Positions 1-32,363 of a DNA stretch of 32,363 nucleotides are shown here, piece after piece. This DNA is from a virus. Under the pieces are notes generated by a model, which was not told the DNA's origin, ran no database searches, and worked only from the letters and a program-made list of their open reading frames with translations. Location of the stretch: the IMG/VR virus record IMGVR_UViG_3300010413_000111, positions 1-32,363 of that record. The stretch is one strand, 5' to 3'. The translations under genes and the position numbers were made by a program. Each line of letters starts with the position of its first letter. Positions within the stretch are counted from its first letter, which is position 1.

Positions 1-723
1 AAGTACTTCTGGATCTACACTATCAGCACCAGCAGATGCTGCAGCAGGAGTAACGTCTACCCCGCTTGGAGCTGCCCCTATTTCTGTCGTATCATCCCGT
101 ACAATAAAATCATCTACATAAAGAGTACCTGTAGTATTTGCGCCGAGGTCGTCGGCACCCATACGGAACTCACCATTTATGGCGTTAAACTGATCGTAGT
201 TATCCAGCCCCGTATCGCTCCCCTGCGATACTCCATTGAACCAGCATTGGTGGTACCCATCGTTAGAAGTAGCGTTTGTGGCCTGGACAATAACAGCCTC
301 TATATAAAACGGCTCAGTGGGCATCGTAGAAAGAACAGTCTGAGAGCCCCCTGAATCAGTCTCGTGGTAGTGTCCGGCCTCGTAAGTACCACCATTATTA
401 CGGAGAATAAAACGACCGATTGTGGATACGCCACCAACAGTACCGTCAGTACGTATAACACCAAAAGCAATCCGTTCTCCAGATGCCATGGAGATATCAT
501 TCGGATCTACATACATCCTCCAACGGATAGCTGTGCCACTGACTGTTACTCCAGTCATATTACCATGAGGATCGACACCAGCAGCACTGGTAGTATCTAC
601 TGCCATGCCATAGGTACCAACCAAGGCAGACCCTGTCGTAGCAGACAGGTACGTAGATTGAGTTAGAGAATCAAACTCATTTAGATTTCCGCCCTCTAAG
701 GTAATATGAAAAAGCTCAGCCAC
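1..723 (-). CDS. Partial surface/adhesin protein, ConA-like domain plus start of 23-residue repeats (3' end outside window)
   Basis: The frame is open from a GTG at 723 to the window edge, giving 241 residues with no stop. An AAGGAT Shine-Dalgarno at 729-734 lies 5-6 nt before the GTG and overlaps the stop of the preceding gene, which supports this start. The body looks like a concanavalin/LamG-type beta sandwich, with segments such as CWFNGVSQGSDTGLDNYD, GEFRMGADDLG and LYVDDFIVRDD near residues 165-215. The last ~25 residues (VDVTPAAASAGADSVDPEV) match the repeat units of the proteins at 733-1992 and 2377-4437. The likely role is a virion surface or carbohydrate-contacting protein. That role is inferred from fold-like features and neighbours; the missing C-terminus may carry the same end domain as its relatives. 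Confidence 0.75.
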   Translation of the reverse strand, partial: MAELFHITLEGGNLNEFDSLTQSTYLSATTGSALVGTYGMAVDTTSAAGVDPHGNMTGVTVSGTAIRWRMYVDPNDISMASGERIAFGVIRTDGTVGGVSTIGRFILRNNGGTYEAGHYHETDSGGSQTVLSTMPTEPFYIEAVIVQATNATSNDGYHQCWFNGVSQGSDTGLDNYDQFNAINGEFRMGADDLGANTTGTLYVDDFIVRDDTTEIGAAPSGVDVTPAAASAGADSVDPEVL

Positions 724-732
724 AATTTATCC

Positions 733-1992
733 TTATACTGCCGTAGCTTCAAACTCCAGGTACAAGTTTGTATAGTCTGTTATTGAATCCGCCTCTGCGG
801 TAGACAGCTCTTGTGATGCTGTTACCCAGGTATTGGTTATATTGTTGTGCGTCCAGGACGCCCTTACAGTAGTCGTGCCTTCCTTCAAACGTACTATCAG
901 ATTTATAGTACCAACATCCGGATTCTTTCTATATCTGTAGTTTACGAAATGTCCTCCAGATGTGAGTGGGTCAGACGCAGACTGTAGTTTAGTGCGGTAA
1001 ATATCTGTGCTGGGATTGGAACCACTCTGGATATAGTCTGCATCACTTATCGTGACCTCGTCTATAGACAGGTAAATATTCGTTGTCCCGTCTCCCTCAT
1101 CTGTCCAGTTGCCCAGTAAGTTATCTGTGCTGGGCCTGATATATGTGAGGGCATACACACTTGGATCAACACTGTCAGCACCAGCATCCGCTAATGTTGG
1201 GGATACACTGATTGACCCCTGGCGTACCTCACCTACTAAGCTGTCTGCACTAGCTACTAGGGCAGAGGGTGTATCAGATATAGAACCCAGGCGTACTGAC
1301 GGGTTTACTGAATCAGCTCCAGCAACTGCAGCAGATGGGGTTACCTCTACGGGTTCAAGGATAGCAGCTGTCACCCGAGGTAACGTACCATAAGATACTA
1401 AGTCTCCGCCTGATGTGCTCTCCAGGCGTAAGTCCCAGTAGTCCCCGTTGGTGGCATATGTGCTATCGATCTGGATGGCAAACTCAATCTCTGTGTAGTT
1501 ACCATTCAAACCAATGGTGCCAGTACCTTCCGAAGTGGTACCATCATCGTATTCACCAGCTAACCACGTACCTGTTCCTGGTGCTGTCAGTCTTTCTGTA
1601 GTAGCCTCTCCGTCCGATCTGCTCTGGGTATCATTGGCTTTTATGATCCCATCGGTCCTGGATGAGGTTACTGCTGTAAATGTTGCCCCGCCGTTCTTTG
1701 CAGCATAAAGCTGGAAAGCCCATGGGTCTGTCTTTCCTGCGGTTTCGTGCGCCTGGAGACGTATAAGGAAAGTAACATCTGCTTGCTGTGCTGTTCTGTT
1801 AGCACCTTCTGTATCCAGAGAGTGCCCAGATTCAGTACCATTATCTGTCCCGAACGCCCAGGTACTTGTTTGGATAGTATTAGCAGATGTACCACCCGTA
1901 ACAACGGGCAAACGCAGCCCGTCGCTTTCACGTATCCAGTAACTCCCTTCTATCCTCCAGCCAGGAGGTGGTGTGTTATGGATGTCTTTCAT
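733..1992 (-). CDS. Adhesin-like structural protein with three 23-residue repeats and a shared C-terminal domain
   Basis: About 419 residues. The frame stays open to 2094, but starting there would overlap the preceding gene by 119 nt. The ATG at 1992 overlaps it by 17 nt; a TTG at 2001, preceded closely by AGGGGA, is an equally plausible start. Residues 1-210 are a beta-rich, Thr/Gly-rich region. Residues ~212-283 hold three repeats of the form (V/I)xxTPSxAxAxADSxxPxVxxGS. Residues ~285-419 match the C-terminus of the 2377-4437 protein: WTDEGDGTTNIYLSIDE and VNYRYRK here, YTDENDGITDIYQSIDE and LEYRYRK there, both ending in an acidic beta segment. No catalytic motif is seen. I infer a surface/receptor-contact protein of the virion. 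Confidence 0.75.
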   Translation of the reverse strand: MKDIHNTPPPGWRIEGSYWIRESDGLRLPVVTGGTSANTIQTSTWAFGTDNGTESGHSLDTEGANRTAQQADVTFLIRLQAHETAGKTDPWAFQLYAAKNGGATFTAVTSSRTDGIIKANDTQSRSDGEATTERLTAPGTGTWLAGEYDDGTTSEGTGTIGLNGNYTEIEFAIQIDSTYATNGDYWDLRLESTSGGDLVSYGTLPRVTAAILEPVEVTPSAAVAGADSVNPSVRLGSISDTPSALVASADSLVGEVRQGSISVSPTLADAGADSVDPSVYALTYIRPSTDNLLGNWTDEGDGTTNIYLSIDEVTISDADYIQSGSNPSTDIYRTKLQSASDPLTSGGHFVNYRYRKNPDVGTINLIVRLKEGTTTVRASWTHNNITNTWVTASQELSTAEADSITDYTNLYLEFEATAV

Positions 1993-2380
1993 CTCTAGCA
2001 AATGTCCCCTTTGGTTGTTTGAAATCCGGATCTTCAAGAGCCCGGTTAAATATCTCTCTAAAGGTATTGTTATCAACCGTCTCTCCGAAGACAACTACCT
2101 TCGGCCCAGGCTGCATGATGTAGTCGAAGAGCCCAACGTCATTGGCCCCCCACCATCTGTAGCCATAGCCTCGATCATCCCAAACGTAGTGATGATCTCC
2201 ACAAGTGGTGACCCAGTTATGCCCATCCGGAACCGTCTCTTCAACGATTACCTGGATGCCCCGATGTCTGTAATATGGGATATGGAAAACGCTCTCCACC
2301 TCCCAGGACGCCAGGGTTGTGCCGTCACCAAAATACATCTTCCACTTTCTGTTATTCCCAATCTCAATTAAGTCACTCAT
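1976..2380 (-). CDS. Hypothetical protein, 134 aa
   Basis: The ATG at 2380 overlaps the stop of the upstream adhesin gene by 4 nt (ATGA), a usual sign of translational coupling, and the 3' end overlaps the next gene by ~17 nt. The protein is rich in aromatic residues (Trp and Tyr in GYGYRWWGANDVGLFDYI) and has a hydrophobic strand, QPGPKVVVFGETV, near residues 90-102. I do not recognise the family. No membrane segment, signal peptide or catalytic signature is visible. Lying between two repeat-bearing adhesin-like genes, it may be a small accessory or assembly partner of those proteins; this rests on position only. Confidence 0.6.
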   Translation of the reverse strand: MSDLIEIGNNRKWKMYFGDGTTLASWEVESVFHIPYYRHRGIQVIVEETVPDGHNWVTTCGDHHYVWDDRGYGYRWWGANDVGLFDYIMQPGPKVVVFGETVDNNTFREIFNRALEDPDFKQPKGTFARDERHP

Positions 2381-4437
2381 ACTTCGCTCGCCTCGATTTC
2401 TATTCTAAGTTTCCCATAGTCAGTTATCAATGCAGCGTCCTCTTCCGCCAGAAGCTGCCTCTGAGTAACGTACTCAGTACCAATATCCTCATGTGTCCAA
2501 CCAGTAATTACAGTATCATCCTGATAAATACGTACAATAATATCTACCCTGGATAAGTTATTGTCCTTCCTGTATCTGTATTCCAGGTAATGGGTTGTGT
2601 CCACATCTGGTTCGGAGACACCCTGCAGTTTGCCTAAGTACTTGTCCTCTTCCGGACCCCAGTCTGACTTTATATAATCGTCATCATCAGCAGGGTCTTC
2701 ATCGATCGACTGATAAATATCAGTAATCCCATCGTTTTCATCCGTATACTCTCCCCTGTTTATATCCGCTTTCATGAAGTACCGGAAGAACACCCCCACA
2801 ACATCAACCGTAGTTGCCCCCCTAGCTTCCGCAGTATCTGGGTCTACAGACATGCTGGTATAGAAGTAGTCCGGCTCTATCGTTTCTGTGGCGCACTCAG
2901 CAACATCTGGAGATATGAGCAAAGAGCTCTGGCTTACACTAGGTCCAGCGTTTGCTGTATCAGCTACTGCCGGACTGGGCCATATGGCGGGGGCATCATA
3001 CACATGGTACGAGGGGTCAACCCCAACCGCAGAAGCTGCAGCAGGATCTTGTGTAGTTGAATGGGAGCTAAAGAAAAGATCAGGACCTACAGATTCTGCA
3101 CTAGATGTAGCAGGTTCAGGCCATGCCCCAATAACGGCATCCCCAACATATACAATCGGGGCCTCTGTAGTTACTGACGCTGTGACAGCATACATCACCA
3201 GATCTTGTGGGTTGATTGCCATCGTTCCGGCAGACGCCGGGCCAGGAGATGCGCTCTGTGTTCCCCAGTACAAAGTTGGCGCAACCACAGCAGTACCTGC
3301 AGATGCTGGCTGCGGAGTTATGTTTGCATAGTCATCAACGATCGGGTCTGTAGTAGACGCAACAACGACCGCTGGTGATGGCGTAGCAGTGACCCCGGAA
3401 AAACCTACAGTAGGATCAACACCATCAGCAACAGCAGTCGCTGAGTCGATATCGAGAGTAATATGTCCTTGCCGAACCAGCGGGTCAGAACGAGCTGCCT
3501 TCGCTGCTATAGCATTTGGATAAACAGACATAGAAGACAGAGCAACCTGGGGCCCTGACTTAGATGTTACTATTACAGATGGGGATGGAGTTAGATTGAT
3601 GCTGCCCAGGGTAACAGCAGGATTCACGCTGTCAGCTCCTGCAGACACCGGAGATGGTCCGTAGTTTATACTTCCCTGGCGGGCAGTTGGGTTTACACTA
3701 TCAGCCCCGGCTACAGCAGCAGCTGGGGTTATGTCGATTGGGTCTGGCGTAGACTTCGATATAATTGTGGGCACCCCAACAAAAGGAATGGGGGGCATGT
3801 CCGCATAAGTAACGCAATCTGTATTGGTTAGGGTTCTTCCATTACCAGAATAATCTACAAGGTCATCCACATTGAATAGAGGATTGAAAGAGTGTATATT
3901 GGTCCATTGACTGGGCTGCCCCTGATACATCTCTGCCCACAGCTCTTGCTCTGTAAGCACATCATCCCAAACTTTGAAATAACAAAGCTGTCCGTTGAAT
4001 GATGTCCCACCATAGTTAGTATCCCCGCCAAGCTTAAGGAATGCTGGCGTAAAGTCATCACAATCTCCCTCAGAGTGGGTATTGAAAGAGGTATCTCCGG
4101 GCTGTGCCCAGTATGCTTTTACATCTGTTTGGCCTGTGCCCTGGCATTGGATAGCTACAAATGTCCAGGTATTTGCGCTTGGCGTAGAAGAAAATGCGGA
4201 CCACTCCTCAGAACCATTGTTGGCAACTGTGACGTATAGCTGGTTGGAGCTGTTAAATCCCAACATCCATCGAGAGTCTTCTGCAGCATCCTCTAAACCC
4301 ATTAACATCGAAAAAGATCCCCAGGAAGGATCAGTTGCTCTTCGTATCCACAATGTCATCGTACAGTTTGTGGCAGACGCTGGGAGATTAGTGGTACGCC
4401 TTAGAAAATCGTTATTTGCTGTAATATTAACAGCCAC
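2377..4437 (-). CDS. Large adhesin-like protein: LamG/ConA domain, ~14 degenerate 23-residue repeats, shared C-terminal domain
   Basis: 686 residues. Residues 1-215 read as a concanavalin/LamG-like sandwich (CTMTLWIRRATDPSW, NTWTFVAIQC, GQLCYFKVWDDVLTEQEL, NPLFNVDDLVDYSGNGRTL). Residues ~234-556 are about 14 imperfect units of ~23 residues; the clearest are units 1 and 2 (ITPAAAVAGADSVNP, YGPSPVSAGADSVNP), with a core of TP-x-P-A-x-A and a later D/P-x-V. Residues ~557-686 form an acidic domain shared with the 733-1992 protein. The layout suggests a stalk of repeats between a glycan-binding head and an attachment domain. It starts 3 nt after the upstream gene. An adhesin or fibre role is inferred; which end attaches to the virion is unknown. 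Confidence 0.8.
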   Translation of the reverse strand: MAVNITANNDFLRRTTNLPASATNCTMTLWIRRATDPSWGSFSMLMGLEDAAEDSRWMLGFNSSNQLYVTVANNGSEEWSAFSSTPSANTWTFVAIQCQGTGQTDVKAYWAQPGDTSFNTHSEGDCDDFTPAFLKLGGDTNYGGTSFNGQLCYFKVWDDVLTEQELWAEMYQGQPSQWTNIHSFNPLFNVDDLVDYSGNGRTLTNTDCVTYADMPPIPFVGVPTIISKSTPDPIDITPAAAVAGADSVNPTARQGSINYGPSPVSAGADSVNPAVTLGSINLTPSPSVIVTSKSGPQVALSSMSVYPNAIAAKAARSDPLVRQGHITLDIDSATAVADGVDPTVGFSGVTATPSPAVVVASTTDPIVDDYANITPQPASAGTAVVAPTLYWGTQSASPGPASAGTMAINPQDLVMYAVTASVTTEAPIVYVGDAVIGAWPEPATSSAESVGPDLFFSSHSTTQDPAAASAVGVDPSYHVYDAPAIWPSPAVADTANAGPSVSQSSLLISPDVAECATETIEPDYFYTSMSVDPDTAEARGATTVDVVGVFFRYFMKADINRGEYTDENDGITDIYQSIDEDPADDDDYIKSDWGPEEDKYLGKLQGVSEPDVDTTHYLEYRYRKDNNLSRVDIIVRIYQDDTVITGWTHEDIGTEYVTQRQLLAEEDAALITDYGKLRIEIEASEV

Positions 4438-4440
4438 TGG

Positions 4441-4932
4441 TTATGCTCCGTCTCTGATCTCCACGGCAAGAACGTGACAGTCGCCCGCCATAGTATCATT
4501 TGTGGCGTCGTCCGCATCCCTCTCCAATTGGAACCTGATGTAGTCTCCAGCAGCAGCCCCATCATCGTTAGTTAAAGTACAGGTAATAACGTCAATGTAT
4601 CCCGCTGTGCCGGGTACTGTTGGGGCAGTGATTGTGTTTGCTGTAGCAAAGCTTGTACCAGCATCCAGGTCCACAGCATCACCATCACTAACAGCTTCCA
4701 CAGAGATCTCAAAGTCCACCTTCCCTGTGTTGGTTGCTGCAATATAGTGTATATACGCCGTAATTGTGCCTGTCCATCCCTGAGGCACCACTCGGGTCCA
4801 ATAACATTTCTCAGGGGTAGACTGGTCAAAAGAGAGCACCATGCGACTCGGAGTATTCAACTTCTGTAATTGCGGGTAGTTAGACGCTGGGTATGCAGCC
4901 TCTTCTGGAAGTAAGTTAAATCTACTAGCCAT
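4441..4932 (-). CDS. Beta-rich structural protein, 163 aa
   Basis: The start overlaps the preceding stop by one base (TAATG at 4932). The protein has a run of predicted strands (MVLSFDQSTPEKCYWTRVVP, TITAYIHYIAAT, KVDFEISVEAVSDGD, YIDVITCTLTNDDGAAAGDY, HVLAVEIRDG) typical of the jelly-roll or beta-sandwich proteins that phages encode near tail fibres. No catalytic motif is seen. I recall similar short beta-sandwich proteins from other phage structural regions but cannot name a family. It sits in the adhesin cluster, so a virion-surface role is inferred. Confidence 0.7.
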   Translation of the reverse strand: MASRFNLLPEEAAYPASNYPQLQKLNTPSRMVLSFDQSTPEKCYWTRVVPQGWTGTITAYIHYIAATNTGKVDFEISVEAVSDGDAVDLDAGTSFATANTITAPTVPGTAGYIDVITCTLTNDDGAAAGDYIRFQLERDADDATNDTMAGDCHVLAVEIRDGA

Positions 4933-5219
4933 TAGGTTAGCTCCGTAAAGATTTTCTTAAGGGTTTCTTCATCATAACGCATAAGAGCCACTGCTGAAAA
5001 CAGCAATGCTTTCTGGGCCGGAGATGCGTTTGCCTGGAAGTTAGCCGGAAGAGATGTGTTGAACGTCGAGCTGTTCGCATCTATCCAGGCATCAGTGCTG
5101 TCCACCGCATCTTTGATATCTTGTTTTACTAGGTCTGTGATCGGGTCGGCAGTATCAGAAAGATACCTCATAAACCCTCTCCATACTTTCTGTCTGTCTG
5201 CCTCTGATAATGCAGCCAT
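4932..5219 (-). CDS. Small helical hypothetical protein, 95 aa
   Basis: ATG at 5219; ends with a one-base overlap on the next gene, so the two are probably translationally coupled. The sequence is mainly helical (SEADRQKVWRGFMRYLSD, SPAQKALLFSAVALMRYDEE) with a Thr/Ser-rich middle. It resembles small uncharacterised proteins often found beside phage tail or adhesin genes, but I cannot name a function. It follows a hairpin with a short T run at 5249-5278, so its expression may be lower than that of the genes upstream. Confidence 0.65.
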   Translation of the reverse strand: MAALSEADRQKVWRGFMRYLSDTADPITDLVKQDIKDAVDSTDAWIDANSSTFNTSLPANFQANASPAQKALLFSAVALMRYDEETLKKIFTELT

Positions 5220-5248
5220 TATGTCGCCTCCATATATTTATCCTAAAA

Positions 5249-5278
5249 ATGCCAGCGATAAGATGCTATCCCTGGCAT
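5249..5278 (-). terminator. Probable intrinsic terminator or attenuator
   Basis: On the minus strand ATGCCAG (5278-5272) pairs with CTGGCAT (5255-5249), with an inner GATA/TATC stem and a 6-nt loop, followed by a short run of T. It lies between the genes ending at 5307 and starting at 5219. The T run is short, so it may only partly stop transcription, leaving the adhesin genes downstream expressed by readthrough. Confidence 0.6.
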
Positions 5279-5306
5279 AGTAGTTGACCGTAAATTGTAC
5301 GCCGGA

Positions 5307-5762
5307 TTATTCGGTCAGATCCAGCTCGAGATCGATCAAGGTCAAAGTCTGAGTATCAGACACTGTGCGGTCCGAAGTAAGATCCCAGAAGGCTATGATG
5401 ATACGAGAACCAACGGTTCCGTTGTCATCGGTCAGGACAGCATAGCGGGCACCGTTACCAGATGCGGGGATGTTTCCACCGGACGCAGTCCAGGCGACAT
5501 CCTTAATCTGTAGGATACCCTTATCTGTGGTGTCATCCTCTGTCAGCGTATCGAAATCTGTTCCACCAGGGGTCAAGGAGAACCCGCCCGTAGTGTAGCC
5601 GTTACCAGCTGTGATCTCAGTCAACTGAGAAAGAGTGTTTGTGTCTGCCGTGGGGGCAGTTGCACTTGTGACCAATGCGACATAGAAGTTAGTTGGGATC
5701 GTCGCACCACGAAAAGCCCAATCCAATACTGAGTACTTACCTCTGTTTGTCCAACCTGCCAT
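5307..5762 (-). CDS. Phage minor structural protein, 151 aa
   Basis: ATG at 5762 with a strong AGGAGG upstream. It begins with WTNRGKYSVLDWAFRGATIPTNF, followed by YVALVTS. Phage structural proteins of similar size often share this N-terminal pattern (a small residue run, then VLDW.FR and P.NFYVALVT), in my recollection of the family. The C-terminal half holds beta segments (RIIIAFWDLTSD, QTLTLIDLELDLT). It lies second in the adhesin cluster. Its position in the virion is not shown by the sequence, and a tail-fibre accessory or head decoration role are both possible. Confidence 0.7.
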   Translation of the reverse strand: MAGWTNRGKYSVLDWAFRGATIPTNFYVALVTSATAPTADTNTLSQLTEITAGNGYTTGGFSLTPGGTDFDTLTEDDTTDKGILQIKDVAWTASGGNIPASGNGARYAVLTDDNGTVGSRIIIAFWDLTSDRTVSDTQTLTLIDLELDLTE

Positions 5763-5784
5763 TTTATCCCTCCTAGAGTATTAT

Positions 5785-6153
5785 TTAAGTTGGATCACTA
5801 AACTCAACATCCCATGTGGGTAAGTCAAGTAAGTTATTTTGCGTAACTAACTGTGCATCACAGGTAGTTGTAAACAGTAACCTTGTATCATCGACTAGGG
5901 CTATATGATTTCCAGTCCCTGTAACAGATACCGTAACATCGGACTGGGGTGCGACGGTTGCCCGTCTCCCACCAGATCCCCGGTCCTGCAGGGTAAAGTC
6001 ACTAGAATCTATAGCTACGGACGCCAATCTGTACGTGACTAGGGCCTCTGTTCGATTCGTTGGTTCCTGGCTGCAGAGAGCCAACTGATTCGCATTATTT
6101 ATAATCTCATTCAGCCCTGCATCCAGAACATCATTATGGATGTTTTTCGCCAC
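5785..6153 (-). CDS. Phage structural protein, 122 aa, first gene of the adhesin block
   Basis: The start is a GTG at 6153 with GGAGG 9-10 nt upstream; no ATG fits. The N-terminus (AKNIHNDVLDAGLNEIINN, then LALCSQEPTNRTEA) is of a kind I associate with small phage structural proteins encoded next to tail fibres. The rest is beta-rich (SDVTVSVTGTGNHIALVDDT). It is the first gene after a terminator and a copy of the recurrent 15-bp intergenic motif (6192-6206), so it probably opens the transcription unit running to the left edge. Function is unknown. Confidence 0.7.
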   Translation of the reverse strand: MAKNIHNDVLDAGLNEIINNANQLALCSQEPTNRTEALVTYRLASVAIDSSDFTLQDRGSGGRRATVAPQSDVTVSVTGTGNHIALVDDTRLLFTTTCDAQLVTQNNLLDLPTWDVEFSDPT

Positions 6154-6191
6154 TCTTTGCGACCTCCCCCAGACATGGGTTACTGCTATTT

Positions 6192-6206
6192 ACTACAATC
6201 TATTTT
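6192..6206 (-). promoter_or_regulatory. Recurrent intergenic motif, copy E (13 of 15 bases)
   Basis: The minus-strand sequence AAAATAGATTGTAGT differs at two bases from the exact copies at 10769, 23646 and 30834. It lies just after the terminator at 6222-6244 and 38 nt before the GTG of the first adhesin-block gene. No good -10/-35 pair is visible around it. A phage-specific promoter or activator site is proposed. Confidence 0.5.
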
Positions 6207-6221
6207 GAGGGTAAAAAGCAA

Positions 6222-6244
6222 AAGACCCCTTATTCAGGGGTCTT
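6222..6244 (-). terminator. Intrinsic terminator of the three-gene insert
   Basis: AAGACCCCT pairs with AGGGGTCTT around a 5-nt loop; on the minus strand it is followed by TTGCTTTTT. The stop codon of the PD-(D/E)XK nuclease gene (6232-6230) lies within the hairpin, so terminator and gene end are compacted together. Confidence 0.85.
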
Positions 6245-6745
6245 GTGATTATGGTCTACATGCAGGGCCTCTCTGGGCACCCAGTAATACGATGGGGACC
6301 CCTCTTTGTTACCCTCTTTTGGGGGCCTCTCGAGCAGCTCTTTCAGTGTGCAATAACCAGCATACACAAATATTGGAGAGTGGTCAATCATTAGCACATA
6401 GAAGTCACACTTGGGATCTTTAGGCTCGGTCGGGCAGCGCAGAGACCACGCACCGTCTGGGGTAGTTGTCTTCACATCTATAGTAACTCCGGACTTGGTA
6501 ATGAAGTCATACTCACCAGCTCTTGTAGACGCATTCTGTGAAAGATCCATAAATAGATTGAACATCTTGGCAAAAGCGTATTCACCACAGAGCCCCATGA
6601 TCTCCACTTCTCTAAATGGCCTGTCTGTAGTGTTATGGAAGTCCTCCACAGATGTCTTACGATTTATCTTGTACCTCATATTAGCAAGATAAATCATAGC
6701 ATCAATTTCAGTCTGATCCAGGACTACCCTAGAAGGTGGGCTCAT
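6230..6745 (-). CDS. PD-(D/E)XK-type nuclease-like protein
   Basis: 171 residues. The pattern expected of a PD-(D/E)XK fold is visible: Glu55 in a helix (GEYAFAK), Asp80 (AGEYDF), and D90-V-K92 in the strand VTIDVKTTT. In this family these residues bind the divalent metal and cleave DNA. The start at 6745 has GGGAG 8 nt upstream and overlaps the preceding gene by 17 nt. It is the last gene of a three-gene unit with the metallophosphoesterase. Possible roles are DNA processing, packaging help or attack on foreign or host DNA; the sequence does not choose between them. The C-terminus has His/Cys residues (Cys104, Cys113, HVDHNH) but no clear zinc motif. Confidence 0.75.
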   Translation of the reverse strand: MSPPSRVVLDQTEIDAMIYLANMRYKINRKTSVEDFHNTTDRPFREVEIMGLCGEYAFAKMFNLFMDLSQNASTRAGEYDFITKSGVTIDVKTTTPDGAWSLRCPTEPKDPKCDFYVLMIDHSPIFVYAGYCTLKELLERPPKEGNKEGSPSYYWVPREALHVDHNHKTPE

Positions 6746-6950
6746 GTCTAAATCTCCCGGGCCCCTCTTTCTTTTTCATAACGTAACTACCACCACCAGA
6801 GCTTATGATCTCATAGCCCTCGTCCAGGTAGTGCGCTACTCGAGCCAGGGCCTCATCCACAGAAAAGTGCTGCGTATTCTTTACGCCCTCGGATGTGATC
6901 ACCTTCTCGAGACCGATACTAACATCTATACTAACTAGCTCAGTTGCCAT
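6729..6950 (-). CDS. Small hypothetical protein, 73 aa
   Basis: The frame stays open further upstream, but the likely start is the ATG at 6950, which overlaps the stop of the metallophosphoesterase gene by one base (TAATG). The product begins MATELVSIDVSIGLEKVITS and has a helix (SVDEALARVAHYLDEGYE), a strand (EIISSGGGSYVMKKK) and a basic C-terminus. I do not recognise a family. Tight coupling on both sides suggests it works with the phosphoesterase and the nuclease, perhaps as an adaptor or regulator; that is inference. Confidence 0.65.
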   Translation of the reverse strand: MATELVSIDVSIGLEKVITSEGVKNTQHFSVDEALARVAHYLDEGYEIISSGGGSYVMKKKEGPGRFRHEPTF

Positions 6951-8407
6951 TATATACCTACCCAGTGCCCGAGGTCCTTTCTGAGGAGCTCGGTATAGTC
7001 TTGCTCTTCGGCCCGATAAGATATACCCTCTACCTGGGCCCTGCCATTTACTACTTCGATCGGGACTATGTTGTCCCCGTCTTTGTACGAGTACACCATC
7101 GCAAACCCATTGGACCAGTTTTGTGACTTTACATGCCCCGGTACTGTGCCGTCTATCCTGCACACACAGCCTGGGGACACCGCACGAACAACCTCAACAC
7201 CCTTCCTGGTGGTGATGGTCTTTATACCAAACTCCATCCTGTGGATGTGCCCAAAGATTACAGATACATCGTGGTTTGCCAGCATAGCTTTGGCAGAGTC
7301 ACCAGAACCAGCACGAGCACGATCTCCATGCTTAGCTACCAAGTCATTGCTGATCCAGTACTCCCCGTCAGGATAGTCCCCCACCCAGTCTATACTCATA
7401 CTTTTCAGGTCGAGTAGGTAGGGTATGGTCAGTGCTGGAGGATCTTCCACCCGGTTAGCTTGACGGATATCGAAGGCAGCGATCATGTTAGTCTGCCGAG
7501 CCTTATACATCCTGTTTTCGTGGTTGCCCTCTATATAGACTATATGGGAGCTCATTGCAGCAGACCGAAACTGAGCCAACCACCACCCCATCTCATCTAT
7601 TGCGGGCTGTGTGACGTTCCTAAACTCTGGGGACCGGATAAACTTGTCAGACCAATCCGGCAGGTCCAGGTTGTCTCCCAGGAAGATGATCGTATCAGGC
7701 TGCAGGTTGTAAACACTGCTCAAGATAACGCTCAATACCCCTCTATCATGGAAGGGTGTGTACTCCCCGGTATAGAAATCTCTGTAAAAACCTACATGGA
7801 TATCTGGGATTACTAGGGTCGAGTGGTACGGTCTACGATCGTAGTCCAGTAAACGATGCTCTACCTGGGCCAAGTCCAAGTTTAGACTTATTGGTTGTAC
7901 CGTTGGGAAGATCTCTATGGGTTTCTTACGGACTAACCAAGCTTTGACCTGGAATAAGGGCTCTACATGCATCTTGCCTGTGTCCGTAGTATAGCCGTTT
8001 ACAACCCCGTTCTCCCAGACCAAGTCCTTCTCTGTCTGCTTACGGCCTACTTCCCACTTGTTCACAACATATCGATCTACTTCCCACTCTTCCAGGTCTA
8101 CGTCACACGCCTTCAAAAGATCCTCCAGGCTCAGGATGCGCCCCGGGGGACCTATGACCTCCATGTTGTTTCCTTCTACTTTTTTGGTAAACTCTTCGCT
8201 ATCTGGCTCTTCTTCCTTCTCGAAGACAGCGTCTGCCAGTTTTTCTCCCCTCAACTGTCTCCACTCTCTGATCCTGCGGTCCAGAGTTGGTCCGTACATA
8301 TCCAACTCTTCCGCTAAACTTTCAATGTCCTCTCCTATATTATACCTACGTCTTACAAGATCGTCTTTCTCACTGTCTGTTAGTGTCGTCCAAGCTGATT
8401 TAGCCAT
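6950..8407 (-). CDS. Metallophosphoesterase with N-terminal helix-turn-helix-like region
   Basis: 485 residues. The calcineurin-like metallophosphoesterase signature is complete: D202-I-H204, G-D245-N-L-D, G-N295-H296-E, H360 (VAKHGD) and G-H387-I-H389. These residues hold the two metals used to hydrolyse phosphoesters. Residues ~10-55 (IESLAEELDMYGPTLDRRIREWR) look like a helix-turn-helix, so the enzyme may act on or near DNA; the substrate is unknown. An AGGAGG Shine-Dalgarno lies 4-5 nt before the ATG, and a near-consensus sigma-70 promoter lies 26 nt upstream. It is the first gene of a unit bounded by hairpins on both sides. HTH-phosphoesterases occur in many phages, but their role there is poorly known. 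Confidence 0.9.
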   Translation of the reverse strand: MAKSAWTTLTDSEKDDLVRRRYNIGEDIESLAEELDMYGPTLDRRIREWRQLRGEKLADAVFEKEEEPDSEEFTKKVEGNNMEVIGPPGRILSLEDLLKACDVDLEEWEVDRYVVNKWEVGRKQTEKDLVWENGVVNGYTTDTGKMHVEPLFQVKAWLVRKKPIEIFPTVQPISLNLDLAQVEHRLLDYDRRPYHSTLVIPDIHVGFYRDFYTGEYTPFHDRGVLSVILSSVYNLQPDTIIFLGDNLDLPDWSDKFIRSPEFRNVTQPAIDEMGWWLAQFRSAAMSSHIVYIEGNHENRMYKARQTNMIAAFDIRQANRVEDPPALTIPYLLDLKSMSIDWVGDYPDGEYWISNDLVAKHGDRARAGSGDSAKAMLANHDVSVIFGHIHRMEFGIKTITTRKGVEVVRAVSPGCVCRIDGTVPGHVKSQNWSNGFAMVYSYKDGDNIVPIEVVNGRAQVEGISYRAEEQDYTELLRKDLGHWVGI

Positions 8408-8432
8408 AGGACCTCCTATAGAATCACACTTA

Positions 8433-8461
8433 ATTATACTATAAATATCTCAATACGTCAA
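8433..8461 (-). promoter_or_regulatory. Near-consensus sigma-70/sigma-A promoter
   Basis: On the minus strand TTGACG (8461-8456), a spacer of exactly 17 nt, then TATAAT (8438-8433): 11 of 12 consensus bases at the ideal spacing. It drives the HTH-metallophosphoesterase unit. The -35 box starts directly after the T run of the preceding hairpin (8466-8490). This promoter should be read by unmodified host RNA polymerase, perhaps early in infection or in a lysogen. Confidence 0.88.
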
Positions 8462-8465
8462 GAAA

Positions 8466-8490
8466 GGGTGCCAGGGAACCCCGGGCACCC
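8466..8490 (-). terminator. Probable terminator after the lysis cassette
   Basis: On the minus strand GGGTGCC and GGCACCC form a 7-bp stem with further G-C pairs inside, followed by TTTCTT, which runs straight into the -35 box of the next promoter. A second hairpin (8503-8522, GGCCCGTA/TACGGGCC) lies just upstream but has no T run. Together they fill most of the 150-nt gap between the holin gene and the phosphoesterase gene. Confidence 0.65.
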
Positions 8491-8557
8491 TGATAGGTGC
8501 TAGGCCCGTATTGCTACGGGCCCGTTTCTCCTTCTACTCATGGCAGATGAGATATAT

Positions 8558-8944
8558 TTATCCGGCCTCAGCTTCTAGGCGAGCTCGCTCTTCGAAGATA
8601 TCTCCCCAGGCTTCGTACACTTGAGCCTCGATCATAGCCGAAATCACTTCGACATCAATGTTGATCCCTTTAGACTGTAGTGCAGCTTCTACCTGAGCGA
8701 TAACCCACTGTTTCTTAGCTTCACCGACATTTTCCAATTGTCCGGTAAGGCCAGACTGTTCCGCTGCTTTCACAAAAGCTGCCACAAACGCCTGGGCCAT
8801 AGCCAGTTGTTCAGCAGTCAGTTTTGCTTTACCCTGGGCAATCAGGCCACGTAGCCACACGACCACGAAACCCAAAATAACAGGCAACAGCAACGAAATC
8901 ACTGTCTCGATAACGTTCTGTAAGATAGGACTCCAATCCATCAT
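8558..8944 (-). CDS. Holin, LLH-family-like
   Basis: 128 residues. One strong membrane segment at residues ~11-33 (VIETVISLLLPVILGFVVVW) is followed by a long charged helical region (KAKLTAEQLAMAQAFVAAFVKAAEQSG) and a C-terminal acidic helix. This order, and the segment around KKQWVIAQVEAAL, fits the LLH family of phage holins. Such proteins form lesions in the cytoplasmic membrane that time lysis. AAGGAG lies 9 nt before the first of two adjacent ATGs. It is the last gene of the lysis cassette, downstream of the GH25 endolysin. Confidence 0.8.
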   Translation of the reverse strand: MMDWSPILQNVIETVISLLLPVILGFVVVWLRGLIAQGKAKLTAEQLAMAQAFVAAFVKAAEQSGLTGQLENVGEAKKQWVIAQVEAALQSKGINIDVEVISAMIEAQVYEAWGDIFEERARLEAEAG

Positions 8945-8968
8945 CTTTCTTCACTCCTTTACTTTATT

Positions 8969-9349
8969 TTAGTATGCTGCCGATCCTAACTTAATGGCAG
9001 CGTAAGTAATACCAGTTTGAGTATCTGTGTCCACAAACACAGCTTCTTCAACTCCGGTATCTCCACCACTGTCATCTTGCACATACAAGCTTTTCGGGAA
9101 GGGCCCAATAAACTTTTCTGCGCCAGCATTTACAGTAACCTGGAGATTGGGGATCGTCAACCCATCAAGGGATGCCTTTACGCAGTCAATGGTAACCACG
9201 ACTGCCCCACCACCAGAGTTTTTAACATGCAGCATCACACGTTCGCTTGATCCATCGAACGCATGTCCGTCAGCTGCTGCTGCAGTATACGACGGGGTGA
9301 GGCCTGTGCCTCGTACAGTAGTTTGTAGTGCTAACTCTGCTCTTGCCAT
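8969..9349 (-). CDS. Beta-rich structural/decoration-like protein, 126 aa
   Basis: The protein begins MARAELALQTTVRGTGLTPSY and has an Ig-like run of strands (ERVMLHVKNSGGGAVVVTID, LQVTVNAGAEKFIGPFPKSLYVQDD, ITYAAIKLGSA). Small proteins of this build are common in phage structural regions and are usually left unnamed; decoration of the capsid or tail is a reasonable guess. A Shine-Dalgarno (AAAGGAG) lies before the ATG at 9349. Its place between endolysin and holin is unusual and is noted as a finding. Confidence 0.7.
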   Translation of the reverse strand: MARAELALQTTVRGTGLTPSYTAAAADGHAFDGSSERVMLHVKNSGGGAVVVTIDCVKASLDGLTIPNLQVTVNAGAEKFIGPFPKSLYVQDDSGGDTGVEEAVFVDTDTQTGITYAAIKLGSAAY

Positions 9350-9366
9350 GAGAAACTCCTTTTAGT

Positions 9367-10314
9367 TTATACTTTTTGTGTCCAGTCTTTATGAATCCAG
9401 CCCTTGATCTTTAGCCAATCCCCGCTTTCTGTTGCAATGGGGACCACACTATCTTTCAAAAGCTCGCCAAGGTCTGCACTGGTTGCATCGGGCTTTTCCC
9501 TAACATTCAGAGCCCCGGCAGTAATCTTTACACTGTATCCGCCCTCTTCGGGAGGCTCGACAGGAGGAGGAGTCGGCTCAACAGATCCACCCCACGCTGC
9601 AGCAATCCACTGCCTCATCTGGGTTTCGTTGCCAATCTCCCACCTGTCCCAGTCCACAGCTCTGGACTGCACCTCTCCCGCAGGTGCTAACTTGTGATCA
9701 GATGTTTGGTGAAGAATAACTCTATTGCGATCGACCCTCTTTGGAAGGGTAGGCGGACCAGCATGCTCTTTATAACCATACCAGGAATACTGAGCAAGCC
9801 ACCAGAAATGGTTGTTCAACTCCTCTGTAGTCCAGGAGCTTAGCCATTGGTCCACTAGCGTATACCGGGTATAGATAATAGGACGCACACCATCATGGTC
9901 TGCTACTCGCTGGGACATCTCCCGGGTTTTCTTTGCTATTGTGGCCCACAGCTGGTTCTGTCCCAACTCCAGGTCAATAACACGAGGAATAATCTCTATT
10001 TTAGGATGTATCTTGATCCAGTTATCAAACTGACGCTTGACATCCTCGCTGGGATACAGCACATGATAAGATGTACGGTACATTCCGACATCCCCGGCAC
10101 CGTTCCAGTTAGTCGCATACCATGGGTCAACATATCCCCAAGATATACCTGCTCGAGCTGCCATCCCCAGAACCCCAACATTGCGGGCTATCTGGAAGTT
10201 TACCTGCCCCTGGTACTTCGAGTAGTCACGCCACAAAGGGCGGTCAAGTCCAGTGGGGTCCTCAAACAGCCCCGCCAGCTTCGCTAATATAGTAAAAGGT
10301 ACTTTTTCTGCCAT
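9367..10314 (-). CDS. Endolysin: GH25 muramidase with C-terminal SH3b domain
   Basis: 315 residues. The GH25 lysozyme barrel shows D30 in RDYSKYQGQVNF and the catalytic D114-L-E116 in IIPRVIDLELG, plus the usual later segments PIIYTRYTL, WWLAQYSW and ILHQTSDHK. It would hydrolyse the N-acetylmuramic acid beta-1,4 bond of peptidoglycan. A Pro-rich linker (residues ~244-255) leads to an SH3b domain (~257-315: ALNVREKPDATSADLGEL, GDWLKIKGWIHKDW) that should bind the wall. About 25 residues precede the barrel (FTILAKLAGLFEDPTGLDR); this is not a clear signal peptide. The modular make-up favours a Gram-positive host. Confidence 0.93.
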   Translation of the reverse strand: MAEKVPFTILAKLAGLFEDPTGLDRPLWRDYSKYQGQVNFQIARNVGVLGMAARAGISWGYVDPWYATNWNGAGDVGMYRTSYHVLYPSEDVKRQFDNWIKIHPKIEIIPRVIDLELGQNQLWATIAKKTREMSQRVADHDGVRPIIYTRYTLVDQWLSSWTTEELNNHFWWLAQYSWYGYKEHAGPPTLPKRVDRNRVILHQTSDHKLAPAGEVQSRAVDWDRWEIGNETQMRQWIAAAWGGSVEPTPPPVEPPEEGGYSVKITAGALNVREKPDATSADLGELLKDSVVPIATESGDWLKIKGWIHKDWTQKV

Positions 10315-10322
10315 CTCAACTC

Positions 10323-10739
10323 CTACGGACCAGCTAAATGTGTGATAAGGTTTGGAACCACATCCAGGAATAACCAGACCAGGAACGCAATAATAATAGG
10401 CATCAGCCCTTTTTCAAGCAGCCAGGACGCAGTTATTTTTCCCTCATCACCATTTTTCTTGGCCCCGTTGCCGTTCTTTGTAGTAGTCCCGGAGACCTCA
10501 ACGTGAGATTCGAACCTCGATTGTAGTATTGCTACCTCGGCTATCAAACCTTTATCCCCGTTAGACCCCCGTAATGTTCTGTCCAACTCCCCTATTTTGT
10601 TATCAATCGTATCCAGTTTCTCGCAATTGACCTGCACATCTTTCTTGAGTGCGACCATGTCCTGTTTCGTTGCAGAAACATCGTTCTGGATAGCCTCCAA
10701 AATAGTAAGGGTTTGGCCCTCGAACCCTTGGTTACCCAT
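10323..10739 (-). CDS. Coiled-coil protein with one C-terminal membrane segment, possible holin partner
   Basis: 138 residues. The N-terminal half is a heptad-rich coiled coil (TILEAIQNDVSATKQD, KLDTIDNKIGELDRTL, LIAEVAILQSRF). A Gly/Asn/Lys-rich linker follows (residues ~84-102), then one membrane helix at ~111-132 (GLMPIIIAFLVWLFLDVVP). The build resembles XhlA/BhlA-type lysis accessory proteins, though family membership is not certain. It is the first gene of the lysis block, 8 nt before the endolysin, with AGGGG 7 nt before its ATG. A copy of the recurrent motif (10769-10783) and a strong terminator lie just upstream. Confidence 0.75.
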   Translation of the reverse strand: MGNQGFEGQTLTILEAIQNDVSATKQDMVALKKDVQVNCEKLDTIDNKIGELDRTLRGSNGDKGLIAEVAILQSRFESHVEVSGTTTKNGNGAKKNGDEGKITASWLLEKGLMPIIIAFLVWLFLDVVPNLITHLAGP

Positions 10740-10768
10740 ATATAAACCCCTGTGAAATACTTCCTACT

Positions 10769-10783
10769 ACTTCAATCGATTTT
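10769..10783 (-). promoter_or_regulatory. Recurrent intergenic motif, copy B (exact)
   Basis: The minus-strand sequence AAAATCGATTGAAGT is identical to copies at 23646 and 30834. It sits between the terminator at 10801-10820 and the first lysis gene, 29 nt before that gene's ATG. No convincing -10 box is visible. I propose a phage-specific promoter or activator site for the lysis block. Confidence 0.6.
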
Positions 10784-10800
10784 GCCCGAAAAAGGAAAAA

Positions 10801-10820
10801 CCCCCGGTTTATACCGGGGG
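10801..10820 (-). terminator. Strong intrinsic terminator
   Basis: CCCCCGGT (10801-10808) pairs perfectly with ACCGGGGG (10813-10820) over a 4-nt loop; on the minus strand it is followed by TTTTTCCTTTTT. The stop codon of the DUF1617-like gene (10811-10809) lies inside the hairpin. Confidence 0.93.
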
Positions 10821-11186
10821 TCCGTCGTCTTCGAGTTGCAGCAGGGGCTCTATCCTTTGCAGATCTATGGGAGATAACTCAAGGTTCTCCAGCATATCGA
10901 GCGTAATGGGAGGCAGAACAATCTCAACCTCCTGCCCCATCAGCTCTGCAACAGATTCACGAACCTCCTGCTCTTTCTCCGGTGGAACCTGCTTTTGTCC
11001 CTCTTCTAAGGCAGCTTCAACAATTTTCTGACGTTCTTCTTCGAACAGGTCAGCTTCCTTACTGACCTTCTTTAGCATCTTGTTGATATTGTAACTTGTC
11101 TTCACTGGCATCTTTGTGTTAGCAATAATAGACAAGACTTGTACGGAGGAAAGGATTTCCCCCAACGTAAGGGTAACTGTTTTCAT
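10809..11186 (-). CDS. DUF1617-like phage protein
   Basis: 125 residues. The order of features fits my memory of DUF1617: an N-terminal helix (VQVLSIIANTKMPVKTSYNI), a Lys-rich helix (KMLKKVSKEADLFEEERQKIVEA), then a short strand, EVEIVLPPITLDML, followed by LELSPIDLQRIEPLL. DUF1617 proteins are small phage proteins of unknown role, often found near tail and lysis genes of phages of Firmicutes. AAAGGAG lies before the ATG. The gene has its own extended -10 promoter (11208-11236) and a strong terminator, so it forms a one-gene transcription unit inside the late region. Confidence 0.7.
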   Translation of the reverse strand: MKTVTLTLGEILSSVQVLSIIANTKMPVKTSYNINKMLKKVSKEADLFEEERQKIVEAALEEGQKQVPPEKEQEVRESVAELMGQEVEIVLPPITLDMLENLELSPIDLQRIEPLLQLEDDGPPV

Positions 11187-11207
11187 TTCACACTCCTTTC
11201 ACAGTCA

Positions 11208-11236
11208 ATTATACCACACTAATCTAATAGGTGCAA
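11208..11236 (-). promoter_or_regulatory. Extended -10 sigma-70/sigma-A promoter
   Basis: On the minus strand a perfect TATAAT (11213-11208) is preceded by TGG, making an extended -10 (TGNTATAAT). A weak -35, TTGCAC (11236-11231), stands 17 nt away. The -35 lies in the last codons of the 94-aa gene. The start site would fall ~15 nt before the ATG of the DUF1617-like gene. Confidence 0.72.
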
Positions 11237-11503
11237 CAGCCCTGACCTTGCTGCCAAAGTAATATCAGTAAGAGCCTGAGAGTATTGTGTAGGAAGTTGA
11301 TACCAGTTATCAGGATTGGCTCCAGGCTCACCATTAATCCCGGGCCTTGGCACTGGTAGTGTCTCCCAGAACACAGCCTGACCGGATTCAAACGTATCAT
11401 TATTCTGATCCCTGATCTGGTAGTTTACTGTTACATTCCTGTTATCTACATCTAAGGTCCAGTTTAGTATCTTTATGTCACTAAGTGTAATTGTTCTTCC
11501 CAT
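11219..11503 (-). CDS. Hypothetical protein, 94 aa, after the tail fibre gene
   Basis: ATG at 11503 with AGGAGAGG upstream, 9 nt after the large fibre gene. The first half is beta-rich (TITLSDIKILNWTLDVDNRNV, VTVNYQIRDQNN), the second half is Pro/Gly-rich with a C-terminal helix (QALTDITLAARSGLLHLLD). No known family is recognised. Being the last gene of the tail block, it may be a small fibre-associated structural protein or chaperone; this is inferred from position. Confidence 0.65.
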   Translation of the reverse strand: MGRTITLSDIKILNWTLDVDNRNVTVNYQIRDQNNDTFESGQAVFWETLPVPRPGINGEPGANPDNWYQLPTQYSQALTDITLAARSGLLHLLD

Positions 11504-11512
11504 TTTCCTCTC

Positions 11513-14500
11513 CTATATAAAGTATCCTACTACACCTACGTACACCTGCATTGTGTTTGCCCCACTAGCATTCCATTTTACATATACCGTATTACTTGTA
11601 ACTTTTACAATGCCTTGGGCAGCTGCCCAAGCATTTTCTCCAATAGGGTGCATACTAAGATGATCATATTGATTAGCAGCATTGGCAGGTCCCATCTGGA
11701 AAAAGAGCCCGGTGGAAGGATTTTCCGGTACACTCCAAGCAACAGAGTCCCTAGCATGTATTCTCACCGCAATAGCAGACACATTAGCAGGAACCCCCGA
11801 CCACTCAGATGACACAGTTTTTGATGCTCCTCCAGCATTTGATACGTAGTTTCCCCACAACGTTGCGCCACCAATCATTGAAGTCAATGGCACATACATA
11901 GATCCCGTTCTGTCTGTGCCCCCACTGGGCTCTCTCACATATTTTACAGCATCATAAAACCGGGTCTTGTCCACGTCAATCTCAAAAGCTGTCCCGCCTT
12001 GAGCAGAAGACGATTCAAGATTTACCAAGCCTCCACGAGGCCCATCATCTGTGTACATCCTCACATGAGCATTATTGTCATCAGAGTGGGCCAAAATACC
12101 CGTCATACCACCTGCTACAGACAGACCAAAGGCATCCATAGCAGTCTCTGCGTATGAACCATTCCCAAAAGTGAGCAGATGTGTCCACCCAACAACGCCA
12201 CTCTGTGGGTAGTTTCTGATTCTGAACCAGTTATCAGAGGCATCGTTCCATACCTGTATTATTGCGTAAGGATCAGTAGGGTCGTTCGGGTTTATCCATT
12301 TTATAGCTGCTGGACTAATTAATGAGCTTGTATTATCTGCATACAAGTTAAGACCCTCGGGCCCCCACCACATATTCGGAGTAGACGCCCCATCAGCAAA
12401 AAATTTTAATAGCCTCTCTGATGCATCCCACGCCATAGCCCCAGATCCTACTTGATTATCTCCTATAACAAGGTCCCCAGCAGACACCGTAATACCCCCT
12501 ATTACCATCGGATCTGGATTAGTGCTAACCCCAAGAGCATTTCCTGAACCAGTGATAATAAAAGCTTTGGGAGTTATAGTTGTAGATCCAGCTTCAGGAT
12601 CATATACCTTGAAGAACAGATCGTTGTTGATTGCTGCGGGGGTTACCGCATTATAAACAGCAGATACAAAATCCGCATCAACTGCCTTGTCCAGAACAAA
12701 GAGGTCCGACACGATACCCTGGGCCCTGCTACCTCCAGCATAGTCTGACCCAATAGCCAATATATTAGGAGTAGTCCCCCAAGTTTGTGAGTGTGCCGTA
12801 TAACCCTGATCAACACCGTTTACCCACCACTGGTAGCCTGATCCATTATACGTTGCTATGATGTGTTGTGGCTCTCCCCTGGTGAATGAGCCCGTGTAAT
12901 CGTCTGTGGATAGATTCCCATTTACTTGATGATAAATACGCATCTCCGTACTTGTAGATGCGGGCTGATAGAATATAAGCCTATCATCAGAATCTCCGTA
13001 CCACTCCAAGATCCTACTGGAAACTGCAGTGGTCTCGCTGGCAAGAGCTGTAGGTGTCCACCAGAAAGATACAGTCCACACATTGGGTAGAGTTACAGCA
13101 TACTCAAGATCCTGCCCTGTTCTAGCAGACGTTGAATCCCTGGGGGTACCGGACCAAGTGGCCCCTGGCTTATCACCATCAACATAGGGTAGCGGATAAG
13201 CATTCGTGCCAAAGGTCATCTGCACCTCATCAAACCATATCAAAGTAGAGCTATCATTAGCATAGTTTCCAAGGTAAATACGTATATTCTTGGCAACTCC
13301 GGTATTATTTGTCCAAGATACATGCACCATCTCCCAGGTGCCGTTTGTTAGAGAGCTATAACCAGTAGCACGAGTCGCTGGTGTAGATGTATCATATATA
13401 ATAAGCCTTCCAGGCGTACCTGTTGACCCATCCTCAACCTTCATCCAGCAAGTTGCATGCACAGTTTGCCCATTAGCAAGGGCCTGTACATCTGTGGTAT
13501 ACAGTTGAGCTGAAGAAGCTCCAGCCTGTAACCTGAAGGATGCCTCCCCACTCCTTATATTCGATAAGTCTGTTGCTTTTACCCGGGTACCAACACCATT
13601 ATTAGTCCACCCATCAGTAATATTGCTGGAGAAGTTTGGATTAAATATAAGATTGGTGGCTGTGTCCCCAACCACTAACCCAGCACCGTATGCCCCCCAT
13701 CCGGCATATATAGAGCCAGTAGATGTGCTTGGCACCATCCAATCACTGGGAGACATCGTAGATATACCACCCAGTCTTTTGTTGCCATCAAACGGCAACC
13801 ATACTACACCACCATCTACCAGGATACCACCAGTAGGCCCTATGAAAGCCCCACTCATCCTTACCAGACCATCCCCGGTAACCTCAAATTTCGGGTCAGA
13901 GCTCGAAGGTCCCAGCCAGAACAACGTCTCCAAGGTTGTAGCAGAGGGGTTTAGGGCCCCTCGAATATTACCATCCAGGTCCCACCACTCCTGGGTAATA
14001 CCAAACAACCCGGCCTGTAGATCACTGAAAACACCGTAACCTACAGATGTGTCTGATAAGTCTCCACCAAAAGCAATGCCCCACTGCTCAGTAAGACCCA
14101 AAACACCATCGAGATTACCCAGGCGCACCCTTGGAGTAATACCCTGGGATTCCCAGGGGTCGTATGTAACAGAGTTATCAATAGTAAATATATCTATATA
14201 TGGGGATAAGGACAGATCGCTGGTAAGTAGTATAGCACCAGAATAGCCCGAACCAGAGATATTGCCCCACAACACCCCCGCTGTACCTGCTGGTATTTCG
14301 AGCCCGCTGGCACCACCAGATCTACGGGTTACTTGCATAGCAAAGTAACCAGGGTCTCCATTACCCATATCACGACTCTGTACAGAGCCCACAGAATCTA
14401 CCTCTAAATATACGTCCCAGAGGTCCAGGCCCCCGCCGTCATCTCCCATAAACTTACATCTTATAACGTCGTTTACGGAGAAGTAGGACGCCCCCGTATC

Positions 14501-15826
14501 CCAGGATGCTTGCATACGCAGCGTAAACTGTATGTCTGTACCACCCATTACATTATTACCAGATGAGCCCGGATCAGCAACTATACCTGCGGTCAACAAA
14601 ACATTAGTGCCCCCAGTAGCATGCATCTCATCTGCGACAAATACAGATGTGTGCAACTCCCCCCTGATAGTCGCATTCCAAAACTCGGCGTTACCTGTGT
14701 GGGTAATCTGCCAACCAGTAAGGCCAGAGACAAACCCAGGATCTCCGCTTTCAAGGTCTCCGGCATTGGTCAATAATATAAGGTCATTACCAGATGAATC
14801 GTATACTCTCCACAATGGCGCAGACTGGCCCGCTTTTTGCTCTAGCACAAAACCTTGTTGATTGGCATCTTTGGGCTGTACAGTAAGAGCCCCTCTCCTG
14901 GAGGGGAGTGTACCAGCATTTATGTAAACTGCATCTTCCGACACATCTACAAAGAGCGTGTCTGTGTCTACTGCAAAGTCCCCAGATAAGTATAAATCTC
15001 CTGCCACACCTGTTTTCAATAGTTGTGTGGATGCACCCGGGTTATTAGACGCAGTAATCGCATGAGTATGCGCTGTAGTTGCTTGACTTGTACTGGTTGC
15101 GCTCAAAGTGCCTGGAGTAGTAAGATTTATAGCATCTGTAGTCACAGAGATGTTAGCACTACCCCCTACATCAATAGTACGATCAGCAGTCAACACACCT
15201 CCACCAGTAAGCCCAGCCCCAGCAATAACAGACCTGTCCAGGTTTACAGCCCTGTTTGCATAAAGTCCGGTAATCAACTGGTCCTGGGCGTTCGCCCCCA
15301 AATAAAATGGTGGAGACGGGGCCCCTGGTTGGTAAGTGTGCGTTGCACTTACAGTCCTGCCTTGGGATATATGCATATACTGGGTATGAGAATCTGCACC
15401 CATTCCGCCGATGTGGTGAATCGTATTGTCCACAGCATGGTTGCTTATGTCAACCCCATCAATAGTCACACCACCTGCAACATCAAGATTTCCAGTAAGA
15501 GATCGGGTACCGTTCCTTAGCAGAGCGTCTGGATAAGTAGTACTAGGATACTTCTGGGACGCATCCAGAGGTAGGATTGTATTGGGAGTAGGAGTTAGGG
15601 ATGCATGGTAACCATCCAGGGTATCGGCATTAGCTGCACCACCACCACCAGTAAGACTATCTGCTACAACTTGACGTGCGTAAATAGTGTCCCACCTATT
15701 TGTGGACGCCCCTAGATTGTAGGTATTTGTGCCACCAGGGAGAATGCTACCAGCAACATGACTATCACCCCTGCGAGGCACAAAATATGTTTTCAGAAAG
15801 TCTATAACTTTGCGATCTAATTTCAT
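11513..15826 (-). CDS. Large tail fibre / receptor-binding protein with LamG-like domain
   Basis: 1437 residues. The start overlaps the stop of the hub-like gene by one base. Residues 1-75 include NLGASTNRWDTIYAR and TLDGYHAS, patterns typical of phage fibre N-termini that join the baseplate. Many Gly/Ser/Thr-rich beta segments follow. Residues ~723-885 resemble a carbohydrate-binding jelly roll (NLIFNPNFSSNITDGWTNNG, RIYLGNYANDSSTLIWFDEV) and ~905-1062 a LamG/ConA-like sandwich (NVWTVSFWWTPTAL, GEPQHIIATYNG, YQWWVNGVDQGYTAHS, GIVSDLFVLDKAVD). These point to binding of a surface glycan. No depolymerase active site or intramolecular chaperone was recognised. Confidence 0.85.
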   Translation of the reverse strand: MKLDRKVIDFLKTYFVPRRGDSHVAGSILPGGTNTYNLGASTNRWDTIYARQVVADSLTGGGGAANADTLDGYHASLTPTPNTILPLDASQKYPSTTYPDALLRNGTRSLTGNLDVAGGVTIDGVDISNHAVDNTIHHIGGMGADSHTQYMHISQGRTVSATHTYQPGAPSPPFYLGANAQDQLITGLYANRAVNLDRSVIAGAGLTGGGVLTADRTIDVGGSANISVTTDAINLTTPGTLSATSTSQATTAHTHAITASNNPGASTQLLKTGVAGDLYLSGDFAVDTDTLFVDVSEDAVYINAGTLPSRRGALTVQPKDANQQGFVLEQKAGQSAPLWRVYDSSGNDLILLTNAGDLESGDPGFVSGLTGWQITHTGNAEFWNATIRGELHTSVFVADEMHATGGTNVLLTAGIVADPGSSGNNVMGGTDIQFTLRMQASWDTGASYFSVNDVIRCKFMGDDGGGLDLWDVYLEVDSVGSVQSRDMGNGDPGYFAMQVTRRSGGASGLEIPAGTAGVLWGNISGSGYSGAILLTSDLSLSPYIDIFTIDNSVTYDPWESQGITPRVRLGNLDGVLGLTEQWGIAFGGDLSDTSVGYGVFSDLQAGLFGITQEWWDLDGNIRGALNPSATTLETLFWLGPSSSDPKFEVTGDGLVRMSGAFIGPTGGILVDGGVVWLPFDGNKRLGGISTMSPSDWMVPSTSTGSIYAGWGAYGAGLVVGDTATNLIFNPNFSSNITDGWTNNGVGTRVKATDLSNIRSGEASFRLQAGASSAQLYTTDVQALANGQTVHATCWMKVEDGSTGTPGRLIIYDTSTPATRATGYSSLTNGTWEMVHVSWTNNTGVAKNIRIYLGNYANDSSTLIWFDEVQMTFGTNAYPLPYVDGDKPGATWSGTPRDSTSARTGQDLEYAVTLPNVWTVSFWWTPTALASETTAVSSRILEWYGDSDDRLIFYQPASTSTEMRIYHQVNGNLSTDDYTGSFTRGEPQHIIATYNGSGYQWWVNGVDQGYTAHSQTWGTTPNILAIGSDYAGGSRAQGIVSDLFVLDKAVDADFVSAVYNAVTPAAINNDLFFKVYDPEAGSTTITPKAFIITGSGNALGVSTNPDPMVIGGITVSAGDLVIGDNQVGSGAMAWDASERLLKFFADGASTPNMWWGPEGLNLYADNTSSLISPAAIKWINPNDPTDPYAIIQVWNDASDNWFRIRNYPQSGVVGWTHLLTFGNGSYAETAMDAFGLSVAGGMTGILAHSDDNNAHVRMYTDDGPRGGLVNLESSSAQGGTAFEIDVDKTRFYDAVKYVREPSGGTDRTGSMYVPLTSMIGGATLWGNYVSNAGGASKTVSSEWSGVPANVSAIAVRIHARDSVAWSVPENPSTGLFFQMGPANAANQYDHLSMHPIGENAWAAAQGIVKVTSNTVYVKWNASGANTMQVYVGVVGYFI

Positions 15827-16950
15827 TATCCAAGTCCCCCACTCAACCCAAGTCTTGCAAGCAGGTACTCCAGGTTCCTGTCACCACTAGCTAATGTAAG
15901 GTTCATAGTATTACTCCCTGCATTATACTGGGTAGACATTACGAACCCAAGTACTTTATTCTGCTCTGCAGAAGCTGCTGTTGCCCCACTAACATCATTA
16001 TTAGTTACGACAATAAAATCACCAGATCTTATCATATAAGATGGTACGTAGCTTCCTGCATTATTACGAACATACCCAGTTATAGTTACAGGTCTACTCT
16101 CTACGGGCCACGAGTATTTTAATCTAGCAACCTCTAACAGGTCCAGCCCTATCCCAAGACCATATTCACCAGTATTCAAAACACCCTCCCTAAGACCGTA
16201 TTTTGCCTGGGATGCCCCGTCTTGTGCTGGTGTTGGGTACATTGTGGGCCCTACAGAATCTGTTGCTGGATCATCATATAATACATAAATTTTATTGTAA
16301 ACATTGTCCAGAGATGCAGAGAACCCGACACTTCCCTTGGATGTGTCTGCAGTTACATAGAAATCAGGAAACACCTCTCTCTGCTCAATAATTATTTCCC
16401 CAACCCTGTTATTATACAGAGCTATATATGCCGGGTGTATGTCATCTGTACGATAGCCAACTTTGAGCATCTCCAGTATGATGTCATTTACTTTAGACTC
16501 CTCATCGTAGTCTTGAGGCCCTACAGGAACATTACAGTTAGCAGCTAGCAAGATCGGCCCCCAGGAGGGTACCAAAGACGCAGCCTCTTGTATCACTGTA
16601 CCATTCACCGTATCAGCCCCCAACCACAAGGCCGTGGGAACCGTTATTTTTGAACCATCCTCCCAGAAACCACGAGCAGTTACAGCAACACCTTTATTGA
16701 CTGTACTTACCCCAGTGACCCTGCCATTGTAAATATACCTACCAAGTTTATCGTATATAACACATTCTGACCCGAGAACAGCCCTAGCAAAAGACGCTGC
16801 AGCATTCTCCGGAAGGGGAACCTCCATACTTGCCTCAGCAAATCCACCATTCAACTGGGTGCCGAATGACAGAGACTCAGAGATATCATGACTTCCCCCA
16901 AGGGTTCCCCACATATTCTGATCTTGCTGAAACAAAGCGAAAAATTTCAT
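15826..16950 (-). CDS. Baseplate hub / Tal-like tail protein
   Basis: 374 residues. It is coupled by one-base overlaps to the Dit-like gene upstream (16950) and to the fibre gene downstream (15826). It begins MKFFALFQQDQNMWGTLGG and has hub-like features: an early beta domain (GSECVIYDKLGRYIYNGRVTGV), a region ending in FPDFYVTADTSKGSVGFSASL, and a final strand set (NTMNLTLASGDRNLEYLLARLG). Such proteins close the tail tip and carry the fibre. Gene order (tape measure, Dit, this gene, fibre) supports the call better than sequence does. It is too short to carry a peptidoglycan hydrolase domain, and none is visible. Confidence 0.7.
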   Translation of the reverse strand: MKFFALFQQDQNMWGTLGGSHDISESLSFGTQLNGGFAEASMEVPLPENAAASFARAVLGSECVIYDKLGRYIYNGRVTGVSTVNKGVAVTARGFWEDGSKITVPTALWLGADTVNGTVIQEAASLVPSWGPILLAANCNVPVGPQDYDEESKVNDIILEMLKVGYRTDDIHPAYIALYNNRVGEIIIEQREVFPDFYVTADTSKGSVGFSASLDNVYNKIYVLYDDPATDSVGPTMYPTPAQDGASQAKYGLREGVLNTGEYGLGIGLDLLEVARLKYSWPVESRPVTITGYVRNNAGSYVPSYMIRSGDFIVVTNNDVSGATAASAEQNKVLGFVMSTQYNAGSNTMNLTLASGDRNLEYLLARLGLSGGLG

Positions 16951-18389
16951 TATTCCACCATAGTCCTGTACGCAGGAACATAACTTACTCGCACCTTGAT
17001 CTCTCTGTTGTGTTCCTGGTAATTGGCAGTACCAATTGTTTTAAAATATATCCTTTGGTTTACCCCGGGCACTAACTTTAGGGGCTCTAGTGCTCCATGG
17101 AAGGGTAACCATACTTTACCACCCCCAGAAACATACTCTAATCCCTGCCAACCGTCATCAACAGCAGACCCCCCACCAGTAGCTTCCCTACATACCCACA
17201 TCCGCACTCCGTCACCAATGGGCAGAAACTCTATGTAATCCATATAAACAGTACAAGCCTGTGTAGTAGCTATCCAAGTCCCAATCCATAAATCTTCATG
17301 GAAGGTGCCTAGACTAGCCAGCTCTGGGGCCCCTGGAGGTAGATCTATAACCCCACACACTGTTGAGTAAGAGTAAGACCCCTCATGCCAGTCACTTTGA
17401 ACACGTATGCCGTAAGTAACATAATCGTCAAACCCCATCGACCAAGCAGTATAGTTTGGATTCAGATTTTGCCTATTATGCGTGGTGATTGCTAAAAACA
17501 ACCCCTTAGTATTATTATATTCCCAAGAGTACTGCTGAAATATAGGCACAGATGACCCACCAAAACTGAGGGCCCGATAGCTGCCACCATAACCACCACC
17601 AAAAGTACTCCCAGACGCCCTGACACAGCTAGCACTATCATAGAAGAGGTTTGTAGGGTACCCCGTCAACTCCCTCTGCAAACCCATATATAAATAATCG
17701 TAATTGTAATAGTTGGCATCCCCGGGGTCTACCGTTACCTTGATTGGGCAGGGTGCATCACCATCTACAGACCCTCCAGAGATAGTAACATAATTGGTTC
17801 CAGTGTTCTTTACCCTGAGACCACTTGTGTTATTACTTCCGTAACTATTGCTTAATGGTACGGCAGTCATACTTGTGCTACGAGGAGATATCTTCCACGC
17901 ATCAGGACTAAGCCACAATTTTAGAACAAGATTGGGTACAACATACTCTCCATAAATCTCCCCATGGATACCCTCAACAGACCACAACTCGTCTGGGAAT
18001 ATCAGCTCTCCTCCATATACTTCCAAATAAGTAGCATTTCCGGCACCTTCCCAGGCATACTTCAACTCAACCCGTTCTCCCCTTCCCGTTCGTGCTCTTT
18101 GTGACACGTTCTTTAATAGGTTATTGACCCTGTGTACCTGGGATACCGCACCAGACCTGGACGTAGCGTAAATAGAAAACAGTATAGTGCATTCTCGTGC
18201 ACTATAAGATTCATTTATCATTATTCCGATACCTGGGCGTAGCACACCGAAGTCCCGAGATGCCTGTGGTAATCCAACCTGGAACCCTCCGTCAGCAAGC
18301 TGGTATCTTGTTCCCGATCCCTGACTGGTTGAGAAAAATGTTAGAGTATCCGAACCATCGGATACAGAAAGGTTAAATAATTGTGCCAT
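16950..18389 (-). CDS. Distal tail protein (Dit-like)
   Basis: 479 residues, with AGGAG 6 nt before the ATG and 9 nt after the tape-measure stop. The N-terminal half has the beta pattern expected of a Dit-type ring (AQLFNLSVSDGSDTLTFF, then QVHRVNNLLKNVSQRARTG and VELKYAWEGAGNATYLEVYGGEL, and VVPNLVLKLWLSPDAW). The C-terminal ~280 residues are an additional beta-rich, Tyr/Gly-rich region, longer than in simple Dit proteins, that could contact the host surface or other baseplate parts. Identification rests on position right after the tape measure plus the N-terminal pattern. Confidence 0.7.
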   Translation of the reverse strand: MAQLFNLSVSDGSDTLTFFSTSQGSGTRYQLADGGFQVGLPQASRDFGVLRPGIGIMINESYSARECTILFSIYATSRSGAVSQVHRVNNLLKNVSQRARTGRGERVELKYAWEGAGNATYLEVYGGELIFPDELWSVEGIHGEIYGEYVVPNLVLKLWLSPDAWKISPRSTSMTAVPLSNSYGSNNTSGLRVKNTGTNYVTISGGSVDGDAPCPIKVTVDPGDANYYNYDYLYMGLQRELTGYPTNLFYDSASCVRASGSTFGGGYGGSYRALSFGGSSVPIFQQYSWEYNNTKGLFLAITTHNRQNLNPNYTAWSMGFDDYVTYGIRVQSDWHEGSYSYSTVCGVIDLPPGAPELASLGTFHEDLWIGTWIATTQACTVYMDYIEFLPIGDGVRMWVCREATGGGSAVDDGWQGLEYVSGGGKVWLPFHGALEPLKLVPGVNQRIYFKTIGTANYQEHNREIKVRVSYVPAYRTMVE

Positions 18390-18398
18390 CTGCTACTC

Positions 18399-21300
18399 CT
18401 ACCAATTTGTTTGTCCTCCATAACTTTGCTGCCCATTCAGGGCCTTCGCTACTCTATCAGCTACTAACCTGGAAAGCCGATCGAGGTCCTGGTCGCTGCG
18501 GACAACAGGATCATTTATAGTTATACTTATATTCCCGGCAGCCCCAGACACAGACCCAACAGGAGCCCCAGACATAGCAGAGACAGGAATAGCCCCCGCT
18601 GACATAGCTACATTTTGTACATTGGGTATCTGGTTTTCCATACCAATCCAGTAACCCTTTATGGTCATCTCCCCGAGATGTTCCATTACCTTGGACGGGG
18701 ATTCCATGTGAAGTAGCTTCTTTAGCCACCCGGGAATCTCGTTTATTCTGCCTTGTATCCATGCCAGCACGTCGTTCCAGAGGCTTATCATACCATCCCA
18801 AAGACCTTGAATAATGTCGATACCAATGTCATACATTATCGTAGATGGAGACGAAATACCCAGGGCCTCTTTTATTGTAGAGATAATCTCTTCTACCTTT
18901 GTGGTGAAGTTGCCTATGTTCTCATCGAACCAGTCTTTAAAACCTTCCCACAATCCCTGGAATAAATCCCAGCCCAGTTGGGCTATCTGAACCAAGAGCA
19001 AGCTGTCCCAGTAGTCCCTAAATTGAACCATGAACGTGTCATTCCACCACGCCAAAAAAGTTGATTTTGTTGTCTCCCACCCAGCTTTAAGACCCTCGAA
19101 TACAGCAAGAGATATTCCTGTAGCTATCTCAACGATTCGAGCACCTATCTCCACAATATCAAAGAGAATAGTGGCCCACCTGTCCGCAAGCTCAGACCTT
19201 TTGCCCTCATCCGTAACACCGAGAAACTCTAGGATGGATGCGTAGACACTGGCAATTATGCCGTGGATGCCATCAATAAGATTCTGCTTGACATCTTCCC
19301 ACTTTATGTCCATGAGCTGGCCTATGACCCCACCCACGTCACCCTCTTCCCCAGTGCCGACAAAGAACTCTTTTATCTCCCGGAATATATCTTTTACATC
19401 AGTCCAGGCGTTACCTATCCTTATTCCCCACTGCTCTAATGTCTCCCATGTAGTTACCAGGGTATCCCAGACATTACCTATATCTCGTCCAAGATTGTAC
19501 ATTTCTTGTAACTTCTCTACCATCTCCGGAGGGAACACCCGGACAGCGTTTTTCCAGTCTACCTCTTCCCCGGTAAAGCCTTTCTTGAAGAAGTCCCAGT
19601 ACAAGGCACCCTCTTTGAGACGTTCTTTCAAGCCTTTAATAGCTTCGTCCGCCTCTTTCTTCATCTCTTCAAATTTTCCGGTGATGTCGTCGTCAAAACC
19701 ACCACCGAAACCTTCCAGGCCTTTGCCAAGCTTTTCTACAGCTGCAGCAATGCGTTCCATGATACTGTCCTGGTCCTGCATCGCATCCACAAACTGTTTC
19801 TGCCACTCCAGTTGGTCCTGCATCTCATCCGACTGTTCCTCAAGAGCAGCTTTTTCTTTGTCAATAGCCCTCAGCTCGCTATCCCGGTTAAATTGGGCCG
19901 TTCTTATCGCATTAACCTTGTCCTCTAAGGACATATTGGATGCACTGATCCCTTCTACCTCATCCTGATAACCACGTACAACGTCCTTCCTCTCCTCTTC
20001 CAACTCTTTTATACGCTGCTGTAGACGGTTGTATTCCAACCATAATTTGATTAGTTTCTGTACATGTTCAGACATGTACCCCAGACCCTGGGTCGCCTTA
20101 TTCAGCATGCCCTGGTCTATAATGCCAGTGCTATTATATACATCTATTAGCTGCGAGAGAGCGACCCTGGCTGCAGCAACCTTCTTCAATGCCCCCGCCA
20201 TGTTCTCGGCTTTCACGCCCGCAGTTAGGTACCTCTCGATTATTTTACCAACACCAGAAAGAATGCCAAAGTCTGCGAGATAGAACCCCTTCAAGTAGGT
20301 AGCCATGAGCTTGCCACCCCACTTATCAATGGTGCTCAGGGGGCCTTTCTTAGGAGGAGATGCTGACTTGAAGAAACTTGCGATAGCATTAGCTATCCAG
20401 GTTATGACCTGGAGAACATACTGGAACCCACGAGCAAGTCCGTTGCCGTAGGTCTCCATCAATTTCTCTCCCCACTCAGTAGCCTTCTTAGCTATATTTG
20501 TGAAGAACCCAGCTACATCTACGCCCATCTTTGATAGTATTTTTAATATAGCAACTACAGCAACTACTATGACAGCTACCCAACCCATTGTACTGGATAC
20601 CAGGAAAGCACCAATGCGGGCAAATACAGCACCCAGGTTGGTAACCATAGTAGCTACGCCAGGAATCCATTTAACTATCTTGGCGAACCCGCCGATAATA
20701 CCCCCCATGTACCTTATTGTTAGGGCTATCACTTTTATAAACTGCCCAAAACCCATCATCAGTAGGGTAACACCATGCATCATCTGGCCTATGAACATTA
20801 CTATAGGACCAAGAACGATCGCCAACATAATCCCACCAATGATGAGCAACTTCGTCTTATCATCAAGTTTGCCCATCCAGTCATTCAGCTCTTGGATAGC
20901 AGGTACAAGTACCATGATAATCTGATTTACATAGGGTAGGAAAGCTTGCCCGAGGGTTATACCAGTATCATTAATATTGTTTCTCAACAGGCCCATTTGG
21001 TTAGCTGTTGATGTCATTGCCTTTTCATACTCAGCCATCAGGGAGTTTGCATCCCTCCACTCTGCACGAGCAGCTCTTATATTCTGGGCTAAATTTTCAA
21101 AGTTATTACCGAAGGCAGCAAGAGCTTTACCACCACGCAGGTTACCAATCTCCATGGATGCAACGAGAGCCTGGACATTGTCATCCTCGCCCTCCATGGC
21201 ATCTGATATATCTATGATTACTTGCGTGAAATCCTCATTCAGGGCAGTAGCGACCTTAGTAACAGTATTATATTTGTCATACCCCTTCATTGCCTTATAG

Positions 21301-22280
21301 ATAGCATCCTGGTTCTTTGACATGTAGTAGAACAGGTTACGCACAGCAGTACCAGATTCTTCTGCGGACATACCAGTCTCAATAAGAGTAGCAGCAAAAG
21401 CAGCTGCGTCTTTTGCCTGTATGTCCAGGACACCACCAACAGATGCAATCTTATAAAGAGCCGACACTATCTCCCCAGCAGACGCTGCGGTTGTGTTCTC
21501 CAGGTAGTTTATTACATTTGCGAGTCTGGTAACTTCTTCTGTGGATTGGTTCAGGTTCCATCCAAAGGCGTTAGCTATTTTACCCATGTTCTTAGCGACA
21601 TCGTCAGCTGAAACATCGGTAGTAATAGACATCATGTTGAACAGATCCACCAACTCTATAATGGAGCTCTTGCTAGATATACCTAGCTGGCCTATCTGTT
21701 CTGCCATTGTAGCAAGATCTACGTGACTTGTTGATGTAAACTTCGCTAGATTTCTGATGCCCTGGGTAAGATCAGCAAGCTCTTCGCCCCATAGATTCGT
21801 GGTCTTGCCCACTCGGACCATCTGATCCTCAAATTGGATCGATGTCTGCAGCATGCCTTTCATAAACCCAACAAGAGGTATGCTAACAAAGAAGAATAGA
21901 GATCTACCGAAGTTGGTTATACCCTGGGTGACCAGACGGAAAGAATCCGTCATCGCCATCCAGTAGTCCCGTATCTTCATGAGACCCTTACTCATTCCGG
22001 TCATGGCACGTTGTACGCCAAAACCCGCCCTTGACAAAAGGTTAAGGGATTTAGTAAGTTGATCCGACCCCTGCTTAGCTTGCTTGGCCTTCTCGCCAGC
22101 TTTCTTAGTGGCGTCTCCAGCCTTCTTCATGCTATTAGCGATCTTGTCGCTATTAGCTTTTGCTTTTTTAGAGAGGTCTGCGATCTGGTTCTCTAATTGT
22201 TCAATTTTTTCGTAGAGTTTTGTCGCTGCAGATATGGCACCTGCTACATCGCCAGTTACCCTAAATACCCCTGTTGCCAT
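18399..22280 (-). CDS. Tail tape measure protein (TP901-type)
   Basis: 1293 residues. An N-terminal coiled coil (residues ~23-60, YEKIEQLENQIADLSKKAK) leads to the conserved TP901-type core at ~155-330 (FEDQMVRVGKTTNLWGEEL, SHVDLATMAEQIGQLGISS, TAASAGEIVSALYKIASVGG). Hydrophobic segments lie near 473-510 (LLIIGGIMLAIVLGPIVMFI) and 563-581 (MGWVAVIVVAVVAILKIL), fitting a protein that enters or crosses the host membrane on infection. A second long coiled coil covers ~745-830. Repeated SPPKKGPLS/SPS-type turns recur towards the end. By the usual ~1.5 Angstrom per residue, a tail near 190 nm would be expected. It directly follows the frameshift chaperone gene. Confidence 0.95.
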   Translation of the reverse strand: MATGVFRVTGDVAGAISAATKLYEKIEQLENQIADLSKKAKANSDKIANSMKKAGDATKKAGEKAKQAKQGSDQLTKSLNLLSRAGFGVQRAMTGMSKGLMKIRDYWMAMTDSFRLVTQGITNFGRSLFFFVSIPLVGFMKGMLQTSIQFEDQMVRVGKTTNLWGEELADLTQGIRNLAKFTSTSHVDLATMAEQIGQLGISSKSSIIELVDLFNMMSITTDVSADDVAKNMGKIANAFGWNLNQSTEEVTRLANVINYLENTTAASAGEIVSALYKIASVGGVLDIQAKDAAAFAATLIETGMSAEESGTAVRNLFYYMSKNQDAIYKAMKGYDKYNTVTKVATALNEDFTQVIIDISDAMEGEDDNVQALVASMEIGNLRGGKALAAFGNNFENLAQNIRAARAEWRDANSLMAEYEKAMTSTANQMGLLRNNINDTGITLGQAFLPYVNQIIMVLVPAIQELNDWMGKLDDKTKLLIIGGIMLAIVLGPIVMFIGQMMHGVTLLMMGFGQFIKVIALTIRYMGGIIGGFAKIVKWIPGVATMVTNLGAVFARIGAFLVSSTMGWVAVIVVAVVAILKILSKMGVDVAGFFTNIAKKATEWGEKLMETYGNGLARGFQYVLQVITWIANAIASFFKSASPPKKGPLSTIDKWGGKLMATYLKGFYLADFGILSGVGKIIERYLTAGVKAENMAGALKKVAAARVALSQLIDVYNSTGIIDQGMLNKATQGLGYMSEHVQKLIKLWLEYNRLQQRIKELEEERKDVVRGYQDEVEGISASNMSLEDKVNAIRTAQFNRDSELRAIDKEKAALEEQSDEMQDQLEWQKQFVDAMQDQDSIMERIAAAVEKLGKGLEGFGGGFDDDITGKFEEMKKEADEAIKGLKERLKEGALYWDFFKKGFTGEEVDWKNAVRVFPPEMVEKLQEMYNLGRDIGNVWDTLVTTWETLEQWGIRIGNAWTDVKDIFREIKEFFVGTGEEGDVGGVIGQLMDIKWEDVKQNLIDGIHGIIASVYASILEFLGVTDEGKRSELADRWATILFDIVEIGARIVEIATGISLAVFEGLKAGWETTKSTFLAWWNDTFMVQFRDYWDSLLLVQIAQLGWDLFQGLWEGFKDWFDENIGNFTTKVEEIISTIKEALGISSPSTIMYDIGIDIIQGLWDGMISLWNDVLAWIQGRINEIPGWLKKLLHMESPSKVMEHLGEMTIKGYWIGMENQIPNVQNVAMSAGAIPVSAMSGAPVGSVSGAAGNISITINDPVVRSDQDLDRLSRLVADRVAKALNGQQSYGGQTNW

Positions 22281-22283
22281 AGG

Positions 22284-23035
22284 CTACTCCCTGGTAGTTT
22301 TTGCGTCCTTAAATAACGGGTCATTGGGTGAGTCGCCTTCATCCAACATTACCACAATCTCTCCAGGCTCAATATTTCCTTTGGATAGGCCTCTAGCCCA
22401 CCCACGCCTCTTCCTCCAGGGAGTCATGCGATCCAGCATTCTATCGATTTTCTTCCCGTACTGCTGCATGGCCCGGCCCCCTTCCTTATCAAACGAAGTC
22501 CTTGCCATAGGCAGCAAGTTAGTTAACATTCTATAATGATCAGCCTTGTCTTCCTGGATAAACTTCCAGGCATCCAACAACCAATCGACCCCATAGGCCT
22601 CTATGTGATCTAGGACTTCTCCGTCGGTGTATCCGTACTCTCTTCGGAGCTCGTGGAAGGCTCTTCCGTAGACTCGGGTGAGTCTTCCGTGGAGAAAAAA
22701 CGGTCTAGCAACCTCCGGATACCGGGCTGATTCTCATATACTTCCAGGGCAGTATCCACAAGAATGCCAACATCAAAATACTTCTCAGCATCCTTTTTGC
22801 TGCAGCCCACTAGCACCTGAAATAGATCTATTAATGCGTCTGATGTGAGATTTCCGAGAACAGACGTGATCATAACCATGCCGGACTGTCCCTCAAGGTT
22901 GTTAGCATCCAGCCCCTCAATAAGGCCTGGGCCGTACATAGACAACCAGCGTGTAAACTGGACCACCTGCTCGGCCTGTTCTCGTCCAGTTTTTATTACA
23001 GTATATTCCTTACCACCTACTTCTACTTTCTCCAT
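22284..23035 (-). CDS. Tail assembly chaperone GT fusion, made by -1 frameshift
   Basis: Residues 1-114 are shared with the 141-residue G-like protein. After slippage on TTTTTTC (22700-22694) the -1 frame is open through LHGRLTRVYGRAFHELRREY and on to a stop at 22284, giving ~250 residues in total. The T-like part (HIEAYGVDWLLDAWKFIQED, ARTSFDKEGGRAMQQYGKK) has no ATG with a ribosome site at its head, so it is best made only as a fusion. In lambda and many siphophages the G and GT products coat the tape measure during tail assembly at a fixed ratio. The gene order, tail tube, G/GT, tape measure, fits exactly. Confidence 0.85.
22610..23035 (-). CDS. Tail assembly chaperone, G-like (unshifted product)
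   Basis: 141 residues, ATG at 23035 with AGGAG upstream. The body is helical (EQAEQVVQFTRWLSMYGPGLI, LTSDALIDLFQVLVGCSKK, YFDVGILVDTALEVYEN), like other G-type chaperones. The unshifted C-terminus is a low-complexity Ser/Thr/Glu tail (EDSPESTEEPSTSSEE), common where the zero frame merely runs on after a slippery site. It lies between tail tube and tape measure. It is not expected in the mature virion. Confidence 0.82.
   Translation of the reverse strand: MEKVEVGGKEYTVIKTGREQAEQVVQFTRWLSMYGPGLIEGLDANNLEGQSGMVMITSVLGNLTSDALIDLFQVLVGCSKKDAEKYFDVGILVDTALEVYENQPGIRRLLDRFFSTEDSPESTEEPSTSSEESTDTPTEKS
22694..22700 (-). other. Slippery heptamer T-TTT-TTC for programmed -1 frameshift
   Basis: In the zero frame the codons are CGT TTT TTC, so the heptamer TTTTTTC has the X-XXY-YYZ layout; both Phe tRNAs can re-pair one base back. 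Frame positions agree: zero-frame codons start at coordinates equal to 1 mod 3, and the T-like frame at 2 mod 3. Confidence 0.85.
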
Positions 23036-23060
23036 CTATACACACTCCTGTAAAGTCTAA

Positions 23061-23103
23061 GAACCCCAAAAACACTACGTGTGTAAGTAGTGCCTTGGGG
23101 TTC
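23061..23103 (-). repeat. Long two-tier hairpin between tail tube and chaperone genes
   Basis: GAACCCCAA (23061-23069) pairs with TTGGGGTTC (23095-23103), and inside it CACTAC (23073-23078) pairs with GTAGTG (23087-23092) around an 8-nt loop. On the minus strand no T run follows (it continues TTAGACTTTAC). It may trim or stabilise the mRNA or weaken transcription between the abundant tube protein and the scarce chaperone, rather than fully terminate. Confidence 0.6.
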
Positions 23104-23132
23104 CTGGTAATACTATTTATGCCGTACTATTC

Positions 23133-23549
23133 TTACGAAGTTACTCGAGTTAATGCACCCTGGCCTTCGAAGTCTACGGACAAAGTTGAGAAGTCATCCG
23201 TCCCGGTAGAGTGGTCAACACTCGTAAGAATGGCGTCTCCCTCCCAGTACTTAGTTGCAGTGTTCCGGCTATCATAGAACCGAATCTTGATAACATTCCC
23301 GGCAACCACAGTGTCGAAGATTGTGTCATCAGCGTCGTCATAGTAACCACTCAAAGAGCCTGACCATGACATCCAGGTTCGAGCCTTCTCGATCCAGGCA
23401 TCAGCTAATGATGCAACAAACACTTTGTGCTCTGCAGAATCAACATTGATGTTGATCGAAAACTCGTTACGTTCTGGGATGGGGTCCCAGGTTGATCCCC
23501 CGTTAGTAGAAAAGTCTACTCTGGCATCAATACCTACTATTGCAGCCAT
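23133..23549 (-). CDS. Major tail tube protein
   Basis: 138 residues, beta-rich and of the size of small tube proteins. It begins AAIVGIDARVDFSTNGGSTW and contains NEFSININVDSAEHKVFVAS, WMSWSGSLSGYYDDADDT, IKIRFYDSRN and SVDHSTGTDDFSTLSVDFEG. The centre (W.G.SG.YD..D) and the closing pattern T.....D...TLS..F.G are widely seen in TP901-1-like tube proteins. An AGGAGG site lies just before the ATG. It follows a recurrent motif copy and a tiny upstream reading frame, and precedes a hairpin and the chaperone gene, as expected for a highly made protein. Confidence 0.88.
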   Translation of the reverse strand: MAAIVGIDARVDFSTNGGSTWDPIPERNEFSININVDSAEHKVFVASLADAWIEKARTWMSWSGSLSGYYDDADDTIFDTVVAGNVIKIRFYDSRNTATKYWEGDAILTSVDHSTGTDDFSTLSVDFEGQGALTRVTS

Positions 23550-23560
23550 TTGTTATCCTC

Positions 23561-23581
23561 CTAATTGGACAATTTTTCCAT
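23561..23581 (-). CDS. Possible 6-codon leader ORF (MEKLSN) before the tail tube gene
   Basis: ATG at 23581 with AAGGAG 6 nt upstream, six codons, then TAG. The stop overlaps the AGGAGG site of the tail tube gene, whose ATG comes 11 nt later. Ribosomes ending here could re-start on the tube gene. Such a short frame may arise by chance; the strong ribosome site is what makes it notable. Confidence 0.35.
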   Translation of the reverse strand: MEKLSN

Positions 23582-23645
23582 AATTTTCTCCTTGTCACAG
23601 GTTTCCCCTAAAAACATTCTTCACATATTGCATCTACACTCAAAT

Positions 23646-23660
23646 ACTTCAATCGATTTT
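23646..23660 (-). promoter_or_regulatory. Recurrent intergenic motif, copy C (exact)
   Basis: The minus-strand sequence AAAATCGATTGAAGT is identical to copies at 10769 and 30834 and overlaps the last bases of the acidic-protein stop codon. It is followed by a ~65-nt leader before the mini-ORF and 96 nt before the tail tube ATG. Here there is no terminator upstream, so the site would add transcription to an ongoing unit. Confidence 0.58.
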
Positions 23661-24072
23661 ATTTGCGGAATGCAAAAAAATCTTCTACCGCACCTTCATA
23701 CTGCAAATCCTCCAGGTACGGGCTGCCCATCAGCATCTCTGGCACAATAATTATGCCACCCGGCCTAACAGCCCCTATGGCCCATACAAGTATACTTTGG
23801 GCCTGTTTATCTGGCAAATAGGCAGACATCAAAAGAGCACTGTCTACCTTCTCGTGCAAACGTGCGTGCGCCTTCGCTAACCAAAGGTCAACAGTCACCT
23901 GATCGAAAACAAGAGTAACCTCATCGAGGTTAATGAAAGGCTCTTCGGCAGCAGCAGGTTGCTCTTCAACCTCCGGCTCGATTTCCATTTCGGGCTCAGG
24001 ACTTTCAACCACTTCGGGTTCTTCAAACTCTGCAACTTCTTCGATCTCGTCCTGGCTTTTATTTTTCGGCAT
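23659..24072 (-). CDS. Acidic hypothetical protein, 137 aa
   Basis: The first ~45 residues are a Glu/Pro-rich low-complexity stretch (EEVAEFEEPEVVESPEPEM). The remaining part looks folded and helical with hydrophobic strands (TVDLWLAKAHARLHEKVDS, SILVWAIGAVRPGGIIIVPE). I do not recognise the family. It sits between the tail-completion gene and the tail tube, a place sometimes held by tail-tube partners. A disordered acidic arm on a small domain suggests a binding or assembly role; this is inference. Confidence 0.65.
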   Translation of the reverse strand: MPKNKSQDEIEEVAEFEEPEVVESPEPEMEIEPEVEEQPAAAEEPFINLDEVTLVFDQVTVDLWLAKAHARLHEKVDSALLMSAYLPDKQAQSILVWAIGAVRPGGIIIVPEMLMGSPYLEDLQYEGAVEDFFAFRK

Positions 24073-24081
24073 AGTATCCTC

Positions 24082-24510
24082 CTAAAAAGGTTCAATCGCC
24101 TGAATAAGAAAGGGCAAAAAGTAAAATGGTATATCATTTACCTGTCCTACATAGGCGTCTGCAAGATCCGTAATCTTAGCATGGGCCGTAACCCCTCCCA
24201 AGCGTGGATCATCATCAAACACCGTTTTGGTTTTGTCTACAATCATACGTAGTTTATCCTCAATGTCTTCTGAATATTGGATCAATACTACACCTGCTAT
24301 AGACCAGATCCAGACGGGCTTAGAGAAGGGTTTCCCAGTCATCTCATTGCCCCCATTGTAATCTATGTAGCACCCATACCCCTCACCTTCGAGGAACATG
24401 CTCTCCATAACACCGTCCGCATCTCCTACTCGGCATCGATTATCATTTAACTCATCAAACTTACTTACAAATAAAGCTCTTATAGCCTCTTCTATTTCAG
24501 TATATCCCAT
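24082..24510 (-). CDS. Tail terminator / tail completion protein-like
   Basis: 142 residues. The start overlaps the stop of the neck protein gene by one base. The N-terminal helix (YTEIEEAIRALFVSKFDEL) and the helix-strand region (VWIWSIAGVVLIQYSEDIEDKLRMI) resemble tail terminators, which cap the tail tube and join it to the neck. The position, after connector and neck genes and before the tail tube, is the standard one. Sequence alone would not be enough for this call. Confidence 0.65.
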   Translation of the reverse strand: MGYTEIEEAIRALFVSKFDELNDNRCRVGDADGVMESMFLEGEGYGCYIDYNGGNEMTGKPFSKPVWIWSIAGVVLIQYSEDIEDKLRMIVDKTKTVFDDDPRLGGVTAHAKITDLADAYVGQVNDIPFYFLPFLIQAIEPF

Positions 24511-25349
24511 TAGTCTATCGCTCCATATCTGTTAGGCCGTCTAATAGCACCCTCAAAACCACCACGCTTACCCATCTTAGTTGGGTCAAAGACCTTCTGC
24601 GTTCCGGCACTGTTCCAGAATGAGACCATGGCCTGTGCCAGATCGTCCGCATGATCTTGAGCAAGTTTGTTTATCAACCCCTTGCGTTGGACTACCAAAT
24701 ACGTAGGATAATCGAAGTATCCTGACCCTCCTGGGTAATATTTATCCCATATAGCACCGGGTCTCTCAGTCCCCTCTTCTTTAATAGCAGTTTGTATAGC
24801 CCTCAGTGCAGAGTTTACAATATCCTTCTGATTCCTCTCAGATCGACCATGCTCTTTAGTAGTAAACGGCTTACCCTTACTCGATCTGCTCTCAAATGAT
24901 TGTATGATGCGTGCCCCTCCATAGGACCACCCACCGTCTGGGGCGTCTCCCCCCTTCAGCTTCTGCCTATACTCAGCATAAGACAACAGCCTAATATTCT
25001 TCCGAGCTGCCCATGCTTTCAATCTCCCCAGAGATACAGATGTCCCAGGAGGTAGGCCCTCACGCACATGTTGTGCGTTACCCCCCTCAACAACCTGCAC
25101 ATTTACAATACCTCCCCGGCCCTTGCCCCCCTCTGGTTTAAAAGCATTCATGGTTCTTCCGGTCTCATAGATAGGGACTACCCCCTTTAATCCGGGATCT
25201 GGGCTAAACCATTTTCTGAACCGTTGTATGATATCCTCAGCAAATGCGTTACCATGTGCAGAAACCGCTTGGTTCGAAAACTCCACAATCTGCTGCTTGG
25301 ATAGTTTTTTATCCTCGTTCCAGGGCTTATACTCAATCTTGATAACCAT
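24510..25349 (-). CDS. Neck / head-tail joining protein (HK97 gp10-like position)
   Basis: 279 residues, with one-base overlaps at both ends (25349, 24510). The N-terminus (LSKQQIVEFSNQAVSAHGNAF, FAEDIIQRFRKWFSPDP) and the mid region (HVREGLPPGTSVSLGRLKAW) are followed by a basic, Gly-rich part and a helical C-terminus (INKLAQDHADDLAQAMVSFW). HK97 gp10-like neck proteins often show an N-terminal strand-helix and a C-terminal helix like this, but the match is loose. Its place between connector and tail terminator gives most of the support. Confidence 0.6.
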   Translation of the reverse strand: MVIKIEYKPWNEDKKLSKQQIVEFSNQAVSAHGNAFAEDIIQRFRKWFSPDPGLKGVVPIYETGRTMNAFKPEGGKGRGGIVNVQVVEGGNAQHVREGLPPGTSVSLGRLKAWAARKNIRLLSYAEYRQKLKGGDAPDGGWSYGGARIIQSFESRSSKGKPFTTKEHGRSERNQKDIVNSALRAIQTAIKEEGTERPGAIWDKYYPGGSGYFDYPTYLVVQRKGLINKLAQDHADDLAQAMVSFWNSAGTQKVFDPTKMGKRGGFEGAIRRPNRYGAID

Positions 25350-25915
25350 TACCGTACTCTTGGGTTGTCCCGTCGCAACAGTTGACGCATAATCCCCCGA
25401 AGATGATCGGGTAATCCCATAGTCATATTAGGTGTGGGTTCTCCTGTCTGTGAATCTTTGTTAGACCATTTTATGCTGGAATCTGCCCCGAACCTCTTCT
25501 TGTAGTTTATGATAGCAACTATCATACTAGCTGCAGTTAAAGAGATCACAGGGTCTATGTCAGTACCACCAGCTGTATAATCGATCTCTACATTTGCGTT
25601 TCCTCGAGGAAAGATCTCATTCTCAAGCTGAATGATATTCTTTTGTACTATGAAGTCTGTAGCCAACACTGATACCCCATTGATCCGCACGTCTTGAACA
25701 GATACAATTGGAGGATCTTTTACCCGTAGGTATGGAGTGCCATCTCCATTATGAACCTCATCTGTGATCACAACTTCTGCGCCTAGATAAGGGGTACCCA
25801 GGTGTTGGCGTATCAGACCCTCGACCTGTAGAGACCAAGAATCCTCAAGCTCTCCCTTTGGTATTGGGTGCATATTAGTAACATCTTCTTTAGTGCATAA
25901 CTCCCAGGCTGCCAT
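25349..25915 (-). CDS. Head-tail connector protein (gp6-like)
   Basis: About 188 residues from the ATG at 25915, which has GGAGG 5 nt upstream; the longer open frame to 25960 lacks such a site. Residues 1-45 (WELCTKEDVTNMHPI, SLQVEGLIRQHLGTPYLG) form the helices common in gp6-like adaptors. A beta hairpin region (PPIVSVQDVRINGVSVLATDF, NVEIDYTAGG) and a helical end (ASMIVAIINYKKRF, DHLRGIMRQLLRR) complete the usual order. Connectors ring the portal and link it to neck and tail. It opens the neck unit after the capsid terminator and motif copy D. Confidence 0.8.
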   Translation of the reverse strand: MAAWELCTKEDVTNMHPIPKGELEDSWSLQVEGLIRQHLGTPYLGAEVVITDEVHNGDGTPYLRVKDPPIVSVQDVRINGVSVLATDFIVQKNIIQLENEIFPRGNANVEIDYTAGGTDIDPVISLTAASMIVAIINYKKRFGADSSIKWSNKDSQTGEPTPNMTMGLPDHLRGIMRQLLRRDNPRVR

Positions 25916-25982
25916 CTTGCCTCCAGTCCAAACTTGTACTAAACACCACCTACGACACATTCGTGGTTTCAGTGGTTCATTA

Positions 25983-25997
25983 TCTACAATCGATTAT
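25983..25997 (-). promoter_or_regulatory. Recurrent intergenic motif, copy D (core conserved)
   Basis: On the minus strand ATAATCGATTGTAGA keeps the AATCGATTG core and differs from the exact copies at three flanking bases. It follows the capsid terminator at 26013-26039 and comes 67 nt before the connector ATG. A GATAAT just downstream could act as a -10 box, so an ordinary promoter is not ruled out here. Confidence 0.5.
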
Positions 25998-26012
25998 TCC
26001 TAAAAAAAGATA

Positions 26013-26039
26013 CTCCCTGGGACCGTGGGCCCCAGGGAG
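26013..26039 (-). terminator. Intrinsic terminator after the major capsid gene
   Basis: CTCCCTGGG (26013-26021) and CCCAGGGAG (26031-26039) form a 9-bp stem. On the minus strand it is followed by TATCTTTTTTT. A second perfect hairpin nearer the gene (GAGCCCCC/GGGGGCTC, 26069-26090) has no T run and may protect the mRNA end or slow the polymerase. The gap 25961-26119 also holds motif copy D. Confidence 0.9.
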
Positions 26040-26068
26040 ACAGAGAGGAGAGTGAGATAATAGCTTGA

Positions 26069-26090
26069 GAGCCCCCAGGGTAGGGGGCTC
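26069..26090 (-). repeat. GC-rich hairpin in the capsid gene 3' UTR
   Basis: GAGCCCCC and GGGGGCTC form a perfect 8-bp stem with a 6-nt loop, 29 nt after the capsid stop codon. The lack of a T run on the minus strand argues against a terminator; mRNA stabilisation is possible. Confidence 0.55.
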
Positions 26091-26119
26091 GGGTTATATT
26101 AGATTGTCACCCAACTAGC

Positions 26120-27421
26120 TTACGCCAGTTTTGCGTGCCGAATGACAGCGTTGACGTTGGGGTAAACCAACTTGAATGCCAAGTAGGACTTGAGCATATA
26201 GTCGTAGCTATCCTTCACACGGGCCAACTCAACGAAGCTCAGCAGTTTTCCAACCTGCCGACCCATGTCATCGACCATTCCGACGTATGAGCCACCACGC
26301 TGTGGGCGGGCGTTGACCAGAACAATGTTCTCTTCGCCAGCAGCCAGAGGCTTGATTGCGATGTCAGACTTGCTGCCATCGTCAGTGTACGCCTCTACAG
26401 AACCATTTACGGTTCCAGCGGAGTCATAGGTCTTTGCGGGAATGATATCGATCAACTGGACATCGCCAGTGTCGGTTTTGCGGAAGATCATATAAGCTTT
26501 TGCATTCGCATCAGCTGTCCAGGACAGATCAACCGAGAAGTTGGGTGTACCAGCAGTCCGGGCTGTTGACAGTGCGCTGGCAACCTGTTCACCATACATG
26601 GTGACAGATGCAATCTGGTGCTGGAAGTCAGAACCATCGGTCAGCGTTCCGCCAGATGCCAGGGCCGAAGTCAGGGCCGGGCTTGTCGAGGTACCTGCGG
26701 GAACCACGAAATCGCTTTCGTAGATCGGGGCACCTGCGTAAGATGCCATGACGATTTTACCATCGTCCAACACTGCCTCTTGTAGGGGCAGGGAGACTTT
26801 GGCCTGGAGGCCGTCAACAACCTGTTTCATCCGTAGACCCATGATCCAAAAGCGAGGATCATTGCGGACTTGGCGATAGCCAGCAGCCTTGGCAACCGCA
26901 GCATCCAGGTCGTCCAGAGTGATTTTGTTTCCGCCAGCATCGATCACGTTGCCTGGGGCATACGCAAACAGACGGGGCAGAAGTCCAGAGTATTGATAGG
27001 CATCTCCGGTAAAGCCGATATCATTGGCAGTACCGTACAGAGCACCAAACTCCATCAGATCCGCCATACCTTCCAAAGAGCCTTCCAGCTCTACGGAAAG
27101 TGCGTCAATAAACTTTTCGTCTACTGCCTGGGCAAATCCGGTTACACCACCCCAAATGCGCTGAATCTTCAGCTGAACAGTCTTACGGGAATATGTCCCT
27201 GACTGTTGGTTCATTGGGGTCGTCTCGCCTTCGAACCAACCCTGCGGGTGACTCGTGCGGACATTATATTCGTGGGTCTTGCTCTCGGCCTGTTGCACGT
27301 CCATCAGCTGGGCCAACGGTTGGAGCTTCATCAGCTCTTCGTGCAGAATAGCATCAAGGTCCTCTGCTTGCAGAGCATCTTGGGCCGAGGTCAGCAAGGC
27401 TTTCTTTAACTCACTGGGCAT
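26120..27421 (-). CDS. Major capsid protein, HK97-type, with Ig/FN3-like insertion
   Basis: 433 residues, GGGGG 5-6 nt before the ATG. An N-terminal arm (residues 1-45) precedes an E-loop-like region (HEYNVRTSHPQGWFEGET, TYSRKTVQLKIQRIWGGVTG). The P and A domain segments follow (LDDLDAAVAKAAGYRQV, RFWIMGLRMKQVVDGLQ), and the C-terminal end returns to the capsid fold (SFVELARVKDSYDYMLKSYLAF). Between ~255 and ~352 lies a region rich in Ser/Thr with VDLSWTADANAKAYMIFRK, a pattern of Ig/FN3-like domains that would project from the shell. The gene follows the prohead protease and ends before a strong terminator, as expected for the most abundant virion protein. Confidence 0.87.
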   Translation of the reverse strand: MPSELKKALLTSAQDALQAEDLDAILHEELMKLQPLAQLMDVQQAESKTHEYNVRTSHPQGWFEGETTPMNQQSGTYSRKTVQLKIQRIWGGVTGFAQAVDEKFIDALSVELEGSLEGMADLMEFGALYGTANDIGFTGDAYQYSGLLPRLFAYAPGNVIDAGGNKITLDDLDAAVAKAAGYRQVRNDPRFWIMGLRMKQVVDGLQAKVSLPLQEAVLDDGKIVMASYAGAPIYESDFVVPAGTSTSPALTSALASGGTLTDGSDFQHQIASVTMYGEQVASALSTARTAGTPNFSVDLSWTADANAKAYMIFRKTDTGDVQLIDIIPAKTYDSAGTVNGSVEAYTDDGSKSDIAIKPLAAGEENIVLVNARPQRGGSYVGMVDDMGRQVGKLLSFVELARVKDSYDYMLKSYLAFKLVYPNVNAVIRHAKLA

Positions 27422-27456
27422 TGCTTCCCCCTTATAGATATTTTATAGTTTGTGCC

Positions 27457-28035
27457 TTAGTCTACCTTGAAGAACATCTTCAAAGCAGAACGCAGGTCTT
27501 TCACTTCCGGAGTGTCCTCTTCCGCATTGCTATCTAAGTCGATATCAGTAGCGGGGATTCCACCTTCCCGGTTTACAGGAGCTGATTTTTCCTCTTCAAC
27601 CTCTTCCGGCTCTTCCTGGGTTTCCTCGATCTCTTCTACTTCATCTTCACTTTCGATCTGATCAATGCCTTGATCCTCTGTCGAAGTCTCCAGATTCCGT
27701 AAAACAGCATCAAGTCGCTCAGTAAAACCATCCATGGTTTCAGCGTACTTGTTCAGCATATCCGTCATTCCAATCACAGCGTCCATAAGACCCTGTTCCA
27801 ACACCACTACATGGTTGGAGTCTTCCAGCTCTTCCTGATCTTCCTCGGTTTCGCCTTCAACATCCTTCTCCATCTCGATTTCGTCTTCCGATTCGGCAAC
27901 CTCTTCGTCCTCTTCGATTGCTTTCTCTTCTTCGATGACCTCTTCGGTCTCCGGTTCGACTTCCTCGATGGTGTCCTCTTCAAGGATTTCCTCCTCGATA
28001 ACCTCGTTCTCTAAGGATTTTTCTTCCTCGGGCAT
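27457..28035 (-). CDS. Possible scaffold protein from an internal in-frame start in the protease gene
   Basis: Within the protease gene, codon Met186 (ATG at 28035) is preceded by GGAGGG (28045-28040), 4-5 nt away, a strong ribosome site not expected by chance. Starting there gives ~192 residues: a very Glu-rich arm (IEEEILEEDTIEEVEPETEE), a helical middle (LMDAVIGMTDMLNKYAETM, FTERLDAVLRNLE), and a basic-ended C-terminus (DLRSALKMFFKVD). That layout matches phage scaffolds, and no separate scaffold gene lies between protease and capsid. Lambda C/Nu3 shows the same kind of nested start. Production of the shorter form is inferred. Confidence 0.6.
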   Translation of the reverse strand: MPEEEKSLENEVIEEEILEEDTIEEVEPETEEVIEEEKAIEEDEEVAESEDEIEMEKDVEGETEEDQEELEDSNHVVVLEQGLMDAVIGMTDMLNKYAETMDGFTERLDAVLRNLETSTEDQGIDQIESEDEVEEIEETQEEPEEVEEEKSAPVNREGGIPATDIDLDSNAEEDTPEVKDLRSALKMFFKVD

Positions 28036-28590
28036 ATTTCCCTCCAAATGCATATTTACTAGCGACGCCATACTTTTGGCTACGGTATCAAAACCGTGTT
28101 GTTTTGCCAGGGCTCTTAAACCGTCGGTAGCTTCAAGTCCCTTGAGAGCAGCGTCATAATTTGCGGGATGGTCCACCAGGGATATCTCCGCTAATTGGTA
28201 ATCGTTGATCAGAAGGCCCCCGTCTTCGAGAAACTCGACATCTTCAAACTTGATAAGAGCACCAATGCTTAGGGCCTTCAACAGACCCTGCTCTACTTCG
28301 AATGCAGCGTCTTTATCAATAACTTTAATTTCAACTTCGTTCCATTCGAGGCCGTCTTCTTTTCCGATGCCGACAATCTTCCCTACTGGGCGGGGTTGGT
28401 GCATGTAGCGAATATTACCCCATTGCCGATATGCCCCGAGAGCACGTTCTGTAGCACTCCTGGTGATAATATCACCAAACTCATCTTTATTGTCCGAAGT
28501 GAAGTAGCCCCTGGTAACCAGGAACCCATCTTCTGACTTAGAGAAGTCCTTACTTAGAGGAATGCCGATAATCTTGGTAAGGTTTTCCAT
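27457..28590 (-). CDS. Prohead protease (HK97/U35-like) fused to a scaffold-like acidic region
   Basis: 377 residues from the ATG at 28590, preceded by GGGG and overlapping closely the stop of the gene upstream; the open frame up to 28635 lacks a better site. The protease part (1-165) has His64 in RYMHQPRPVGK and Ser108 in LKALSIGALI, followed by LAEISLVDHPAN, the marks of HK97-type prohead serine proteases. Residues ~186-377 are highly acidic and helical, fitting a scaffold. The enzyme would mature the head by cutting scaffold and capsid arms. It lies directly upstream of the capsid gene. Confidence 0.9.
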   Translation of the reverse strand: MENLTKIIGIPLSKDFSKSEDGFLVTRGYFTSDNKDEFGDIITRSATERALGAYRQWGNIRYMHQPRPVGKIVGIGKEDGLEWNEVEIKVIDKDAAFEVEQGLLKALSIGALIKFEDVEFLEDGGLLINDYQLAEISLVDHPANYDAALKGLEATDGLRALAKQHGFDTVAKSMASLVNMHLEGNMPEEEKSLENEVIEEEILEEDTIEEVEPETEEVIEEEKAIEEDEEVAESEDEIEMEKDVEGETEEDQEELEDSNHVVVLEQGLMDAVIGMTDMLNKYAETMDGFTERLDAVLRNLETSTEDQGIDQIESEDEVEEIEETQEEPEEVEEEKSAPVNREGGIPATDIDLDSNAEEDTPEVKDLRSALKMFFKVD

Positions 28591-28591
28591 A

Positions 28592-28861
28592 TTAATCCCC
28601 GTATTCTGCAGCCATCTGTACCAGCTTCGCAGCAAACTTTGGCCCGAAGGCCCTGTTCAACTCTGCCCTGGGTACTTCTCGGACCATCTCAAACGTAATC
28701 CCAGGCTGATTTCCAGGAAAAGCTAGTTTCTCAGGCCAGTCTGATTTCCAACGGGTGTAAACTTTCTCAGTCTCCTCCTCAGTAAGGTACCCGTCGATTA
28801 TTGTACCTACGGCAAGGCTCGTCCCCTGCCTGTATCTCGTAGTCTCAACATTTAAAGGCAT
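28592..28861 (-). CDS. Hypothetical protein, 89 aa
   Basis: ATG at 28861 with AGGAG 6 nt upstream; its stop is 1 nt before the protease ATG. The sequence has a helix (LTEEETEKVYTRWKSDWPEK) and a second one at the end (RAELNRAFGPKFAAKLVQMA). No family is recognised and no metal-binding or membrane signature is seen. As part of the head unit between portal and protease, it may assist head assembly, but nothing in the sequence proves it. A weak variant of the recurrent motif lies in its leader. Confidence 0.65.
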   Translation of the reverse strand: MPLNVETTRYRQGTSLAVGTIIDGYLTEEETEKVYTRWKSDWPEKLAFPGNQPGITFEMVREVPRAELNRAFGPKFAAKLVQMAAEYGD

Positions 28862-28876
28862 AAAAATCTCCTATTC

Positions 28877-28891
28877 TCTTCAATTGGATTT
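28877..28891 (-). promoter_or_regulatory. Weak variant of the recurrent motif, copy F
   Basis: The minus-strand sequence AAATCCAATTGAAGA matches the exact copies at 11 of 15 bases and lies 15 nt before the ATG at 28861, in the 48-nt gap after the zinc-ribbon gene. It is close enough to be noted but could be chance. Confidence 0.25.
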
Positions 28892-28909
28892 ATAAATAAA
28901 ATGCAAATG

Positions 28910-29176
28910 CTATTTCTCATGCATTTTCTTTCCGATCTCATTTACCATCGCCCTGGCTGCGGTAGAAGCTATCGCATCTGTCAATTGGTAGACAGATCTA
29001 ACAATAGGATCTGCCGTATACCAGACCTTTACACGCTTGCACTCAGGGCAGGTAACAACAAGATTGGGCCCATTTGTCCTCATCTGCTCACCAGGAACAG
29101 ACGGATGCAGCTCTCCACCCAGGACCTTTCCAAGAGTAAAGCCACATTCAACACATAACCATTCTACTTTTCCCAT
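28910..29176 (-). CDS. Zinc-ribbon-like small protein, 88 aa
   Basis: Two CxxC pairs (CVEC at residues 8-11 and CPEC at ~43-46) form a likely zinc ribbon with a loop of about 30 residues. The C-terminal half is helical (VRSVYQLTDAIASTAARAMV). The start overlaps the portal stop by 13 nt and has little ribosome site of its own, so translation is probably coupled to the portal gene. The role is unknown; zinc-ribbon proteins in head operons may bind nucleic acid or act in assembly. Confidence 0.7.
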   Translation of the reverse strand: MGKVEWLCVECGFTLGKVLGGELHPSVPGEQMRTNGPNLVVTCPECKRVKVWYTADPIVRSVYQLTDAIASTAARAMVNEIGKKMHEK

Positions 29177-30801
29177 AGCTCATAAACCGTTTGTAACGCA
29201 GACTGGAATACATGGTCGATCTCTTCCGGAGTTTCTGCTTTATGTACTTCGTAGTTGATCAACTCCGAGATGTCTATGGGGAGTACGTCAGTGTTAAAAT
29301 CTCTGATAGGTTTGCCACTCTTTGCACGTTTCTTTGCGAAAGACCGCCAAGTCTTCAACTCGTCCACAACCTGCACTAAAAGAGCACTATCCTGGCGAGT
29401 CTCGTCATCATGGTTATCACCACGAGGCGGGTCCTGATCGTCAAGTGTTGGCTCTCCTGTGTTAGATGGTGAATCTGGTTCTTCTTCACGTCCCCCAGGC
29501 TCGCTACCCTGCGGATTGGTAGCCTCTTGCGCCTCCATCTGATCTATAAATAGATCGCCATCTTCCCGTTCATCCTTTCCAAGCTCCTGCCGAATCTCGT
29601 TCGGGTTCAGGACGCCCATACTATGATAACGCATATGTACGGTCGCTTTCTCCACCTGGGTCAGGAAGTCCGGGGTATTAAATTTAAACTCCCAACCATC
29701 ATAAGCAAACTCACGTTCGTGTATCTGCTCATAGAAGGCAACTTCAATCATACGGAATAGTGGTTCCATCTGGGTCTCGTGATACTCCCGTCTCGACTCT
29801 CGCATGTTTGCGGAGGAAAGGCTATCAGTGAGCCCTAGCTTGGTTCCACTAACACCAGCAACTGCAAGCTCCTCTTCCCGGGCCTGTACTCTTGATTCCT
29901 GGTACGGTAGTCCGTCTGGAAGAGGTCGTAACTCTTTCACATCAAACTCACCCTGCACCGCAATAGCACTTCTACCTGTGTTCGCTGCGCCACCATGCCG
30001 GGCCTGGATCTCCTGAACAAACTGGTCAAACCCTTCGTCAGAAATATCCTCGGAAAGCATGTAAACTACTTCCGGCCTATCCCGGTTCTTCATGTATTCC
30101 CTGGCGGAGGTCATCAAGTAAAAGTCTAACGGTAACGTCAGGTCAGCAATTGACCTGATATCTGTCCCTCCCAAGGGAGAACCCTCAAAGTCTGGGTTCG
30201 TTATGTAGACTAGATCCCTTGGGTTTTTAAAATGTACCTGTGTCATAGGATCGGACGTAGGAAACTGTATGAAAGCTGGGCCGTCTTTAAAGTTGCCTGA
30301 CTCATCTACATTAGGAACAATCATCCCTGGTAGAAAGTCCATACCTACAGGCCTGTCGTTTCCGTCCCTCAAAATATGAAACCCAGCTTGTCCGAAATAC
30401 CTCAAGTACATGACTGCAATCATGAGCTTGTGTGCAAAGTTTTGGTAGTCTTTTATATTGGTCCAATCTTTATTCTTAAAGGAATAAAACTCCATCAACT
30501 TCCTGCGCTGCAGGTCTGGAGGTTCTGATTTAGCTTCTGGATGTTTAGCAAGATACCACCAGGAACCAACTGCACTTTTACCAACAACACTAATAGCAGC
30601 ACGAAGATAACCATGCTGCTTGATTGCCGACATCAACTCCCAAAACTGGTTGAATCGTTGTATTGTGGGATTTAGGTCTTCGACCCTTATCTTCTGACTA
30701 CCGATAGTGATCACACCACGATCATATTCTTTAATAACACTAAGCTTTTTGCCTGTATTTGGTAAATCCCTGTTTCTTATTTTATACGCAAAATCTGCCA
30801 C
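29164..30801 (-). CDS. Portal protein
   Basis: About 545 residues. The start is a GTG at 30801 with GAGGAGGG 4-5 nt upstream; an upstream ATG at 30840 would cross the leader and the recurrent motif. Segments typical of portals include TIQRFNQFWELMSAIKQHG, the clip/wing region LPLDFYLMTSAREYMKNRD (residues ~223-245), the stem-side REYHETQMEPLFRMIEVAF, and MGVLNPNEIRQELGKD (~397-410). A Glu/Pro-rich linker precedes the C-terminal domain. Twelve copies of such proteins form the DNA channel and motor dock. It is the first gene of the head unit, after a terminator and motif copy A. Confidence 0.92.
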   Translation of the reverse strand: MADFAYKIRNRDLPNTGKKLSVIKEYDRGVITIGSQKIRVEDLNPTIQRFNQFWELMSAIKQHGYLRAAISVVGKSAVGSWWYLAKHPEAKSEPPDLQRRKLMEFYSFKNKDWTNIKDYQNFAHKLMIAVMYLRYFGQAGFHILRDGNDRPVGMDFLPGMIVPNVDESGNFKDGPAFIQFPTSDPMTQVHFKNPRDLVYITNPDFEGSPLGGTDIRSIADLTLPLDFYLMTSAREYMKNRDRPEVVYMLSEDISDEGFDQFVQEIQARHGGAANTGRSAIAVQGEFDVKELRPLPDGLPYQESRVQAREEELAVAGVSGTKLGLTDSLSSANMRESRREYHETQMEPLFRMIEVAFYEQIHEREFAYDGWEFKFNTPDFLTQVEKATVHMRYHSMGVLNPNEIRQELGKDEREDGDLFIDQMEAQEATNPQGSEPGGREEEPDSPSNTGEPTLDDQDPPRGDNHDDETRQDSALLVQVVDELKTWRSFAKKRAKSGKPIRDFNTDVLPIDISELINYEVHKAETPEEIDHVFQSALQTVYELWEK

Positions 30802-30833
30802 TAATCCCTCCTCGAGACAGAGCAACCCTACTA

Positions 30834-30848
30834 ACTTCAATCGATTTT
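30834..30848 (-). promoter_or_regulatory. Recurrent intergenic motif, copy A (exact)
   Basis: The minus-strand sequence AAAATCGATTGAAGT is identical to copies B and C. It follows the terminator at 30866-30888 and lies 32 nt before the GTG of the portal gene. No -35/-10 pair is visible. It is placed to start transcription of the head unit. Confidence 0.6.
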
Positions 30849-30865
30849 GTATGGGAAAAGAAAAG

Positions 30866-30888
30866 AGCCCAGATTTTTGATCTGGGCT
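30866..30888 (-). terminator. Intrinsic terminator before the head unit
   Basis: AGCCCAGAT and ATCTGGGCT form a 9-bp stem around a 5-nt loop; on the minus strand it is followed by CTCTTTTCTTTT. It ends the unit containing the nucleoside deoxyribosyltransferase-like gene. Confidence 0.9.
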
Positions 30889-30893
30889 TATTT

Positions 30894-31286
30894 TTATACT
30901 GCCCTATAGATATCTTTCATCTCTTTGAGCCAATCTCTAACCTCAAGAAGATTAGGGGTAATCACATCAGAGAGCTCTTTTACAAAGTCCCAGTATCGAT
31001 CATCCTCTCGACCAGAGTCTATGCAGAAAATGATCTTCTTTCCCAGGGCCCGAGCATACCCAACTTCTGCTGCCATACCAACCCCGCTGGGGTTATCCCG
31101 GGACAAGTAGGCTACCAGGATATCGCAGTGCTCTATGGCAGTAGTGTCCCAGGTAGTGTACTGGTCAGAGTATTTCAGGCCATGGGTCCTGGGATTAAAG
31201 AAGTATATTTCTTCTGGAAACTCCCGGATCAGCTGGCCCTGCCAATCTGTTCCACGCATCCCCCCCGCTAAATAGACTTTAAGCAT
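30894..31286 (-). CDS. Nucleoside 2-deoxyribosyltransferase-like protein
   Basis: 130 residues. The fold's marks are clear: an N-terminal strand with Gly turn (KVYLAGGM), D55-ILVAYLS, then NPSGVGMAAEVGYARALGKK, where Glu74 fits the catalytic nucleophile. Family members swap bases on deoxynucleosides or cleave the N-glycosidic bond; related phage proteins act in nucleotide salvage or base modification, and the fold is shared with NAD-linked enzymes. The substrate cannot be read from sequence. It is the last gene of the unit ahead of the head genes and is closed by a terminator 6 nt after its stop. Confidence 0.82.
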   Translation of the reverse strand: MLKVYLAGGMRGTDWQGQLIREFPEEIYFFNPRTHGLKYSDQYTTWDTTAIEHCDILVAYLSRDNPSGVGMAAEVGYARALGKKIIFCIDSGREDDRYWDFVKELSDVITPNLLEVRDWLKEMKDIYRAV

Positions 31287-31290
31287 CTTA

Positions 31291-31737
31291 TTACTCCTCT
31301 ACAATCTCAACGTACCTGCTTATTTCTGATAGGGGCACTGAGTAAAACTCGTCAGGTTCCTCTGTATATCGATTTTCAGACTTTATGACTGGGGCACCCT
31401 CAATAACTTTACCGTCAAGAATCAAAAGAAATTTCAGGTCATCTCGAACAACAAAGTAGTAGAAGAGTCCGGCCCTATCTATAAACTTCTTTTTCCTGAA
31501 AGGTACGTTTACTGTCCTAAAAGGGAATGGACCGGACTTCCAGTTGGCTCGCCTTTCTACGTCAGCAGTGAAACTACTTCGCACCCCGTAGTGTACAAGT
31601 AAATCGACATCCTTAGTACCGAAAGGATACAACACAATGTCCCGGATACCTGGGGAGCTTTTCAGAAAATCCACCACAACTTTTTCAGCGGGCTTTCCAT
31701 ACTCGTCGTCCAGGGACTTGTCATAGACTTTCGTCAT
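31291..31737 (-). CDS. Possible PD-(D/E)XK nuclease-like protein, 148 aa
   Basis: The likely start is the ATG at 31737 (AGGGGG just upstream), overlapping the previous gene by 17 nt; the open frame to 31818 lies inside that gene. A nuclease-like core is suggested by D43-V-D45-LLVHY, D59-V-E61-R62-R63, and the following NWKSGPFPFRTVNVPFRKKK. The order D then (D/E)xE/K on adjacent strands fits PD-(D/E)XK enzymes, with Arg in place of the usual Lys. The C-terminus is beta-rich (FYYFVVRDDLKFLLILDGK). The family call is tentative; a non-catalytic relative is possible. Confidence 0.6.
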   Translation of the reverse strand: MTKVYDKSLDDEYGKPAEKVVVDFLKSSPGIRDIVLYPFGTKDVDLLVHYGVRSSFTADVERRANWKSGPFPFRTVNVPFRKKKFIDRAGLFYYFVVRDDLKFLLILDGKVIEGAPVIKSENRYTEEPDEFYSVPLSEISRYVEIVEE

Positions 31738-32083
31738 CTTCCCCCTGGTACTCAGGCAACGGAACACCATCAGGAAACAGCTCTGGGTGCTCGAGCCGGA
31801 CCCAGGCAATAAAAGCATTCCCGATAATCTTTAGCCACGTTTCCTGGTTAATCAGGTACTCTTTAGCAGATGTCAAACGCCCAGAAGGCGTATGAGATAT
31901 ACTCATAGTGCCCGCATAGTAATCGTCAAACCGACCGAATATGCGGTCATCCTGGTCAGGGTACTCTCCCCAGGGTACAACAGGACGCCGTAGCCACTCG
32001 TCCCCCCAACGCTCATCGTCTTTCCTCATCCTTTCTGTAAAGGCGATAAAAAACTCCGGTAAGAAATCCAGTATACTTGGCAT
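31721..32083 (-). CDS. Hypothetical protein, 120 aa
   Basis: ATG at 32083 with AGGAG upstream. Aromatic and charged residues dominate: RMRKDDERWGDEWLRRPV, DRIFGRFDDYYAG, and ETWLKIIGNAFIAWVRLEHP. The patterns ERWGD.W and WLKI.GNA.IAWVR.EHPE are reminiscent of small proteins seen in many phages, but I know no function for them. It sits between a short unknown gene and the nuclease-like gene and overlaps the latter by 17 nt, so the three are probably co-translated. Confidence 0.65.
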   Translation of the reverse strand: MPSILDFLPEFFIAFTERMRKDDERWGDEWLRRPVVPWGEYPDQDDRIFGRFDDYYAGTMSISHTPSGRLTSAKEYLINQETWLKIIGNAFIAWVRLEHPELFPDGVPLPEYQGEDDESL

Positions 32084-32097
32084 TATTTTTCTCCTCT

Positions 32098-32301
32098 TTA
32101 CTCATTTTTGTCCTCCAGGTATATCACTTCCGCCTGGAGTCTTAAAACCCTTCTATAGGCTATTCTTAGAAGGGATACTACCTCCTCATGGTCAACCATA
32201 AGGCGATCATATTCCTGCTCATTTATCTTTTCATCCATGTATAGTTGGGTTATATTCTCCAATACGGCAGACAAGGTTTTATGAATAGTATCAGGTTTCA
32301 T
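32098..32301 (-). CDS. Small helical hypothetical protein, 67 aa
   Basis: The ATG at 32301 has AGGAGA 7 nt upstream and overlaps the stop of the gene at the window edge by one base (TAATG); this is preferred to a GTG further upstream in the same frame. The product (KPDTIHKTLSAVLENITQLY, YDRLMVDHEEVVSLLRIAYRR) is helical and charged, perhaps a coiled coil. No family is recognised. Confidence 0.65.
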   Translation of the reverse strand: MKPDTIHKTLSAVLENITQLYMDEKINEQEYDRLMVDHEEVVSLLRIAYRRVLRLQAEVIYLEDKNE

Positions 32302-32363
32302 TAGAAACTCTCCTGAACCCAACCACCGGGCCACCCACCATTGTACGCACTCTTTTTCGCTAT
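32301..32363 (-). CDS. C-terminal end of an unidentified gene (5' part outside window)
   Basis: The frame from the edge reads 20 residues (IAKKSAYNGGWPGGWVQESF) to a TAA that overlaps the next ATG by one base, as between other genes of this phage. Too short to identify. Terminase genes should lie on this side, but nothing here shows that this is one. Confidence 0.45.
   Translation of the reverse strand: MAKKSAYNGGWPGGWVQESF

Follow-up and report, generated by a model that had tools for sequence, protein, structure and literature searches.

A predicted separate transcription unit among phage late genes encodes a helix-turn-helix metallophosphoesterase and a restriction-like nuclease

We analyzed a 32,363-base IMG/VR virus fragment (here called the window), which carries portal, capsid, tail, lysis and fibre-like genes on its minus strand. 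Between the holin gene and downstream structural-looking genes lie three overlapping genes (Table 1), coding for a metallophosphoesterase with an N-terminal HTH (MPE), a 73-aa protein and a PD-(D/E)XK protein. Judged from the signals that flank them, the three genes form a well-supported candidate for a separate transcription unit, and we tentatively favor the reading that it is a phage nuclease unit, most likely directed against host or competing DNA. To transcribe the unit, host RNA polymerase would not have to wait for the late message. The MPE would act as a DNA phosphodiesterase like Mre11, SbcD and PolD DP1, recruited to DNA through its HTH, and the PD-(D/E)XK protein, as a small restriction-like endonuclease, would add cuts. 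The gene for the 73-aa protein overlaps those on either side, and its product may be an accessory or a regulator. With host or competing DNA as the most likely target, the attack would lead to takeover and nucleotide salvage, and phage DNA would be spared through its own methylation.

Table 1. Positions in the window of the three-gene unit, its signals and the neighboring lysis genes.
Feature	Position	Strand	Remarks
HTH-metallophosphoesterase (MPE), 485 aa	6950..8407	-	HTH about 11-52, beta-rich linker 74-160, calcineurin-like phosphoesterase 195-465
73-aa protein	6729..6950	-	1-base overlap with MPE gene; relative in sister phage only; purifying selection
PD-(D/E)XK protein, 171 aa, DUF5843/PF19161	6230..6745	-	17-base overlap with 73-aa gene
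Holin (Phage_holin_6_1)	8558..8944	-	upstream of unit
GH25 endolysin with SH3 domain	9367..10314	-	lysis module upstream of unit
Sigma-70 promoter TTGACG-17-TATAAT	8433..8461	-	11/12; both hexamers kept in sister phage, spacer diverged
Hairpin H2 AGGGTGCC-C-GGG-GTT-CCC-T-GGCACCCT, then TTTCTT	8465..8491	-	terminator-like; identical in sister phage
Hairpin H1 GGCCCGTA-GCAA-TACGGGCC	8503..8522	-	sister phage has GGCCCATA-GAAA-TATGGGCC, a compensatory change
53-bp identical block	8455..8507		longest non-coding exact match between window and sister phage genome
Intrinsic terminator closing unit	6222..6244	-	9-bp stem, T-rich tail; kept in sister phage (L002)

An earlier, sequence-only reading of this DNA had placed the three genes correctly, with overlaps of 1 and 17 bases, and our analysis confirmed the sigma-70 promoter that it had proposed (11 of 12 bases, 17-nt spacing), the closing terminator (6244-6222) and the insulating hairpin toward the lysis genes, where we found two upstream hairpins, H1 and H2. 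The promoter is the window's best and the sole intergenic site with at least 10 matches. Since about 0.7 sites with at least 11/12 matches are expected by chance per 32 kb, the match on its own is modest. What decides is the comparison with a sister phage, contig G001 (locus L002, 43.8 kb), in which the same trio stands in the same place with the same promoter and terminators: the hexamers are kept where the spacer has changed, and the terminator is kept as well, which takes the promoter and the unit beyond chance. The unit should best be extended to about 8522, taking in the conserved upstream hairpins.

For the 76-nt upstream segment the folding energy is -38.5 kcal/mol (z -3.9). Pairing in H1 is preserved in the sister phage through a G-C to A-T change, and the terminator-like H2, with the same sequence in both phages, would keep the unit apart from the lysis genes. 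A 53-bp block is identical in the two phages although synonymous sites of the neighboring genes are near saturation (pS about 0.7); it takes in a portion of H1, the whole of H2 and the -35 box, and this conserved promoter and hairpin block is a candidate binding site. The block includes GCACC, GGGTGC and GCACCC, so that an antiterminator-like fold could form as an alternative to the terminator hairpin. We rejected three other identities for the block: a host-derived attachment site, as no bacterial genome of the collection searched contained its 26-bp core exactly; a widespread element, as a 36-bp stretch matched the sister contig alone among viral contigs; and the Rfam ftsZ-DE element, whose match is attributed to chance, at 18.7 bits where the gathering score is 72.2.

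All three ORFs are under purifying selection, pN lying far below pS between the window and G001: 0.13/0.70 for the MPE (80% protein identity), 0.14/0.72 for the 73-aa ORF (77%) and 0.22/0.75 for the nuclease (67%). G001 also encodes a ribonucleotide reductase, a dUTPase, an SSB and an N6/N4 DNA methyltransferase (L136:2415-3377, that is, G001 16415-17377), the last preceded by a sigma-70 promoter with 12/12 consensus bases (G001 15873) and known from the sister contig alone, as the window stops short of the matching region. Apart from the promoter of the unit, the consensus sigma-70 promoters in G001 precede nucleotide and DNA genes, including those for the ribonucleotide reductase and the methyltransferase. 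Because the sister phage has the methyltransferase, the ribonucleotide reductase and the dUTPase, its gene content is consistent with recycling of host DNA while the phage's own DNA is spared.

The domain calls of the earlier reading were borne out, and its view that both enzymes have DNA-acting folds is supported (Mre11/PolD-DP1-like for one, restriction-enzyme-like for the other). The MPE scores 30.1 bits against Metallophos PF00149, for a cut-off of 21.5 (E 8e-7), and shows the DxH, GDxxD, GNH, H and GHxH motifs by which that family is recognized, with a complete set of metal ligands (D202/H204, GD245, N295-H296, H360, G386-H387-x-H389). It also matches phrog_20266 at 3e-48 and phrog_221 at 5e-23. 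Its structure model (pLDDT 73) comprises a trihelical N-terminus (helices 11-23, 28-34 and 40-52), modelled with moderate confidence at a pLDDT of only about 50-72 over the HTH region, then a long stretch of beta structure (108-160) and finally the phosphoesterase domain. In structural comparison this last domain comes closest to the PolD DP1 exonuclease (Z 14.9) and to Mre11 (Z 14.2), and Mre11 and SbcD also stand high in the Foldseek ranking; LpxH reaches Z 13.6, within about 1 of the PolD DP1 and Mre11 scores. Because LpxH scores nearly as well as Mre11, a DNA substrate is no more than favored for the MPE, and it may instead act on something other than DNA.

A precedent for the favored reading is Gp48 of mycobacteriophage A10ZJ24, an MPE with early expression that breaks down host DNA and cleaves DNA in vitro (PMC12287305). 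The window MPE shares with Gp48, as with phrog_20266 and phrog_221, the character of a calcineurin-like phage phosphoesterase, and Gp48, which we compared by description only, is a DNA-degrading one; the window protein differs from it by the added HTH and beta linker, by its place after the lysis genes and by the nuclease gene that follows. Identities of 25-27% (E 8e-6 to 8e-9) link the window MPE to many mycobacteriophage MPEs, the similarity to cluster A being distant. Another role is suggested by the title of a study cited in PMC10580990, which describes D29 Gp66, a calcineurin-family phage phosphatase, as a 2',3'-cyclic nucleotide phosphodiesterase. By analogy, the MPE of the window could hydrolyze cyclic nucleotides or other signals in counter-defense or regulation, with the nuclease as a separate passenger, and the nuclease does usually occur without an MPE. 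We consider this quite unlikely, as DNA-binding heads recur throughout the family, which would be odd for a small-molecule enzyme.

The 171-aa protein matches DUF5843 (PF19161) with 42.7 bits against a gathering cut-off of 25 (5.5e-11), and E55, D80 and D90-x-K92 are invariant among 27 aligned nuclease sequences. For its AF2 model (pLDDT 83) the top structural rows are PD-(D/E)XK enzymes, with Z up to 9.0; the nearest folds are NhoI/Eco15I (Z 8.5-9.0), I-Ssp6803I and DpnI, and the acidic residues and D/E-x-K motif sit on an alpha-beta core, as in the PD-(D/E)XK superfamily. The BisI-family enzymes NhoI and Eco15I (PMC11347163) are the solved folds nearest to it, at about 10-13% identity, a likeness seen at the level of structure. 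A profile search with the nuclease alignment among PDB sequences hit tyrosyl-tRNA synthetases (E about 1e-4, residues 9-72 only), which we judged to be chance, because the structure model and the catalytic residues show a PD-(D/E)XK fold.

PADLOC returned one weak match, for the nuclease alone, to 'Type II restriction enzyme' (REase_II, E 0.004), and the defense role raised by the sequence-only reading is possible. Together with the restriction-like fold and with the promoter and terminator that the unit has to itself among the late genes, this match would fit a superinfection or prophage-borne defense cassette, a true moron, that cuts the DNA of other phages. However, the nuclease had no match among plasmids or bacterial genomes, and a search for integrases of the tyrosine type found none in the window or G001, both of which are fragments; we hold such a cassette to be very unlikely.

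Relatives of both enzymes were recovered from viral contigs by alignment-based scans, where single-sequence scans had found nothing. The MPE profile scan gave 330 loci, 80 of which were kept. The relatives share the linker and the MPE domain and differ in a swapped N-terminus, which is an HTH, Myb-like, an InsA-type zinc ribbon (PF03811, in 9 of 19 family members, best 2.5e-5) or none; the heads are all of predicted DNA-binding types. At the position of H204 most relatives have Q. A comparison with phage records at the DNA level gave no relatives of the unit.

The closest MPE relative outside the sister phage, at 39-40% identity, is encoded by locus L056. There the gene comes after homologues of the tail and lysis-region genes that the window has at 10809-11186 and 8969-9349 and is preceded by an HhH-domain gene; TTGTAT-17-TATAAT, with a -10 box, lies upstream of it (read by eye, under the scan threshold) and a strong terminator behind. 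In Clavibacter phage CN1A the MPE gene stands right behind the holins, with a GIY-YIG gene downstream. Both phages thus have the linker and MPE architecture at the same place after the lysis region, and marine terminase-linked phages have the architecture as well, but the DUF5843 nuclease and 73-aa genes are absent from all of these; few close genomes were compared. An MPE gene with its own transcription behind the lysis region therefore seems to predate the trio, to which the genes for the 73-aa protein and the nuclease were apparently added, and the comparison points to the MPE as the core of the unit. We also weighed whether the HNH and GIY-YIG genes that follow MPE genes in actinophages could be counterparts of the nuclease in the window, and rejected this; they have different folds and may be homing endonucleases.

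The MPE gene keeps to fixed positions among the late genes, behind the lysis region or, in many marine phages, in the terminase operon, and in this it is unlike random cargo. Of the earlier interpretation of the unit as a moron, the part that found support is an independently transcribed unit within late genes, with its own promoter and terminator; the part that found none is imported cargo.

Terminase linkage in the relatives makes packaging a strong rival explanation. The MPE would then be an accessory of packaging or genome-end processing whose head binds a phage site and whose enzyme domain trims or nicks DNA with terminase, the copy in the window having been relocated behind the lysis genes. 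A terminase small subunit gene (PF03592/phrog_51) lies directly upstream in 66 of the 80 MPE loci, and in 54 of these 66 the large subunit gene is just downstream; the loci are redundant, and the small-subunit neighbor is found in 10 of 17 representatives. In loci L130-L134 the MPE gene has fibre-type genes on one side and a gene occupying the portal position on the other, the order in Microbacterium phages ISF9 and Necrophoxinus is MPE, HNH-like gene, hypothetical gene, terminase, and the conserved, dyad-containing 53-bp block adjoins the MPE gene of the window. Against this, the adjacency to terminase genes that is seen in the marine relatives and would mark a packaging accessory is absent from G001, where terminase lies at 10.3-13.3 kb and the MPE gene at 41.4 kb, about 28 kb apart, and the unit carries its own consensus host-type promoter. 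On balance we find a packaging accessory somewhat unlikely. The separately transcribed nuclease unit, our preferred reading, has points against it too, among them the terminase adjacency in many relatives, the near-equal LpxH score and the Q in place of H204 in most of them.

In loci L059 and L057 and about 64 further marine loci, terminase small subunit, zinc-ribbon MPE and large subunit genes are consecutive; some marine loci have a conserved 65-85-aa gene between the MPE and large subunit genes.

HNH proteins work with terminase in DNA packaging of HK97-type phages. A broader proposal is that the linker-MPE proteins are phage-wide, DNA-targeted MPE nucleases with swappable DNA-binding heads, which would work at specific phage sequences, here for instance the 53-bp dyad block, and process or package the genome in the place of HNH proteins, DUF5843-type partners joining them repeatedly; we regard it as unlikely. 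Phage MPEs are common and have rarely been tested, and few have an assigned role. A constant linker and enzyme core, swapped heads and terminase or lysis neighbors yield a testable claim, that these are site-directed DNA enzymes. The component folds are all known already; in the open-licence PMC literature we found no description of a head-swapping, terminase-linked MPE family or of DUF5843.

The sequence-only reading had taken the three genes for one self-contained system, and this was not supported. The nuclease profile scan gave 42 loci, most without an MPE gene nearby; 13 of the 16 nuclease records tested lack any MPE, the sister phage is the only one of the 80 MPE loci with the nuclease beside it, and 14 further MPE records, the sister excluded, have no nuclease. 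Outside the window, the complete trio was found in G001 alone and the genes are elsewhere mostly apart, which is largely the routine separation that the earlier reading had itself named as speaking against it. The exception is an analogous arrangement in Methylophilales phage MEP301 and its relatives L015, L017 and L018, where genes for a phosphodiesterase, a 74-79-aa protein and the nuclease follow the lysis genes in the same overlapping order. In MEP301 these are gp11-gp10-gp09, right after the endolysin gene, and the DUF5843-type nuclease is 34% identical to that of the window; the MPE, in contrast, has neither the HTH nor the linker and resembles the window MPE only remotely, and the 74-aa protein is unrelated to the 73-aa protein (hhalign probability 0.3%). 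For the latter, the sister-phage copy was the only relative found, and no homology to the small protein behind marine MPEs was detected.

MPE and nuclease genes also meet in other layouts, being convergent in L029-L031 and on one strand with three genes between them in L034. The repeated association is suggestive of a real link, the alternative being a shared late-region insertion spot. As the order of MPE, small protein and nuclease recurs in unrelated phages, it offers a defined pair to test together. In another phage group (L020, L024, L025), a DUF5843-type nuclease gene lies directly behind a terminase-like gene.

Two further genes of the window lie near its far end. The 150-aa ORF at 31291-31743 recalls a PD-(D/E)XK nuclease in its D...D-V-E-R pattern and had no match in Pfam or PHROG. 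Just upstream of the portal region, a gene at 30894-31286 resembles a nucleoside 2-deoxyribosyltransferase (PF15891, 3e-12).
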